DNA from: Streptomyces sp. NRRL S-1022
GTDB lineage: Bacteria > Actinomycetota > Actinomycetes > Streptomycetales > Streptomycetaceae
Length of the DNA: 64,000 bases
Direction: 5' to 3'
NCBI RefSeq assembly: GCF_000720135.1
Contig: NZ_JOIU01000023.1
Location: 62,001-126,000, forward strand
The notes under the pieces: generated by a model
What the model was told of the DNA's origin: nothing
The model's database searches: none
The model's input: only the letters and a program-made list of their open reading frames with translations
Part shown: positions 1-64,000 of the stretch, piece after piece
How the letters are laid out: each line of letters begins with the position of its first letter
Numbering within the stretch: position 1 is the stretch's first letter
Translations under genes and position numbers: made by a program

Positions 1-1
1 C

Positions 2-451
2 GTCATGGCGCACCTCGCGCCCGCCGGGCCCGTCTACCAGGCCGGCACCCTCTCCGGCAACCCGGTCGCCACCGCCGCCGGTCTGGCCCAGCTGCGGCTG
101 CTGGACGACGCGGCCTACGACACGGTCGACGCCGTCTCCGAGCAGATCCGCACCCTCGTCGGCGAGGCGCTGTCGAAGGAGGGTGTCGCGCACCGGGTGC
201 AGACCGCGTCCAACATGTTCTCCGTGTTCTTCACGGACCGGCAGGTGCGCACCTACGAGGACGCCAAGCGGCAGGAGTCGTACCGCTTCACCGCGTTCTT
301 CCACTCGCTGCTGGCGAACGGCGTGTACCTGCCGCCGTCGTCCTTCGAGTCCTGGTTCGTGTCCACGGCCCATGACGAGCGGGCCGTGCAGAAGATCGCC
401 GACGCCCTTCCGGCGGCGGCCCGGGCGGCTGCGGAGGCCACGGCGGAATGA
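2..451 (+). CDS. hemL: Glutamate-1-semialdehyde 2,1-aminomutase, C-terminal part (5' end outside window)
   Basis: About 149 C-terminal residues of an enzyme of the C5 haem pathway, which converts glutamate-1-semialdehyde to 5-aminolevulinate using PLP. The visible part begins at the conserved block around the PLP-dimer contact (AGTLSGNPVA), typical of class III aminotransferase-fold HemL. The catalytic lysine lies upstream, outside the window. The stop overlaps the start of the phosphatase gene by 4 bp (ATGA), so the two are translationally coupled. The frame is open to the left edge, so the gene is partial by position and not broken. Haem supply fits the cytochrome c maturation genes that follow. 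Confidence 0.9.
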   Translation, partial: VMAHLAPAGPVYQAGTLSGNPVATAAGLAQLRLLDDAAYDTVDAVSEQIRTLVGEALSKEGVAHRVQTASNMFSVFFTDRQVRTYEDAKRQESYRFTAFFHSLLANGVYLPPSSFESWFVSTAHDERAVQKIADALPAAARAAAEATAE

Positions 452-1152
452 GCACCTCCCCCGAGAACAAGGACATCACCGTCGTCCACCTCATGCGGCA
501 CGGCGAGGTCGAGAACCCGGACGGCGTCCTGTACGGCCGGCTGCCCGGCTACCACCTGTCCGAGCTGGGCCGGAAGATGGCCGAGCGGGTCGCCGAGCAC
601 CTGGCCCCGCGGGACGTCACCTACGTCTGCTCCTCCCCGCTGGAGCGGGCGCAGGAGACGGCCACCCCGATCGCCAAGGCCCACGGGCTGGACCTGGACA
701 CCGACGAGCGGCTGATCGAGGCCGAGAACGTGTTCCAGGGCAAGACGTTCGGCGTCGGCGACGGCGCGCTGCGCAAGCCGGACAACTGGAAGCACCTCGT
801 CAACCCGTTCCGGCCGTCCTGGGGCGAGCCGTACGTCGACCAGGTGGTGCGGATGATGGGCGCGCTGAACGCGGCCAGGGACCACGCGCGCGGGCACGAG
901 GCGGTGCTGGTCAGCCATCAGCTGCCGATCTGGATCGTGCGGTCGTACATCGAGCGGCGGCGGCTGTGGCACGACCCGCGCAGGCGGCAGTGCACCCTCG
1001 CCTCCCTGACGACTTTCACCTACCAGGGTGACAAGATCGTGTCCGTGGGCTACAGCGAGCCCGCCATCGATCTGGTCCCGGTCCACCTGCGGGCCGGCGC
1101 CCGGCCGCAGAAGGGCAAGGGGGCCGCGCAGGGGAAGGCCTTCGGCGCCTGA
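448..1152 (+). CDS. Histidine phosphatase family protein (phosphoglycerate-mutase-like)
   Basis: A 234-residue cytosolic enzyme of the histidine phosphatase superfamily. The catalytic RHG motif is at about residues 14-16 (MRHGEVENP), and a second conserved histidine is plausible in the segment VLVSHQLP near residue 155. The family forms a phospho-histidine intermediate and hydrolyses or transfers phosphate; the substrate cannot be read from sequence. The gene overlaps hemL by 4 bp, indicating co-transcription. The C-terminus is rich in Lys, Gly and Ala (KGKGAAQGK). The hemL linkage suggests a housekeeping role, but this is inference. Confidence 0.85.
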   Translation: MSTSPENKDITVVHLMRHGEVENPDGVLYGRLPGYHLSELGRKMAERVAEHLAPRDVTYVCSSPLERAQETATPIAKAHGLDLDTDERLIEAENVFQGKTFGVGDGALRKPDNWKHLVNPFRPSWGEPYVDQVVRMMGALNAARDHARGHEAVLVSHQLPIWIVRSYIERRRLWHDPRRRQCTLASLTTFTYQGDKIVSVGYSEPAIDLVPVHLRAGARPQKGKGAAQGKAFGA

Positions 1153-1204
1153 CCGGCCCGGCTCCGGTGCACTGACAGTCCGTTTGACGTGACTTAGGGT
1201 GTTT

Positions 1205-1234
1205 TTGCCGGAAGCGTTGCGAAAAACATAAGAA
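1205..1234 (+). promoter_or_regulatory. Candidate promoter of the deacetylase-like lipoprotein gene
   Basis: TTGCCG (1205-1210) and TAAGAA (1229-1234) are separated by 18 bases in a noticeably AT-rich patch. The implied transcript would start near 1241 and carry a leader of about 68 bases. That leader contains a small hairpin (GATCGG near 1238 pairing with CCGATC near 1256). Assigned by resemblance to the -35/-10 consensus only. Confidence 0.4.
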
Positions 1235-1308
1235 TGATCGGAACCTCCCCGATCGTCGCGTCCTCTGTCTGGGTGAACACCAGCAGGCGCGACGAATCGG
1301 GGTTTTCC

Positions 1309-2607
1309 ATGCGCACCTTCTCCCGGACCCTCTCCCGGCGGGGAGCACTCGGCCTCGGCGCGGGCGCGGCTGCCGCCGCCTCGCTCGCCGGCTGCGGAAG
1401 CCTCACGTCCTCGGACGGCGGCGGGCACCCGAACGGTTCCGGCCAGGGCCGGCCGGGACACGGGGACGGGAAGGGGAACGGTGCGCGCCCGGCCCGGCCC
1501 CTCGGTGACGGCTCGACCTCCTTCACCGGCAAGCAGCCGCACCAGCCGGGCAAGCCCGAGCCGCTGGAGCCGGGGCAGACCCCGCCGCAGTTCGTGATCT
1601 TCTCCTGGGACGGCGCCGGCGAGGTCGGCAACGGCCTCTTCCCGCGCTTCCTGGACCTGGCCAAGGAGCACGGCGCGTCCATGACCTTCTTCCTCTCGGG
1701 GCTGTACCTGCTGCCCGAGTCGAAGAAGCGGCTGTACGAGCCCCCGAACAACCCGCGCGGCGCCTCCGACATCGGCTACCTCGCCGACGATCACATCAAG
1801 GCCACCCTGACGAACGTGCGCCGGGCCTGGCTGGAGGGCCACGAGATCGGCACCCACTTCAACGGGCACTTCTGCGCCGGCACCGGCACGGTCGGCAACT
1901 GGACCCCGCAGCAGTGGGCGAGCGAGATCCGGCAGGCCAAGGCGTTCGTGAAGGAGTGGCGCACCAACACCGGCTGGACGGACCTGCCCTCCCTGCCGTT
2001 CGACTACGACAAGGAGCTGGTCGGCGGCCGTACGCCCTGCCTGCTGGGCCAGAACAACCTGCTGCCCACCGCGCGCGAGCTGGGCTGGCGCTACGACGCC
2101 TCCTCGCCGGGCGGCCGTCAGACGTGGCCGGAGAAGAAGCAGGGGATCTGGGACCTGCCGCTGCAGCAGATACCTTTCCCCGGACGTTCCTTCGAGGTCC
2201 TGTCCATGGACTACAACATGCTCGCCAACCAGTCCGTGAACTCCACCAAGGCGCCCGCCTACAACTACCCGGGCTGGCGCAAGCAGTCCGCGCAGGCGTA
2301 CATCCAGGGCTTCCAGCGGGCGTACGAGACGAACCGGGCGCCGTTCTTCGTCGGCAACCACTTCGAGCAGTGGAACGGCGGCATCTACATGGACTCCGTC
2401 GAGGAGGCCTTCAAGCACATCGCGCGCGAGAAGGAGAAGGGTGCCGACGTGCGGCTGGTCTCCTTCCGGCAGTTCGTGGACTGGATGGACGTGCAGAAGC
2501 CCGAGGTGCTCGCCAAGCTGCGCACGCTGGGCGTCGGGCAGCGGCCGGCGGGCGGCTGGAAGGAGTTCCTGCGGGGCACCGGGTCCGCCTCCTCCAATGC
2601 CGCGTGA
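1309..2607 (+). CDS. Tat-type lipoprotein with polysaccharide-deacetylase-like fold
   Basis: 432 residues if started at the ATG at 1309. I chose this start because it gives a clean twin-arginine lipoprotein signal (SRRGALGLGAGAAAAASLAGCG; lipobox cysteine near residue 29). The in-frame frame open from 1234 would bury it. After a Gly/Pro-rich linker, the segment around residues 85-200 looks like a NodB-type carbohydrate esterase: a strand ending SWDG at the metal aspartate position, and EIGTHFNGH with an HxxxH metal pair. The protein is probably anchored outside the cell and may act on cell-wall or extracellular polysaccharide. The remaining catalytic residues were not confirmed, so activity is inferred. 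Confidence 0.75.
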   Translation: MRTFSRTLSRRGALGLGAGAAAAASLAGCGSLTSSDGGGHPNGSGQGRPGHGDGKGNGARPARPLGDGSTSFTGKQPHQPGKPEPLEPGQTPPQFVIFSWDGAGEVGNGLFPRFLDLAKEHGASMTFFLSGLYLLPESKKRLYEPPNNPRGASDIGYLADDHIKATLTNVRRAWLEGHEIGTHFNGHFCAGTGTVGNWTPQQWASEIRQAKAFVKEWRTNTGWTDLPSLPFDYDKELVGGRTPCLLGQNNLLPTARELGWRYDASSPGGRQTWPEKKQGIWDLPLQQIPFPGRSFEVLSMDYNMLANQSVNSTKAPAYNYPGWRKQSAQAYIQGFQRAYETNRAPFFVGNHFEQWNGGIYMDSVEEAFKHIAREKEKGADVRLVSFRQFVDWMDVQKPEVLAKLRTLGVGQRPAGGWKEFLRGTGSASSNAA

Positions 2608-2716
2608 TCCCGGCCGGGCGCCCGGAATGTCCCGTGTAAATACGCCCTGAAATGCGGTTTTCCGCCCGGCAGGGGGGCGCGCGAAATCCCCGGAACAGGC
2701 ATGCGAAACTTTTCAC

Positions 2717-3307
2717 ATGAGTATCCGCAGCCGCGCCGTCCTGCTCACCGCTGTGGCCGCCGTCGCGGCCCTGACCCTGTCCGCGTGCGGGAAGGGCGGC
2801 ATCTCCGGAGGCGGTGGCGACACCAACTTCGTCACCGGCAAGAACGGCATCGACACCGTGTCCGCGGGCAAGCGCGCCACGGTCCCGGACCTGTCCGGCA
2901 AGACGATCGGCGGCAAGGCCCTCGACGTCGCCGACTACAAGGGCAAGGTCGTCGTCCTCAACGTCTGGGGTTCGTGGTGCGGACCGTGCCGCGAGGAGGC
3001 CGGGTACTTCGCCAAGGTCTCCAAGGAGTACCAGGGCAAGGGTGTGCAGTTCGTGGGCATCAACACCCGCGACACCAGCACCACCCCGGCCGTGAACTTC
3101 GAGAAGGAGCACGGGGTCGAGTACCCGAGCCTGTACGACCCCACCGGCAAGCTGATGCTCCGCTTCAAGAAGGGCACCCTCAACCCCCAGCTCATCCCCT
3201 CCACGCTCGTCATCGACCGGCACGGGAAGGTCGCCGCACGCGCCCTGGAGGCGCTCGACGACACCACCCTGCTGAAGATGATCAAGCCGGTGCTCGCGGA
3301 GAAGTGA
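2717..3307 (+). CDS. TlpA/ResA-like thioredoxin-fold lipoprotein
   Basis: A 196-residue membrane-anchored thiol-disulfide oxidoreductase. It has a signal peptide with lipobox LSAC (Cys near residue 24) and a thioredoxin fold with active site WCGPC near residue 92. In the family this protein keeps the apocytochrome c CxxCH cysteines reduced on the outer face of the membrane. It is the first gene of the ccs (System II) cluster; its stop is one base before the GTG of ccdA. No convincing ribosome-binding site precedes the ATG. Confidence 0.9.
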   Translation: MSIRSRAVLLTAVAAVAALTLSACGKGGISGGGGDTNFVTGKNGIDTVSAGKRATVPDLSGKTIGGKALDVADYKGKVVVLNVWGSWCGPCREEAGYFAKVSKEYQGKGVQFVGINTRDTSTTPAVNFEKEHGVEYPSLYDPTGKLMLRFKKGTLNPQLIPSTLVIDRHGKVAARALEALDDTTLLKMIKPVLAEK

Positions 3308-3308
3308 C

Positions 3309-4088
3309 GTGAGCGCACTGCTGACGCTGGCCGCGGAGACGGGGCCGGGGCGCAACCAGACCGTGCTGCACGGTGCCCTGCTGGTCTCCTTGCCGATCGC
3401 GCTGCTCGCCGGGCTCGTCTCGTTCTTCTCGCCCTGCGTGCTGCCGCTTGTCCCCGGCTACCTCTCCTATGTGACGGGCGTCGCCGGCACCGACCTCGCC
3501 GAGGCCAGACGGGGGCGGATGATCACCGGTGCCTCCCTGTTCGTACTCGGCTTCAGCACCGTGTTCGTCTCCACCGGCGCGCTCTTCGGCTACTTCGGCT
3601 CGAACCTGCTGGAGTACCAGGAGACCCTGTCCAGGGTGCTCGGCCTGCTCATGATCGTCATGGGCGTCTTCTTCATGGGGCTGCTGCCCTGGTTCACCAT
3701 GCGCGAGTTCCGCTTCCACAAGCGGCCGACGGGCGGCCTGCTGGGGGCGCCCGTCCTCGGCGCCCTCTTCGGGGTCGGCTGGACGCCCTGCATGGGCCCG
3801 ACACTCTCCTCGGTGAACTTCCTCTCCTTCCAGGAGTCGAGCGCCGCGCGTGGTTCGCTGCTGATGGTCGTGTACTGCCTCGGTCTCGGCCTTCCCTTCG
3901 TCATCACCGCGATCGCCTTCCGCAAGGCGCTCGGCGCCTTCGCCTGGGTCAAGCGCCACTATGTGTGGGTGATGCGCATCGGCGGCTCGATGATGATCTT
4001 GACCGGTGTGCTGCTGATGACGGGCGCCTGGAACGGTCTGATCCAGCAGATGCAAACCTGGTCCGACGGCTTCACTGTGGGGATCTGA
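3309..4088 (+). CDS. ccdA: Cytochrome c biogenesis protein CcdA (DsbD family)
   Basis: A 259-residue polytopic membrane protein, with about six transmembrane segments, that passes electrons from cytosolic thioredoxin to the extracytoplasmic ResA-like protein. The redox cysteines sit in FFSPCVLPLVPGY (about residue 44) and GWTPCMGP (about residue 161), the paired motifs of the family. It begins with GTG one base after the stop of the thioredoxin-like gene and lies 3 bases before resB, so it is part of the same operon. Confidence 0.93.
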   Translation: MSALLTLAAETGPGRNQTVLHGALLVSLPIALLAGLVSFFSPCVLPLVPGYLSYVTGVAGTDLAEARRGRMITGASLFVLGFSTVFVSTGALFGYFGSNLLEYQETLSRVLGLLMIVMGVFFMGLLPWFTMREFRFHKRPTGGLLGAPVLGALFGVGWTPCMGPTLSSVNFLSFQESSAARGSLLMVVYCLGLGLPFVITAIAFRKALGAFAWVKRHYVWVMRIGGSMMILTGVLLMTGAWNGLIQQMQTWSDGFTVGI

Positions 4089-4091
4089 TCG

Positions 4092-5792
4092 ATGAGCAAG
4101 ACCGACACCGGCCTCGGCCGGGACCAGGAGGACCTCGGGGCCGCCGGCTCCCAGCTGTCCACGGCCCCGCAGGAGGAGATCTCCACTCCGCCGTCCCTGG
4201 GCGTCATCGGCTGGGTGCGCTGGTTCTGGCGGCAGCTGACCTCCATGCGGGTCGCGCTGCTGCTGCTCCTGCTGCTCTCGCTGGCCGCCATCCCCGGCTC
4301 GCTGATCCCGCAGACCGGCGCGGACGCGAGCAAGGTCGAGGACTTCCGCGCCGCGCACCGGACGCTGGCGCCGGTCTACGACAAGCTCGGCCTGTTCCAC
4401 GTCTACAGCTCGGTGTGGTTCTCCGCGATCTACATCCTGCTGTTCGTCTCCCTGATCGGCTGCATCGTCCCGCGTACCTGGCAGTTCACCGGCCAGCTGC
4501 GCGGCCGTCCGCCGGGCGCGCCCAAGCGGCTGACCCGGCTGCCCGCGTACACGACGTGGCGGACACAGGCCGACCCGGAGCAGATCCGCGAGGCCGCGCT
4601 CGCCCTGCTGAAGAAGCGCCGCTTCCGCGCGCACGTCGTCGGCGACGCCGTGGCCGCCGAGAAGGGCTACCTGCGCGAGCTGGGCAACCTGGTCTTCCAC
4701 ATCGCCCTGATCGTGCTGCTCGTCGCCTTCGCCTCGGGCCAGCTGTACAAGGCCGACGGCACCAAGCTGATGGTGGAGGGCGACGGCTTCTCGAACGCGC
4801 TGCCGATGTACGACGACATCAAGTCCGGCAGCCTGTTCCAGAGCGACGACCTGGTCCCCTTCAGCTTCGACCTGAAGGACTTCAAGGGCACCTACGAACT
4901 CACGGGCCCCAACAAGGGCACCCCGCGCACCTTCGAGGCACGGATCCGCTACAGCGAGGGCGCGTACGGCAAGGACCGGACGACCACCGTCAAGGTCAAC
5001 GAGCCGCTGAAGATCGACGACGCCAAGGTCTACCTGGTCAGCCACGGCTACGCGCCCGTCGTCACCGTCCGCGACGGCACCGGGAAGATCGTCTACCAGG
5101 ACGCCGTACCGCTGCTGCCGCTCGACGGCAACGTCAGCTCCAACGGCGTGGTGAAGGTGATGGACGGCTACCGCGACCCGAAGGGCAACAAGGAGCAGCT
5201 CGGCTTCCAGGCGTTCTTCGTGCCGACGTTCGACGCCCGCAGCGGCACGATGCTCTCGCAGTTCCCGGCGCTGCTGAACCCGCTGCTCGCGGTGAACGCC
5301 TACCACGGCGACCTCGGGGTGAACTCGGGCATCCCGCAGAGCGTGTACCAGCTCGACAAGAAGCACATGAAGGCGTTCAAGGACGGCAAGGGCCAGCTGC
5401 TGAAGAAGCTGCTGAAGCCGGGCGACACGCTCACGCTGCCGAACGGCGCCGGGTCCCTCACCTTCGAGAAGGACATCAAGGAGTGGGCCGGCTTCGAGAT
5501 CGTCCAGGAGCCGGGCAGCGGATGGGCGCTCGGCGGTGCCCTCGCCGCGATCTTCGGCCTGGCCGCGTCCCTGTTCATCCAGCGCCGCCGCGTGTGGGTG
5601 CGGGCGGTGCGCGGTGCCGACGGCGTCACGGTGGTCGAGATGGCCGGGCTCGGCCGCAGCGAGTCCGCCAAGGTGCCCGAGGAACTGGGCGACCTCGCCG
5701 GAATCCTCTACGACCAGGCGCCGGGGGCCCCCGACCCCGACGACGACGCCTCCGAATCCCCAGTCGTACCTGCCGAAGGGGCTGAGAAGTGA
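4092..5792 (+). CDS. resB: Cytochrome c biogenesis protein ResB (Ccs1)
   Basis: 566 residues. ResB and CcsA together form the System II haem exporter and cytochrome c synthase. Hydrophobic helices occur near residues 52-72, 108-128 and 205-222, followed by a large extracytoplasmic domain and a last helix near 477-497. This is the usual ResB layout, here with an acidic C-terminal tail. Its stop overlaps the GTG of ccsA (GTGA), giving tight coupling of the two synthase subunits. Confidence 0.92.
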   Translation: MSKTDTGLGRDQEDLGAAGSQLSTAPQEEISTPPSLGVIGWVRWFWRQLTSMRVALLLLLLLSLAAIPGSLIPQTGADASKVEDFRAAHRTLAPVYDKLGLFHVYSSVWFSAIYILLFVSLIGCIVPRTWQFTGQLRGRPPGAPKRLTRLPAYTTWRTQADPEQIREAALALLKKRRFRAHVVGDAVAAEKGYLRELGNLVFHIALIVLLVAFASGQLYKADGTKLMVEGDGFSNALPMYDDIKSGSLFQSDDLVPFSFDLKDFKGTYELTGPNKGTPRTFEARIRYSEGAYGKDRTTTVKVNEPLKIDDAKVYLVSHGYAPVVTVRDGTGKIVYQDAVPLLPLDGNVSSNGVVKVMDGYRDPKGNKEQLGFQAFFVPTFDARSGTMLSQFPALLNPLLAVNAYHGDLGVNSGIPQSVYQLDKKHMKAFKDGKGQLLKKLLKPGDTLTLPNGAGSLTFEKDIKEWAGFEIVQEPGSGWALGGALAAIFGLAASLFIQRRRVWVRAVRGADGVTVVEMAGLGRSESAKVPEELGDLAGILYDQAPGAPDPDDDASESPVVPAEGAEK

Positions 5793-6871
5793 CTCTCGCC
5801 GCCGCAACAAACGAACACCTCGCGAGCATCAGCAACACGCTGATCTACTCGTCGATGGCCGTCTACACCCTGGCCTTCTTCGCCTACATCGCCGAGTGGC
5901 TGTTCGGCAGCCGCAGCAAGGTGGCCCGTACGGCCGCCGCGCTCACCGCCGGCCGCGAGCGCACGGCGGGCGCCCCCGCCGTCGCCGTGCGGCAGGCCGG
6001 CGGCACCGCCGTGCTGGAGCGGCCCAAGGTCGTCGTCCGCTCGGCGTCCGGCGCCCGGGACGTGCCCGACGGGCCCGGCGCGCACGGCGGCGACGAGCAG
6101 GGCGACCTGTACGGCCGGATCGCCATCTCCCTCACCGTGCTCGCGTTCCTCGTGGAGCTGGGCGGTGTCGTGACCCGCGCGGCCTCCGTGGAGCGGGCGC
6201 CGTGGGGCAACATGTACGAGTTCAACATCACCTTCTCCACGGTCGCCGTCGGTGTGTACCTCGGGCTGCTGGCCCTGAAGAAGAACGTGCGCTGGCTCGG
6301 CCTGTTCCTCGTCACGACCGTCCTGCTGGACCTGGGCCTGGCGGTCACCGTCCTGTACACGGCCAGCGACCAGCTGGTGCCGGCCCTGCACTCGTACTGG
6401 CTGTACATCCACGTCTCCACCGCGATCTTCTGCGGCGCGGTGTTCTACGTCGGCGCGGTCGCCACGATCCTGTACCTGTTCAAGGACTCGTACGAGACCA
6501 AGCTGGAGGCCGGGGGCACGCCCGGCAGGTTCGCGTCCTCCGTGCTGGAGCGGCTGCCCGCCTCCGCCTCCCTGGACAAGTTCGCCTACCGCGTCAACGC
6601 GGCCGTCTTTCCGCTGTGGACGTTCACGATCATCGCGGGCGCGATCTGGGCGGGCGACGCCTGGGGCCGGTACTGGAACTGGGACCCGAAGGAGACCTGG
6701 TCCTTCATCACCTGGATCGCCTACGCCTGCTACCTGCACGCCCGCGCCACCGCCGGCTGGAAGGGCCGCAAGGCCGCCTACCTGGCGATGATCGCCTTCG
6801 GCTGCTGGCTCTTCAACTACTACGGCGTGAACATCTTCGTGAGCGGCAAGCACTCCTACGCGGGCGTGTAA
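5789..6871 (+). CDS. ccsA: Cytochrome c biogenesis protein CcsA (ResC)
   Basis: 360 residues with multiple membrane helices. The tryptophan-rich haem-handling WWD region is visible near residues 290-310 (WGRYWNWDPKETWSF). The N-terminal quarter contains a hydrophilic Ala/Arg/Gly-rich insert of roughly 70 residues between the first and second helices. It is the last gene of the ccs operon. Its partner ResB lies directly upstream with a 4-bp overlap. Confidence 0.93.
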   Translation: MTLAAATNEHLASISNTLIYSSMAVYTLAFFAYIAEWLFGSRSKVARTAAALTAGRERTAGAPAVAVRQAGGTAVLERPKVVVRSASGARDVPDGPGAHGGDEQGDLYGRIAISLTVLAFLVELGGVVTRAASVERAPWGNMYEFNITFSTVAVGVYLGLLALKKNVRWLGLFLVTTVLLDLGLAVTVLYTASDQLVPALHSYWLYIHVSTAIFCGAVFYVGAVATILYLFKDSYETKLEAGGTPGRFASSVLERLPASASLDKFAYRVNAAVFPLWTFTIIAGAIWAGDAWGRYWNWDPKETWSFITWIAYACYLHARATAGWKGRKAAYLAMIAFGCWLFNYYGVNIFVSGKHSYAGV

Positions 6872-6901
6872 CCGCCGCGTGCGGGTGCCCCGGGACGGGA
6901 G

Positions 6902-6907
6902 CAGGCT
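6902..6907 (+). promoter_or_regulatory. Candidate -10 element of a leaderless transcript (SRPBCC gene)
   Basis: CAGGCT (close to the frequent Streptomyces -10 TAGGCT) ends 6 bases before the ATG at 6914, so transcription would begin at or next to the start codon. No clear -35 is visible. Confidence 0.35.
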
Positions 6908-6913
6908 GGTGTC

Positions 6914-7318
6914 ATGAGCGGTTCCATCGCACAGGGCACCAGCCAGACGCACGGGAACATGCACATCCTGCACTTCGTGGTGCAGCTCCCGCGGCCGATG
7001 GAGGACGTCTGGGCCGCGGTGGCCACGGCCGAGGGGCTGGCGTCCTGGTTCACCGCCGCCGAGGTGCTCGAACACCGCCTCGGCGGCGCGGTCACGCTGC
7101 GCGACCTGGGCAGCGGGCAGGTGACCGCCTGGGACGTGGACCGGGTCGCGGAGTACACCCTGGAGAGCGCCGGCCGGCTCCGGTTCCACCTGGAGCGCGA
7201 AGGGGAGGACGCCAGCGTGCTCCGCTTCACGCACGAGTTCCAGGGCGAGGAGGAGTCCGAGCAGCGCTGGCGCGACCGGCTCGAACGCCTGATCGGGACA
7301 CTCGGCCCGAACGCCTAG
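6914..7318 (+). CDS. SRPBCC / START-like ligand-binding family protein
   Basis: 134 residues with the helix-grip fold pattern: an N-terminal strand (MHILHFVVQLP), the helix PMEDVWAAVATAEGLASWF, then alternating strands and a long C-terminal helix. This resembles the AHSA1/polyketide-cyclase superfamily, which binds small hydrophobic ligands. No specific substrate can be assigned. Its TAG stop lies in a CTAG tetramer whose other strand is the stop of the converging condensation gene, so the two genes overlap by 4 bp. Confidence 0.75.
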   Translation: MSGSIAQGTSQTHGNMHILHFVVQLPRPMEDVWAAVATAEGLASWFTAAEVLEHRLGGAVTLRDLGSGQVTAWDVDRVAEYTLESAGRLRFHLEREGEDASVLRFTHEFQGEEESEQRWRDRLERLIGTLGPNA

Positions 7319-8721
7319 GAGACCGCGGAGAGGCTGCCGTCGGCCACCGAGGCGATCCGGTCCCGCAGCCGCTCCACGTACAGCCGCATGGTCTTCACCG
7401 CCACGTCCGTGTCCGGGTACCGGCTCGCCAGCCACAGCCCCTCGGGCAGCCGGTTCACCCACACGCACACCTGGTCGCCGTACGACACCCGCATCAGCCC
7501 GTACGCCTTCAGCTCGGGCCACCGCTCGGCGCCCGGGATGCCGCGGGCGTCGACGTACGACACGATCGAGTGCAGGTCCGGGGAGGTCGGCCGGAAGTCG
7601 GAGCCGAGCAGGCGCAGCACCCGGGCCAGCGGCATCCGGGCCAGCGACCGGTTCGCCTGCAGCTCGGCGCGCACCGCCCGCAGGGCCTCCGGGAAGCCGC
7701 GGGTACGGCCCACCGGGACCTCGATCGGGGCGCCGCCCACGTACCAGCCCACCGAGTCGCTCCACCGGGACTTCACCCGGGTGTGGAACGGCACCACCGT
7801 CCGGTACACCGGCTGCCCGCCGAGTTCGTGCACGACGAGTCCGGTCGCGGCCAGCAGTCCGACCAGGCTGCCGCCGTACGGCCGGCAGTACGCCTCGAAC
7901 GCCGCCGCCGCGTCCGCGTCCGCCAGCGGCTCGCACAGCATCTGCTGCCGGGGCAGCGGACCGCCCGGTGCCAGACCCAGGTCGACCGGGAAGGCCGGCA
8001 GGGTGCCGTCGCAGCGGTGGATGAACTCCCGCCAGCGCTCCACGATCGCGTGCCGGCCGTCGAGACCGTCCGCGCCGGCCCGCTCGATCCCGCAGAAGTC
8101 GACGTAACTGGCCACCGGCCCGCGGTCCTCCGGTTCGGTGCCGGCCAGCCCCGCCGCGTACAGCTCGTGGATCTCGGCGGCGATCCGCTGCACCGAGTAG
8201 GCGTCGACGTTGCTGTGGTCGAAGGCCATGTACACGCTCGCGCCGTCGTCGCGCACCACCGCCGTGTAGATGAGGTTGGGCCAGCGCAGCGCGTCCGCGA
8301 CCGTGTCGAAGCGGTGCTGGAGGTGCCGGACCAGGCCGTCCGCATCGGGGAAGTCGCCCGCGTCCTCGCGGTGCAGGGACACCTCGGCCGGGTCGAGCGT
8401 GAACCGGCGCAGCTCGTCACCGGCCCAGCGGAAGCCGCTGCGCAGCGTCTCGTGCCGCAGGGTCCAGGTGTGCAGGGCCCGTTCCAGCACGTCCAGGTCG
8501 AGCGGGCCGGGCAGGTCGAAGGCGGTGCCGAGCCAGGTCGGCACGAACAGCCCGGACTCGCGGACGCTCCGGGCCGTCCTGATGTGCGACTCCTGGATGT
8601 AGGCGGGCGGCCGGGAGTCCTCCGGGAGCGCCGTCGCCGCCGCGACGGTCGCCGGGCTCAGCGTCCACTCGACGAGCCGTCCCGGCCGGACCTCGCAGCG
8701 CTGGATGTCAGTGATTCGCAC
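7315..8721 (-). CDS. Stand-alone condensation-domain protein (acyltransferase-like)
   Basis: 468 residues resembling an NRPS condensation domain or PapA-type acyltransferase. The catalytic motif reads HSNVDAYS near residue 167, so the general-base His and structural Asp of HHxxxDG are kept, but the first His (FDHSN) and the Gly are replaced. No adenylation or carrier domain is visible here. Such stand-alone enzymes usually join an acyl or aminoacyl group to an alcohol or amine, but the substrate is unknown. Between the ATG at 8721 and the next gene upstream is a 234-bp gap containing a GC-rich hairpin (GGGCCCG arms near 8740-8759). Confidence 0.75.
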   Translation of the reverse strand: MRITDIQRCEVRPGRLVEWTLSPATVAAATALPEDSRPPAYIQESHIRTARSVRESGLFVPTWLGTAFDLPGPLDLDVLERALHTWTLRHETLRSGFRWAGDELRRFTLDPAEVSLHREDAGDFPDADGLVRHLQHRFDTVADALRWPNLIYTAVVRDDGASVYMAFDHSNVDAYSVQRIAAEIHELYAAGLAGTEPEDRGPVASYVDFCGIERAGADGLDGRHAIVERWREFIHRCDGTLPAFPVDLGLAPGGPLPRQQMLCEPLADADAAAAFEAYCRPYGGSLVGLLAATGLVVHELGGQPVYRTVVPFHTRVKSRWSDSVGWYVGGAPIEVPVGRTRGFPEALRAVRAELQANRSLARMPLARVLRLLGSDFRPTSPDLHSIVSYVDARGIPGAERWPELKAYGLMRVSYGDQVCVWVNRLPEGLWLASRYPDTDVAVKTMRLYVERLRDRIASVADGSLSAVS

Positions 8722-8955
8722 GCGTCTCCCATCGCCGAAGGGCCCGGTGCTCGGGCCCCCTGCAAGGCAATGCCGTCAGACGCGGCCGGGACATGCCCGC
8801 CCGGGCCATTTCAACGGAACGGATGGCAGGCCGAACGCGGAAGTGATTAACCCTCGGTGACCGGTGGGGGCAGGACCGGGACGGGGCCGCCCGACGGTGA
8901 TCGGGCCGGGCCCGGTGCCGGCGGTGGCGCGGGCGTGTCGGTGGACGGCCGGCCG

Positions 8956-9180
8956 CTAGTCCTGCCGGGGGTCGTCGTCCCCGCCCCGGGCGCGCTCGTC
9001 GAGGGACTTCAGGAACTCCGGGTTGTCGTCCGGGGCCACCCAGTCCGCCGCGGCATCGCGGTGCCACTCGGCCGGGGTGGAGCCGCTCGCCGGGCCGCGC
9101 CGGGTCCGGCCGGTGAACAGCCAGGCCGAGGAGTAGACCAGCAGCGCCATGACCAGCAGGAACGGCAGATACCTGAGCAT
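8956..9180 (-). CDS. Small membrane protein, apparently an internally shortened PLDc_N-type protein
   Basis: 74 residues from the ATG at 9180 (MLRYLPFLLVMALLVY). There is one hydrophobic segment (about residues 4-22), then AWLFTGRTRRG and a conserved-looking tail APDDNPEFLKSLDERARG. Streptomyces PLDc_N proteins at this position, as I recall them, have two membrane helices joined by a loop and end in a similar PDDNPEFL motif. Here the second half of helix one, the loop and the first half of helix two seem to be missing in frame. The frame extends upstream to 9258, but that segment is Pro-rich and overlaps the mqnL promoter. Function unknown. Confidence 0.6.
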   Translation of the reverse strand: MLRYLPFLLVMALLVYSSAWLFTGRTRRGPASGSTPAEWHRDAAADWVAPDDNPEFLKSLDERARGGDDDPRQD

Positions 9181-9256
9181 GGCCGCGCGTACCCCCCACT
9201 CTGTGATCCGACCCTGGTGACCGGGCCAGGGTAGCGGGTGGCAGATACTGGGACAC

Positions 9257-10708
9257 ATGGCTTACGACGATCTTCGCTCCCTGCTGCGGGCGCTGGAGCG
9301 CGAGGGAGACCTCAAGCGCATCAAGGCCGAGGTGGACCCGTACCTGGAAGTCGGGGAGATCGTCGACCGGGTGCAGAAGTCCGGCGGCCCGGCGCTGCTC
9401 TTCGAGAACGTGCGCGGCTCGGACATGCCCCTCGCCATGAACGTGTACGGCACCGACCGCCGCCTGCTGAAGGCGCTCGGCCTGAAGTCGTACGGCGAGA
9501 TCTCCGAGAAGATCGGCGGCCTGCTGCGGCCCGAGCTGCCGCACGGCTTCGTCGGCGTGCGCGAGGCCTTCGGCAAGCTGGGCTCGATGACCCACGTCCC
9601 GCCGCGGAAGGTCAAGGAGGCGCCGGTGCAGGAGGTCGTCCTGCACGGCGACGACGTCGACCTGGACCGGCTCCCGGCGCTGTTCACCTGGCCGAAGGAC
9701 GGCGGCTCCTTCTTCAACCTGGGCCTTACCCACACCAAGGACCCCGAGACCGGCGTGCGGAACCTGGGCCTGTACCGGCTGCAGCGCCACGACAAGCGCA
9801 CGATCGGCATGCACTGGCAGATCCACAAGGACAGCCGGAACCACTACCAGGTGGCCGCCCGCCGGGGCGAACGCCTGCCGGTCGCGATCGCCTTCGGGTG
9901 CCCGCCCGCCGTGACGTACGCCTCCACCGCCCCGCTCCCCGGCGACATCGACGAGTACCTCTTCGCCGGGTTCCTCGCCGGCAAGCGCATCGAGATGGTC
10001 GACTGCAAGACGGTCCCGCTCCAGGTGCCGGCCAACGCCGAGGTGGTCCTGGAGGGCTGGCTGGAGCCGGGCGAGATGCTGCCCGAGGGCCCCTTCGGCG
10101 ACCACACCGGCTTCTACACCCCGCAGGAGCCCTTCCCGGCGCTGACGATCGACTGCGTGACGATGCGCAGGCGGCCCCTGCTCCAGTCGATCGTCGTGGG
10201 CAGGCCGCCCACGGAGGACGGCCCCCTCGGCCGCGCCACGGAACGCTTCTTCCTCCCCCTGCTCAAGATCATCGTCCCGGACATCGTGGACTACCACCTG
10301 CCCGAGGCCGGCGGCTTCCACAACTGCGCGATCGTCTCGATCGACAAGAAGTACCCGAAGCACGCGCAGAAGGTGATGCACGCGATCTGGGGGGCGCACA
10401 TGATGTCCCTCACCAAGCTGATCGTCGTCGTGGACGCCGACTGCGACGTCCACGACCTGCACGAGGTCGCCTGGCGGGCCCTCGGCAACACCGACTACGC
10501 CCGCGACCTCACGGTCGTCGAAGGCCCCGTCGACCACCTGGACCACGCCTCCTACCAGCAGTTCTGGGGCGGCAAGGCCGGCATCGACGCGACGAAGAAG
10601 TGGCCGGAGGAGGGCTACACCCGGGACGGGGGCTGGCCGGACATGGTCCTGCCGCACCCGGATACGGCGGCCCTGGTGGACCGCCGCTGGAAGGAGTACG
10701 GACTGTGA
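9257..10708 (+). CDS. mqnL: UbiD-family menaquinone biosynthesis decarboxylase
   Basis: A 483-residue prFMN-dependent decarboxylase of the UbiD family, cytosolic, proposed to decarboxylate the prenylated naphthoate late in the futalosine menaquinone route. The prFMN-handling region (ANAEVVLEGWLEPGEMLPEGPFGDHTGFY near residues 258-286) carries the acidic residues of the UbiD E-R-E signature. The gene overlaps the prenyltransferase gene by 4 bp (GTGA). The prFMN maker ubiX lies about 1.1 kb downstream of its stop. A GATACT hexamer 7 bases before the ATG suggests a leaderless transcript. Confidence 0.92.
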   Translation: MAYDDLRSLLRALEREGDLKRIKAEVDPYLEVGEIVDRVQKSGGPALLFENVRGSDMPLAMNVYGTDRRLLKALGLKSYGEISEKIGGLLRPELPHGFVGVREAFGKLGSMTHVPPRKVKEAPVQEVVLHGDDVDLDRLPALFTWPKDGGSFFNLGLTHTKDPETGVRNLGLYRLQRHDKRTIGMHWQIHKDSRNHYQVAARRGERLPVAIAFGCPPAVTYASTAPLPGDIDEYLFAGFLAGKRIEMVDCKTVPLQVPANAEVVLEGWLEPGEMLPEGPFGDHTGFYTPQEPFPALTIDCVTMRRRPLLQSIVVGRPPTEDGPLGRATERFFLPLLKIIVPDIVDYHLPEAGGFHNCAIVSIDKKYPKHAQKVMHAIWGAHMMSLTKLIVVVDADCDVHDLHEVAWRALGNTDYARDLTVVEGPVDHLDHASYQQFWGGKAGIDATKKWPEEGYTRDGGWPDMVLPHPDTAALVDRRWKEYGL

Positions 10709-11607
10709 CGTCGGCATCCGCCGCCATCCCCGGGCCGGGACGCACCAAGGCCTTCCTGCGCCTGGTGATGATCGAGCACTCGGTCTTCGCGCTGCCCTTC
10801 GCCTACATCGCCTCCCTGACGGCGATGTACGAGTGGGACCGGAACATCCACTGGGGCCGCCTGCTGCTGGTCACCGTCTGCATGGTCGGCCTGCGCACCT
10901 TCGCCATGGCGGTCAACCGGATCATCGACCGCGAGATCGACGCCCGGAACCCGCGCACGGCCCACCGCGAGCTGGTGACCGGCGCGATGTCGGTCCGGCA
11001 CGCCTGGACGGGCGCCCTGGTCGCCCTGGTGGTCTTCCTGGGCGCGGCGGCCCTGCTCAACCCGCTCTGCCTGGCCCTGGCCCCGGTCGCGGTGGTCCCG
11101 ATGGTGGTCTACCCCTACGGGAAACGGTTCACCAACTTCCCGCAGGCCATCCTCGGCCTCGCCCAGGCCATGGGCCCGGTCGGCGGCTGGCTGGCGATCA
11201 GCGGCGAGTGGTCCTGGACGGCGGTGATCCTGGGCCTGGCCGTCGGCATCTGGATCGGCGGCTTCGACCTGATCTACGCCTGCCAGGACGTCGAGACCGA
11301 CCGGGAGATCGGCGTCATGTCGGTCCCGGCCCGCTTCGGCATCCCGGCCGCCATCCGGGGCGCGCGGGCCTGCCACACCCTCACGACCGCCCTGTTCGTC
11401 TGGTACGGCCTGGCCACCCACGCCGGCGCGTTCTTCTGGCTCGGCCTGCTGGTCGTCGCCGGCGCGTTCCTCTACGAGCACTCGATCGTCCGGCCGCACG
11501 ACCTCTCCCGCCTGAACAGGGCCTTCTTCTCGGTCAACGGCTTCATCGGCATTGCCCTGTTCGTGTGCGCGCTCCTCGATCTCCTCGTGCGCGGTCTGAC
11601 CGTCTGA
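10705..11607 (+). CDS. mqnP: UbiA-family prenyltransferase of menaquinone biosynthesis
   Basis: 300 residues from the GTG at 10705, which overlaps the mqnL stop. This is an integral membrane aromatic prenyltransferase attaching the polyprenyl tail to the 6-carboxy/1,4-naphthoate ring. Both aspartate-rich Mg-pyrophosphate motifs are present: NRIIDREIDARNPRT near residue 72 and YACQDVETDREIG near residue 192, separated by several hydrophobic helices. The mqnL-mqnP coupling is diagnostic for the futalosine pathway and argues against a ubiquinone-type or haem-type prenyltransferase. Confidence 0.92.
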   Translation: MTSASAAIPGPGRTKAFLRLVMIEHSVFALPFAYIASLTAMYEWDRNIHWGRLLLVTVCMVGLRTFAMAVNRIIDREIDARNPRTAHRELVTGAMSVRHAWTGALVALVVFLGAAALLNPLCLALAPVAVVPMVVYPYGKRFTNFPQAILGLAQAMGPVGGWLAISGEWSWTAVILGLAVGIWIGGFDLIYACQDVETDREIGVMSVPARFGIPAAIRGARACHTLTTALFVWYGLATHAGAFFWLGLLVVAGAFLYEHSIVRPHDLSRLNRAFFSVNGFIGIALFVCALLDLLVRGLTV

Positions 11608-11652
11608 GCACGGTCGGCCTGCCACCGGGTGCGGGACCCCAGGGAGGCCGGC

Positions 11653-11793
11653 GTGACCGTCCCGGGCAGGGACCGGCCGCACGCGCAGCTCGTGGTGACC
11701 GGTCACGAGCCGACCGCCGGCTCCCCCCTCGGCAAGCCGGCCGTCCCCACCGCCTCCCTCCCCGTCGGCCCCGAGGCGCCCCACCCGGCCTGA
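11653..11793 (+). CDS. Possible small protein of 46 residues, unrecognised
   Basis: A GTG-started frame preceded by a strong ribosome-binding site (AGGGAGG at 11641-11647, 5 bases upstream) and ending at a TGA at 11791. All codons but one end in G or C, as in the neighbouring real genes. The product is Pro/Val/Gly-rich (MTVPGRDRPHAQLVVTGHEP at the start) with no recognisable domain. It lies in the gap between mqnP and ubiX. It could be a genuine small protein, the remnant of a larger gene, or chance in GC-rich DNA. Confidence 0.35.
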   Translation: MTVPGRDRPHAQLVVTGHEPTAGSPLGKPAVPTASLPVGPEAPHPA

Positions 11794-11812
11794 GCCCTGC
11801 CCGGCCCACCGG

Positions 11813-11818
11813 TACGCT
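11813..11818 (+). promoter_or_regulatory. Candidate -10 element of a leaderless ubiX transcript
   Basis: TACGCT ends 6 bases before the GTG at 11825. This is the spacing expected if the mRNA starts at the start codon, and no ribosome-binding site precedes that GTG. The -35 region (CTGAGC at 11790) is weak. Confidence 0.45.
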
Positions 11819-11824
11819 CAATAT

Positions 11825-12499
11825 GTGAACGCAGGAGAAACGCAGCGCGTGCCTTGGATCGTGGGGGTGTCCGGAGCCTCCGGAACGCCGTACGCCGCTG
11901 CGGTGCTGCGGGCGCTGCTGGCGGCGGGGGAAGCGGTGGACCTGGTGGTCAGCCGGGCCTCGCGGCTGACGCTGCTGGACGAGACGGGGATCTCCTTCCG
12001 GGACGCCCACTGGCAGGACGACCTGCGGGAATGGCTGGCCCGGGGTGCCGACGGCAAGCCGGGCACCTTCGAGGCGGACGTCAGCGGGGTGCGGTACTGG
12101 AGCGCGGGCGACCTCGCCGCCGGCCCGTCCTCGGGGTCGTACCCGGTGAAGGGCATGCTCATCGTGCCCGCCTCCACCGCGTGCGTGGCCGGCGTGGCGC
12201 TCGGCCTGTCCAAGGATCTGCTCCAGCGTGCGGCGAGCGTCACACTGAAGGAGCGCCGGACGCTGGTCGTGGCCGTACGGGAGACCCCCTTGAACGGGCA
12301 GACGCTGCGCCACCTCGTCGCCCTGGACGACGCCGGCGCCACGGTCGTCCCGGCCTCGCCGGCCTTCTACGCGGGCGCCACCCACATCCAGGACCTGGTG
12401 GACTTCGTCGCCGGGCGGGTGCTGGACGCGGCCGGCGTCGGACACGGCCTGTACCGGCGGTGGAAGGGCGAACTCGGCGGCGGCACGGCGGGCGAGTAA
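11825..12499 (+). CDS. ubiX: Flavin prenyltransferase UbiX
   Basis: 224 residues. UbiX joins dimethylallyl phosphate to FMN to make the prFMN cofactor of UbiD-type enzymes, here MqnL. Visible hallmarks are the N-terminal flavin motif WIVGVSGASGTPYA and the block LKERRTLVVAVRETPLN near residue 145. The protein carries an extra loop of about 30 residues after strand two (EWLARGADGKPGTFEAD). GTG 11825 fits a leaderless transcript; an alternative GTG at 11849 sits 11 bases after GCAGGAG. Confidence 0.92.
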   Translation: MNAGETQRVPWIVGVSGASGTPYAAAVLRALLAAGEAVDLVVSRASRLTLLDETGISFRDAHWQDDLREWLARGADGKPGTFEADVSGVRYWSAGDLAAGPSSGSYPVKGMLIVPASTACVAGVALGLSKDLLQRAASVTLKERRTLVVAVRETPLNGQTLRHLVALDDAGATVVPASPAFYAGATHIQDLVDFVAGRVLDAAGVGHGLYRRWKGELGGGTAGE

Positions 12500-12556
12500 G
12501 GCAAGCAGCAGTACCTCTCATCACTTCAGGAACTTTCACCGGAAGGCTTCGATCGC

Positions 12557-13012
12557 ATGGACGCGGTGGACAGGCAGCTCATCCAGGCACTGAGGGAGAA
12601 CGGCCGGGCCTCCTACGCGGAGCTGGGGCGCCTCGTCGGCCTGTCGGGCCCCAGCGTCACCGACCGCATCAACCGGCTGGAGGCGGCCGGTGTCATCACC
12701 GGTTACCGCGCGACGGTGGACTCGGCCTCCCTCGGCCTCGGCGTCACCGCGCTGATCGGCATCTCGCTCTCCGACGCCGCCGACCACGAGGACGTCGCCC
12801 AGCGGCTGCGGGACCTGCCGGAGATCGAGGACTGCTGGTTCATCGCCGGCGACGACTCCTTCATGCTCAAGGTGCGGGCGACGGACGTGGACGGCCTGGA
12901 GAAGATCATCCGCCGGCTCAGCGGAACCAAGGGCGTCTCCCGCACCCGGACCACCATCGTGCTGTCCACGAAGTGGGAGAACCGGGTCGGCGAGCTGCCC
13001 GAAGAGGTCTAG
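12557..13012 (+). CDS. Lrp/AsnC family transcriptional regulator
   Basis: 151 residues: an N-terminal winged helix-turn-helix (about 4-55, with ALRENGRASYAELGRLVGLS) and a RAM ligand-binding, oligomerisation domain (about 70-140). Family members sense amino acids or related small molecules and act as multimers. It lies between ubiX and mqnE in the same direction, 38 bp before mqnE. It could sense a precursor feeding the futalosine route, but that is inference from position. Confidence 0.9.
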   Translation: MDAVDRQLIQALRENGRASYAELGRLVGLSGPSVTDRINRLEAAGVITGYRATVDSASLGLGVTALIGISLSDAADHEDVAQRLRDLPEIEDCWFIAGDDSFMLKVRATDVDGLEKIIRRLSGTKGVSRTRTTIVLSTKWENRVGELPEEV

Positions 13013-13036
13013 GGATACCGTTGGCGCTGCTGTCGT

Positions 13037-13043
13037 AGAAAGG
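13037..13043 (+). promoter_or_regulatory. Ribosome-binding site that fixes the mqnE start
   Basis: AGAAAGG lies 7 bases before the ATG at 13051 but only 1 base before the in-frame GTG at 13045, so the ATG is the more likely start. Confidence 0.65.
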
Positions 13044-13050
13044 TGTGGGC

Positions 13051-14214
13051 ATGGACGTCGGACTCAAGCGCGAGCTGGAGGAGAAGGTCCGCTCCGGTGA
13101 GCGGCTGACCCGTGAGGACGGCATCGCGCTGTACGAGTCGGACGACCTGGCCTGGCTCGGCGGGCTCGCCCACGAGGTGCGGACCCGCAAGAACGGTGAC
13201 GTCGTCCACTTCAACGTCAACCGGCACCTCAACATGACCAACGTGTGCACGGCCTCCTGCGCCTACTGCTCGTTCCAGCGCAAGCCGGGCGAGAAGGACG
13301 CGTACACGATGCGCATCGAGGAGGCCGTCAAGCTCGCCAAGGCGATGGAGTCGGACAACCTCACCGAGTTGCACATCGTCAACGGCCTGCATCCGAACCT
13401 GCCGTGGCGGTACTACCCCCGGTCCCTGCGCGAGCTGAAGGCCGCCCTGCCGAACGTCTCGCTGAAGGCCTTCACCGCGACGGAGATCCACCACTTCGAG
13501 ACGATCTCCGGTCTGTCGGCCTCGGAGATCCTGGACGAGCTGATCGACGCGGGCCTGGAGTCCCTCACCGGCGGTGGCGCGGAGATCTTCGACTGGGAGG
13601 TCCGGCAGCACATCGTGGACCACAGGACCCACTGGGAGGACTGGTCCCGCATCCACCGCCTGGCGCACGAGAAGGGTCTGAAGACCCCGTGCACCATGCT
13701 GTACGGCCACATCGAGGAGCCCCGCCACCGCGTCGACCACGTCCTGCGGCTGCGTGAACTCCAGGACGAGACCGGCGGCTTCCAGGTCTTCATCCCGCTG
13801 CGCTACCAGCACGACTTCGTGGACATGAAGGACGGCAAGGTCCGCAACCGCCTCCAGGCGCGGACGCAGATGGCCACCGGCGCCGAGGCCCTGAAGACCT
13901 TCGCCGTCTCCCGGCTGCTCTTCGACAACGTCCCGCACGTCAAGGTCTTCTGGGTCATGCACGGCGTCCAGACCGCCCAGCTCGCCCTCCAGCACGGTGC
14001 CGACGACATGGACGGCTCGGTCGTCGAGTACAAGATCACGCACGACGCGGACAACTTCGGCACGCCGAACAAGCTGACCCGCGAGGATCTCCTGGAACTG
14101 ATCCGCGACGCGGGCTTCCGCCCGGTGGAGCGGAACACCCGCTACGAGATCATCCGCGAGTACGACGGTCCGGACCCGGAGCGCCGGGAGTCCCCCCAGC
14201 CGATGCGGGTCTGA
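13051..14214 (+). CDS. mqnE: Aminofutalosine synthase MqnE (radical SAM)
   Basis: 387 residues. MqnE joins the adenosyl part of SAM to 3-(1-carboxyvinyl)oxybenzoate (from MqnA) to give 6-amino-6-deoxyfutalosine. The radical-SAM cluster motif CxxxCxxC is seen in NVCTASCAYCSFQRKPGE near residue 65-75, followed by the glycine-rich SAM segment. Overall length and the C-terminal NTRYEIIREYDG region fit MqnE rather than MqnC, which is encoded separately at 25.8 kb. The start was chosen from the ribosome-binding site. Confidence 0.93.
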   Translation: MDVGLKRELEEKVRSGERLTREDGIALYESDDLAWLGGLAHEVRTRKNGDVVHFNVNRHLNMTNVCTASCAYCSFQRKPGEKDAYTMRIEEAVKLAKAMESDNLTELHIVNGLHPNLPWRYYPRSLRELKAALPNVSLKAFTATEIHHFETISGLSASEILDELIDAGLESLTGGGAEIFDWEVRQHIVDHRTHWEDWSRIHRLAHEKGLKTPCTMLYGHIEEPRHRVDHVLRLRELQDETGGFQVFIPLRYQHDFVDMKDGKVRNRLQARTQMATGAEALKTFAVSRLLFDNVPHVKVFWVMHGVQTAQLALQHGADDMDGSVVEYKITHDADNFGTPNKLTREDLLELIRDAGFRPVERNTRYEIIREYDGPDPERRESPQPMRV

Positions 14215-14256
14215 GGCACGGCAGGCAGTCGTGCGGGAGCGGGTGCCGGTGCGGGA

Positions 14257-14287
14257 GCGCGGGGGCCGGCCGCGCAGTTCCCCGCGC
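14257..14287 (+). terminator. Hairpin after mqnE containing a dispersed Streptomyces motif
   Basis: GCGCGGGG (14257-14264) pairs with CCCCGCGC (14280-14287) around a 15-base loop, starting 43 bases after the mqnE stop. The right side contains GCGCAGTTCCCCGCGCCCC, a string I recall as a frequent intergenic element in Streptomyces. There is no T-tract. Probable terminator or structured mRNA end. Confidence 0.55.
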
Positions 14288-14310
14288 CCCCGGGCGGGTA
14301 CTCGGGGCGC

Positions 14311-14970
14311 ATGCCCACGAAGGCCCCCGAAGACCGGTACGACGCGGCTCCCTTCGTTCCCGAGGGAGCCGGCCTGGACCTTCTCCGCCAGGCCGCCGCG
14401 GAGTGCCACGGCTGCCCCCTGCACCGCGCCGCCACCCGGACCGTCTTCGGCACCGGGAGCACCGGGGCCCGCGTGATGCTCGTGGGGGAGCAGCCCGGCG
14501 ATCAGGAGGACCGGCAGGGGAAGCCCTTCGTCGGCCCCGCCGGCAAGCTGCTCGACCGGGCCCTGGCGGAGGCCGGCATCGACCCTTCCGAGGCCTACGT
14601 CACCAACGCGGTCAAGCACTTCAAGTTCACCCGGGCGGAGCCCGGCAAGCGCCGTATCCACAAGGCGCCGAGCCTGCGCGAGATGACGGCCTGCGGTCCC
14701 TGGCTGGCGGCGGAGCTCGCGCTGGTGGAGCCGGAGCTGATCGTGGTCCTGGGCGCGACGGCCGGGAAGGCGCTGCTGGGGTCGTCGTTCCGGGTGAGCC
14801 AGGTGCGCGGGACCGTGCTGGAGGAGGAGATCCACGGCCGGCCGGAGCGGCTGGTGCCGACCGTGCATCCGTCGGCGGTGCTGCGCGCGGACGACCGCGA
14901 GCAGGCGTACCAGGGGCTGGTCGCCGACCTGAAGGTGGCCGCACGAGCCCTTGGGCAACAGGTCGGGTAA
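14311..14970 (+). CDS. udgX: UdgX-type uracil-DNA glycosylase
   Basis: A 219-residue member of the uracil-DNA glycosylase superfamily. Motif A is GEQPGDQED (about residue 53), followed by KPFVGPAGKLL. The distinctive loop KRRIHKAP (about residues 112-119) carries the histidine that, in characterised UdgX, forms a covalent bond to the abasic site. HPSAVLR near residue 189 is the second catalytic motif. Four cysteines (CHGC near 32-35 plus others) fit a [4Fe-4S] family-4/5-like protein. It sits between mqnE and an acetyltransferase without obvious functional linkage. Confidence 0.88.
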   Translation: MPTKAPEDRYDAAPFVPEGAGLDLLRQAAAECHGCPLHRAATRTVFGTGSTGARVMLVGEQPGDQEDRQGKPFVGPAGKLLDRALAEAGIDPSEAYVTNAVKHFKFTRAEPGKRRIHKAPSLREMTACGPWLAAELALVEPELIVVLGATAGKALLGSSFRVSQVRGTVLEEEIHGRPERLVPTVHPSAVLRADDREQAYQGLVADLKVAARALGQQVG

Positions 14971-14980
14971 TAAGTAAACT
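14951..14980 (+). promoter_or_regulatory. Candidate promoter for a leaderless acetyltransferase transcript
   Basis: TTGGGC (14951-14956) and TAAACT (14975-14980) are 18 bases apart, and TAAACT ends 6 bases before the GTG at 14987. The promoter overlaps the last codons of the UdgX gene. Confidence 0.5.
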
Positions 14981-14986
14981 CCCATC

Positions 14987-15511
14987 GTGGCTCTTACCTT
15001 CACCCTGGACCCCGCCATCACCCCCGCCCTCCGCGACGGCATCCTCGGCCTGTGGGCGGACGTCTCCAACGCGGGCGGCGCCGTCGGCTTCGTCCCGCCG
15101 GTGACCCGGGAGGAGATACGGCCGGAGCTGGTGCGCCACTTCGTGCAGATGGCCGAGGGGCGCACCCGGCTGCTGGTCGGTCACGACGAGGCCGGCGAGG
15201 TCGCGGCCACCGCCTTCCTCACCCACAACACGCACCGGCTGATGACGCACTGGGTGTGGCTGTACACGGTGATGGTCCACCCCCGCCACCAGGGCCGGGG
15301 CTACGGCCGTGACCTGCTGGCCGCCGCCGCGGACGCGGCCCGCGGGATCGACGGCGTCCAGGCCGTCCGGCTGACCTGCCGGGGCGGGCACGGGCTGGAG
15401 CGGTTCTACGCCTCCTGCGGCTACAAGGAGGTCGGCCGCGTTCCGGACGCCATCCGGGCCGCGCCCGGCGACGACCGCGACGAAGTGTTCATGCTGCTGC
15501 CGCTCGGCTGA
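14987..15511 (+). CDS. GNAT family N-acetyltransferase
   Basis: 174 residues with the acetyl-CoA pyrophosphate-binding motif in HPRHQGRGYGRDLL near residues 103-116 and a conserved C-terminal GLERFYASCGYKEVGR. It should transfer an acetyl group from acetyl-CoA to an amine; the acceptor is unknown. The GTG start is supported by the adjacent leaderless-type promoter. An independent transcription unit is likely. Confidence 0.85.
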   Translation: MALTFTLDPAITPALRDGILGLWADVSNAGGAVGFVPPVTREEIRPELVRHFVQMAEGRTRLLVGHDEAGEVAATAFLTHNTHRLMTHWVWLYTVMVHPRHQGRGYGRDLLAAAADAARGIDGVQAVRLTCRGGHGLERFYASCGYKEVGRVPDAIRAAPGDDRDEVFMLLPLG

Positions 15512-15591
15512 ACCGACCCCCCTGCAAGATCACCCTTGGTCCGTGCTTCACTGGACGATGACCCCTTTTGGAATCGGACGGGTGGATTGAG

Positions 15592-15900
15592 ATGCTCCGC
15601 TACACGCTGATGCGCCTCGGTATCTTCGCGGGCTGCCTCGTGGTCGTCTGGGGTGCCGTCTACTCGGGCCTCTTCCCGCGCGGCTTCGGCGACTCCAACG
15701 GGCTGTGGGTACTGCTGCTCGCCCTGGTCCTGTCGGCGCCGATCAGCTGGGTGGCGCTGCGCAAGGAGCGGGACCGGGCGTCCGTGCAGATCGTGGGCAA
15801 GGTCGACCGGATGAAGGCCAACCTGGACGCCAACCGCAGCCAGGAGGACGAGGCCGTCGACGCCTCGCGGGCGCAGGGCGGTGCCGCCGCGCCCCACTAG
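15592..15900 (+). CDS. DUF4229 family small membrane protein
   Basis: 102 residues from the ATG at 15592, preceded by GATTGAG. Two hydrophobic helices (about 9-26 and 36-54) are separated by a short loop with RGFGDSNG, followed by a charged cytoplasmic tail (KERDRASVQIVGKVDRMKAN) and an Ala-rich end. The pattern is that of the actinobacterial DUF4229 family, whose function I do not know. Its TAG stop lies within the first of two ACTAGT hexamers that flank the promoter of the following TetR gene. Confidence 0.75.
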   Translation: MLRYTLMRLGIFAGCLVVVWGAVYSGLFPRGFGDSNGLWVLLLALVLSAPISWVALRKERDRASVQIVGKVDRMKANLDANRSQEDEAVDASRAQGGAAAPH

Positions 15901-15924
15901 TGCGGGCCCCGGCCCAACTAGTCT
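15896..15924 (+). promoter_or_regulatory. TetR-gene promoter region with paired ACTAGT palindromes
   Basis: ACTAGT occurs at 15896-15901 and again at 15917-15922, exactly 21 bp apart (two helical turns). The second overlaps the -10-like TAGTCT (15919-15924), which ends 7 bases before the ATG at 15932. This is a plausible autoregulatory operator over a leaderless promoter; the protein-site link is inferred. Confidence 0.4.
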
Positions 15925-15931
15925 TGCCCCC

Positions 15932-16582
15932 ATGGGTGCCGTCAAGACCAAACGGATGCCGAGGGCGGTGCGCGAGCAGCAGATGCTCGACGCCGCCGTA
16001 CGGATCTTCGGACAACGCGGGTACATGGCCGCCTCGATGGACGAGATCGCCGAACTCGCGGGCGTGTCCAAGCCGTTGGTCTACCTGTACCTGAACTCCA
16101 AGGAAGACCTCTTCACCGCCTGCATCCGCCGCGAGGCCGCCGCGCTCACGGAGGCCGTCCGCGCCGGGGTCCGGCCGGGACTGCCCGCCGACCGGCAGCT
16201 CTGGGACGGCGTGCAGGCGTTCTTCGCGCACACCGGCGAACACCCCGACGGCTGGTCGGTGCTGCATCTCCAGGCCCGCACGCACGGGGAGCCCTTCGCG
16301 GCCGAGGCCGCCGCGATGCGCACGGAGATCGTCGCGTTCGTGACCCGGCTGGTCGCGGTGGCGGCCCGTGAGGCGCACCGGGACCCCGACCTGCCGGAAC
16401 ACGAGGTCGCCGGGCTGGCCGAGGCGCTGGTGGGCGCCGCCGAGTCCCTCGCCGCGTGGGCCAACGCCACGCCCGGGGTCACGGCCCGGCAGGCCGCGGC
16501 CACCCTGATGAACTTCGCGTGGGCGGGCCTGGGCAACCTGATGCGGGGCCAGGTCTGGACACCGTCACCCGAGCCGGCCTAG
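15932..16582 (+). CDS. TetR/AcrR family transcriptional regulator
   Basis: 216 residues. The N-terminal helix-turn-helix (about 20-60, with GYMAASMDEIAELAGVSKPLVYLYLNSKEDLF) is classical TetR, and a C-terminal all-helical ligand domain follows. The effector is unknown. The next genes downstream (MaoC-like dehydratase, acyl-CoA ligase) share a regulatory gap with palindromic TTAC...GTAA sites. A role for this regulator in acyl-lipid metabolism is therefore possible but unproven. Confidence 0.9.
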   Translation: MGAVKTKRMPRAVREQQMLDAAVRIFGQRGYMAASMDEIAELAGVSKPLVYLYLNSKEDLFTACIRREAAALTEAVRAGVRPGLPADRQLWDGVQAFFAHTGEHPDGWSVLHLQARTHGEPFAAEAAAMRTEIVAFVTRLVAVAAREAHRDPDLPEHEVAGLAEALVGAAESLAAWANATPGVTARQAAATLMNFAWAGLGNLMRGQVWTPSPEPA

Positions 16583-16655
16583 GAGCACGCGGCACTCCGC
16601 GAGCGCCCCTCACCGGCCCGGGAGCGCGCGGGACCGCGCGAGCACCCCCTTCACG

Positions 16656-16784
16656 CGCACCCGGCGGAGCACTCCCTCGCCCGCACCCGGCGAAACACCC
16701 CCACACCCCCCTCACACGCACCCGGCGGAGCACCCCCTCACCCACCCGGTGGAGCATCCCCTCGCCCGCACCCGGCGACGGCGC
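16656..16784 (+). repeat. Imperfect tandem repeats, about 25-bp unit, five copies
   Basis: The core CGCACCCGGCGGAGCAC recurs, with changes, at about 16656, 16682, 16717, 16742 and 16767, filling the space between the convergent TetR and MaoC genes. The units share CACCCGG and a following run of C residues. It ends at the MaoC stop. No gene function is implied. Confidence 0.6.
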
Positions 16785-17630
16785 TCACTTCGCCCACACC
16801 TCCCCCTCCACGCACACCCGCCCGCCCCCGCCGCGCAGCTCGAACCGCCCGCTGCCGTCCGCCCCGTACGCCACCGTCCCCGGCAGCAGCACCGGGGACC
16901 GGAACCGTGCCCGCACCCCGGTCGCGTCCGGTATGCGGTGCGCGGCCAGGCAGCGGGCGACGGTCCACATGCCGTGCGCGACGGCCCGCGGGAAGCCGAA
17001 GAGGCGGGCGGTGAGCGGGTACAGGTGGATCGGGTTGCGGTCGCCGGACGCGGTCCCGTACCGCCGGCCCACGTCCCCGGCGAGGCTCCACTCCGCGACG
17101 ACGGGCAGTCGCGCGCCGGCCTCCCGGCGCGGTTCGGGCGACGCGCCCGGGCCGGTGCGGTGCCGGGCCAGGTAGGTGCTGCGGGACTCCCACACCGCCG
17201 TCCCGCCCGAGCGCAGCTCCGTCACCACCGCGGCCTGTGTCCCGCGCCGGTGCGGGGCCAGCCCGTCCACCCGGACGGACAGTTCGTACTCCCCGTCGGC
17301 CGCCAGTGCCGTGCCGCGCACGATCTCGATGGACGTGTGGACCAGGCCGAGCAGCGGCAGCGGGAAGTCCCGGCCGCTCATCAGCCGCATGGCCAGCGGG
17401 AAACCGAGGACGTGCGGGTAGGTGACCGGCAGGTCGGGCTCGCCGGTCGGGAAGCCGCAGACCCGCTCGTAGGCGGCCAGCTTCACCAGGTCCACGCGCA
17501 CACCGGGCAGGACGAGCCGGGTGCGCGGGAAGGCCGCGTCGGGTGCCGGGCGCTTGAAGGGCGAGCGCAGGGCGCCCCGCGCCAGCAGCGGGGCCAGCGC
17601 GGGGGGCGCGGTCAGGGTGACGGCGGTCAT
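16785..17630 (-). CDS. MaoC-like (double hot-dog) acyl dehydratase
   Basis: 281 residues from the ATG at 17630, placed 4 bases after GGAGG; a GTG one codon earlier is less well spaced. The C-terminal hot-dog holds the hydratase-2 signature in RYGTASGDRNPIHLYP (about residues 188-203), with the catalytic Asp and His; the N-terminal half is a second, non-catalytic hot-dog. The enzyme should hydrate or dehydrate a 2-enoyl/3-hydroxyacyl thioester. It is divergent from the acyl-CoA ligase gene, and both may be controlled by the twin palindromes at 17654-17684. Confidence 0.85.
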   Translation of the reverse strand: MTAVTLTAPPALAPLLARGALRSPFKRPAPDAAFPRTRLVLPGVRVDLVKLAAYERVCGFPTGEPDLPVTYPHVLGFPLAMRLMSGRDFPLPLLGLVHTSIEIVRGTALAADGEYELSVRVDGLAPHRRGTQAAVVTELRSGGTAVWESRSTYLARHRTGPGASPEPRREAGARLPVVAEWSLAGDVGRRYGTASGDRNPIHLYPLTARLFGFPRAVAHGMWTVARCLAAHRIPDATGVRARFRSPVLLPGTVAYGADGSGRFELRGGGGRVCVEGEVWAK

Positions 17631-17653
17631 CACGCCTCCAGCGGGATCTCTAG

Positions 17654-17684
17654 CTTACTGGAGAGTAAGGTTACCGGAGGTAAG
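17654..17684. promoter_or_regulatory. Twin operator-like palindromes between MaoC and acyl-CoA ligase genes
   Basis: CTTACT-GGAG-AGTAAG (17654-17669) and GTTACC-GGA-GGTAAG (17670-17684) stand side by side with related TTAC/GTAA arms. They begin 24 bases upstream of the MaoC ATG and about 210 bases upstream of the ligase GTG. The symmetry and position suggest a repressor (TetR-like) site blocking MaoC transcription. A TACGAT hexamer at 17813 may be the -10 of the ligase promoter. Confidence 0.6.
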
Positions 17685-17893
17685 CCGACGGGGGCCACGG
17701 AACGGACGCGGCCCCCAGGCAAAGCTGAACCCCCGTCACATAACCCGCGAGGCTGCACATCCCCGGCCCCGGACCATTCCCGAACCCGCACAATCCCCTC
17801 ACAGTGGAGTCGTACGATCACCTGCCTGACCGGCGGTAACCCCTGTCCGCACCGGGGCCGGCCGCAGGTGCACGCACGCCAGAGGAGCCGCCC

Positions 17894-19834
17894 GTGTCCA
17901 CGCCGTACCCCACCCCGCCCGCCTCCTCCGGCTCCCACGTCTCCGCCACCGACTACGACGGCCGCCCGGTCCTGGTGGAACCCGAGGTACGCCGGCTGGA
18001 CGGCGCGGTACGGGAGGCGGTGGTCCCGCCGTTCGCGCCCCCGGTCACCCACGGCTCCCTCGCCGACCTGCCGTACGAGAACGCGGAGGCCGCACCCGGC
18101 CAGGTCGTCCTCAGCCGCAAGCGGTCCGACGGCGGCTGGACGGACGTGACGGCGGCCCGGTTCGCCGCCGAGGTGCAGGCGGTGGCCATGGGCCTGATCG
18201 CCGAGGGCCTGATGCCCGGCGACCGGATCGCCGTCATGGCCCGTACGACCTACGAATGGTCCCTGCTCGACTTCGCGGCCTGGGCCGCCGGCCTGGTCAC
18301 GGTCCCCGTCTACCCGACCTCCTCGGTCTTCCAGACCCGCTGGATCCTGCACGACTGCGGCGCGGTCGCCCTGGTCACCGAGACCGCCGCCCAGGCCGCC
18401 GCCATCGGCCCGGAGTTGGCGCACCTGCCCGACCTGCGCCACGTGTGGGTGATGGAGAAGGACCACGTCACCCGGCTCGCCGAGACCGGCGCGCCGGTAC
18501 CGGAGGGGGAGGTCGGCGTCCGCCGGGGCATGCTCGGCCCCGACACGCTCGCCACGCTGATCTACACCTCGGGCACCACCGGCCGCCCCAAGGGCTGTGC
18601 CCTCTCGCACGGCAACTTCTTCGCCGAGGTGGACAACGCGATCGAGCTCCTCCACCCCGTCTTCAAGGCGAAGGACGAAGACCCGTCCGTCCTGCTCTTC
18701 CTGCCCATGTCCCACGTCTTCGGCCGGATGGTGGCCATCGCCTGCGTCCGCGCCCGGGTCCGGCTCGGCCACGCGCCGAGCCTGGTCGCCGACGACCTCC
18801 TCCCCGACCTGGCCGCCTTCCGGCCGACCTGCCTGCTGACCATCCCCTACATGCTGGAGAAGATCTACAACTCCGCGCGCGCCAAGGCGGAGGCCGGCGG
18901 CCGGGCGGCCGTCTTCGACCGCGCGGCGGCCGTGGCCCAGCGCTACGGCGAGGCGCTGGAGGCCCACCAGACCGGCACCGGCAGCGGTCCGGGACGCGCC
19001 CTGAAGACGCAGCGCACCTTCTACGACCCCCTCGTCTACCGCCGCCTGCGCACCGCCATGGGCGGCCGCGTCCGGTACGCCATCTGCGGCGGCTCACCGC
19101 TCGGGCGGCGCCTCGCCGCGTTCTACGCCGGTGCCGGCATCCAGATCTTCGAGGGCTACGGCCTGACCGAGACCACCGGCGCCTCGACGGTCACCCCGCC
19201 CCTCAAGCCCCGCCTCGGCACGGTCGGCTGGCCGCTGCCGGGCACCCGGGTGCGGATCGCGGCGGACGGCGAGATCCTGCTCGCCGGCGACCACGTGCTG
19301 CGGGGCTACTGGGACCCGGGGGCGGGCGGGGTGGTCCCGGCGACCCGGGACGGCTGGCTGCCCACCGGCGACCTCGGCGAACTGGACGACGAGGGCTACC
19401 TCACCATCACCGGCCGCAAGAAGGAACTGCTGATCACGGCAGGCGGCAAGTCGGTGGCCCCGGCCCCGCTGGAGAACTGGCTGCGCCAGCACCCGCTGAT
19501 CTCCCAGGTGATGCTGGTCGGCGACGCCCGCCCGTTCGTGGCCGCCCTCGTCACCCTCGACCCGGACGGCATCACGCACTGGCGCCAGATGATCGGCAAA
19601 CACCCGGTCCCGCCGGAACTCCTCGTCGGCGACGAGGAACTGACGGCCGTTCTCCAGCGAGCGGTCGACGAGGCCAACCGCATGGTCTCCCGCCCCGAGT
19701 CCATCCGCCGCTTCACCGTCCTCCCCGTGGACTTCACGGAGGCGGCGGGCCACCTGACCCCCTCCATGAAGCTGCGCCGGGACCGGATCCTGCGCGACTT
19801 CGCCGCGGAGGTGGAGGGGCTGTACGAGCGCTGA
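17894..19834 (+). CDS. Long-chain acyl-CoA ligase (AMP-forming, FadD15-like)
   Basis: 646 residues from the GTG at 17894 (AGAGGAG 7 bases upstream). It activates fatty acids to acyl-AMP and then acyl-CoA. The AMP-binding P-loop LIYTSGTTGRPKG is at about residues 221-233, the adenine-contact motif GYGLTETTG near 421-429, and the hinge GDLGELDDEGYLTITGRKKE near 495-514, including the conserved DLGE and GRKKE. The divergent dehydratase and the shared regulatory gap suggest a common role in fatty-acid breakdown or remodelling. Confidence 0.9.
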   Translation: MSTPYPTPPASSGSHVSATDYDGRPVLVEPEVRRLDGAVREAVVPPFAPPVTHGSLADLPYENAEAAPGQVVLSRKRSDGGWTDVTAARFAAEVQAVAMGLIAEGLMPGDRIAVMARTTYEWSLLDFAAWAAGLVTVPVYPTSSVFQTRWILHDCGAVALVTETAAQAAAIGPELAHLPDLRHVWVMEKDHVTRLAETGAPVPEGEVGVRRGMLGPDTLATLIYTSGTTGRPKGCALSHGNFFAEVDNAIELLHPVFKAKDEDPSVLLFLPMSHVFGRMVAIACVRARVRLGHAPSLVADDLLPDLAAFRPTCLLTIPYMLEKIYNSARAKAEAGGRAAVFDRAAAVAQRYGEALEAHQTGTGSGPGRALKTQRTFYDPLVYRRLRTAMGGRVRYAICGGSPLGRRLAAFYAGAGIQIFEGYGLTETTGASTVTPPLKPRLGTVGWPLPGTRVRIAADGEILLAGDHVLRGYWDPGAGGVVPATRDGWLPTGDLGELDDEGYLTITGRKKELLITAGGKSVAPAPLENWLRQHPLISQVMLVGDARPFVAALVTLDPDGITHWRQMIGKHPVPPELLVGDEELTAVLQRAVDEANRMVSRPESIRRFTVLPVDFTEAAGHLTPSMKLRRDRILRDFAAEVEGLYER

Positions 19835-20016
19835 GGGCAAGGGAGCGGCCCCACGGGCACCCGGCGGTGCGGTGGAGGTCGGCACCCGCTCCTCGCTCAT
19901 CCCACCTCGTCCGGACTCGGTGGGGCGGGGAGCGGGTTGCCGCCTGGGTCGGTCGCGGCCCGGGAATGATCCTCGCGCGAGGCGCCGAGCCCGGTCAATC
20001 CTTGGGTTTCCTCGCC

Positions 20017-20040
20017 AACCCCCAGTGTTAGCTTGGGGTT
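20017..20040 (+). promoter_or_regulatory. Inverted repeat over the LysR-gene promoter
   Basis: AACCCCCA (20017-20024) and TTGGGGTT (20033-20040) are nearly perfect inverted arms around 8 bases; a further TTGGGTT lies at about 20002. The repeat overlaps a -10-like TTAGCT (20028-20033) and ends one base before the GTG start. The T-N11-A spacing is typical of LysR sites, so autoregulation is likely. Confidence 0.5.
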
Positions 20041-20041
20041 T

Positions 20042-20986
20042 GTGACCCTGGAAGACCTCCGTGTGTTCATCGCCGTGTGCCGTGCGGGCAGCCTCAGCTC
20101 GGTCGCCCGTGACCTCGGCCGCACCCAGTCCGCCGTCAGCCAGCACGTCAAGCGGCTGGAGCGGGAGACCGGCACGGCCCTGCTGGAACGCCGGCCGCGC
20201 GGGGTCGTGCCCACCCAGGCGGGCCGGATACTGGAGGCCGCCGCGGGCGAGGGCATCAACGCCCTGGACGTCGCCGTACGACAGCTCCGCGACCTGGTCG
20301 AGGGCCACAGCGGATACGTCCGCGTGGCCACCGGCGCGACGACCGTCCGGCACTTCATGTCCGAGGCGGTCGTCGCGTTCCGCCGCCGGCACCCCAAGGT
20401 CAACCTGGAGTTCCGCACGGTCAGTTCGGGCCGGGGCAGCTTCGACGCCCTGGCCGACGGCACGCTGGACCTCGCCTGGATCACCATCGGCCCGCCGGTC
20501 CGGGGCATCGAGCAGCGGACGGTCGTGGAGCTGCCGTGGCTCCTCGCGGTCCCGGCGGACGACCCGCTGGCCGGCCGCCCGCACCTGGACCCGGCGGAGC
20601 TGTCCGGCGCCCGGGTCATCCGGCTCCCGCCGAACTCCACGTCCGCCGCCCACCTGGAGGCGGCGTGCGCCGAGCGGGGCGTGCGGTTCGCCTACGAGCC
20701 GAGCGTGGCCGACTGGGACACGGCCCTGCTGCTCGCCGAGCTGGGGATCGGACGGGCGGTCGTACCGGCCGTACCGGGTCTGCCGGTCCCCGGTGACGGC
20801 CCGCTGCGCCTGGTCCCGCTGCCCGGCCTGCGTCCCCTCCCCGTCGGCTGGGCCGTGCGCCGCTGGGACGCCCTCAGCCCGCCGGCCCGGGCCTTCGCGG
20901 ACACGGTCGCCGCGTTGCGCCGAGCGCAGGCGCCCGCCCGGTCAGCCTCCCTTCCGGGCGAGGAGGAACGCCTGCGGGACGGGTGA
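20042..20986 (+). CDS. LysR family transcriptional regulator
   Basis: 314 residues from the GTG at 20042. The N-terminal winged helix (about 1-60) shows SLSSVARDLGRTQSAVSQHVKRLE, the LysR recognition helix, followed by a two-lobed periplasmic-binding-like effector domain. Effector and targets are unknown. The last 45 bp overlap the 3' end of the convergent methyltransferase gene. The inverted repeat immediately upstream may be its own operator. Confidence 0.92.
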   Translation: MTLEDLRVFIAVCRAGSLSSVARDLGRTQSAVSQHVKRLERETGTALLERRPRGVVPTQAGRILEAAAGEGINALDVAVRQLRDLVEGHSGYVRVATGATTVRHFMSEAVVAFRRRHPKVNLEFRTVSSGRGSFDALADGTLDLAWITIGPPVRGIEQRTVVELPWLLAVPADDPLAGRPHLDPAELSGARVIRLPPNSTSAAHLEAACAERGVRFAYEPSVADWDTALLLAELGIGRAVVPAVPGLPVPGDGPLRLVPLPGLRPLPVGWAVRRWDALSPPARAFADTVAALRRAQAPARSASLPGEEERLRDG

Positions 20987-21574
20987 CTCGCCGCGCGTCA
21001 CCTCGGGCTCGCGCACGGTGCTGGAGTGGAGGGTGAATCCGGCGCCGGAGAGCAGCCCGGCCATGTGCCCGGGGCGGCGCCGGTGGTAGTCCAGGGACAC
21101 GTCGTGGCCGAAGGGCCGTTCGAGGCGGAGTGGTACGTCACCCACCTGGAAGGCGAGCAGGAGCCGGCCGCCGGGGGCCAGCACCCGGTGGAACTCGGCG
21201 AACAGCCGGGGGAGTTCGTCCGCAGGCGTGTGGATGCTGGAGTACCAGGAGACCACCCCGGCCAGCGAACCGGCGGCCAGGGGCAGCTGCCGGATGGAGC
21301 CCTGCGCGAACCGCAGCCCGGGGAAGTCGCGACGGGCGACGGCGATCATGGACCCGGACAGGTCCAGGCCGAGGACGGACAGCCCCAGGCCGGCCAGGTA
21401 CGCGGTGACCGCGCCCGGCCCGCAGCCGAGGTCGGCGACCCGGCCGCCCGGGCCGACCTGCTCGGCGTACGCGGCGAGCAGCGCCCGTTCCAGGGGCCGT
21501 TCGGCGAGGGGGTCGCGGAAGTGGCCGGCGTAGTCCTCGGCGATGGCGTCGTAGAAGGTGCGCGTGTCGCTCAT
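20942..21574 (-). CDS. Class I SAM-dependent methyltransferase
   Basis: 210 residues of the Methyltransf_25/11 type: motif I VADLGCGPGAVTAYL near residues 45-59, an acidic residue after strand two (LGLDLSGSM), and the post-I block RFAQGSIRQLPLA. The substrate is unknown. It is divergent from the kinase gene; a TACGGT hexamer (complement at 21583-21588) 8 bases before the ATG could be its -10. Its 3' end overlaps the LysR gene by 45 bp. Confidence 0.85.
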   Translation of the reverse strand: MSDTRTFYDAIAEDYAGHFRDPLAERPLERALLAAYAEQVGPGGRVADLGCGPGAVTAYLAGLGLSVLGLDLSGSMIAVARRDFPGLRFAQGSIRQLPLAAGSLAGVVSWYSSIHTPADELPRLFAEFHRVLAPGGRLLLAFQVGDVPLRLERPFGHDVSLDYHRRRPGHMAGLLSGAGFTLHSSTVREPEVTRGESPVPQAFLLARKGG

Positions 21575-21659
21575 GGGCAGGGACCGTAGCGGACGGCATG
21601 GACATGCCCCCGTAGGCTGCTGCCCTTGGCCAATGCATCACACCGGGGGGTACGAGGCC

Positions 21660-23306
21660 GTGAACCACGCGACGGACATCTTCCAGCCGCTGCAGGCGGA
21701 CGATCCGCCGGCGGTGGCCGGTTACCGGCTCGCCGCCCGGCTCGGCGCGGGCGGAATGGGCCGGGTCTACCTGTCGCACACGCAGGGCGGCCGGCCCGTG
21801 GCGCTCAAGGTCGTACGGCCGGAGCTGGCGGACGACCCGGACTTCCGGCGGCGGTTCCGGCGGGAGATCACCGCGGCCCGGCGGGTCCGCGGGGCGTACA
21901 CCGCCGAGCTGATCGACGCGGACGCGGACGGCGTGCCCCCCTGGCTGGCCACGCTCTACGTGCCGGGGCCGTCGCTGACGGAGGCGGTGGCCCGGCGCGG
22001 TCCGCTGCCGGTGCCGGCGGTGCTGTGGCTGATGGCGGGGGTGGCCGAGGCGCTGCAGGCGATCCACGCCGAGGGGATCGTGCACCGGGATCTGAAGCCG
22101 TCGAACGTGCTGCTGGCCGCCGACGGGCCCCGGGTGATCGACTTCGGTATCGCGCTGGCCGCCGACGGGACTTCGTACACGGCCACCGGGGGCACGATCG
22201 GCACGCCGTCGTTCATGGCGCCCGAGCAGGCGGCCGGGAACGAGGTGACGGCGGCGACGGACGTCTTCGCGCTCGGGCAGACGGCCGCGTTCGCCGCGCT
22301 GGGCAGGCCGCTGTACGGCGACGGTCCGGCCCTGAACGTGCTGTACCGGATCGTGCACTCCGCTCCCGACCTGGACCTGCTGCCCGAGCCGCTGCGGCCA
22401 CTGCTCGCCCGGTGTCTGGCCGCCGACCCGGCGGAGCGGGCCACGCCGGCGGAGATCGTGCAGTGGTGCCGGCAACGGCTGGGCGCGGAGGCCGACGCGG
22501 GCGGGGGACCGGCCGTGTGGCGGGAGATCACGGGCCCGGAGGTCGCGGTCCCGGCGCCGGTGGCCGAGCCCACCCGGGCCATCCCGCAGCAGCTCACCAC
22601 CTACCCGCAGCCGCTGACGGGGTGGCCCCGGCTGCCTCCGCGGGAGCCCGCGGCCCGGCGGCGGCGCGCCGCGCTGATCTCCGTGGCCGGCGTGCTCGGC
22701 GGTGCGCTGCTGGCGGGGCTGCTGGCGTGGACGGTGATGGACACGCGGGACCGGCAGAGCGGGCGGTCCGTGGCGACCGCCTCCACGCCGGTCGACGGGG
22801 TGGCGTCCGCGCGGGCGTCGGCGTCCTCGGCGGGCTCCGGTGCGGACTCCCCGTCGGGCTCCGCCCGGAAGCAGGACCCGGGGACCGGCGGCGGCACGCC
22901 CTCGGTCCCGGCCTCGCCCCGGGACCCGCGGCCGGAGGGGTTCCCGCAGGTGTGGCTGGACGCGAAGACCTCGCTCAGCCTCAAGGACAAGAATCCCGGG
23001 CGGAAGGACCGTACGGGGGACATCCGCTTCGACTGCCGGGCGACCGGCTGCGAACTGAAGAGCGACAGCGTGGTCTTCATGCAGATGTTCGGCGCCCACG
23101 GCACCACCCTCGACGAGTGCCGTCTCATGCTGAGGAGCGCCCACCGGCACAGCTGGACGCTGGCCGGGGCGGCGGCCGGCACCGAGTTCTGCATGAAGGA
23201 CACCGAGGGGAACATCGGCCTGTACGTGATCCAGACGAAGTCCACCGCGATGCCGGACATCGCCTTCCTGACCGCCGACCTGACCGTCTGGCGGAAAGCC
23301 GCCTGA
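21660..23306 (+). CDS. Receptor-type Ser/Thr protein kinase (PknB-like catalytic domain)
   Basis: 548 residues from the GTG at 21660, with an upstream in-frame ATG at 21633 as alternative. The kinase domain (about 15-270) has the glycine loop GAGGMGRVY, the VALKVV lysine, the catalytic loop VHRDLKPSNVLL, DFG in IDFGIAL, and the GTPSFMAPEQ P+1 loop. After a Pro-rich linker comes one transmembrane helix (about 345-363), then a Ser/Ala-rich stalk and a roughly 120-residue extracellular domain with conserved-looking cysteines. The sensor domain has no PASTA repeats and is not recognised. TAGGCT at 21613 may be the promoter -10. Confidence 0.92.
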   Translation: MNHATDIFQPLQADDPPAVAGYRLAARLGAGGMGRVYLSHTQGGRPVALKVVRPELADDPDFRRRFRREITAARRVRGAYTAELIDADADGVPPWLATLYVPGPSLTEAVARRGPLPVPAVLWLMAGVAEALQAIHAEGIVHRDLKPSNVLLAADGPRVIDFGIALAADGTSYTATGGTIGTPSFMAPEQAAGNEVTAATDVFALGQTAAFAALGRPLYGDGPALNVLYRIVHSAPDLDLLPEPLRPLLARCLAADPAERATPAEIVQWCRQRLGAEADAGGGPAVWREITGPEVAVPAPVAEPTRAIPQQLTTYPQPLTGWPRLPPREPAARRRRAALISVAGVLGGALLAGLLAWTVMDTRDRQSGRSVATASTPVDGVASARASASSAGSGADSPSGSARKQDPGTGGGTPSVPASPRDPRPEGFPQVWLDAKTSLSLKDKNPGRKDRTGDIRFDCRATGCELKSDSVVFMQMFGAHGTTLDECRLMLRSAHRHSWTLAGAAAGTEFCMKDTEGNIGLYVIQTKSTAMPDIAFLTADLTVWRKAA

Positions 23307-23405
23307 CCGAGGCCGCCGGACTCGGTGGGCGCGTTGGGGGAGACGCGTCTCACGCGTATGCGGCAGGCGTGAGTGTTCGTGAACACGGAATGAACGGGAA
23401 AAGGC

Positions 23406-23438
23406 AGGAGCCCCGTCGCCGGAAGGCGTGGGGCTCCT
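23406..23438. terminator. Bidirectional hairpin terminator between kinase and cold-shock genes
   Basis: AGGAGCCCC (23406-23414) pairs perfectly with GGGGCTCCT (23430-23438), and the inner CGCC/GGCG extends the stem around a GGAA loop. It lies about 100 bases after the kinase stop and about 37 bases after the stop of the convergent csp gene, so it can serve both. There is only a short T-run, as usual in this genus. Confidence 0.75.
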
Positions 23439-23474
23439 TGGGTACTGCACTCAGGTTCTGCGATCAGGCAGTGA

Positions 23475-23678
23475 TCAGACGGGAGTGACGTTCTCCGCCT
23501 GCGGACCCTTCGGGCCCTGCGTCACGTCGAAGCTCACCTGCTGGTTCTCCTCCAGGGAGCGGAAGCCGGTGGCGTTGATCGCGGAGTAGTGAACGAAGAC
23601 GTCGGGGCCGCCGCCCTCCTGGGCGATGAAGCCAAAGCCCTTTTCGGCGTTGAACCACTTAACGGTTCCGGTAGCCAT
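23475..23678 (-). CDS. Cold-shock protein, CspA family
   Basis: 67 residues of the single-stranded nucleic-acid-binding OB-fold. RNP1 (GFGFIA) and RNP2 (DVFVHY) are intact, and the start [14 protein letters not shown] is typical of the family. It acts as an RNA chaperone. Codons are noticeably less GC-biased than in neighbours (GTT AAG, AAA GGC), which fits a highly expressed short gene. A strong AAGGAGG site lies 4 bases upstream of the ATG. The leader is long (about 150 bases if the promoter at 23835 is right) and contains a stable hairpin. Confidence 0.95.
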
Positions 23679-23768
23679 AAGCCCTCCTTGGGCTCAAAAG
23701 GGTTGCCCTGCTCCAGAACCTGCAAGTGCGAAACGGTGCTGCACGACTGCATTCGTCTGAAAACGACG

Positions 23769-23799
23769 AGAGCCTGCGGTTACATGCTCCGCAGGCTCT
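23769..23799 (-). other. Perfect 11-bp hairpin in the leader of the cold-shock gene
   Basis: AGAGCCTGCGG (23769-23779) and CCGCAGGCTCT (23789-23799) form a perfect stem with a 9-base loop. On the minus strand it is followed by CGTCGTTTTC. It lies between the likely csp promoter and the start codon, so it may attenuate transcription or shape the leader RNA. Confidence 0.55.
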
Positions 23800-23834
23800 G
23801 TACTGCAAGGGAAACCAAACTGCAACTTGCGGCA

Positions 23835-23862
23835 AGCCTAGCATCCGGGCAGCCGAAAGCAA
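23835..23862 (-). promoter_or_regulatory. Candidate promoter of the cold-shock gene
   Basis: Read on the minus strand: TTGCTT (complement of 23857-23862), 16 bases, then TAGGCT (complement of 23835-23840). An alternative -35, TTGACC, lies just upstream. The implied 5' leader is about 150 bases. Confidence 0.5.
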
Positions 23863-23952
23863 TAGAGGTCAAGATCACTTCACCCGGAGGTTTGAACACC
23901 CGCTAGCCCGTTCGGGGGTGGGGCCGGTCCCGGCACCGTAGCGCACGAGGTC

Positions 23953-24813
<861 letters not shown>

Positions 24814-24863
24814 ACGGGGTAGGAACCCGGCACGGCCGGCCGAGGGGGAGGGGAGTGGGCGGG

Positions 24864-25679
24864 GTGACCACGGGGATGCTGGTGCTCGTCGCCGCGGTGT
24901 GGGGCGCGCTGACGGGCACGCTGCTGCCCCGCGCCGCCTACCGCTTCGCCGTCCCGTCCGGCGAGCCCTGGCACGACCGCTGCCCGGACGGCCGGCACCC
25001 GGTCCGCGGCTGGCTGGGCGGGGCCCGGTGCGGGGAGTGCGCCCGCGATGACGGACGCGCGGCGGCCGAAGGGAGCGGGCGCCCCGGCGAACGCGCAGGC
25101 GCTCAGGAGCGCGCGGGCGTCCTGCCGTACCAGCCGTACGCCCCCTCCGCGTTCCTCTTCGCCACCGTCGGCGCCCTCGTCTGCGCCGCCCTCGCCGCCG
25201 CCACCGGCACCCGGCCCGAGCTGGCGGTCTGGCTGCTGCTCGCGCCCGTCGGCGTGCTGCTCGCCGCCGTCGACTTCCGGGTGCAGCGGCTGCCCGACCC
25301 GCTCACCCTCCCGCTCGCCGCCGCCGCCCTCGCCCTGCTCGGCCTCGCCGCCCTGCTCCCCGAACACGCCGGCCACTGGCGCACCGCCCTCTACGGCGCC
25401 CTCGCGCTCGCCGCCGGCTACTACGTGCTGTACCGCCTCAATCCCGGCGGCATGGGCTTCGGCGACGTGAAACTGGCCGTGGGGACAGGTGCCGTACTCG
25501 GCTGGTACGGCTGGCCCACCGTGCTGCTCGGCACCTTCGCCGGGTTCCTGTTCGGCGCGCTCTACGGCGGTGTGCTCGTCCTGGCCCGGCGCGCGGGCCG
25601 CAAGACGGCCGTGCCGTTCGGCCCGTTCCTCCTGGCCGGCGCCCTCACCGGGCTGCTGATCGGCGCGTACACGGCCTGA
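24864..25679 (+). CDS. Prepilin peptidase / type 4 leader peptidase (A24 family)
   Basis: 271 residues from the GTG at 24864, chosen because the purine-rich GGAGGGGAG is well spaced; GTG 24855 and ATG 24876 are in-frame alternatives. It is a polytopic membrane aspartyl protease: VDFRVQRLPDPLTLP holds the first catalytic Asp (about 134) and GGMGFGDVKLAVG the second. The cytoplasmic N-terminal zinc-type cysteine motif of methylating prepilin peptidases is only partly present (CGEC). It would process pilin-like leaders; no pilin gene is adjacent. Confidence 0.85.
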   Translation: MTTGMLVLVAAVWGALTGTLLPRAAYRFAVPSGEPWHDRCPDGRHPVRGWLGGARCGECARDDGRAAAEGSGRPGERAGAQERAGVLPYQPYAPSAFLFATVGALVCAALAAATGTRPELAVWLLLAPVGVLLAAVDFRVQRLPDPLTLPLAAAALALLGLAALLPEHAGHWRTALYGALALAAGYYVLYRLNPGGMGFGDVKLAVGTGAVLGWYGWPTVLLGTFAGFLFGALYGGVLVLARRAGRKTAVPFGPFLLAGALTGLLIGAYTA

Positions 25680-25751
25680 GCGCGGGCGGCCGGAAGGGCT
25701 GGCGTAGGCTGACTCCGTCCGTCCACAACCCTTGACGAAAGGGACGCCCTG

Positions 25752-26951
25752 GTGACCGAGAAGGCCGACCTCACGTCTGTCCTCGACCGTGCCGCCGCCG
25801 GTGGGCGGATCACTCCGGAAGAGGCCCTCGTCCTCTACCGCGACGCCCCGCTGCACGCCCTGGGCGCCGCCGCCGACGCCGTCCGCCGCCGCATGTACGC
25901 GGGCACCGAGCACATCGCCACGTACATCATCGAGCGGAACATCAACTACACGAACGTGTGCGTCACGGCGTGCAAGTTCTGTGCCTTCTACGCGGCCCCC
26001 AAGGACACGGAGAAGGGCTGGACCCGCGACCTCGACGACATCCTGCGCCGCTGCGCGGAGACCGTCGAGCTGGGCGGCACCCAGATCATGTTCCAGGGCG
26101 GCCACCACCCGGACTACGGCGTCGAGTACTACGAGAAGCACTTCCGCGCCATCAAGGAAGCCTTCCCGCAGCTGGTCATCCACTCCCTGGGCGCGTCCGA
26201 GGTCGAGCACATGGCCCGGATCAGCGGGGTGTCGGTCGAGGAGGCCGTCACCCGCATCCACGAGGCCGGCCTGGACTCCTTCGCCGGCGCCGGCGCGGAA
26301 CTGCTCCCCGAGCGCCCCCGCAAGGCCATCGCGCCCCTCAAGGAGAGCGGCGAGCGCTGGCTGGAGATCATGGAGACCGCGCACCGGCTGGGCGTCGAGT
26401 CCACCTCCACCATGCTGATGGGCACCGGCGAGACCAACGCCGAACGGATCGAGCACCTGCGGATGATCCGGGACGTACAGGACCGTACGGGCGGCTTCCG
26501 CGCCTTCATCCCGTACACCTACCAGCCCGAGAACAACCACCTGAAGGGCCGCACCCAGGCGACCCTCTTCGAGTACCTGCGGATGATCGCGATCGCCCGC
26601 CTCTTCCTGGACAACGTCCGGCACATCCAGGGCTCCTGGCTCACCACCGGCAAGGAGGTCGGCCAGCTGTCCCTGCACTACGGCGCCGACGACCTCGGCT
26701 CGATCATGCTGGAGGAGAACGTGGTCTCCTCGGCCGGCGCCAGGCACCGCTCCAACCGCCTGGAGATCATCGACCTGATCCGCAAGGCCGGCCGGGTCCC
26801 GGCCCAGCGGTCCACGACGTACGAGCACCTGGTCGTGCACGACGACCCGGCGAACGACCCCGTCGACGACCGCGTGGTCTCGCACATCTCCTCCACGGCC
26901 ATCGAGGGCGGCACCGCCCACCCCGAGCTGAAGCTCCTCGCGTCCAACTAG
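25752..26951 (+). CDS. mqnC: Cyclic dehypoxanthine futalosine synthase MqnC (radical SAM)
   Basis: 399 residues. MqnC cyclises dehypoxanthine futalosine to the spiro intermediate of menaquinone synthesis. The radical-SAM motif CxxxCxxC is in NVCVTACKFCAFYAAPKD near residue 73-85, followed by FQGGHHPDYG and the long conserved block HSLGASEVEHMA. GTG start with GAAAGGGA 8 bases upstream. A TAGGCT -10 candidate at 25705 implies a leader of about 35 bases. The amidohydrolase-like gene follows after 7 bp, so the two are co-transcribed. Confidence 0.94.
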   Translation: MTEKADLTSVLDRAAAGGRITPEEALVLYRDAPLHALGAAADAVRRRMYAGTEHIATYIIERNINYTNVCVTACKFCAFYAAPKDTEKGWTRDLDDILRRCAETVELGGTQIMFQGGHHPDYGVEYYEKHFRAIKEAFPQLVIHSLGASEVEHMARISGVSVEEAVTRIHEAGLDSFAGAGAELLPERPRKAIAPLKESGERWLEIMETAHRLGVESTSTMLMGTGETNAERIEHLRMIRDVQDRTGGFRAFIPYTYQPENNHLKGRTQATLFEYLRMIAIARLFLDNVRHIQGSWLTTGKEVGQLSLHYGADDLGSIMLEENVVSSAGARHRSNRLEIIDLIRKAGRVPAQRSTTYEHLVVHDDPANDPVDDRVVSHISSTAIEGGTAHPELKLLASN

Positions 26952-26958
26952 GCGCCCC

Positions 26959-27564
26959 GTGCTGACGATCCACGCGGACTCCCGGGGCCACGCCGTCCTC
27001 GTCAAGGGCGAGTGGATCGAGGCCGTCGGGCCCCTGGAGGAGCTGGCCGCCGCGCACCCGCACGCGCGCGTGCGCAGCTGGCCCGGCATCCTCACGCCCG
27101 GATTCGTCAACCTCCACGGCACCGAACTGCTGGAGGAGACGTACCACCCCGACCCGCGGGAGGCGGACACCCTCGGCACCGAGCCGCTGACCGGGGACGC
27201 GCTGACGGCCCTCGCCCCCGACGACGCCCGCTGGGGTGCGAGCGCCCGGCGCGGGGTGCAGCGCATGTTCGCCCACGGCACGGTCGCGGCGGCCTGCGCA
27301 CCGCTGCGCAACCGCGCGGTACGGGACGCCGTGCACCGCACCGGCCTCGAACTCCTGCCCCGCCGCCCGGACTCCAGCGGCGTCCCCGCCCTGGACCCGC
27401 TCGCCTCCGCCCTCCCGCCCGCGACCCCGCCCGCCCTGGCCCCGGGCTCCCCGGCCCGCTTCGCCGTCTTCGACGTCCGCGACGAGGCGGAGCTGACCGA
27501 GCGGGGTGCGGGGACGTGCGTGGCCACGGTGGTGGCGGGCCGGCTGGTGTTCCGGCGGCGCTGA
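26959..27564 (+). CDS. Truncated amidohydrolase-like protein linked to mqnC
   Basis: 201 residues. The N-terminus (about 1-55) looks like the beta-sandwich and first strand of imidazolonepropionase-type amidohydrolases, ending GILTPGFVNLHGTELLEE, where active members have an HxH metal pair. Here only one His remains. The middle of the TIM barrel with the other metal ligands is largely absent. The end (FAVFDVRDEAE...TVVAGRLVFRRR) is the returning beta-sandwich. It lies 7 bp after mqnC, so a link to futalosine chemistry (for example the aminofutalosine deaminase step) is tempting, but catalysis looks unlikely. Confidence 0.7.
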   Translation: MLTIHADSRGHAVLVKGEWIEAVGPLEELAAAHPHARVRSWPGILTPGFVNLHGTELLEETYHPDPREADTLGTEPLTGDALTALAPDDARWGASARRGVQRMFAHGTVAAACAPLRNRAVRDAVHRTGLELLPRRPDSSGVPALDPLASALPPATPPALAPGSPARFAVFDVRDEAELTERGAGTCVATVVAGRLVFRRR

Positions 27565-27584
27565 GAAGCGTCCTCCCCCGTACG

Positions 27585-28580
27585 TCACCCCGTGAACGCT
27601 CTTGCGAACGCCCCCTTCTCCTGCTTCACCCCGCTGCACACGGTCGACGCGTCCGCCGCGGCGGACGCGCCCCCGCACGGCCGGTCCCGGACCGCGGACC
27701 ACATGGACACCCACGCGATGCCCTTCCGCTCCGCGAACGCCCGCACCCGGCCGGCGTCGGCGAGCGTGAACGTCTCACCGGCCACGTCGTTGACCCCGAT
27801 CATCGACGTGAGCGCCATCCCCCGCCACGCCCCGGCGTCCGACAGTCCGAACACCTTCCTCAACTGCGCGTGCGCGGCCTTCGCGGACGTCACGGCGTAG
27901 TCGCCCATGTCCCCGTCGTACGACTCGCCGTAATTCATGGTCATGAGATTGACCGTGGACACCTGGACGTCATGGGTGTTGGCCGACTCCAGCAGTGCCA
28001 GGCCATCGGCGTCGAGCCCCGACGGCATCACCGGAAGGGTGAAGGAGACGTCCAGGTCGGGCCGTTCCTCCTGCAGCCGGGCAATCGCACGCGAACGCAG
28101 GCCGACGGACGCGGAGTCGGTCAGTTCGTCACCCTCGATGTCGAAATCGGCAGCGGTGGAACCGGCCGCGTCCAGCGCCTCGGCGTAAGCGGTGGCGAGT
28201 TCCGCGGCGTTGTCACAGGTGGCGGCCAACTCCTTTCCGGAGGACCCGCCGAAGGAGACGCGGATGGTGCCGCCGTTCTTCTTCAGTGCCGATATCCGGG
28301 ACGTCACGGCGGAGTCGCTGACGGCCTCGGTGCCGTCCCACTTCGGGGTGCAGCCGCTGTCGCCGGACAGGACGAAGGCCAGGTTGTAGGTGCCGGGGGA
28401 ACCCGCGGAGTCCGTGCCGGCGGCCTCGGTGGCGCTGACGTAGGGCGCGTAACCGGGGGAGGATGCGGTGGAACGGGGCGTGCTCACGGCCGCCGTGCTC
28501 CCGCTCCCTCCGGAGCAGCCGGTCGCCGCGAGTGCGACGGCACAGGCGAACGCGGCGGCCGGCCTCGGTGGTCTCCTCAT
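27585..28580 (-). CDS. GH18 chitinase-like lipoprotein
   Basis: 331 residues from the ATG at 28580, which gives a signal peptide with lipobox AATGCSGG (Cys near 22); an in-frame GTG at 28613 is possible. The catalytic signature DxxDxE of glycoside hydrolase family 18 reads DFDIEGDE near residue 150. Strands such as YNLAFVLSG, TIRVSFGGSSG and VNLMTMNYGE match the TIM barrel. It lacks a recognisable chitin-binding domain. Probably a surface-anchored chitinase or related hydrolase. A perfect tandem 16-bp repeat lies directly upstream. Confidence 0.85.
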   Translation of the reverse strand: MRRPPRPAAAFACAVALAATGCSGGSGSTAAVSTPRSTASSPGYAPYVSATEAAGTDSAGSPGTYNLAFVLSGDSGCTPKWDGTEAVSDSAVTSRISALKKNGGTIRVSFGGSSGKELAATCDNAAELATAYAEALDAAGSTAADFDIEGDELTDSASVGLRSRAIARLQEERPDLDVSFTLPVMPSGLDADGLALLESANTHDVQVSTVNLMTMNYGESYDGDMGDYAVTSAKAAHAQLRKVFGLSDAGAWRGMALTSMIGVNDVAGETFTLADAGRVRAFAERKGIAWVSMWSAVRDRPCGGASAAADASTVCSGVKQEKGAFARAFTG

Positions 28581-28591
28581 GAAGGGGAATC

Positions 28592-28623
28592 TCTCACACC
28601 GCACCGTTCTCACACCGCACCGT
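28592..28623 (-). repeat. Perfect tandem 16-bp repeat upstream of the GH18 gene
   Basis: TCTCACACCGCACCGT occurs twice head to tail (28592-28607 and 28608-28623), starting 11 bases upstream of the GH18 ATG. It differs from the TGGTCTAGACCA-type sites known near Streptomyces chitinase genes. It could bind a regulator or be a recent duplication. Confidence 0.7.
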
Positions 28624-28970
28624 GAGTTCCGCCGGTTCTCTCGGCCGGCCGACAGGTGGCAGGCCCTTTCGCGGGCGGTCGGACGAGAATCTCCGGTGAC
28701 TCACACGAATTCCCGGCGAAGCGCCACGCGCAAAGGCTCCCTGATATCCGGGGAACGCAATCCGAAGCCGCCGTCGAAAGTCGTGCCGCCCGGCGCGGCC
28801 GCCGCCGGAGACATGGCACCCGGATCCCCGGCTTCGCCCACCGCGGCGGCAGGCCATCCGGCCGGCCGGCGCCGGCCGGATTCAGGTCGCCCGCTTCGTG
28901 CTGCTGTGCGGCTGGCGGAGGACGTGGCGGCACGCGGGAAGCCGACGCTCCTGCCGGGAGGGCGGGCTGC
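28624..28970. other. Intergenic region between the GH18 and menG genes
   Basis: About 350 bp of divergent promoter space. I see GC-rich inverted segments (CCGGCCGGCGCCGGCCGG near 28859) and an AAGAAT hexamer at 28971-28976, 6 bases before the menG GTG, compatible with a leaderless menG transcript. Open frames here lack family resemblance and a plausible start, so no gene is called. Confidence 0.5.
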
Positions 28971-28982
28971 AAGAATGGGCGG

Positions 28983-29678
28983 GTGACCCGCGCCTCCCTG
29001 AACAAGCAGCCGCACGAAGTCGCCTCGATGTTCGACGACGTGGCGGAACGGTACGACCTGACGAACGCCGTGCTGTCGCTCGGCCAGGACCGGCGCTGGC
29101 GCAAGGAGGTGGCGAAGGCGGTCGACGCGCGCCCGGCGCAGAAGGTCCTGGACCTGGCCGCCGGCACGGCCACCTCCTCGCTGCCCTTCGCGCGGACGGG
29201 CGCGTACGTCGTTCCCTGCGACTTCTCCCTCGGGATGCTGCAGGTCGGCAAGAGCAAGCACACCTGGCTGCCGTTCACCGCGGGCGACGCGACGAAGCTG
29301 CCCTTCAGGGACGACACCTTCGATGCGGTGACGATCTCCTTCGGGCTGCGCAACGTGCAGGACACGGACGCGGCCCTGCGCGAGATGTACCGGGTCACCC
29401 GGCCCGGCGGACGCGTGGTGATCTGCGAGTTCTCCCACCCGACCTGGGCGCCCTTCCGGACCGTCTACACCGAGTACCTGATGCGGGCGCTGCCGCCGCT
29501 CGCGCGCGCGGTGTCCTCGAACCCGGACGCGTACGTCTACCTCGCCGAGTCCATCCGGGCCTGGCCCGACCAGCCCGGCCTCGGCGAACGGCTGCGCAAG
29601 GCGGGCTGGTCGAAGGTGGCGTGGCGCAACCTCACCGGCGGTGTGGTCGCGCTGCACCGGGGTTTCAAGGAGAGCTGA
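28983..29678 (+). CDS. menG: Demethylmenaquinone methyltransferase
   Basis: 231 residues from the GTG at 28983. It performs the final C-methylation of demethylmenaquinone with SAM. The UbiE/MenG signature is visible: [26 protein letters not shown] at the N-terminus (about 15-40), motif [14 protein letters not shown], and [31 protein letters not shown] near 120-150. The 3' end overlaps the convergent PASTA gene by 14 bp. It completes the quinone ring chemistry begun by the mqn genes upstream. Confidence 0.94.
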
Positions 29679-30018
29679 GTCCGGCCACCCCGCAGGGGGC
29701 GCCGGGCTGGTCCAGTTCCCGTTGCAGTCCGCCCGCCGGGGGCCGCGGGACGCGCGGCTCACGCACGCCTCCGCCGCCCCCGCCCTCACCGAAGTCGAAC
29801 CACACGTACACCATCGAGTCCGCCGGCACCTCGGCGCCGGGCTGCGGATACTGGCGTACGACGTAGTCGACGACCGTGCGGTGGAAGTCCGGGCGGTCCG
29901 GCGCGTTGAGGGACAGCCCCCGCGCCCGGGCCGTTTCGCGCGCGTCCACGGCCATCAGACCGACCAGACGCGGAACGCGCACTTCGGGTGTTTTGGGTGT
30001 TATACGCACAGATGTCAC
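29665..30018 (-). CDS. Small PASTA-domain protein
   Basis: About 117 residues if started at the GTG at 30018; a GTG at 30009, with GGGGGTGA upstream, is equally possible. One PASTA unit is seen ([23 protein letters not shown] ... [25 protein letters not shown]), followed by a Gly/Pro-rich tail. PASTA domains bind peptidoglycan stem peptides when extracellular, but no signal peptide or membrane helix is present, so the location is unclear. The first codons (ATA ACA CCC AAA ACA) are unusually AT-rich for the window. Confidence 0.65.
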
Positions 30019-30091
30019 CCCCAGCGGTACTGGCAGGGTAACTCCCGCCCGCGCCGCCCGGAAGGCGTCGGTGTCTTTCCGTGACAGGCGA

Positions 30092-30616
30092 CTACTGTGC
30101 GTAGTTGTCGGTGAGGTCCAGCCGGAAGCAGAGTGCCGGCTCGGCCGGCGTGGGGTGCGGGTAGGTCTCCGCCTGCTGCATGCCGAGCCGCCGGACCACC
30201 GCCAGGGACCGCTCGTTGCCCGGCCGGACCATCGCCACCACACCGGGCACCCCGGCCGCCCGCACCCGCCTGAGCGTCTCCCGCGCCGCCGCGGTGGCGT
30301 ACCCCTTGCCCCAGTGCGCCCGCCCCAGCCGCCAGCCGATCTCGGTCTCGCCGACCGGGCCCCAGTCCCTCGGCCACGGCTGCGCGCCGGTGAAGCCGAT
30401 GACCTCCCCGGACTCGTCCAGCAGGGTCCACAGGCAGAAGCCGTGCTCCGCGTCGTGCCGCCGCTGGCGCGCGGTCAGCTCCTCGTACGCCGACAGCTCC
30501 GCCGGCCTGCCGCCGTGGAACTCCATGACCTCCGGGTCGGCGAAGACCCGGTGCCAGGCGACCGCGTCCTCGTGGGTGGGGACGCGCAGCCGTACCGCGG
30601 GGAGAGGTCGGTTCAC
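30092..30616 (-). CDS. GNAT family N-acetyltransferase (RimJ/RimL-like)
   Basis: 174 residues from the GTG at 30616, preceded by GAAGGG. It has the RimJ-type N-terminus (RLRVPTHEDAVAWHRVFADPEVMEFHGG) and the acetyl-CoA loop LGRAHWGKGYATAAARETL near residue 100. The C-terminal GNERSLAVVRRLGMQQAE is typical of this subfamily, which acetylates protein N-termini or small amines. The acceptor is unknown. Divergent from the reductase gene. Confidence 0.85.
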   Translation of the reverse strand: MNRPLPAVRLRVPTHEDAVAWHRVFADPEVMEFHGGRPAELSAYEELTARQRRHDAEHGFCLWTLLDESGEVIGFTGAQPWPRDWGPVGETEIGWRLGRAHWGKGYATAAARETLRRVRAAGVPGVVAMVRPGNERSLAVVRRLGMQQAETYPHPTPAEPALCFRLDLTDNYAQ

Positions 30617-30713
30617 AGGGCAGCCCTTCAGCCGGGTGATCAATTGTGCTGAATAGACTGCCCATGTCCAGTGCCGGTCGGCACACTGATTTCTGACTTG
30701 GGGAGATCCCGCC

Positions 30714-32006
30714 GTGACCGTCGTGACCGAGCCCCTCTCCGAGAGCACCGCCGATGTGATCGTCGTGGGAGCGGGGCCGGCCGGCTCCACGACCGCGTAC
30801 CACCTCGCCAAGGCCGGTCTCGACGTGCTGCTCCTGGAGAAGACCGAGTTCCCGCGCGAGAAGGTCTGCGGCGACGGCCTCACCCCGCGCGCGGTGAAGC
30901 AGCTCGTCGCCATGGGGATCGACATCTCCGAGGAGGCCGGCTGGCTGCGCAACAAGGGCCTGCGCATCATCGGCGGCGGCTCCCGCCTCCAGCTGGACTG
31001 GCCGGATCTCGCCGCCTACCCGAACTACGGACTCGTCCGCAAGCGCGACGACTTCGACGAGCAGCTCGCCCGCAACGCCCAGAAGGCGGGCGCGCGGCTG
31101 TACGAGCGCTGCAACGTGAGCGGCCCGGTGATCGACGACCGCACCGGCCGCATCACCGGCGTCACCGCCAAGCTCGGCGAGGAGAAGCGCGAGGTGACCT
31201 TCCACGCGCCCCTGGTGGTGGCCGCCGACGGCAACTCCACCCGGCTGTCCCTCGCCATGGGCCTGCACCGCCGAGAGGACCGCCCGATGGGCGTCGCGGT
31301 CCGGACGTACTTCGAGAGCCCCCGCCACGACGACGACTACCTGGAGTCCTGGCTGGAGCTGTGGGACCGGCGCGGCCCCCAGGACCGGCTGCTGCCCGGC
31401 TACGGCTGGATCTTCGGCATGGGCGACGGCACCTCGAACGTGGGCCTCGGCGTGCTCAACACCTCCGCCTCCTTCAAGGAGCTGGACTGGCGCGAGATCC
31501 TCAAGGCGTGGTGCGCCTCCATGCCGGAGGACTGGGGCTACACCCCCGAGAACATGACCGGCCCCATCCGCGGCGCCGCCCTCCCCATGGCCTTCAACCG
31601 CCAGCCGCACTACACGCGCGGGCTGCTGCTCGTCGGTGACGCCGGCGGCCTGGTGAACCCCTTCAACGGCGAAGGCATCGCCTACGCCATGGAGTCCGGC
31701 CAGATCGCCGCCGACGTCATCGTGCAGGCCCACGCGCGTGCGACGCCCGCCCAGCGGGAGATCGCCCTCCAGCGCTACCCGCGCGTCCTGAAGGACACCT
31801 ACGGCGGCTACTACACGCTCGGCCGGGCCTTCGTGAAGCTCATCGGCAACCCGAAGGTCATGCAGATCGCCGCCCAGCGCGGCCTGACCCACCCGGTGCT
31901 GATGAAGTTCACCCTCAAGCTCCTCGCGAACCTCACCGACCCCACGGGCGGCGACGCGATGGACCGCATCATCAACGGACTGAGCAAGGTGGCCCCGAAG
32001 GCGTGA
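30714..32006 (+). CDS. Geranylgeranyl-reductase family FAD oxidoreductase, likely menaquinone tail reductase
   Basis: 430 residues from the GTG at 30714 (GGGGAG upstream). N-terminal FAD-binding VIVVGAGPAGSTTAYHLAKAG (about 14-34), then EKTEFPREKVCGDGLTPRAVK, and a later GD motif in LLLVGDAGGLVNPFNGEGIAYAMESG near residue 305-330: the geranylgeranyl reductase pattern. In mycobacteria the related MenJ saturates an isoprene unit of menaquinone, and streptomycetes make partly saturated menaquinones. Position just before the nuo operon supports this role. A TAGACT -10 candidate lies near 30653. Confidence 0.85.
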   Translation: MTVVTEPLSESTADVIVVGAGPAGSTTAYHLAKAGLDVLLLEKTEFPREKVCGDGLTPRAVKQLVAMGIDISEEAGWLRNKGLRIIGGGSRLQLDWPDLAAYPNYGLVRKRDDFDEQLARNAQKAGARLYERCNVSGPVIDDRTGRITGVTAKLGEEKREVTFHAPLVVAADGNSTRLSLAMGLHRREDRPMGVAVRTYFESPRHDDDYLESWLELWDRRGPQDRLLPGYGWIFGMGDGTSNVGLGVLNTSASFKELDWREILKAWCASMPEDWGYTPENMTGPIRGAALPMAFNRQPHYTRGLLLVGDAGGLVNPFNGEGIAYAMESGQIAADVIVQAHARATPAQREIALQRYPRVLKDTYGGYYTLGRAFVKLIGNPKVMQIAAQRGLTHPVLMKFTLKLLANLTDPTGGDAMDRIINGLSKVAPKA

Positions 32007-32630
32007 CTAGGCGCTGAGAGCCGCGGCGTTGGCGGCCCGGCGGGCGTACACCTCGTCCCGCCGGTCCGCCATCTGCCGCAGCGCGTCCTTCTTGTCCCGT
32101 TTCGAGAGCCGGTCCAGATAGACGTACCCGTTGGTGTGGTCGGTCTCGTGGATCAGGCACCGCGCGAAGTACCCCGTGCCCTCCACGACGACCGGACGGC
32201 CGTCCCTGTCCCGCCCGCGCACGACGGCCCGGTCCGGCCGCGGTACGGCCATCACGGCGCCGGGCACCGACAGGCAGCCCTCGCCCTCGTCCAGCAGCCG
32301 TCGCCCGCTCGTGGGCGTGTCCAGCACGGGATTGACAATGTGTCCGACATGCCGGACTCCGTCGTCGTCGGGGCAGTCGTACACGAAGACGCGTAGATCC
32401 ACACCCACCTGATTCGCGGCCAGTCCCGCTCCTTCGGCCACGTACATGGTGCGGAACATGTCGTCGACTAGTGCGGCGAGGTCGGGTCCGAACTCCGTGA
32501 CGTCCCGGCACGGCTTGTGCAGCACCTGCTCGCCGACCTCGGTGATACGGCGCACCGCACCCCGCCCGGCCTCGGGGGCGTGGCGCGGGTAGTGGTCGGC
32601 GGGAACTCCCTGAACGAACACGCGTGGCAT
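32007..32630 (-). CDS. def: Peptide deformylase
   Basis: 207 residues. It removes the N-formyl group from new proteins. All three family motifs are present: [10 protein letters not shown] (about 63-72), EGCLSVPG with the metal-binding Cys (about 116), and HETDHTNG with the HExxH metal site (about 160). Its TAG stop directly abuts the TGA of the convergent reductase gene, with no bases between. The C-terminal [18 protein letters not shown] is an Ala-rich extension. Probably one of several paralogues in the genome. Confidence 0.93.
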
Positions 32631-32758
32631 CGCGTGGACTCCTCCACTCGGCGTCGGACCGCCGGACGGCGGCCCGGGCCGAGCATGCCAGGAACGCCGC
32701 GAGGGCCGCTGCCCCCGAGCGGCTGCGGCCCTGCGTGCGTGAGAGGTGCGGAGTGCGG

Positions 32759-33595
32759 TCAGAGCACCCGCACGGCGCCGGTGGGCGGGTCGTACGACAG
32801 CGGGCGCTCCACGACGCCGGTGGAGGGGTTCTGGGCGCCCACGAACATCCCGTCGCCGACGTACACCGCGACGTGGTACGCGCTGCCCGCGCTGCCCCAG
32901 TACAGGATGTCGCCCGGCTGCAGGTTGCTGAGCGAGACCTGGGTGCCGGCGGTCGACTGGTCCTGGGAGACGCGCGGCAGGCTGATGCCGACCTGCTTGA
33001 AGGCCGTCTGCACCAGACCGGAGCAGTCGTAGGCGGACGGGCCGGTGGCACCGGAGACGTACGCCTTGCCGACCTGGGCCTTGACGAAGCTGATGACGGC
33101 CGCGGCGGAACCGGTGGCCGTGGAGGTGCTGGTGGAGGTCGAAGTCGAGGTGGAGGTGGAGGTGGAGTCGGAACCCGCCGTGGTGGACAGCGTGGTCCGG
33201 TCCGCGGTGCGCGAGGCGCGGGCGGCGGCCTGCTTGCGGGCCTCCTCCTGGGCCTTCTTCTTGGCCTCGGCCGCCTTCTGCTTGGCCTCGGCGAGGTCCG
33301 CCCGGGCCTCCTTGGCGGCCTTGGCGGCAGCCGCGTCACGCTCGGCCTGCAGCTGGTAGTTCGCGGCGGCCTGTTCGGTGGCGTCCGCGGACTGGGCCGC
33401 CTGGGCGGCCAGGTCGGCCGTCAGGGTGGGCAGTTCAAGGGTCTGCGTCACCGGCTCGGCCGCGTTCGCCGAGCCGGACGCCCCGGCGACTGCCAGGGTG
33501 CCGAGAACGCCACCGGCAACTCCGGCCCGCATCGCGAGGGTCGACGCGCTGCGGCGGGGCTTCCGGTGGCTGCGTATGTGAGCGGTGTGGGACAT
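32759..33595 (-). CDS. Secreted NlpC/P60 cell-wall endopeptidase
   Basis: 278 residues from the ATG at 33595; ATG 33625 is an alternative. Signal peptide (about 1-45), a coiled coil of roughly 80 residues ([20 protein letters not shown]...), a Ser-Thr linker with seven ST dipeptides, then the NlpC/P60 domain: catalytic Cys in [11 protein letters not shown], His in [13 protein letters not shown]. It should cleave peptidoglycan stem peptides, as in RipA/Swl-type hydrolases for growth or spore germination. The upstream gap contains a long palindrome but no c-di-AMP riboswitch that I can recognise. Confidence 0.9.
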
Positions 33596-33724
33596 GGGAA
33601 CAACCGGTACCAGGGGCTCCTTCATATCTTCAAGAAACGTGTGCTGCGCCACAGTTACTCAATCGAGCCCTCAAGTCCCGGGCGTGTCGCTCTTTATTGA
33701 CGCCGTAACGGACATTGTGGACGC

Positions 33725-33748
33725 CCGTGATCAAGCCCTTGATCACGG
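33725..33748. repeat. Perfect 24-bp palindrome upstream of the NlpC/P60 gene
   Basis: CCGTGATCAAG, two C residues, then CTTGATCACGG: arms of 11 bp with no mismatch. A further TGATCA follows at 33753. It lies 130 bases upstream of the hydrolase start and about 590 bases upstream of nuoA. A dimeric regulator site is the simplest reading. Confidence 0.7.
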
Positions 33749-34193
33749 TCTTTGATCATTACGTCCGAATTGCCCCCCGCTTACCATCGGTTGAGGTCGT
33801 TGGCCAAGCCCGGTTCTCAGGGGCCTCTCATGAATGTGGCAGAGGTCACGCAACGGTCACCGGAACCAGGGCGTCCCGCGCGCACCGCGCTCGTGAACGC
33901 GTGCACGCACCCCGACCCGCGTCCACACCTGGCCGCCGCCTCCCTCTGATGTGTGAACGCGGCCCATTAGCAGCCCCCCGCGTCCAGCACCAATTTGCAT
34001 GCAGCGGAACTCTCTTGATATGGAGACGCCCCCTCCGGCCTGCGATGACAGGCAGGATTGTCACTTCTGGTGATCAACTGAACGCTTCGCGTATGAAGAT
34101 CACTCATCATCCGACTTCATGATCCTTCGTCAGGTGGTGGAGATCACAAAGCTTGTGCAATACCCCGTGTCGCAGATCACAGAGCGGCAGGCA

Positions 34194-34199
34194 TAAGAT
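34194..34199 (+). promoter_or_regulatory. Candidate -10 element of the nuo operon
   Basis: TAAGAT, about 140 bases upstream of nuoA and 15 bases before the Rex-type operator. The -35 region is weak. The transcript would start near 34206 and carry the operator just downstream of its start. Confidence 0.45.
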
Positions 34200-34214
34200 G
34201 CGAGGCAGTTGGGC

Positions 34215-34232
34215 TTGTGACCTGCTTCACAT
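34215..34232 (+). promoter_or_regulatory. Rex-type redox operator in the nuo leader
   Basis: TTGTGACCTGCTTCACAT matches 12 of 14 defined positions of the Streptomyces Rex operator TTGTGAAN4TTCACAA. Rex releases DNA when NADH/NAD is high, and nuo is a described Rex target in S. coelicolor. The position just downstream of the likely transcription start suits repression. Confidence 0.7.
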
Positions 34233-34339
34233 GTTCTCGATCTTCGCCCGGGACGCGCGGGGTTCGTGGGACCGGTGAGGCGGACGTGAGCCCAGTGCAA
34301 CCGCCAGCAGTCAGCGCCGACTGAGAGGAGCGAGGAGCG

Positions 34340-34699
34340 GTGAACGCGTATGCGCCCATCCTCGTACTGGGAGCCCTCGGGGCAGGCTTTGCGATCTTCT
34401 CCGTGGTCATGGCCACGCTGATCGGTCCGAAGCGGTACAACCGCGCCAAGCTCGAAGCCTACGAGTGCGGCATCGAGCCGACCCCCACGCCGGCCGGCGG
34501 CGGGCGCTTCCCCATCAAGTACTACCTGACGGCGATGCTCTTCATCGTCTTCGACATCGAGATCGTCTTCCTCTACCCCTGGGCCGTCACCTTCGACGCC
34601 CTGGGGATCTTCGGGCTCGTGGAGATGCTGCTCTTCGTGCTCACCGTCTTCGTCGCCTACGCGTACGTATGGCGGCGCGGCGGTCTGGAATGGGACTGA
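34340..34699 (+). CDS. nuoA: NADH-quinone oxidoreductase subunit A
   Basis: 119 residues, with three membrane helices (about 3-26, 61-83, 87-110). The loop RYNRAKLEAYECGIEP between helices one and two carries the conserved Cys-containing E-CG segment near the quinone channel. First gene of the 14-gene complex I operon; GTG start with strong upstream GAGGAG. It ends 15 bp before nuoB. Part of the membrane arm, next to the quinone site. Confidence 0.95.
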   Translation: MNAYAPILVLGALGAGFAIFSVVMATLIGPKRYNRAKLEAYECGIEPTPTPAGGGRFPIKYYLTAMLFIVFDIEIVFLYPWAVTFDALGIFGLVEMLLFVLTVFVAYAYVWRRGGLEWD

Positions 34700-34714
34700 G
34701 GGGCCTTTAACGAC

Positions 34715-35269
34715 ATGGGACTCGAAGAAAAGCTGCCGAGCGGCTTCCTGCTGACCACCGTCGAGCAGGCCGCGGGCTGGGTGCGCAAGGCGTCCGTCTT
34801 CCCGGCCACCTTCGGCCTGGCCTGCTGTGCCATCGAGATGATGACCACCGGCGCCGGCCGCTACGACCTCGCCCGCTTCGGCATGGAGGTCTTCCGCGGC
34901 TCGCCGCGCCAGGCCGACCTGATGATCGTCGCCGGCCGGGTCAGCCAGAAGATGGCGCCCGTCCTGAGGCAGGTCTACGACCAGATGCCCAACCCCAAGT
35001 GGGTGATCTCCATGGGGGTGTGCGCCTCCTCCGGCGGCATGTTCAACAACTACGCGATCGTCCAGGGCGTCGACCACATCGTGCCGGTCGACATCTACCT
35101 GCCCGGCTGCCCGCCCCGCCCCGAGATGCTGATGGACGCGATCCTCAAGCTCCACCAGAAGATCCAGTCCTCCAAGCTCGGCGTGAACGCCGAGGAAGCG
35201 GCCCGCGAGGCGGAGGAGGCGGCGCTCAAGGCCCTGCCCACGATCGAGATGAAGGGGCTGCTGCGGTGA
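34715..35269 (+). CDS. nuoB: NADH-quinone oxidoreductase subunit B
   Basis: 184 residues of the peripheral arm subunit carrying terminal iron-sulfur cluster N2. Cysteine ligands are visible as the tandem pair LACCAIEMM (about 37-38), [13 protein letters not shown] (about 102) and PGCPPRPE (about 132). It passes electrons to the quinone. Its TGA overlaps the GTG of nuoC by 4 bp. An Ala/Glu-rich tail follows the conserved core. Confidence 0.95.
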
Positions 35270-36039
35270 GCGACGCCAACGGCACCCACGGAGGCGACGG
35301 GGTGAACGGCTCCGCGAACGGGGTGAACCCCGAGAAGGACCTCTCCGCCTCCAACCTCCCCGGCCACCGCGGCCGGGGCGGCGAGGAGATCCGCGTCCAG
35401 CGCGGCATGTTCGGCGCCGACAACGGCGGCGACACCTCCGGCTACGGCGGCCTGGTCCGCTCGGTCCGGCTCCCGGGGCCGGCGGCCCGGCCCTACGGCG
35501 GCTGGTTCGACGAGGTCGCCGACGAACTGGAAGGCGCCCTGGAGGAGCAGGGCCTCCTGCCCGGAAACGCCATCGAGAAGACGGTCGTCGACCGCGGCGA
35601 GCTGACCTTCCACATCGAACGCGAGCACCTGCCCCGCGTCGCCCGCACCCTGCGCGACGACCCGGCCCTGCGCTTCGAGCTGTGCACGGGCGTCAGCGGC
35701 GTCCACTACCCGAACGACAAGGGCCGCGAGCTGCACGCCGTCTACCACCTGCGCTCGATCACCCACAACCGGCTGATCCGCCTTGAGGTCAGCGCCCCCG
35801 ACAGCGACCCGCGCATCCCGTCGCTGGTCTCCGTCTACCCGACCAACGACTGGCACGAGCGCGAGACCTACGACTTCTTCGGGATCGTCTTCGACGGTCA
35901 CCCGGCCCTGACCCGGATCATGATGCCCGACGACTGGCAGGGCCACCCGCAGCGCAAGGACTACCCCCTCGGCGGCATCCCCGTCGAGTACAAGGGCGCC
36001 CAGATCCCGGCTCCGGACCAGCGGAGGTCGTACTCGTGA
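35266..36039 (+). CDS. nuoC: NADH-quinone oxidoreductase subunit C
   Basis: 257 residues from the GTG overlapping nuoB. The core (about 85-240) holds [14 protein letters not shown] and the family signature [19 protein letters not shown], with the C-terminal ring motif RKDYPLGG. The first 65 residues are a Gly/Asn-rich, hydrophilic extension not needed in shorter homologues. NuoC pairs with NuoD near the quinone site. Its stop overlaps nuoD by 4 bp. Confidence 0.94.
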
Positions 36040-37376
36040 GCACGCAGTCAGCATCCGCCGCGTCGGCCGCGTCCGCACGCGAGACCACCGAGGGCACGGT
36101 ATATACGGTCACCGGTGGCGACTGGGACGAGGTCGTCCAGTCCGCGGCCCGCGCCGACGACGAACGCATCGTCGTCAACATGGGTCCGCAGCACCCGTCC
36201 ACCCACGGGGTGCTCCGCCTGATCCTGGAGATCGAGGGCGAGACGGTCACCGAGGCCCGCTGCGGCATCGGCTACCTCCACACCGGCATCGAGAAGAACC
36301 TCGAGTACCGCACGTGGACGCAGGGCACCACCTTCGTCACGCGCATGGACTACCTGACGTCCTTCTTCAACGAGACCGCCTACTGCCTCGCCGTCGAGAA
36401 GCTCCTCGGCATCGAGGACCAGATCACCGAGCGCGCCAAGATCATCCGGGTGCTCCTGATGGAGCTGAACCGGCTCTCCTCGCACCTGGTGTGCATCGCC
36501 ACCGGCGGCATGGAACTGGGCGCCACCACGATCATGATCTACGGATTCCGTGATCGTGAAATGATTCTCGACATCTACGAGCTCATCACGGGCCTGCGCA
36601 TGAACCACGCGTACATCCGGCCCGGCGGACTCGCCCAGGACCTGCCGCCCGGCGCGGTGGACCAGATCCGCGAGTTCGTGAAGAAGATGCAGAAGAACCT
36701 CCCGGAGTACGACAAGCTCGCCACCGGGAACCCCATCTTCAAGGCCCGCATGCAGGACGTCGGCTACCTCGACCTGGCCGGCTGCATGGCCCTCGGTGCG
36801 ACCGGCCCGATCCTGCGCGCCACCGGCCTCCCGCACGACCTGCGCAAGACGCAGCCGTACTGCGACTACGAGACGTACGACTTCGACGTCCCGACCGCCG
36901 ACTCCTGCGACGCCTACGGCCGCTTCCTCATCCGCCTGGAGGAGATGCGCCAGTCCCTCAGGATCGTCGAGCAGTGCCTGGACCGGCTCCAGCCCGGCCC
37001 GGTCATGGTCGCCGACAAGAAGATCGCCTGGCCCGCCCAGCTCGCCCTGGGACCGGACGGGCTCGGCAACTCCCTCGACCACATCAAGAAGATCATGGGC
37101 ACCTCCATGGAGGCCCTGATCCACCACTTCAAGCTGGTCACCGAGGGCTTCCGCGTCCCGCCGGGACAGGCGTACACGGCCGTCGAGTCACCCAAGGGCG
37201 AACTCGGGGTGCATGCCGTCTCCGACGGCGGCACCCGCCCCTACCGGGTCCACTTCCGCGACCCGTCCTTCACCAACCTGCAGGCCATGGCGGCGATGTG
37301 CGAGGGCGGCCAGGTCGCCGACGTCATCGTCGCCGTCGCGTCCATCGACCCCGTGATGGGAGGCGTCGACCGGTGA
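36036..37376 (+). CDS. nuoD: NADH-quinone oxidoreductase subunit D
   Basis: 446 residues, homologous to the large subunit of [NiFe] hydrogenases but without the metal site. It forms the quinone pocket: [13 protein letters not shown] (about 49-61) carries the His that contacts the quinone, and the partner Tyr lies in the following region. The N-terminal 40 residues are an Ala/Ser/Thr-rich extension. A short run of A/T-ending codons (36538-36573) contrasts with the otherwise GC-ending codons. Overlaps nuoE by 4 bp. Confidence 0.95.
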
Positions 37377-38239
37377 CCACCTCTTCTTCGGAGCGGGGCG
37401 TCAGCCTGGGCATGCCCGAACTGCCCGCGCCCGCCTACCCGGACGACGTCAGGGCCCGCCTGGAGACGGACGCGCGCGAGATCATCGCGCGCTACCCCGA
37501 CTCGCGGTCCGCCCTGCTGCCGCTCCTCCACCTCGTGCAGTCGGAGGAGGGCCACGTCACGCGCACCGGCATGCAGTTCTGCGCGGACATGCTGGGCCTG
37601 ACCACAGCCGAGGTCACCGCCGTCGCCACCTTCTACACGATGTACCGGCGCCGGCCCTCCGGCGACTACCAGGTCGGCGTGTGCACCAACACGCTGTGCG
37701 CGGTGATGGGCGGCGACGCGATCTTCGAGGCCCTCCAGGAACACCTGGGCCTCGGCAACGGCGAGACCACCGACGACGGCAAGGTCACCCTGGAGCACAT
37801 CGAGTGCAACGCGGCCTGCGACTTCGCGCCGGTGGTCATGGTCAACTGGGAGTTCTTCGACAACCAGACCCCGGCGAGCGCCAAGCGCCTGGTCGACGAA
37901 CTGCGCGCGGGGCGCCCCGCACAGCCCACGCGAGGGGCGCGGCTGTGCACCTTCAAGGAGACCGCGCGGATCCTGGCCGGCTTCCCCGACGAGCGGCCCG
38001 GGGCCGTCGAGGAGGGCGGCAGTGCGGGACCCGCGTCGCTGGTGGGCCTTCGCCTGGCAAGGGGAGAGGCCGCATCCGCACGCGTGGTCCATCCGCGCGG
38101 AGGTCCGCAGGGGGAACCGCAGGACAGGGTGCACGAGCCGTCGCCGGCCGAGCACCTCAGTTCCCATGACGCGCCGCAGGAGACATCGGCCTCCGACCCG
38201 GCCCACCCGGCAGGGCCTACCGCCGAGGAGGGGGAGTGA
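37373..38239 (+). CDS. nuoE: NADH-quinone oxidoreductase subunit E
   Basis: 288 residues. The thioredoxin-like [2Fe-2S] domain (about 20-190) has ligand pairs CTNTLC (C-x4-C, about 103-108) and CNAAC (C-x3-C, about 144-148), binding cluster N1a beside FMN in NuoF. The last 90 residues are a Pro/Glu/Ala-rich, probably disordered extension, longer than in most bacteria (usual length 160-200). Its TGA overlaps the nuoF start. Confidence 0.94.
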
Positions 38240-39585
38240 TGACCGTGGCATCCGAGCTGAAGGACATGAGCCCCGAGAAGCTGCTCGCACCCGTGCTGTC
38301 GGCCTTCTGGGACGAGGACCGGTCCTGGTCGCTGGACGTCTACCGGAGGCACGAGGGATACGAGGGGCTCCGCAAGGCCCTCGCCATGTCGCCGGACGAC
38401 CTGATCGCGTACGTCAAGGAGTCCGGGCTGCGAGGCCGCGGCGGCGCGGGATTCCCGACCGGAATGAAGTGGCAGTTCATTCCTCAGGGTGATGGGAAAC
38501 CGCACTATCTAGTTGTCAACGCCGACGAGTCGGAGCCGGGCACCTGCAAGGACATCCCGCTCCTCTTCGCGAACCCGCACAGCCTCATCGAGGGCATTGT
38601 GATCGCGTGCTATGCCATCAGGTCGTCGCATGCCTTCATCTATCTGCGTGGTGAAGTCGTCCCTGTGCTGCGGCGGCTGCACGAGGCCGTGCGCGAGGCC
38701 TACGCGGCGGGCTACCTCGGCGAGAACATCCTGGGCAGCGGACTCGACCTCCAGCTCACCGTGCACGCGGGTGCGGGCGCGTACATCTGCGGTGAGGAGA
38801 CCGCACTGCTCGACTCGCTCGAAGGCCGCCGTGGTCAACCGCGGCTCCGTCCCCCCTTCCCTGCGGTGGAAGGCCTCTACGCCTGTCCGACTGTGGTGAA
38901 TAACGTCGAGTCGATCGCGTCAGTTCCCGCCATCCTGAAAAACGGGAAAGAATGGTTCAGGTCGATGGGCAGCGAGAAGTCCCCGGGCTTCACGCTCTAC
39001 TCGCTCAGCGGCCACGTCGCGAGCCCCGGCCAGTACGAGGCCCCGCTCGGCATCACCCTGCGCCAGCTCCTCGACATGAGCGGCGGCATGCGGCCGGGCC
39101 ACCGCCTGAAGTTCTGGACACCGGGCGGCTCCTCGACGCCGATGTTCACCGACGAGCACCTCGACGTCCCCCTGGACTACGAGGGCGTCGGCGCCGCCGG
39201 CTCCATGCTCGGCACCAAGGCGCTGCAGTGCTTCGACGAGACGACCTGCGTGGTGCGGGCCGTGACCCGCTGGACCGAGTTCTACGCCCACGAGTCCTGC
39301 GGCAAGTGCACGCCCTGCCGCGAAGGAACGTACTGGCTGGTGCAGCTGCTGCGGGACATCGAGGCCGGCAAGGGCGTCATGTCCGACCTCGACAAGCTCG
39401 CCGACATCGCCGACAACATCAACGGCAAGTCCTTCTGCGCCCTCGGTGACGGTGCAGCATCACCGATCTTCTCCTCGCTGAAGTACTTCCGTGAGGAGTA
39501 CGAGCAGCACATCACCGGCCGGGGCTGCCCCTTCGACCCGGCCAAGTCGACGGCCTGGGCGGACCGCCCGGAGGTGAACGCATGA
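38239..39585 (+). CDS. nuoF: NADH-quinone oxidoreductase subunit F
   Basis: 448 residues from the ATG at 38239; the GTG one codon earlier is also possible. It binds NADH and FMN and cluster N3. The FMN/NADH glycine loop is [16 protein letters not shown] (about 65-80), the second loop [13 protein letters not shown] near 178, and the N3 ligands [10 protein letters not shown] near 355. Codon third positions change strikingly inside the gene: in 38461-38526, 38593-38670 and 38881-38960, A/T-ending codons including CTA are frequent, unlike the flanks. Overlaps nuoG by 4 bp. Confidence 0.95.
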
Positions 39586-42086
39586 CCGTGACCACCAACG
39601 CTCCCGCGGGTGGCGGAGAGGCGGCGGTCCCGCCGGAGGACCTCGTCACGCTGACGATCGACGGCATCGAGATCAGCGTGCCCAAGGGCACCCTGGTCAT
39701 CCGGGCCGCCGAGCAGCTCGGCATCGAGATCCCCCGGTTCTGCGACCACCCCCTCCTGGACCCGGCCGGCGCCTGCCGCCAGTGCATCGTCGAGGTCGAG
39801 GGCCAGCGCAAGCCGATGGCGTCCTGCACGATCACCTGCACCGACGGGATGGTGGTGAAGACCCACCTGACCTCACCGGTCGCCGAGAAGGCCCAGCACG
39901 GCGTGATGGAGCTGCTGCTCATCAACCACCCGCTGGACTGCCCGGTCTGCGACAAGGGCGGCGAGTGCCCGCTGCAGAACCAGGCGATGTCGCACGGCAA
40001 CGCCGAGTCCCGCTTCGACGGCAAGAAGCGGACCTACGAGAAGCCCGTACCGATCTCCACCCAGGTGCTGCTCGACCGCGAGCGGTGCGTGCTGTGCGCC
40101 CGCTGCACCCGCTTCTCCAACCAGATCGCGGGCGACCCGATGATCGAACTGGTCGAGCGGGGCGCGCTCCAGCAGGTCGGCACCGGCGAGGGCGACCCGT
40201 TCGAGTCCTACTTCTCCGGCAACACCATCCAGATCTGCCCGGTCGGCGCGCTCACCTCCGCCGCCTACCGGTTCCGCTCCCGCCCCTTCGACCTCGTCTC
40301 CTCGCCGTCGGTCTGCGAGCACTGCGCCGGCGGCTGCGCCACCCGCACCGACCACCGGCGCGGCAAGGTCATGCGGCGCCTCGCCGCCAACGACCCCGAG
40401 GTCAACGAGGAGTGGATCTGCGACAAGGGACGCTTCGCGTTCCGGTACGCGCAGCAGAGGGACCGCCTCGACACCCCGCTGGTGCGCAGCGCCGACGGCG
40501 TGCTGGAACCCGCCTCCTGGCCCGAGGCACTGGAGGCGGCGGCGCGCGGCCTGACCGCCGCCCGTTCCCGGGCCGGCGTCCTCATCGGGGGCCGGCTGAC
40601 CGTGGAGGACGCCTACGCGTACAGCAAGTTCGCGCGCGTGGCACTCGACACCAACGACATCGACTTCCGCGCGCGCCTGCACAGCGGTGAGGAGGCCGAC
40701 TTCCTGGCCGCGCAGGTCGCCGGCCGCGGCCGTGACCTCGACGGTACGGGCGTCACGTACACGTCCCTGGAGAAGGCACCCGCCGTACTGCTGGCCGGCT
40801 TCGAGTCGGAGGAGGAGGCACCCGGCGTCTTCCTGCGGCTGCGCAAGGCCTGGCGCAAGCACAAGCAGCAGGTGTTCGCGCTGGCCACACACGCCACCCG
40901 GGGTCTGGAGAAGGCCGGCGGCACGCTGCTGCCGGCCGCACCGGGCACCGAGACGGAGTGGCTGGACGCCCTCGCCGCCGGCGTCGGTCTGGAGGAGCCC
41001 GGCACGCGTGCCGCCGAGGCCCTGCGCACCGAGGGCGCCGTCATCGTCGTAGGGGAGCGGCTCGCCGGGGTCGCGGGCGGTCTCACCGCCGCCCTGCGCG
41101 CCGCCACCGCGACCGGCGCCGAACTGGTGTGGATCCCGCGCCGGGCCGGTGAGCGCGGTGCCGTCGAGGCGGGCGCGCTGCCCTCGCTGCTGCCGGGCGG
41201 CCGCCCGGCGACCGACCCGCGCGCGCGGGAGGAGGTCGCCGCCGTCTGGGGGCTCGCCGAACTCCCGCCGCGCTACGGCCGGGACACCCACCAGATCATC
41301 GACGCCGCCGCCAACGGCGAACTGTCCGCGCTGGTGGTCGCCGGGGTGGAGGTCGCCGACCTGCCCGACCCGGCACACGCGCGTGAGGCGCTGCACGGCG
41401 TCGGCTTCCTGGTCTCGCTGGAGCTGCGGCCCAGCGAGGTCACCGAGCACGCCGATGTCGTCCTGCCGGTCGCCGCGGTGGTCGAGAAGGCGGGCACCTT
41501 CCTCAACTGGGAAGGCCGCGTGCGCTTCTTCGAGACCGCGCTCAAGCCCGACCAGATGACCCGCCGGCTCGCGCCGACCGACACGCGCGTGCTGCAGATG
41601 CTCGCCGACGCCATGGACGTCCACCTGGGCCTGCCGGATCTGCGCACCACGCGCGCGGAGATCGACCGGCTCGGCCCCTGGGACGGCCCCCGCGCCGGCG
41701 GCCCCATGGAGTCCGCGGGCGTGCTGCCCCGTCCGGCCGTCGGCGAGGCCGTACTCGCCGGACACCGGCTGCTGCTCGACCAGGGCGTCCTCCAGGAGGG
41801 CGACGAGGCGCTCGCCGGCACCCGGCACGCCGCACGCGCGCGCGTGTCCGCCGCGACCGCCGCCGAGGCGGGCGTCGCGGACGGCGCACCCCTGGCCGTC
41901 ACCGGCCCCGCCGGCACGGTCGAACTGCCCATCCAGATCACCGACATGCCCGACCGGGTGGTCTGGCTCCCGTTGAACTCCACCGGTTCCGGCGTCGCCT
42001 CCGACACCGGGGCGCGGCCCGGTTCCCTCGTCCGTATCGGCCCGGCGGCTGCCGCCGGAGAGGCCCCCAAGGAGGTGGAGGCATGA
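39582..42086 (+). CDS. nuoG: NADH-quinone oxidoreductase subunit G
   Basis: 834 residues, the large iron-sulfur subunit. N-terminal [2Fe-2S] ligands are in [15 protein letters not shown], the His-coordinated N5 cluster in [15 protein letters not shown]4 in [10 protein letters not shown], and the molybdopterin-type fold starts near [17 protein letters not shown] (about 245). The C-terminal half is a molybdopterin-oxidoreductase-like domain without cofactor. Overlaps nuoF and nuoH by 4 bp each. Confidence 0.95.
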
Positions 42087-43447
42087 GCCCGTACCTCGCC
42101 GCTGAAGACCTCTCGATGTTCGGCCGCGACCCCTGGTGGCTGGTCGTCGTCAAGGCGGTGTTCTGCTTCGCCTTCCTGATGGTGACCGTGCTGTTCTCCA
42201 TCGTCTGGGAGCGCAAGGTCGTCGCCTGGATGCAGCTGCGCATCGGCCCCAACCGGCACGGCCCCTGGGGCATGCTCCAGTCCCTCGCCGACGGCGTGAA
42301 ACTGATGCTCAAGGAAGACCTCATCGTCAAACGCGCGGACAAGGTGGTCTACGTCCTCGCGCCGATCGTCGCGGCCATCCCGGCCTTCATGGCGATCGCG
42401 GTGATCCCCTTCGGGCCGGCCGGCAACGAGATCTCGATCTTCGGTCACCGCACCGCGATGCAGCTCACCGACCTGCCGATCGCGATGCTCTACATCCTCG
42501 CGGTCGCCTCGGTCGGCATCTACGGCATCGTCCTCGCCGGCTGGAGCTCCGGATCCACCTATCCGCTCCTCGGCGGCCTGCGCTCCTGCGCGCAGATGAT
42601 CTCGTACGAGATCGCCATGGGCGCCGCGTTCGCCTCCGTGTTCCTCTACTCGGGGTCGATGTCGACGTCCACGATCGTCGAGCAGCAGCACGACCGCTGG
42701 TACATCCTGCTGCTGCCGGTCTCCTTCATCCTGTACATCGTCACGATGGTCGGCGAGACAAACCGCGCCCCCTTCGACATGCCGGAGTCCGAGGGCGACC
42801 TGGTCGGCGGCTTCAACACCGAGTACTCCTCGATCAAGTTCGCGATGTTCATGCTCGCCGAGTACGTGAACATGGTGACCGTCTCGGCCGTCTCCACCAC
42901 CCTGTTCCTCGGCGGCTGGCGCGCGCCCTGGCCGGTCAGCAGCTTCTGGGAGGGCGCGAACCACGGCTGGTGGCCGCTGCTCTGGTTCGTCATCAAGGTG
43001 CAGCTGCTGCTGTTCTTCTTCATCTGGCTGCGCGGCACGCTCCCGCGGGTCCGCTACGACCAGCTGATGAAGCTCGGCTGGAAGGTCCTCATCCCGGTCT
43101 CGGTGACCTGGCTGATGCTGGTCGCGACCGTCCGCGCGCTGCGCAACGAGAACTACGACTTCGCCGACATCGCGCTCTACGTCGGCGGCGGTGTCCTCGC
43201 CCTGCTGCTGATCTCCTTCGTCGCCGACATGTTCCGCGACAAGGGGAGGACCGCCGAGCAGCCCGCCGGCCCGGAGCCGGCCTTCGACCCGATGGCGGGC
43301 GGGTTCCCCGTACCACCGCTGCCCGGACAGCAGCTGCCGCCGGTGCCCAGGCGCCGCTCCAGCCGGGAGCGGGAGCTGATTGTCAGTGGTGGGCCGGACA
43401 CTGTCAGTGACGGATCTTCGGATGGAAAGGAGGCGTCCGATGGCTGA
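42083..43447 (+). CDS. nuoH: NADH-quinone oxidoreductase subunit H
   Basis: 454 residues with about eight membrane helices. The quinone-entry loops are conserved: [24 protein letters not shown] (about 35-57) and [26 protein letters not shown] (about 222-247). The last 80 residues (Pro/Arg/Gly-rich, [16 protein letters not shown]) are a cytoplasmic tail beyond the normal 330-residue core. Its 3' end overlaps nuoI by 8 bp. Confidence 0.95.
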
Positions 43448-44087
43448 GGAGCCTCAGGAGACCGGGCAGCCCAAGCCCGGCTTCCAGAACCCCGTGGCCG
43501 GCTTCGGCGTGACCTTCAAGGCCATGTTCAAGAAGCGGCTGACCGAGCAGTACCCGGAGCAGAAGAAGACCACGGCTCCGCGGTTCCACGGACGGCACCA
43601 GCTCAACCGCCATCCGGACGGCCTGGAGAAGTGCGTCGGCTGCGAGCTGTGCGCCTGGGCCTGCCCCGCCGACGCCATCTACGTGGAGGGCGCCGACAAC
43701 ACCGACGAGGAACGCTACTCGCCGGGCGAGCGGTACGGCCGCGTCTACCAGATCAACTACGCCCGCTGCATCCTGTGCGGCCTGTGCATCGAAGCGTGCC
43801 CCACACGCGCGTTGACGATGACCAACGAGTTCGAGCTGGCCGACTCTAGCCGCGCCAACCTCATCTACACCAAGGAGCAGCTGCTCGCCGGTCTCGAAGA
43901 GGGCATGGTCGACACACCGCACGCGATCTTCCCGGGGACGGACGAGCAGGACTACTACCGCGGCCTGGTCACGCAGGCCGCGCCCGGCACCGTCCGCCAG
44001 ACCGCCGTCTCCAAGGGAGAGGTCCCGCAGGAGGCCGCGTCCACGTTCGGCGAGGACGAGCCGGCCTCCGGGAAGGTGATCGGCTGA
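43440..44087 (+). CDS. nuoI: NADH-quinone oxidoreductase subunit I
   Basis: 215 residues carrying clusters N6a and N6b in two ferredoxin motifs, [12 protein letters not shown] (about 62-73) and [12 protein letters not shown] (about 108-119). The start was chosen at ATG 43440, which has GGAAAGGAGG just upstream. The amphipathic N-terminus ([21 protein letters not shown]) sits on the membrane surface. The tail after residue 150 is charged and Gly/Glu-rich. Stop and nuoJ start share one base. Confidence 0.95.
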
Positions 44088-44932
44088 TGAGCGCGCAGCA
44101 CCTCGCCGCCTACACCACCTCCACCGGTGAGGCCTTCCAGTTCTGGGCCCTCGGCACGATCGCGGTGCTCGGTGCCCTGTGCACCGTCTTCATGAAGAAG
44201 ACCGTGCACAGCGCGCTCTGCCTCGCCGGCACCATGATCGTCCTGGCGGTGTTCTACCTCGCCAACGGCGCCTACTTCCTCGGGATCGTGCAGATCGTCG
44301 TCTACACCGGCGCGATCATGATGCTGTTCCTGTTCGTGGTGATGCTCGTCGGCGTCACCGCCGCGGACTCCCTGAAGGAGACCATCAAGGGCCAGCGCTG
44401 GCTGGCCCTCCTGTGCGGCGTCGGCTTCGGTGTCCTGCTGTTCGCCGGCATCGGCAACGCCTCCCTGAAGCAGTTCGACGGCACCGGCCAGGCGAACGCG
44501 AACGGCAACGTGGAGGGCCTCGCCACCCTCATCTTCACCAAGTACGTCTTCGCCTTCGAAATCACCGGCGCGCTGCTCATCACGGCCGCCGTCGGCGCCA
44601 TGGTGCTCACCCACCGGGAGCGCACCGAGCGGGTCAAAACCCAGCGCGAGCTGTCCGAACAACGCATCCGCGAGGGCGCGCACATCCCGCCGCTGCCCGC
44701 CCCCGGTGTCTACGCCCGGCACAACGCCGTGGACATCGCGGGCCTGCTGCCCGACGGCACCCCGTCCGAGCTGACCGTCAGCAAGACGCTGCGCGAACGC
44801 GGCCAGATCCGTGACGTGTCCGCGGAGGCGCTCAACGACCTGCGAGCGCTGGAGCAGCGCGCGCAGGAGCGCCTGGAGCGCAGGGCGATCGAGCCGGAGA
44901 CGTTCAAGCGGCCCGAGGAGGCGTCGAAGTGA
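44087..44932 (+). CDS. nuoJ: NADH-quinone oxidoreductase subunit J
   Basis: 281 residues, five membrane helices in the first 185, including the conserved [21 protein letters not shown] helix (about 67-87), part of the membrane-arm proton path. The last 90 residues are a hydrophilic Arg/Glu-rich extension ([13 protein letters not shown]), absent from shorter homologues of about 165-185 residues. Overlaps nuoK by 4 bp. Confidence 0.94.
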
Positions 44933-45228
44933 ACCCGGTCAACTACCTCTACCTCGCCGCCCTGTTGTTCACGATCGGTGCGACCGGCGTACTGATCCGG
45001 CGCAACGCCATCGTGGTCTTCATGTGCATCGAGCTGATGCTGAACGCCTGCAACCTCGCGTTCGTCACCTTCTCCCGGATGCACGGCAACCTCGACGGCC
45101 AGATCATCGCGTTCTTCACGATGGTCGTCGCCGCCGCGGAGGTCGTGGTGGGCCTCGCGATCATCGTGTCGCTGTTCCGTACCCGCCACTCGGCCTCGGT
45201 CGACGACGCCAGCCTGATGAAGCTGTAA
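44929..45228 (+). CDS. nuoK: NADH-quinone oxidoreductase subunit K
   Basis: 99 residues, three membrane helices, with the membrane-embedded glutamates of the proton path in [13 protein letters not shown] (about 35) and [11 protein letters not shown] (about 70). Normal length for the family. GTG start overlapping nuoJ by 4 bp; 15 bp to nuoL. Confidence 0.95.
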
Positions 45229-45243
45229 GGGGTCGGAAGAATC

Positions 45244-47190
45244 GTGGAGAACCTGATCGCGCTGCTCATCGCGGCGCCCCTGCTCGGAGCGGCCGTCCTG
45301 CTCACCGGCGGCCGGCGCCTGGACCGCGTCGGCCACTGGATCGGCACGCTCCTGTCGGCCGCCTCCTTCGTGTTCGGCCTCATCCTCTTCGCCGACCTCC
45401 TCGGCAAGGGCGCGGAGCACCGCACCCTGACGCAGCACCTGTACAGCTGGGTCCCGGTGGCCGGCTTCCAGGCGGACGTCACCTTCCGCCTCGACCAGCT
45501 GTCCATGACGTTCGTCCTGCTCATCACGGGCGTCGGCTCGCTGATCCACCTGTACTCGGTCGGGTACATGGAGCACGACGAGCGGCGCCGCCGCTTCTTC
45601 GGCTACCTGAACCTGTTCCTCGCGGCGATGCTGCTGCTCGTCCTCGCCGACAACTACCTGCTGCTGTACGTCGGCTGGGAGGGCGTCGGCCTCGCCTCGT
45701 ACCTGCTGATCGGCTTCTGGCAGCACAAGCCCAGCGCCGCCACGGCCGCGAAGAAGGCCTTCCTGGTCAACCGGGTCGGCGACATGGGCCTGTCCATCGC
45801 GATCATGCTGATGTTCACCACCTTCGGCAGCTTCGCCTTCGGCCCGGTCCTCGGTCACACCGGTGACACCTCCGAGGGCAGGCTCACCGCGATCGGCCTG
45901 ATGCTGCTGCTGGCCGCCTGCGGCAAGTCCGCCCAGGTGCCGCTGCAGTCCTGGCTCGGGGACGCCATGGAGGGCCCGACCCCGGTCTCCGCCCTCATCC
46001 ACGCGGCGACGATGGTGACCGCGGGTGTCTACCTGATCGTCCGCTCCGGCGCCATCTTCAACGCCGCCCCCGACGCCCAGCTGGCCGTCACCGTGGTCGG
46101 CGCGGTCACCCTCCTGTTCGGTGCGATCGTCGGTTGCGCCAAGGACGACATCAAGAAGGCGCTGGCCGGCTCCACCATGTCGCAGATCGGCTACATGGTC
46201 CTCGCCGCCGGCCTCGGCCCCATCGGCTACGTCTTCGCGATCATGCACCTGGTGACGCACGGCTTCTTCAAGGCCGGCCTGTTCCTCGGTGCCGGCTCCG
46301 TGATGCACGGCATGAACGACGAGGTCGACATGCGCCGCTACGGCGGCCTGCGCAAGTACATGCCTGTCACCTTCATCACCTTCGGCCTCGGCTACCTCGC
46401 CATCATCGGCTTCCCGGGCCTGTCCGGCTTCTTCTCCAAGGACAAGATCATCGAGGCGGCCTTCGCCAAGGGCGGCACCGAGGGCTGGATCCTCGGCGGC
46501 GCGGCCCTGCTCGGCGCGGCCATCACCGCCTTCTACATGACGCGCGTGATGCTGATGACGTTCTTCGGGGAGGAACGGTGGCGCAACGCCCCCACCCCGT
46601 CCCCGGCCGAACCCAGCGTGGAGCCCGCCGCCGACACCCGCGGCGAGCACGCCGAGCCGCACCCGCACGAGTCCCCGAAGGTCATGACGATCCCGATGAT
46701 CGTGCTGGCCGTCGGCTCGGCCTTCGGCGGTGCCTTCTTCAGCATCGGTGACCGCTTCCTGCACTGGCTGGAGCCCGTCACGGGCCACAGCGAGGGCGAC
46801 TCGCCGCTCAGCGCGGCCACCGTCACCGGCGCCACCATGGTGTGCCTGGTCGTCGGCGTCGCCATCGCCTGGGCCCAGTACGGCCGCAAGCCCGTCCCGG
46901 CGGTCGCCCCGCGCGGCTCGCTGCTCACCCGCGCGGCCCGCCGCGACCTGCTCCAGGACGACTTCAACCACGTGGTCCTGGTGCGCGGCGGCGAGCACCT
47001 GACGCGCTCCCTGGTGTACGTCGACCACACCCTGGTCGACGGTGTCGTCAACGGCACGGCGGCCGGCTTCGGCGGCCTGTCCGGACGGCTGCGCCGGCTC
47101 CAGAACGGCTTCGCCCGCTCCTACGCGGTCTCGATGTTCGGCGGTGCGGCACTCCTGGTCGCCGCGACCCTGCTGATGAGGGCGGTCTGA
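45244..47190 (+). CDS. nuoL: NADH-quinone oxidoreductase subunit L
   Basis: 648 residues, the distal Mrp-antiporter-like proton pump. The conserved Glu in [23 protein letters not shown] (about 140-162), the Lys in the [19 protein letters not shown] region and the later [13 protein letters not shown] are visible. The C-terminal lateral helix and extra helices follow a His/Glu-rich loop ([14 protein letters not shown]). GTG start after GGGGTCGGAAG. Confidence 0.95.
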
Positions 47191-47195
47191 TACCG

Positions 47196-48767
47196 ATGTC
47201 CTTTCCTCTGCTGACAGCGACGGCGGCGCTCCCGGCCCTCGGGGCCGTCGCCACGGCCGCCGTACCGGCCGCCCGGCGCACCGCCGCGAAATGGCTGGCG
47301 CTGGTCGTCTCGCTCGCCACGCTCGCCCTGGCCGTCACCGTCCTGGTCCGCTTCGACCCGGGCGGCGCCCGCTACCAGCTCACCGAGTCCCACGCCTGGA
47401 TCAAGGACTTCGGCGTCAGGTACGAGCTGGGCGTCGACGGCATCGCGGTCGCACTGATCGCGCTGACCGCCGTACTGATCCCGTTCATCATCCTCGCGGG
47501 CTGGCACGACGCCGACCCGCTGGAGACCGGCAGCCGCCGCTGGCGGCCCACCCAGGGCTTCTTCGCGCTGATCCTGGCGGTCGAGGCGATGGTGGTCATC
47601 TCGTTCGAGGCCACCGACGTCTTCGTCTTCTACATCTTCTTCGAAGCCATGCTCATCCCGATGTACTTCCTCATCGGCGGCTTCGGGGACCACGCGCACG
47701 AGCACGGCGAGGAGACGGCCGCCACCCAGCGGTCGTACGCCGCGGTGAAGTTCCTGCTCTACAACCTGGTCGGCGGCCTCATCATGCTGGCCGCGGTGAT
47801 CGGCCTCTACGTGGTCGCCGGGAACTTCTCGCTCACCGAGATCGCCGAGGCCCGCGCCGCCGGCTCGCTGCACATGGCGACCAGCACCGAACGCTGGCTG
47901 TTCCTCGGCTTCTTCTTCGCCTTCGCGGTGAAGGCGCCGCTGTGGCCGCTGCACACCTGGCTGCCCAACGCCATGCAGGAGGCCACCGCCCCGGTCGCGG
48001 TGCTCATCACCGCGGTCGTCGACAAGGTGGGCACCTTCGCGATGCTCCGCTTCTGCCTCCAGCTGTTCCCGGAGGCCAGCAAGTGGGCGACGCCCGTGAT
48101 CCTCGTCCTGGCGCTCATCAGCATCGTCTACGGAGCCCTGCTCGCCGTCGGCCAGCGGGACATCAAGCGCCTGGTGGCGTACGCGTCGATCTCCCACTTC
48201 GGCTTCATCGTCATGGGCGTCTTCGCGATGACCAGCCAGGGACAGTCCGGCGCCACGCTCTACATGGTCAACCACGGCATCTCCACCGCCGCGCTGATGC
48301 TGGTCGCCGGCTTCCTCATCTCCCGGCGCGGCTCCCGGCTCATCGCCGACTACGGGGGCGTGCAGAAGGTCGCCCCGGTGCTCGCCGGCACCTTCCTGAT
48401 CGGCGGCCTGGCCACCCTGTCGCTTCCCGGACTGGCGCCGTTCGTCAGCGAGTTCCTGGTCCTGGTCGGCACGTTCACGCGCTATCCGGTCATCGGCATC
48501 ATCGCCACCTTCGGCATCGTCCTCGCCGCGCTGTACACCCTCGTGCTGTACCAGCGGACGATGACGGGCCCGGTGAAACCGGCAGTCTCGGCGATGCCCG
48601 ACCTGCGCGCGCGCGAGCTGGTCGTCGTCGCGCCGCTGATCGTGCTGCTGATCTTCCTGGGCGTCTACCCGAAGCCCGTCACGGATATCGTCAACCCGGC
48701 GGTCAAGCAGACCATGTCCGACGTACACAAGAAGGACCCCAAGCCCGCAGTGGAGGCGGCCAAGTGA
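47196..48767 (+). CDS. nuoM: NADH-quinone oxidoreductase subunit M
   Basis: 523 residues, a second antiporter-like pump subunit. Typical segments are FYIFFEAMLIPMYFLIGGFG (about 149-168, with the key Glu), KAPLWPLHTWLPNAMQEATAPVAVLI (about 246-271) and KRLVAYASISHFGFIVMG (about 326-343). Fourteen or so helices. ATG at 47196, 5 bp after the nuoL stop. Overlaps nuoN by 4 bp. Confidence 0.95.
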   Translation: MSFPLLTATAALPALGAVATAAVPAARRTAAKWLALVVSLATLALAVTVLVRFDPGGARYQLTESHAWIKDFGVRYELGVDGIAVALIALTAVLIPFIILAGWHDADPLETGSRRWRPTQGFFALILAVEAMVVISFEATDVFVFYIFFEAMLIPMYFLIGGFGDHAHEHGEETAATQRSYAAVKFLLYNLVGGLIMLAAVIGLYVVAGNFSLTEIAEARAAGSLHMATSTERWLFLGFFFAFAVKAPLWPLHTWLPNAMQEATAPVAVLITAVVDKVGTFAMLRFCLQLFPEASKWATPVILVLALISIVYGALLAVGQRDIKRLVAYASISHFGFIVMGVFAMTSQGQSGATLYMVNHGISTAALMLVAGFLISRRGSRLIADYGGVQKVAPVLAGTFLIGGLATLSLPGLAPFVSEFLVLVGTFTRYPVIGIIATFGIVLAALYTLVLYQRTMTGPVKPAVSAMPDLRARELVVVAPLIVLLIFLGVYPKPVTDIVNPAVKQTMSDVHKKDPKPAVEAAK

Positions 48768-50413
48768 GCGCACCAGCCGTCCACAGCCTGTGGACAACCG
48801 CGGCCGACCCGATCTCCAAGATCGACGCGCCGAAGATCGAATACGCACAATTGTCGCCCACCCTGATCGTCATCGGCGCGGCACTGGTCGGAGTGCTCAT
48901 CGAGGCATTCGTGCCGCGCAGGTCCCGCTACTACGCTCAGGTCTTCGTGTCCGTCGTGGCCCTGTGCGCCGCGTTCGCCGCGGTCGTCGCGCTGGCGTCC
49001 GACGGGTACGGCACCACCAAGGCGCACATCGCGGCCATGGGCGCGCTAGCGGTCGACGGGCCGGCCCTCTTCCTGCAGGGCACCATCGTGCTGGCCGGCC
49101 TAGTGGGCCTGTTCACCTTCGCCGAGCGGCGCCTGGACCCGGCGGCGCACGGCAACCGGGTCGACTCCTTCGCCGCGCAGGCCGCCTCCGTCCCCGGCAG
49201 CGACAGCGAGAAGGCGGCCGTGAAGGCCGGCTTCACCACCACCGAGGTCTTCCCGCTGCTCCTCTTCGCCATCGGCGGCATGCTGGTCTTCCCCGCGGCG
49301 AACGACCTGCTGACCCTGTTCGTCGCCCTGGAGGTCTTCTCCCTCCCGCTGTACCTGCTGTGCGCGGTGGCCCGCCGCAAGCGCCTGATGTCGCAGGAGG
49401 CCGCGGTCAAGTACTTCCTGCTCGGAGCGTTCGCCTCCGCGTTCACCCTGTTCGGCATCGCGCTGCTGTACGGCTACGCGGGCTCGGTGTCGTACGCCCG
49501 CATCGCCCAGGTCGTCGACGGCACGGCCACCGACGTCGACCCGGCGCTCGCCAACACCATGGGCAACGACGCGCTGCTGCTGATCGGCGGCGCCATGGTC
49601 GTGATGGGCCTGCTGTTCAAGGTCGGCGCGGTGCCCTTCCACATGTGGACGCCCGACGTCTACCAGGGTGCGCCCACCCCGGTGACCGGCTTCATGGCGG
49701 CGGCGACCAAGGTGGCCGCGTTCGGCGCGCTGCTGCGCCTGCTCTACGTCGTCCTGCCCGGCCTGCGCTGGGACTGGCGGCCGGTCATGTGGGCCGTGGC
49801 CATCATCACCATGCTGGGCGGTGCGATCGTCGCCATCACCCAGACCGACATCAAGCGGCTGCTGGCGTACTCGTCCATCGCGCACGCCGGCTTCATCCTC
49901 GCGGGTGTCATCGCCACGTCGAAGGACGGCGTGTCGTCCGTTCTCTTCTATCTGGCGGGCTACTCCTTCGTCACGATCGGCGCCTTCGCCGTGGTCACGC
50001 TGGTCCGCGACGCGGGCGGCGAGGCCACCCACCTGTCCAAGTGGGCGGGCCTGGGCCGGCGCTCGCCGCTGGTGGCGGCCGTGTTCGCGGTGTTCCTGCT
50101 GGCCTTCGCCGGTATCCCGCTGACCTCCGGCTTCGCCGGGAAGTTCGCCGTGTTCAAGGCGGCGGCGAACGGCGGCGCGGCACCGCTGGTCGTGATCGGT
50201 GTGATCTCCTCGGCCATCGCCGCGTTCTTCTACATCCGGGTGATCGTGCTGATGTTCTTCAGCGAGCCGAGGCCGGAAGGCCCGACCGTCGCCGTCCCCT
50301 CACCGCTGACCATGGTCGCGATCGGCCTGGGCGTGGCGGTGACGCTGGTCCTCGGCGTGGCACCGCAGTACTTCCTGGACCTGGCGAACCAGGCGGGAGT
50401 GTTCGTGCGCTGA
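48764..50413 (+). CDS. nuoN: NADH-quinone oxidoreductase subunit N
   Basis: 549 residues, the third antiporter-like subunit and last gene of the operon. Family segments ALEVFSLPLYLLCAVARRKRLMSQEAAVKYFLLGAFASAF (about 188-226) and KVGAVPFHMWTPDVYQGAPTPVTGFM (about 287-312) are clear. A hydrophilic loop of about 40 residues follows the third helix (RRLDPAAHGNRVDSFAAQA). GTG start overlapping nuoM. A long perfect hairpin follows 6 bases after the stop. Confidence 0.95.
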   Translation: MSAPAVHSLWTTAADPISKIDAPKIEYAQLSPTLIVIGAALVGVLIEAFVPRRSRYYAQVFVSVVALCAAFAAVVALASDGYGTTKAHIAAMGALAVDGPALFLQGTIVLAGLVGLFTFAERRLDPAAHGNRVDSFAAQAASVPGSDSEKAAVKAGFTTTEVFPLLLFAIGGMLVFPAANDLLTLFVALEVFSLPLYLLCAVARRKRLMSQEAAVKYFLLGAFASAFTLFGIALLYGYAGSVSYARIAQVVDGTATDVDPALANTMGNDALLLIGGAMVVMGLLFKVGAVPFHMWTPDVYQGAPTPVTGFMAAATKVAAFGALLRLLYVVLPGLRWDWRPVMWAVAIITMLGGAIVAITQTDIKRLLAYSSIAHAGFILAGVIATSKDGVSSVLFYLAGYSFVTIGAFAVVTLVRDAGGEATHLSKWAGLGRRSPLVAAVFAVFLLAFAGIPLTSGFAGKFAVFKAAANGGAAPLVVIGVISSAIAAFFYIRVIVLMFFSEPRPEGPTVAVPSPLTMVAIGLGVAVTLVLGVAPQYFLDLANQAGVFVR

Positions 50414-50419
50414 CGTTCA

Positions 50420-50479
50420 CCGTGTACATGCCGCTGCCCGGCACCCCGAGCGGGGTGCCGGGCAGCGGCATGTACACGG
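50420..50479. terminator. Exceptionally long perfect hairpin after the nuo operon
   Basis: Two 29-bp arms (50420-50448 and 50451-50479) pair without a single mismatch around two bases; the arm begins CCGTGTACATGCCGCTGCCC. It starts 6 bases after the nuoN TGA. No T-tract follows. It should strongly end or stabilise the 16-kb nuo mRNA and insulate recQ. Confidence 0.85.
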
Positions 50480-50506
50480 AATCACTGCTGACGGTCGCGG
50501 CGCGGC

Positions 50507-50535
50507 TTGATGTGAGTGAGAAACCTGTGGATAAC
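50507..50535 (+). promoter_or_regulatory. Candidate recQ promoter
   Basis: TTGATG (50507-50512), 17 bases, GATAAC (50530-50535): the best -35/-10 pair in the window by consensus and spacing. Transcript start near 50543, leader of about 73 bases. No LexA-type box was seen. Confidence 0.65.
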
Positions 50536-50615
50536 TCCGGGCTGTCGGTCCGGGCCCCTATCGTGGAGGCAGCGGTCGAGAGACGACACACGGGGGACCG
50601 GCGGGGGACAGGACA

Positions 50616-52616
<2,001 letters not shown>

Positions 52617-52644
52617 CCCGCGGCGGCCTCGCGCGGTGCGGGGC

Positions 52645-55416
52645 TCACAGCCCCCGCGCCGCGTAGGCCCGGACGTCCGCGTCCGAGTCGGCCGTGGCCG
52701 CGGCGAGGGCCGCGCGGGCCTCCGCCGAGGTCCGGTGCCCGCTCAGGGCCAGGACCGCCGACTTACGGACGTCGGCGTTCGGATCGGCGAGGGCCTTGGC
52801 GAGGGCGGGGACGGCCGGGCCGGCGGGCGCGGCCGACAACGCGGTCGCGGCACCGGACCGTACCTGCCAGGCCGGATCCGACAGGGCGGCCACGGCCCGC
52901 GCGGCCAGCGGCGGCGGGCAGCCGGTGGCGGCCAGCGCGCCGAGCGCGGCGCCCCGCACCAGTGGGTCGCCGTCCTCGGTGAGCCGGTCCAGGGCGGCGG
53001 TGAGCAGGTCCCGGTCGGCCGGGGCGAGGGCGGCCGAGCCGATAGTGGCCAGGGCCTTCGCCACGGTGACCCGGACCTCCCGGGAGGGATCGTCCGCCGC
53101 GCCCGCCAGGGGCCGGACCGCGTCCACCGAGACGAGCGCCCGCACGGCCTCGGTCCGGACGGCGATGTCGGGGTCGTCCAGTGCCGCCGCGAACACCGCC
53201 GCCTCGCCGAGCCGCAGGGCCCGCAGCACATCGAGGGCAGCGGCCCGGACCACGGGGTCGGCCTGGGCGAGCGCACCGGTGAGAGCGGCCCCCAGAGCCG
53301 GCTCGGGCGGCAGCGTCTCCACGAGCTCCCGCAACGAGGCCGCGGCGGCCGCGCGGACCTCGGCATCGGGGTCGGCGAGCGCACCGGCCAGGGCCTGGCC
53401 GGTGCCGGGCGGCACGGTCTCCGTGAGCACCGCGACGGCCATACGGCGCACAGCGGGATCCGGGTCGGCCAAGTACGGCTCGACCATCGCGAGTTCGGGC
53501 TCCGCCTCGGCCAGGCCCAGCAGCTCCAGCAGCCGGGGAGAGGCGGCGTCCCGCGCGTCCGCCCGGTCCACGGAACCGGCATCGGCGGCACGCGCGGACG
53601 CGGGCCGCACGGCCACCGGCGCCACCTCGCGGGGCCCGGCCGTGGCCACGTGCTCGGGACGGACCTCGCCCAGATGCCGGGAGGGACCGCCGACAGGCGT
53701 GAACTCCTCCACCGGCACCAGATACGGAGCCACGGGACGGGCCGTGAACTCCATCGCACCAGAGGGGGACTTGTGCAGATCGAGATGGTGGAACCAGGAG
53801 ACGTCGTCGCGCCCGGGATGATCGAGACGATCATGGTAGAGGCCCCAGCGGGACTCGGTGCGGGCCAGCGAAGCGCGGGCGGCCATCTCCGCGCAGTCGC
53901 GTATGAAGGTGACCTCGGCACAGCGCATCAGCTCATGCGGGGTGCGGGCACCCATGGAGGCGATGTCGGCGCGCATCCGCTCGAACGCCTCCAGCGCGAG
54001 GGAGAGCCGCGCGCCGGACTTCGGCGGTGCCACGTAGTCGTTCACGAAGCGGCGCAGCTTGTACTCGACCTGGGGCTGCGGCGGGCCGTCCGGGTTGCGC
54101 AGCGGGCGGTAGATCAACTCGTGGGCCTCGCGCACCTGGTCCGCGGGAAGCTCACCGTCGTACGCCCTGTACCGGGCGGCGTCCGCACCCGCGAGGTCGC
54201 CGAAGACGAAGGCGCCGATCATGTAGTTGTGCGGGACGCAGGCGAGGTCGCCGGCGGCGTACAGGCGGGGCACGGTCGTACGCGCGTGGTCGTCGACGCG
54301 GACACCCGAGGCGGAGTGGCCGCCGCACAGGCCGATCTCGGAGATGTGCATCTCGACGTCGTGGGTGCGGTAGTCGTGCCCGCGGCCGGCGTGGAAGGTG
54401 CCGCGGGTGGGCCGCTCGGTGGAGTGCAGGATCGACTCCAGGGCGGAGACCGACTCCTCGGGCAGATGGCTGAGCTTGAGGTACACCGGACCCCGGTCGC
54501 CGGCGACCTCGGCGGCGAACTCGGCCATCATCTGCCCCGACCAGTAGTCGGAGTCGACGAAGCGCTCGCCGTGCCGGTTGACCTGGTAGCCGCCGAACGG
54601 GTTGGCGACGTAGGCGCAGGCCGGACCGTTGTAGTCCTTGATCAACGGGTTGATCTGGAAGCACTCGATACCGGTCAGCTCGGCGCCCGCGTGGTAGGCC
54701 ATGGCGTACCCGTCACCGGCGTTGGTGGGGTTCTCGTAGGTGCCGTAGAGGTAACCGGAGGCGGGCAGGCCGAGCCGGCCACAGGCACCGGTCGCCAGGA
54801 TCACCGCGCCCGCGCGGATGGTGACGAACGCGCCGGTACGGGTGTGGAACCCGACCGCACCCACGGCCCGCCCGCCGGCGGTGAGGACCCGGACCGGCAT
54901 CACCCGGTTCTCGATCCGGATCCGCTCCCGCATCTCGCGCCGCCGCAACTGCCGGTACAGGACCTTTTTGACGTCCTTGCCCTCTGGCATCGGCAGTACG
55001 TACGAGCCGGAGCGATGGACCTGGCGGACCGCGTACTCGCCGTGCTCGTCCTTCTCGAACTTGACCCCGTACGACTCCAGCCGCTGCACCATCGCGAAGC
55101 CGCGCGTGGCGGTCTGGCGGACGGTGGCCTGGTCGACGATGCCGTCGTTGGCGCGGGTGATCTCGGCGACGTAGTCGTCGGGCTCGGCACGGCCGGGGAT
55201 GACCGCGTTGTTGACGCCGTCCATGCCCATGGCGAGCGCGCCGGAGTGCCGGACGTGGGCTTTTTCCAGCAGCAGGACGTTCGCACCGCGCTCGGCGGCG
55301 GTCAGGGCGGCCATGGTGCCGGCGGTGCCGCCGCCGACGACGAGGACATCGCAGGTCAGCTCCTCGGCATCGGTGACGGCGGGAATCTGCAGGGGGGCGG
55401 GCGCGAGGGTGGTCAC
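52645..55416 (-). CDS. AprA/fumarate-reductase-like flavoprotein fused to HEAT repeats
   Basis: 923 residues; GTG start with GAAAGG 8 bases upstream. The FAD domain opens with DVLVVGGGTAGTMAALTAAERG (about 23-44), then LLLEKAHVRHSGALAMGMDGVNN, like the SG(A/C)xAxG block of adenylylsulfate reductase AprA and fumarate reductases. RLYAAGDLACVPHNYMIGA (about 384-402) is the second FAD contact and RTESRWGLYHDR (about 519-530) the helical end. From about residue 625 to 923 there are roughly nine HEAT repeats (LADPDPAVRRMAVAVL-like units). It ends an operon with ferredoxin and ABC-importer genes. Substrate unknown; reductase or oxidase of an imported compound is inferred. Confidence 0.8.
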   Translation of the reverse strand: MTTLAPAPLQIPAVTDAEELTCDVLVVGGGTAGTMAALTAAERGANVLLLEKAHVRHSGALAMGMDGVNNAVIPGRAEPDDYVAEITRANDGIVDQATVRQTATRGFAMVQRLESYGVKFEKDEHGEYAVRQVHRSGSYVLPMPEGKDVKKVLYRQLRRREMRERIRIENRVMPVRVLTAGGRAVGAVGFHTRTGAFVTIRAGAVILATGACGRLGLPASGYLYGTYENPTNAGDGYAMAYHAGAELTGIECFQINPLIKDYNGPACAYVANPFGGYQVNRHGERFVDSDYWSGQMMAEFAAEVAGDRGPVYLKLSHLPEESVSALESILHSTERPTRGTFHAGRGHDYRTHDVEMHISEIGLCGGHSASGVRVDDHARTTVPRLYAAGDLACVPHNYMIGAFVFGDLAGADAARYRAYDGELPADQVREAHELIYRPLRNPDGPPQPQVEYKLRRFVNDYVAPPKSGARLSLALEAFERMRADIASMGARTPHELMRCAEVTFIRDCAEMAARASLARTESRWGLYHDRLDHPGRDDVSWFHHLDLHKSPSGAMEFTARPVAPYLVPVEEFTPVGGPSRHLGEVRPEHVATAGPREVAPVAVRPASARAADAGSVDRADARDAASPRLLELLGLAEAEPELAMVEPYLADPDPAVRRMAVAVLTETVPPGTGQALAGALADPDAEVRAAAAASLRELVETLPPEPALGAALTGALAQADPVVRAAALDVLRALRLGEAAVFAAALDDPDIAVRTEAVRALVSVDAVRPLAGAADDPSREVRVTVAKALATIGSAALAPADRDLLTAALDRLTEDGDPLVRGAALGALAATGCPPPLAARAVAALSDPAWQVRSGAATALSAAPAGPAVPALAKALADPNADVRKSAVLALSGHRTSAEARAALAAATADSDADVRAYAARGL

Positions 55417-55427
55417 CGGGATGCCTT

Positions 55428-56216
55428 TCAGGAGCCGAGCGAGCTGAGGACGGCGCGGCGCAGCGCCACACGGGCCGGATCGTCGAAGGCCGCACGGTCC
55501 CGGGGACGCGGCACCTCGCGTACGGCGGACACCCGGCCCGAACCGAGCAGGGCCACACGGTCACCGAGGAAGAGCGCCTCGTCCACGTCGTGCGTGACAA
55601 ACACGACGGTCGCGCCCGTGCCCCGCAACACCTCCACCAGCAGGTCCTGCATGCCGGACCGGGTCTGCGCGTCGAGGGCGCCGAAAGGCTCGTCCATGAG
55701 GACCGCGCGCGGACTGTCCGCCAAGGCCCGGGCCAACTGGGCCCGCTGGCGCTGCCCACCGGACACCCGGTGCGGCAACTGCCCCGCCTGCTCGCTCAGC
55801 CCGACCCGCGCGAGCCACGACGCGGCGCGGGAACGCCGCTCCACGCGCGGGACGCCCCTGATGGCCAGGGGGAGTTCGACGTTTCCGCGCAGGCTGCGCC
55901 AGGGCAGCAGCGCGTCCTCCTGGAAGACGAGCGCGCGGTCGGCCGACGGCCCGGTCAGCGGGCTGCCGTCCGCCTCGGCCGTGCCGCCCAGCGGCGCCAG
56001 CAGCCCGGCGAGCGTCCGCAACAGCGTGGACTTGCCGCAGCCGGAGGGGCCGACGACGGTGAGGATCTCGCCGGGGGCGACGTCCAGGTCGACGCCTGAC
56101 AGGACCGGCGCGTCCGGGCGGCCGAGGACGGCGGAGCGGAAAGCCAGCCGGGTGCCGCGCACGCCTTCCGTCACCGGTGCGGCGGGAGCGGTGGCGGTCT
56201 CAGACGAGGTGCTCAT
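55428..56216 (-). CDS. ABC transporter ATPase, sulfonate/nitrate/taurine class
   Basis: 262 residues from the ATG at 56216, 6 bases after GAGGAGG; the preceding GTG is less well placed. Walker A GPSGCGKST (about 60), Q-loop FQEDALLPWRSL, signature VSGGQRQRAQLARAL (about 149), Walker B AVLMDEPFGALD, and the switch His in VFVTHDVDEAL. The DEPFGALD and LPWRSL forms are typical of SsuB/TauB ATPases. Overlaps the permease gene by 17 bp and precedes the flavoprotein by 11 bp. Confidence 0.92.
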   Translation of the reverse strand: MSTSSETATAPAAPVTEGVRGTRLAFRSAVLGRPDAPVLSGVDLDVAPGEILTVVGPSGCGKSTLLRTLAGLLAPLGGTAEADGSPLTGPSADRALVFQEDALLPWRSLRGNVELPLAIRGVPRVERRSRAASWLARVGLSEQAGQLPHRVSGGQRQRAQLARALADSPRAVLMDEPFGALDAQTRSGMQDLLVEVLRGTGATVVFVTHDVDEALFLGDRVALLGSGRVSAVREVPRPRDRAAFDDPARVALRRAVLSSLGS

Positions 56217-57114
56217 CACGGGCCTCCTCGGTGTCGTTCTGGCCCTGTTGCTCGGACTCGGCCTGCTGCTCGGGCTCGCCGTCGGGGCGGGCTGGGGCGG
56301 CGAGCGCCCGGGGCGCGCGGGTCCGCGCGCCGGGGACGTACGAGGTGCGGGGCAGCCAGCGGGTCAGCCGGCGGCCGAGGAGTTCCACGGCCGTGGAGGT
56401 GATCCAGCCGAGCACGCCGATCGTGACCATGCCGACGAAGACACCGGGGTAGTTCACCACCGTGTAGTCCTGCCAGGTGCGGTAGCCGACCCCGTACTGG
56501 CCGGAGATCATCTCGGCGGAGATCACGCAGATCCACGACACGCCGATGCCCACCGACAGGCCGCCGAAGATGCCGGGCAGGGCTCCCGGCAGCACGACCG
56601 AGCCGAGGATCCGGAGCCGGCCCGCGCCCATCGTGCGCACCGCCTCCTCCCAGACCGGGGTCAGCGCGCGGACCGCGTGCCGAGTGGAGACCAGCACGGG
56701 GAAGAAGGCGGCGGTGCAGGTGATGAAGACGATGCCCTGCTCGTTCGAGGGGAACAGCAGGATCGCGACCGGGACGAGGGCGATCGCCGGGATCGGCCGG
56801 ACGACCTCCAGCACCGGTCCGAGCAGGTCCTCGGCCAGGCGGGAGCGGGCCACGAGCACGCCGGTCGCCACACCGAGGACGGCCGCCAGCGCGAAGCCGG
56901 TCAGGATGCGGGTGAGGCTGTCGGTGAGGTCGGTCCAGTAGTCGTCGCCGGAGAGCCGGTCGGCGAAGGCGCGGGCCACGTCGGTGACCGTCGGGAACTG
57001 CGAGAACCGCAGCCACAGGTCGACGTTCAGGCTGGTCAGCAACTGCCACACGCCGAGGGCGGCGGCCAGGGACACCGCCCGCAGCGCATACCGGGCCAGG
57101 GGCCGCCGGGTCAT
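56200..57114 (-). CDS. ABC transporter permease, sulfonate/nitrate/taurine class
   Basis: 304 residues from the ATG at 57114, whose ATGA overlaps the stop of the binding-protein gene. About six membrane helices; the EAA-type coupling loop EEAVRTMGAGRLRILGSVVLPGALPGIFGGL (about 166-196) is well conserved. The last 40 residues are a hydrophilic Pro/Glu/Gln-rich tail (EPEQQAESEQQGQNDTEE), unusual for the family. Confidence 0.9.
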   Translation of the reverse strand: MTRRPLARYALRAVSLAAALGVWQLLTSLNVDLWLRFSQFPTVTDVARAFADRLSGDDYWTDLTDSLTRILTGFALAAVLGVATGVLVARSRLAEDLLGPVLEVVRPIPAIALVPVAILLFPSNEQGIVFITCTAAFFPVLVSTRHAVRALTPVWEEAVRTMGAGRLRILGSVVLPGALPGIFGGLSVGIGVSWICVISAEMISGQYGVGYRTWQDYTVVNYPGVFVGMVTIGVLGWITSTAVELLGRRLTRWLPRTSYVPGARTRAPRALAAPARPDGEPEQQAESEQQGQNDTEEARDEHLV

Positions 57115-58454
57115 GAGGCCCGCTCCAGAGCCTCGCGGTACGACACCGTGCGCGCGCCGCCGTGCGCGGAGAGGTAGTCCTTCGCGGTGGCCGGGGTGAC
57201 GAAGGGCAGCAGCCGGTCGCCGTCGGCCACCCAGACCGCCTTGTCGGCGAACCAGAGGGTGCCGGTGGTGGAGTCGGGCACGTAGGCGGCGCGGATGCCG
57301 TCCTGGTGTGCGGCCAGGTAGGCCAGCAGTTGCTCCGGGGACTTGTAGGAGAGCGTCTTCTCGCTGCCCCTGGGCCACACCTCGCTCGCGGCCGGCGGGG
57401 GCGACGTGGCGAGCCGCTTGGCGTACGACGTGCCGAGGGCCTTCTTCACGTACTGGTCGTCGACGAAGGAGTCCACGTCGATGTCGCCGGTCAGCTTGGC
57501 GGACTTCAGCACGGACACGTCCTGCTTCAGGGCGGAGACGAGCCGCGGGGCGAGCGCCGGGCTGAACGTGGCGATGCCGTGGGCGCCGTTGTACAGGTAC
57601 ACGACCTCGGCGGGCAGCCCGGTGGCCTCGGCGACCTTCTCGGCCGCGGTGACGGGGTGGCCGTTGAGGTAGTCCGTCGCCTGGGCCTGCGCCTTGAGGA
57701 AGGCTTCCAGGACGGCCGGGTGCTGCCGGGCGAAGTCCTCGCGGGCGGTGACGCCGTGGAAGGTGGGCAGGTTCAGCCGAGCTCCGTCGTACAGGGCCTT
57801 GGCCTTGCCCTGGAAGGCGAGCAGGCCCGGCCAGGCGACGAACTGGGACAGCGCGTCCACGCTGCCGGCCGACAGCGCCGAAGCGCCCACGGCGGGCTGC
57901 TGGTTGAGCTTGGAGATTCCCTTGTCCGGGTCGATGCCGGCTCGCTGCAGGGCCCGTACGAGGGTGCCGTCGGCGGCCGAGCCGATGCTCGTGGAGACCT
58001 TCTTGCCCTTCAGGTCCTTCAGCGATGTGAGGCTGGAGTCGGCTGCGGTGACGATGGTGTTGAGGCCGCCGCGCAGGTTGTAGCCGGTGGCGGAGACCAG
58101 GTGGGTCGGCCGGTCGAGCTGCTTGCCCCGGGCCGCGTTGAGCAACAGCGGGAAGTCACCCATCGAGCCGATGTCGATCTTCCCGGCGGTCATCTGGGCG
58201 GTGATCGGAGCGCCGGTGGCGTAGTCCTGCCAGTCCACCTTGTAGGTGTGGCCGTCGTGCAGGGAGTTGAGCTGCTTCTCGAAGTATCCGAGGGAGCGCA
58301 GCAGGGTGCCGGCGGTGACGGTGTTGATGGTCTTGGACTGGTAGCCGACGGTGACGGTGACCGTGGAGCCGCTGCCCGCCTCGGCGCTGCCGCCGCAGGC
58401 GGACAGGGGCAGCAGGAGCGCGGTGGCGGACAGGGCGACTGTCGTGCGTCTCAT
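57111..58454 (-). CDS. ABC transporter substrate-binding lipoprotein (NMT1/SsuA-like)
   Basis: 447 residues from the ATG at 58454 (GAGAGG upstream). Signal peptide with lipobox LPLSACGG (Cys about 21). The two-lobed binding fold of the sulfonate/nitrate/thiamine-precursor class is suggested by TVGYQSKTINTVTAGTLLRSLGYFEK, GKIDIGSMGDFPLLLNAARG and LKGKKVSTSIGSAADGTLVRALQRAGI. It is about 110 residues longer than a usual SsuA, with an extra C-terminal segment. It captures the unknown ligand outside the cell for the adjacent permease. Confidence 0.88.
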   Translation of the reverse strand: MRRTTVALSATALLLPLSACGGSAEAGSGSTVTVTVGYQSKTINTVTAGTLLRSLGYFEKQLNSLHDGHTYKVDWQDYATGAPITAQMTAGKIDIGSMGDFPLLLNAARGKQLDRPTHLVSATGYNLRGGLNTIVTAADSSLTSLKDLKGKKVSTSIGSAADGTLVRALQRAGIDPDKGISKLNQQPAVGASALSAGSVDALSQFVAWPGLLAFQGKAKALYDGARLNLPTFHGVTAREDFARQHPAVLEAFLKAQAQATDYLNGHPVTAAEKVAEATGLPAEVVYLYNGAHGIATFSPALAPRLVSALKQDVSVLKSAKLTGDIDVDSFVDDQYVKKALGTSYAKRLATSPPPAASEVWPRGSEKTLSYKSPEQLLAYLAAHQDGIRAAYVPDSTTGTLWFADKAVWVADGDRLLPFVTPATAKDYLSAHGGARTVSYREALERAS

Positions 58455-58468
58455 GATGGGTGTACCTC

Positions 58469-58696
58469 TCACCGCAGCAGGTAGGGCATGTTGACCGTGA
58501 CGGCTCCGGTGGGGCAGCGAGCCGCGCAGGGGCCGCAGTACCAGCACTCGTCGACGTGCATGTACGCCTTGCCGCTGCTCTCGTCGATGGCGAGGGAGTC
58601 CAGCGGGCACATGTCCACGCAGAGGGTGCAGCCGTCGATGCACTTCGACTCGTCGATGGTCACGGGCACGTCGGCCCGCTGGGGCGCCAAGGGCAT
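58469..58696 (-). CDS. Two-[4Fe-4S] ferredoxin resembling AprB
   Basis: 75 residues with two cluster motifs: CIDGCTLCVDMCP (C-x3-C-x2-C-x3-CP, about 20-32) and CWYCGPCAARCP (about 52-63). The VDECWYCGPC segment resembles the second cluster region of AprB, the electron-transfer subunit of adenylylsulfate reductase. It would move electrons to or from the flavoprotein encoded at the end of the same operon. It lies 32 bp after the GntR gene and 14 bp before the binding-protein gene. Confidence 0.88.
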   Translation of the reverse strand: MPLAPQRADVPVTIDESKCIDGCTLCVDMCPLDSLAIDESSGKAYMHVDECWYCGPCAARCPTGAVTVNMPYLLR

Positions 58697-58728
58697 GGCT
58701 GTCTCCAGGGAATGTGCAGGCGGGGCGG

Positions 58729-59517
58729 TTACGACCGGTGCAGCAGGCCGCTCATCGTGATGCGGTCGCCGCGGAAGCGGATGAACTCCAGGTCGACGGG
58801 TCGGCCGTCGGCGAGGTGCGTGAGGCGCTCCAGCATGAGTACGGCGGCGCCGCGCGGGGCCTGGAGCACGGCTGCGGAGTGGGCGTCCGCGTTCACCGCC
58901 TCCAGGGTGATCTCGGCGTGGCCGAGAGGCTGGCCGGTGATGGCTTCCAGGAGGCGGAAGACATCGGTGTTCTCCAGGTCGGCGCCGAGCAGGGCGGTGC
59001 CGATGTCGAGCGGGATGTAGGTGAGGTCGAGGGAGAGCGGGAGGCCGTTCAGGCGGCGCAGGCGTTCGATGTACAGGACGTCGGCGCCGGCCGGGACGCC
59101 CAGGCGTTCGGCCACGGGGACGGGAGCGGGGGCGGGGCCCATGGTGCGGACCTCGTTGGTGACGCGGCCGTGTTCGCGGAGGGTTTCCGCGAGGCCCATC
59201 AGACGGTCGAGCCCGTGCGGGTATTTCCGGGCGACGACGACGGTGCCGACTCCGGGCAGCCGGTCCACCAGGCCCTCGGCCCGGAGCAGGTCCAGGGCTT
59301 GGCGGACGGTGTTGCGGGAGGCGCGGTAGTCGGTGGCGAGGGTGGACTCGTGGGGGAGCGTGCCGTCTTGGAAGGCACCGGTGAGGATCTGGCGGCGCAG
59401 CAGGTCGGCGAGCTGCCGGGCCCGGTCCGCACGCAGCCGGTGCCGTGCGCGGTGGGCGGCGACGGTGCTCGCGGCGCCCTGCCCGGCATGGTCTCGGGGG
59501 CGGTCGGTGGGTGGCAT
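58729..59517 (-). CDS. GntR family (HutC/FarR-type) transcriptional regulator
   Basis: 262 residues from the ATG at 59517. The N-terminal winged helix (about 30-95) contains GTLPHESTLATDYRASRNTVRQALDLLRAEGLV, the GntR recognition region, followed by GVGTVVV. The C-terminal UTRA ligand domain (about 110-255) identifies the HutC subfamily, which usually responds to a substrate of the controlled pathway. It is the first gene of the ferredoxin-ABC-flavoprotein operon and probably senses the imported compound. Confidence 0.9.
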   Translation of the reverse strand: MPPTDRPRDHAGQGAASTVAAHRARHRLRADRARQLADLLRRQILTGAFQDGTLPHESTLATDYRASRNTVRQALDLLRAEGLVDRLPGVGTVVVARKYPHGLDRLMGLAETLREHGRVTNEVRTMGPAPAPVPVAERLGVPAGADVLYIERLRRLNGLPLSLDLTYIPLDIGTALLGADLENTDVFRLLEAITGQPLGHAEITLEAVNADAHSAAVLQAPRGAAVLMLERLTHLADGRPVDLEFIRFRGDRITMSGLLHRS

Positions 59518-59524
59518 GGCTGGA

Positions 59525-59543
59525 ACCATACCTACGCGGTAGG
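59525..59543 (-). promoter_or_regulatory. GntR-gene promoter and palindromic operator
   Basis: On the minus strand a TATGGT -10 (complement of 59525-59530) ends 7 bases before the ATG, so the transcript looks leaderless. Immediately upstream lies CCTAC-GCG-GTAGG (59531-59543), a perfect 5-bp-arm palindrome between -35 and -10. This is a likely autoregulatory GntR site. Confidence 0.55.
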
Positions 59544-59650
59544 AAATGGCGTGTTGCTGGAGTGTTGCGCCAGCTGCGGTCATCCAGAGCAGGCCGCTGA
59601 CCTGGGTGTTCGTGTTCGATGGAGCAAGATCTGCCACCCCGTGGGGACGG

Positions 59651-60589
59651 TCAGGACAGTGCCGTCAGCCCCGGAGCGAAGGTGATCAGCAGGGGCAGCA
59701 GCGGCACCAGCGCGGCCACCGTCGTCGTCAGGGCCCGGTGCCGGCGCAGCAGCCGCGGCGGCGGCTCCAGCAGGCGGTCGACGCGCTCGCCCAGGAGGCG
59801 GCGGCTGGAGTCGCAGGACAGGACGCCCCGGTGCTGGTTCAGCTCGATCAGGGCGAGGGCCGTGGTGAGGTGTCCGCAGCGCCGGGACGCCGTGTCGTCG
59901 GCGGCCAGCTCGACCAGGCGGTGCGTCTGGTCGCAGAAGTGGGCGAAGAGCGGCACGCGCGGGAAGCCCGTGGCGAGCGCGGTCGACAGGTGCAGCAGCC
60001 AGTCGTGGTGGGCGCGGGCGTGTCCGCGCTCGTGCGTGAGGACGGCGTCCAGCTGGAGGTCGGTGAGGCGGTGCAGCGCTCCCGTGGTGACGACCAGTTG
60101 CGGCGGGTGTCCCGGCATCCACCATGCGTCCGGGTACTCGTCCTCCAGTACCAGCATCGGCCCGCGTGCCGCGGGCAGTCCGGCCGGCAGCTCGGGGGCG
60201 CGCTCGCGCAGGTGCGCCCGGGCCTGGCCGCGGCTGCGGCGGGCCTCGACGAGTTCGCGGGCCAGCATCGCCGTCGTCCACGCCGCCCCGCAGGCCAGCA
60301 GCATGGTGAGCGCCACCGCCCACACCGGCGCGGTGGAGAGGTCGTAGGCGGCGGTGACGGCGGGCGGCGCGGGGGCGAACACGCGGTCGCGGACGGTGTG
60401 GAAGACGGCCGCCGCGCCCAGGACCAGTGCGGTCAGGCAGCACAGCAGGACGGTGGCGACCAGGCACTGCCATACCCACAGCCCCACCACGGGGTCCCGC
60501 TCGGGCCAGGCGGCACGGGTCAGCGCGCGCGGCGCCGGTACGGCGGCCGTCAGGGCGACGACGCTCAGCAGGAGCAGGCAGACGGTCAT
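59651..60589 (-). CDS. M56 family (BlaR1-like) membrane metallopeptidase
   Basis: 312 residues. Membrane helices near 2-18, 38-62, 88-110 and 290-308 surround a cytoplasmic zinc protease domain with HERGH (about 186-190) in LTHERGHARAHHDWLLH and a downstream ELAADDTASRR that may hold the third metal ligand. Such proteins usually sit beside a BlaI/MecI-type repressor that they cleave, but no such gene is found on either side here. It lacks an extracellular penicillin-binding sensor. Confidence 0.85.
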   Translation of the reverse strand: MTVCLLLLSVVALTAAVPAPRALTRAAWPERDPVVGLWVWQCLVATVLLCCLTALVLGAAAVFHTVRDRVFAPAPPAVTAAYDLSTAPVWAVALTMLLACGAAWTTAMLARELVEARRSRGQARAHLRERAPELPAGLPAARGPMLVLEDEYPDAWWMPGHPPQLVVTTGALHRLTDLQLDAVLTHERGHARAHHDWLLHLSTALATGFPRVPLFAHFCDQTHRLVELAADDTASRRCGHLTTALALIELNQHRGVLSCDSSRRLLGERVDRLLEPPPRLLRRHRALTTTVAALVPLLPLLITFAPGLTALS

Positions 60590-60733
60590 GCCGGGGCTCC
60601 GGTTCCTGGTCGGAGAGGTGTGCGGTGTCGGTGGTGCCGGGACACGTCACGCGACGGCGGCTCGCGCGTGGTGCGTGTCCCCGTCAGTATGACGAAGACC
60701 GGCGCCCCGAGTCAGGTGTCGGCGACGATCCCG

Positions 60734-60789
60734 CGGCACCCGGCACCCGGCACCCGGCACCCGGCACCCGGCACCCGGCACCCGGCACC
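60734..60789 (+). repeat. Eight perfect tandem copies of CGGCACC
   Basis: A heptanucleotide microsatellite of 56 bases without a mismatch. It lies in non-coding DNA about 145 bases upstream of the M56 start. Slippage here could change promoter spacing. Confidence 0.9.
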
Positions 60790-60811
60790 GCGGCACGCGC
60801 GCGTGGGTGAA

Positions 60812-60842
60812 CCGGCGGAGACCCTGGCTTCTCCTCCGCCGG
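60812..60842 (-). terminator. Hairpin after the fumarylacetoacetase gene
   Basis: CCGGCGGAG (60812-60820) pairs with CTCCGCCGG (60834-60842) around 13 bases, about 110 bases past the stop on the minus strand. There is no T-tract. Confidence 0.5.
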
Positions 60843-60949
60843 CTGGGTGCCGCCACGCGCGTGACCGTGCCGCGCCGGGTGCGGCGGCCCAAGGAGGCCG
60901 CCTCCGGCTTGTGAGCCGTCCGGCGGATCCGTCGCCGCCGGACCGCGGG

Positions 60950-62167
60950 TCACCCCGCCACGACCCGTCCGCTCACCTCGCCCAGCCCGACCCGGCGCCC
61001 GTCCGCGCCGGGGGCCCACGCCGACAGCGTCACCACGTCACCGTCCTCCAGGAAGGTCCGCTTGCCGTCGGGGAGTTCGAGGGCGTCTCGGCCGTTCCAG
61101 GTCAGCTCCAGCAGGGAGCCGCGCTGGTCCTCGGAGGGGCCGCTGACCGTGCCCGAGCCGTACAGGTCGCCCGTGCGCAGGGAGGCGCCGTTCACCGTCA
61201 TGTGGGCGAGCTGCTGGGCGGCGGTCCAGTACATGGTGGAGAACGGAGGCTCGGAGACCACATGGCCGTTGATCGCGACGGAGATGCGCAGGTCGTAGCC
61301 GTCGGGTTCCGTGTCGGGCGCCGAGTCGTCCAGGTAGGGCAGGAGGGGGTGGGTGCGCTCGGGGGGTGCCACGCGCGCGTGCTCCAGCGCTTCCAGCGGG
61401 GTGATCCACGCCGACACCGAGGTCGCGAAGGACTTGCCGAGGAACGGGCCGAGCGGGACGTACTCCCAGGCCTGGATGTCCCGCGCGGACCAGTCGTTCA
61501 GCAGGCACAGCCCGAAGACGTGCTCCCGGAAGTCGCCGAGCGCGACCGGGCTGCCCAGCCGGGACGGCACGCCCACGACGAAGCCGACCTCGGCCTCGAT
61601 GTCCAGCCGGACCGACGGGCCGAATACGGGCGCGGGGTCGCCCGGACCCTTGCGCTGCCCGGACGGCCGTACGACGTCCGTGCCCGAGACGACCACCGTG
61701 CCGGAGCGGCCGTGGTAACCGATCGGCAGGTGCTTCCAGTTGGGGGTGAGGGAGTCCTCGGCGTCCGGGCGGAAGATCTGGCCGACGTTGCGGGCGTGGT
61801 TCTCCGAGGCGTAGAAGTCGACGTAGTCCGCGACCTCGAAGGGCAGGTGCAGGGTCACCTCGGACAGGGGGTGGAAGAGCGGCTCGACGGCCTCGCGGTG
61901 GGCCGGGTCCGTGACCCAGGAGGTGACGTCACTGCGCACCCGCGACCAGGTGGCGCGGCCGGCGGCCAGCAGCGGGTTGAGGGTGGGCCGGGCGAGCACC
62001 GCCTGGTGGGGCGAGCCGAGCGCGGCGGCCGCGGCTCCCGCGTCGAGGACGTGGTTCCCGAGGCGGACGCCGATCCTCCGCTCCGTGCTGCCGGCGGGCG
62101 AGAACACGCCGTAGGGGAGGTTGTGCGGACCGAAGGGGTCGCCCTCGGGGACGTCGAAGGGGGGCAT
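60950..62167 (-). CDS. fahA: Fumarylacetoacetase
   Basis: 405 residues from the ATG at 62167. It hydrolyses 4-fumarylacetoacetate to fumarate and acetoacetate, the last step of tyrosine/homogentisate catabolism. The N-terminal domain (about 1-105) precedes the metal-binding catalytic barrel: DFYASENHARNVG, PIGYHGRSGTVVVSG (about 172-186), DIEAEVGFVVG and LLNDWSARDIQAWEYVPLGPFLGKSF. Other pathway genes are not in the window. A palindromic operator-like site lies upstream. An in-frame ATG at 62188 is an alternative start. Confidence 0.92.
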   Translation of the reverse strand: MPPFDVPEGDPFGPHNLPYGVFSPAGSTERRIGVRLGNHVLDAGAAAAALGSPHQAVLARPTLNPLLAAGRATWSRVRSDVTSWVTDPAHREAVEPLFHPLSEVTLHLPFEVADYVDFYASENHARNVGQIFRPDAEDSLTPNWKHLPIGYHGRSGTVVVSGTDVVRPSGQRKGPGDPAPVFGPSVRLDIEAEVGFVVGVPSRLGSPVALGDFREHVFGLCLLNDWSARDIQAWEYVPLGPFLGKSFATSVSAWITPLEALEHARVAPPERTHPLLPYLDDSAPDTEPDGYDLRISVAINGHVVSEPPFSTMYWTAAQQLAHMTVNGASLRTGDLYGSGTVSGPSEDQRGSLLELTWNGRDALELPDGKRTFLEDGDVVTLSAWAPGADGRRVGLGEVSGRVVAG

Positions 62168-62198
62168 GGGGTGCTGCCTCACTCTCATCCGGGCCATG

Positions 62199-62217
62199 CA
62201 TGGCACTGCGTTCCATG
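62199..62217. promoter_or_regulatory. IclR-like operator upstream of fumarylacetoacetase
   Basis: CATGGCAC-TGC-GTTCCATG: arms match at 7 of 8 positions. The TGGNAC-N3-GTTCCA form resembles binding sites of IclR-family regulators, which often control aromatic catabolism. It lies 32 bases upstream of the ATG. Confidence 0.45.
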
Positions 62218-62566
62218 TGGTCGGGCCACACGTTACGGCCCACTCGCGTGTCTTGGGCAGTGCCTCAGGCGGTGCCCGGCAGGTTGCTCGCGAGGTGTCC
62301 GGGGCGGCCCGTTGCCGCAAGCGCCGTCAGCGTGCCCTGCGGGCCGACCGCGAGGTGCCGGGACCGATCGCCGGCGCGGTGGTACTGATCGCCGGGCGCG
62401 GCGGTACGGGGATCCGCCGCGACTGGTCAAGCAGCCCGCCGTAGCGCGTGGTTGAGCCGGCGAGCCGCAGCGGAACCGTCCATCGGGGCACCCGCGCACG
62501 CGAGTTGGGGCGCAGTGGCACGTAAGTGCGTGGATTGACAGGTGAGTCTGCGGCGCGCGGTGTCCG

Positions 62567-62572
62567 TATTCT
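62567..62572 (+). promoter_or_regulatory. Candidate -10 element of a leaderless HAD transcript
   Basis: TATTCT ends 6 bases before the ATG at 62579, with no ribosome-binding site. A TTGACA at 62535 is 26 bases away, too far for a normal -35. Confidence 0.5.
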
Positions 62573-62578
62573 CTGATC

Positions 62579-63391
62579 ATGGCACCCACCCCGGCATATG
62601 CACTGATCGCCACCGACCTGGACGGGACGCTGCTGCGCGACGACGACACCGTCTCCGACCGGTCGCTCGCCGCGCTGGCGCGGGTGGCGCGGGCCGGTGC
62701 CCGGCACCTGGTGGTGACGGGCCGCCCGGCCCCGCGGGTGAGGGCGCTGCTCGCGGACCTCGGCTGCGCGGGGCTCGCGGTGTGCGGACAGGGGGCGCAG
62801 GTCTACGACGCCGGTACCGGCCGTCTGCTGTGGTCGGTCCGGCTGGACCGGGAGCTGGCCGAGACCGCGCTCGGCAAGATCGAGGCGGAGGTGGGGCAGG
62901 TCTACGCGGCGGTCGACCAGGACGGCGTCGACGGGCTCACGCTGATCGAGCCCGGTTACCGGATGCCCCACCCGACGCTGCCCGCGGTGCGTGTCGGCCG
63001 GCGCGACGACCTGTGGGCGAAGCCCATCAGCAAGGTGCTGCTGCGGCACGCATCCCTGTCGGACGACGAGTTGGCGGCGGTGGCGCGCGCGGCGGTGGGC
63101 TCGCTGGCGACGGTCACCATGTCCGGGCCGGGCACCGTGGAGCTCCAGCCGAGCGGGGTGACGAAGGCGACCGGGCTGGCACTGGCCGCCGAGAGGCTGG
63201 GGGTCGGCGCCGACCGGGCCCTCGCCTTCGGTGACATGCCCAACGACATCCCGATGTTCGACTGGGCCGCGCGCGGTGTCGCCATGGCCGGCGCGCACCC
63301 CGAGCTGAAGGCGGTGGCCGACGAGATCACCTTGTCGAACGAGGACGACGGCGTCGCCGTCGTCCTCGAAGGACTCTTCCCGGCCGGCTGA
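62579..63391 (+). CDS. HAD superfamily phosphatase, Cof type
   Basis: 270 residues. Motif I is DLDGTLLRDD with nucleophile Asp (about residue 13), motif II VVTGRPAPR, motif III Lys in GVTKATGLALAAERLG, and motif IV GDMPNDIPMFDWA (about 216-228). The C2B cap lies between. Enzymes of this type dephosphorylate sugar phosphates, flavin or pyridoxal phosphates; the substrate is unknown. Apparently transcribed alone. Confidence 0.9.
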   Translation: MAPTPAYALIATDLDGTLLRDDDTVSDRSLAALARVARAGARHLVVTGRPAPRVRALLADLGCAGLAVCGQGAQVYDAGTGRLLWSVRLDRELAETALGKIEAEVGQVYAAVDQDGVDGLTLIEPGYRMPHPTLPAVRVGRRDDLWAKPISKVLLRHASLSDDELAAVARAAVGSLATVTMSGPGTVELQPSGVTKATGLALAAERLGVGADRALAFGDMPNDIPMFDWAARGVAMAGAHPELKAVADEITLSNEDDGVAVVLEGLFPAG

Positions 63392-63428
63392 CCGGGACAC
63401 CGGTGGCGCCGGGCGCGGCCCGGGGCCG

Positions 63429-63908
63429 TCAGTAGGCGCCGAAGACGTTGTCGATGGAGCCGTACCGCGCGGCCGCGTAGTTGCAGGCGGCGGTGATGTT
63501 CGCGACCGGGTCGTAGATGTTGAACGACGTTCCGGCGACGTGGTACGCGTTGAACGTCGGGTCGATCACCTGGAGCAGGCCCTTGGACGGGATGCCCTTG
63601 GCGGCGTTGGAGTCCCAGAGGTTGATGGCGTTCGGGTTGCCCGAGGACTCGCGGATGATGTTGCGGTAGATGCCGTTGTAGGTGCCCGGGATGTGCTTCT
63701 CGGCCATGATCGCGAGCGACTCGCGGATCCAGCCGTCCAGGTTGTTCGCGTATCCAGCGGTGGTGGTGGCGGCCGTCGCGGTGGTGCCGGTGGCCGCGGA
63801 GGCGCTGGTCGCGCCGATGAGCGGCAGGGCGAGGACGGCGACTCCGGTGCCGGCGGCGGCGAGGGCGCGGACGAGGCGGGTGCGGCGGGGCTGAGCGGCA
63901 GCAGGCAT
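63429..63908 (-). CDS. Secreted transglycosylase-like (SLT-fold) protein
   Basis: 159 residues from the ATG at 63908 (GAGAGGAA 8 bases upstream). Signal peptide with Arg-rich start and AXA site (about 1-37). The lysozyme-like domain contains IIRESSGNPNAINLWDSNAAKGIPSKGLLQVI, with the catalytic Glu in RESSGNP and the GLLQVI motif of lytic transglycosylases. It probably cuts peptidoglycan glycan strands during growth or spore germination. The leader carries the 3' part of a c-di-AMP riboswitch. Confidence 0.9.
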   Translation of the reverse strand: MPAAAQPRRTRLVRALAAAGTGVAVLALPLIGATSASAATGTTATAATTTAGYANNLDGWIRESLAIMAEKHIPGTYNGIYRNIIRESSGNPNAINLWDSNAAKGIPSKGLLQVIDPTFNAYHVAGTSFNIYDPVANITAACNYAAARYGSIDNVFGAY

Positions 63909-63925
63909 GGGGGTGTTCCTCTCCG

Positions 63926-64000
63926 TCGCCTGCGAGGTGAGCTGTCGGGTTCGGGCGGGGAGGTGCCCGGCCGTGCCCTGGAAGAGGCACGGCTTCACCC
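63926..64000 (-). ncRNA. c-di-AMP (ydaO/yuaA-type) riboswitch, 3' portion, continues beyond the window
   Basis: On the minus strand, the leader reads GGGTGAA at the window edge, a hairpin (arms GCCGTGCC/GGCACGGC, 63970-63993), then CCGAACCCGACAGCTCACC and TCGCAGGCG. This is the conserved 3' half of the ydaO motif as I remember it from actinobacterial cell-wall hydrolase genes. It ends about 18 bases before the start codon, leaving room for the ribosome-binding site. The 5' half lies outside. Confidence 0.75.

Follow-up and report, generated by a model that had tools for sequence, protein, structure and literature searches.

A Streptomyces operon joining a sulfonate-class importer to an APS-reductase-related flavoprotein and ferredoxin: a candidate sulfur-scavenging unit

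Introduction

Which compound is taken up, and what is done to it, by an operon that encodes a sulfonate-class importer together with a ferredoxin and a flavoprotein related to APS reductase (APSR)? The question is raised by a locus of Streptomyces sp. NRRL S-1022 (8.9-Mb genome), located in the 64,000-nucleotide stretch of DNA analyzed here, which we call the window. An earlier note, made from the sequence alone, had read this locus as a single uptake-plus-redox unit with no assigned pathway. According to PMC4267179, organic forms, chiefly sulfate esters and sulfonates, make up more than 95% of the sulfur in soil.

Results

Anatomy of the operon

The operon spans positions 52645 to 59517 of the window and consists of six minus-strand open reading frames (ORFs), listed here in the order of transcription:

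58729..59517, minus strand: GntR/UTRA transcription regulator, first gene, start uncertain (PF00392 and PF07702; matched in 76 of the 80 genome loci described below)
58469..58696, minus strand: 75-aa ferredoxin with two 4Fe-4S motifs, the second C-W-x-C as in AprB (Fer4_7; aprB model 36 bits, below cut-off)
57111..58454, minus strand: 447-aa lipoprotein-type substrate-binding protein with an SsuA/TauA fold and a NosL-like C-terminal domain (Pfam NMT1; lipobox by eye)
56200..57114, minus strand: ABC importer permease of the SsuC/TauC class (PF00528, BPD_transp_1; SsuC 113 bits and TauC 109 bits, both below the curated cut-offs)
55428..56216, minus strand: ABC importer ATPase of the TauB/SsuB class (PF00005, ABC_tran; TauB-type model 215 bits, cut-off 357)
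52645..55416, minus strand: 923-aa FAD flavoprotein of the fumarate reductase superfamily, APSR-related, with C-terminal HEAT repeats (PRK13800; FAD_binding_2, Succ_DH_flav_C, HEAT_2)

The ORFs and measured distances agree with the earlier description of a six-gene minus-strand unit with overlaps or gaps of at most 32 bp: there are gaps of 32 bp (GntR to ferredoxin), 14 bp (ferredoxin to binding protein) and 11 bp (ATPase to flavoprotein), and overlaps of 4 bp (binding protein and permease) and 17 bp (permease and ATPase). For the ATPase, the ATG at 56216 is a more likely start than 56219. A convergent gene, labeled recQ by eye, lies 28 bp from the operon end; upstream of the GntR gene, at a distance of 133 bp, is an M48 peptidase gene. 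A promoter and terminator scan found none, and none was expected. In a profile search, the GntR protein was nearest to the PhnF and HutC models, below the cut-offs of both.

Conservation and distribution

We examined 80 species-representative genome loci, all actinomycetal by title; they are the best 80 of 580 confirmed matches and therefore biased towards close relatives. In these, the flavoprotein and ATPase genes were matched in 80/80 loci, those of the permease, binding protein, and ferredoxin in 78/80, and that of GntR in 76/80, whereas the window's flanking genes were matched in only 25 (recQ, labeled by eye) and 18 (M48), so linkage within the operon exceeds chance. Most genes are missing from L062 and L068, both of which start close to the end of a contig. 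GntR is absent from L072 and L086, and the ferredoxin match of L086 lies 5 kb upstream. Among the genome-collection loci listed, that of Streptomyces capoamus was closest (95% in the best flavoprotein segment). Across the phylum, 8 of 296 sampled genomes exceeded the PRK13800 cut-off, as did 104 of 295 from the genus; none of the 14 control genomes did.

The family also extends beyond actinomycetes. At 1e-20, 55 plasmid records matched, from Paraburkholderia, rhizobia, Acinetobacter, Methylobacterium, Acidithiobacillus, cyanobacteria, and others, including one from Ilyobacter that is annotated as APS reductase; family relatives among the matches listed came from Pseudomonas, Burkholderia, Variovorax, rhizobia, and cyanobacteria. 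In the 22 plasmid loci examined further (leaving out the outgroup L109 and the actinomycetal L099), ferredoxin and HEAT were matched in all 22, with HEAT as a separate gene in all 20 that are annotated, and a family-type binding protein (at least 44%) was present in all but L093, L094, and L111 (19/22). Their regulators included a GntR match in 7 loci and a rhizobial Crp type in 11 (L120 at only 24%), and a LysR-type regulator is annotated in L100, L102, and L120. Since the regulators differ between loci, the constant core is the enzyme plus the transporter. FNR-type oxygen sensing by the Crp/Fnr neighbors was rejected, as seven of these proteins (L097, L098, L105, L106, L108, L120, and L121) have no N-terminal cysteine cluster by eye. 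The neighborhood survey, covering 80 actinomycetal and 22 plasmid loci, found linkage conserved across phyla, and the reading of a single uptake-plus-redox unit is upheld.

The flavoprotein forms a clade of its own

The flavoprotein is a fusion of a flavoprotein part at about residues 1 to 570, with FAD_binding_2 and Succ_DH_flav_C extending to about residue 567, and HEAT repeats at about residues 648 to 923 (Pfam), where HEAT_2 matches four stretches. It exceeds the curated cut-offs of both NCBIfam PRK13800 (1650 bits, cut-off 1196, covering positions 1 to 895 of the 898 in the profile) and PRK08275. Both models carry the name fumarate reductase/succinate dehydrogenase flavoprotein subunit, an annotation for which our 24-row tree gives no support. 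In this tree, the flavoprotein fell into its own clade (98/99) outside SDH/FRD/NadB (separate-clade supports 98/99 and 99/98); a sequence labeled CH34_AsfA sat on a very long branch, and the deep order was unsettled. On the basis of this tree we rejected the named identity, fumarate reductase or SDH. We found no characterized member of the clade, and a position within a characterized non-AprA family of known substrate was not seen.

The best-scoring solved structures were APS/PAPS-type reductases, with 187 bits for 8a8o_A and 101 for AfAPSR, ahead of SdhA at 76. In fold matches, FrdA and SdhA tied with PAPS reductase, giving no separation from fumarate reductase. The flavoprotein remained far below the AprA models PRK06854 (261 bits, cut-off 557) and aprA (123 bits, cut-off 642).

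The APS/PAPS-binding pocket is lost in the family alignment

We aligned 103 family members, including that of the window, with AfAPSR and MtPAPSR, and compared the residues that we take to be the substrate and catalytic residues of AfAPSR (N74, W234, F261, R265, R317, and H398). In 103/103 members, W234 is replaced by Y, F261 by Q, and R265 by L, and R317 falls in an alignment gap. Asn is kept at N74 in 102/103 (one gap) and His at H398 in 103/103. Because three of the four substrate residues are replaced and the other lies in a gap, the alignment shows that the (P)APS pocket has not been retained, even though the family still has the core of the superfamily and a few catalytic-region residues. 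Near-invariant motifs particular to the family include GRLGLP-SGYL-GTYENP, Q-N-PL-KDYNGPACAYV, and DYWSG-M, as well as VH--G-YVLPMP, SEIG-C-GHSASG, and VPHNYM; such motifs lie around residues 213-275, 290-296, 355-371, and 394-403. The accessible text of PMC10322725 further names Q145 for AfAPSR, and W206 and Y207 for MtPAPSR, which is said there to retain the proposed catalytic residues; Q145 is replaced by V in 102/103 family members, with one gap.

The AprBA-type reaction is accordingly not supported, since the (P)APS-binding residues are lost in the aligned members and neither Sat nor CysC belongs to the core.

The ferredoxin and its electron supply

Wherever the ferredoxin was found, a Trp directly follows the first Cys of its second motif (78/78 actinomycetal and 22/22 plasmid loci). 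The three APSR partners at L109, L113, and L114 have Trp at the same position, and the ferredoxin of Cupriavidus metallidurans CH34 has Gln there. By our reading of the motif, this Trp would correspond to Trp42 of MtPAPSR, proposed in the available part of PMC10322725 as an aid to electron transfer. These features, with the structure scores, agree with the earlier claim of an AprA/AprB-related flavin/Fe-S pair. In Methylobacterium radiotolerans the unit is followed by genes for FdxA and ferredoxin-NADP reductase, which fits electron delivery to the flavoprotein.

The importer and neighboring sulfur genes

The substrate-binding protein ranked sulfonate binders first among its fold matches, and fell below the cut-offs of the curated SsuA/TauA models, scoring 139 against TIGR01728 (cut-off 163.5) and 80 against TIGR01729 (cut-off 304). 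Pfam, the model scores, and this fold agree with the sulfonate-class importer read at the outset.

Sulfur genes accompany some of the related units. Mrp, YeiH, and TauE/SafE genes come after the unit in the cyanobacterial L102 and L120, as do Mrp, TauE/SafE, and a putative sulfate exporter matching YeiH in L100; TauE/SafE lies upstream in L101. Sulfate and sulfonate ABC genes and TauD lie near the Sinorhizobium units L108 and L122, and L103 has genes for an LLM oxidoreductase, a thiol dioxygenase, and a rhodanese. In many other plasmid loci (for example, L095, L106, L107, and L121), the stretch inspected contained no sulfur gene outside the unit itself. In single-query searches of the 80 actinomycetal loci, YeiH was found in one, and TauE, CysD, and CysN in none.

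Among related APSR loci, L113, from another member of the phylum, encodes an APS reductase alpha subunit (PRK06854, 812 bits) with its ferredoxin, accompanied by a sulfite-reductase-like protein (below the cut-off), ATP sulfurylase, and an SsuABC-like importer. This actinomycetal pair weakens the earlier expectation that AprBA would not be found beside an importer. The Ilyobacter copy is surrounded by CysC, CysD, and a GTP-binding protein, and L112 has CysD and a CysN-CysC fusion with a decayed member of the present family nearby. Arrangements with an importer next to an APSR pair thus occur in assimilatory sulfur reduction, where an ATP-activating enzyme accompanies them. The absence of this enzyme from the present unit is the main reason for thinking that its substrate needs no activation.

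The asf precedent

As described in PMC4267179, asfRABC of Pseudomonas putida S-313 encodes a LysR regulator and a reductase/ferredoxin pair along with an ABC transporter and a binding protein; insertions in asfA abolish the use of aromatic but not aliphatic sulfonates. PMC2864759 assigns AsfA/AsfB of CH34 to Rmet_4334/5. The CH34 megaplasmid record carries no gene table. Interpolating from the six TauD tags in that paper to the six TauD places in the record predicts a position of about 923 kb for this pair; the single match to a ferredoxin query lies at 928 kb. It adjoins a 549-aa FAD flavoprotein, and SsuBC-like genes are found nearby. This flavoprotein is probably the CH34 AsfA. It aligns with the window flavoprotein at 31% over 240 aa (72 bits), scores 56 bits against PRK08275 (cut-off 587), and has that flavoprotein as its best, if weak, match in the window's genome (42 bits, 30% identity). 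If correctly identified, the CH34 AsfA would on this evidence be only a distant relative of the family.

No match listed in the protein-database searches bore the name AsfA, and many entries are unnamed. Among the papers listed in the literature searched we found no published assignment of the family, and of those read only the asf papers are relevant to it; the original asf papers (Vermeij 1999; Schmalenberger 2007, 2009) lie outside its coverage and may contain one. The accessible portions of PMC5218467 and PMC8557817 do not name the family, those of PMC9694294, PMC3506598, and PMC4070957 use or cite asfA as a marker and give no sequence, and that of PMC8305402 describes a nifA-dependent alkanesulfonate operon in Paraburkholderia phymatum, for which no match to the family was established. 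The statement that no pathway has been assigned is tempered by asfRABC, a cluster built of similar components and with a known mutant phenotype.

Discussion

Proposed function and its alternatives

We consider the chances about even that the operon is a sulfur-scavenging unit, in which sulfonate-type import is followed by flavin/Fe-S cleavage to sulfite. A putatively membrane-anchored binding protein of the sulfonate-binding kind and the ABC importer would take up an organosulfur oxyanion, sulfonate-type and perhaps aromatic. Inside the cell, the flavoprotein and its dedicated two-cluster ferredoxin would form an AprA/AprB-like pair, to which a cellular ferredoxin or NADPH supplies electrons that reach FAD by way of the two 4Fe-4S clusters and the conserved Trp. 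The reduced flavin might then cleave the sulfur bond (APS reductase does so through an attack of N5 on the sulfur), and the sulfite released would pass to the normal sulfite reductase. The HEAT domain may be a scaffold for assembly or electron-donor docking, and GntR may sense the ligand.

Two serious rivals concern the role of the pair and the nature of the substrate. It is unlikely, in our view, that the flavoprotein and ferredoxin only pass electrons to a separate oxygenase whose gene lies elsewhere, the role that reviews give to AsfA/AsfB. Some loci do have LLM or Rieske oxygenase genes nearby, and the window's own genome has eight TauD-family matches; however, no oxygenase is among the operon's six genes, the core matched elsewhere consists of these same genes, and the near-invariant motifs of a dedicated FAD protein suggest that it acts catalytically on a substrate. 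We also doubt that the enzyme is a dehydrogenase or reductase of a sulfur-free import, with C-C or C-N chemistry of the kind carried out by fumarate reductase or L-aspartate oxidase. These enzymes share its superfamily, the fold tie includes FrdA and SdhA, GntR is nearest to PhnF and HutC (below their cut-offs), and amidase and GNAT genes lie near L093 and L096, with a HAD gene at L093. Against this, the clade stands apart from SDH/FRD/NadB, the ferredoxin is AprB-like, and sulfonate binders head the fold matches of the binding protein.

A true APS or PAPS reductase, for sulfate assimilation or sulfite oxidation, is highly improbable: these are the flavoprotein's nearest sequence relatives, L109 and L113 carry CysC and CysD, or Sat, and the decayed L112 copy has CysD and CysN-CysC nearby, but substrate residues and model scores led us to reject a true AprBA, the core has no activation enzyme, and CysH/CysD-type genes lie elsewhere in the genome.

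Within the favored sulfur-scavenging reading, we raise more tentatively, and as the less probable outcome, that the family is an O2-independent reductive desulfonase, in which APS-reductase-like flavin chemistry fed by ferredoxin would break the C-S (or X-SO3) bond in organosulfonates that have been imported. SsuD and TauD, the enzymes of general sulfonate scavenging, depend on O2, and the O2-independent lyases Xsc, SuyAB, and IslA serve particular substrates. If the proposal is true, such a desulfonase would operate in aerobic soil bacteria and cyanobacteria alongside the SsuD and TauD routes. Assigning the family would correct a large misannotation, as it is filed as fumarate reductase or succinate dehydrogenase, and might establish a new route by which sulfur becomes available.

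Comparison with known systems

The unit shares with SsuABC/TauABC the classes of its binding protein, permease, and ATPase and the sulfonate-binder fold, but its proteins fall below the curated cut-offs, its binding protein has an extra NosL-like C-terminal domain, and the operon lacks SsuD and TauD. Like asfRABC, it gathers a reductase, a ferredoxin, an ABC importer, and a binding protein in one cluster, and in the probable CH34 copy, too, SsuBC-like genes are found close to an FAD flavoprotein with a two-cluster ferredoxin. The two differ in that asfRABC has a LysR regulator in place of GntR, the CH34 ferredoxin lacks the Trp, and the probable AsfA is a distant cousin. With the flavin-type PAPS reductase MtPAPSR (8a8o) and the dissimilatory APS reductase AprBA (AfAPSR, 2fja), the family has in common an FAD flavoprotein of the fumarate reductase superfamily, a partner with two 4Fe-4S clusters and a conserved Trp, and Asn and His at N74 and H398 of AfAPSR. 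Unlike them, it forms a separate clade without the (P)APS-binding residues, has a HEAT domain or HEAT partner, and is encoded with a sulfonate-type importer and no Sat or CysC. The unit thus resembles an APS-reductase pair in layout and cofactors but, judged by its substrate residues, is not a member of that family.

Binding protein and regulator

The binding protein of the six-gene unit carries a C-terminal NosL-like domain (window 57114-57440, minus strand), which is also present on the corresponding proteins of loci L092, L096, L100 and L105. In Leptolyngbya and Methylocystis, this domain scored above the Pfam cut-off, and we know of no role for it in such binding proteins. A separate gene accompanies the unit on cyanobacterial plasmids:

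L102, 5562-7577: LysR-type regulator gene adjoining the unit, with a similar gene in L100 and L120

The C-terminal domain of the L102 regulator shares 32% identity over 297 amino acids with the adjoining binding protein, a resemblance suggesting that the regulator may be a cytoplasmic sensor of whatever ligand that protein binds.

Genomic neighborhoods and known systems

On a Tsukamurella plasmid, the unit is adjoined by nucleotidyltransferase, ThiF-like, MPN and SAVED-domain genes (L099, 13275-17561), which from annotation alone look like a CBASS defense set. In Acidithiobacillus caldus (L094, 10102-14035), genes for FdxA and for a 1153-amino-acid glutamate-synthase-like FAD protein, a possible electron donor, come after the unit.

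In L112, the flavoprotein-HEAT gene persists as a decayed copy (approximately 5800-7000) that lacks a match to residues 208 to 660 and lies near CysD and a CysN-CysC fusion. A 1.8-Mb genome of the same phylum as the window's host contains a compact assimilatory sulfate reduction cluster:

L113, 3830-12004: APS reductase alpha and beta, ATP sulfurylase, a sulfite-reductase-like protein and an SsuABC-like importer

Finally, positions 6882-8863 of L129, from the Cupriavidus metallidurans CH34 megaplasmid, probably correspond to the arylsulfonate desulfonation genes asfAB, as placed by interpolation; the CH34 record bears no gene table.
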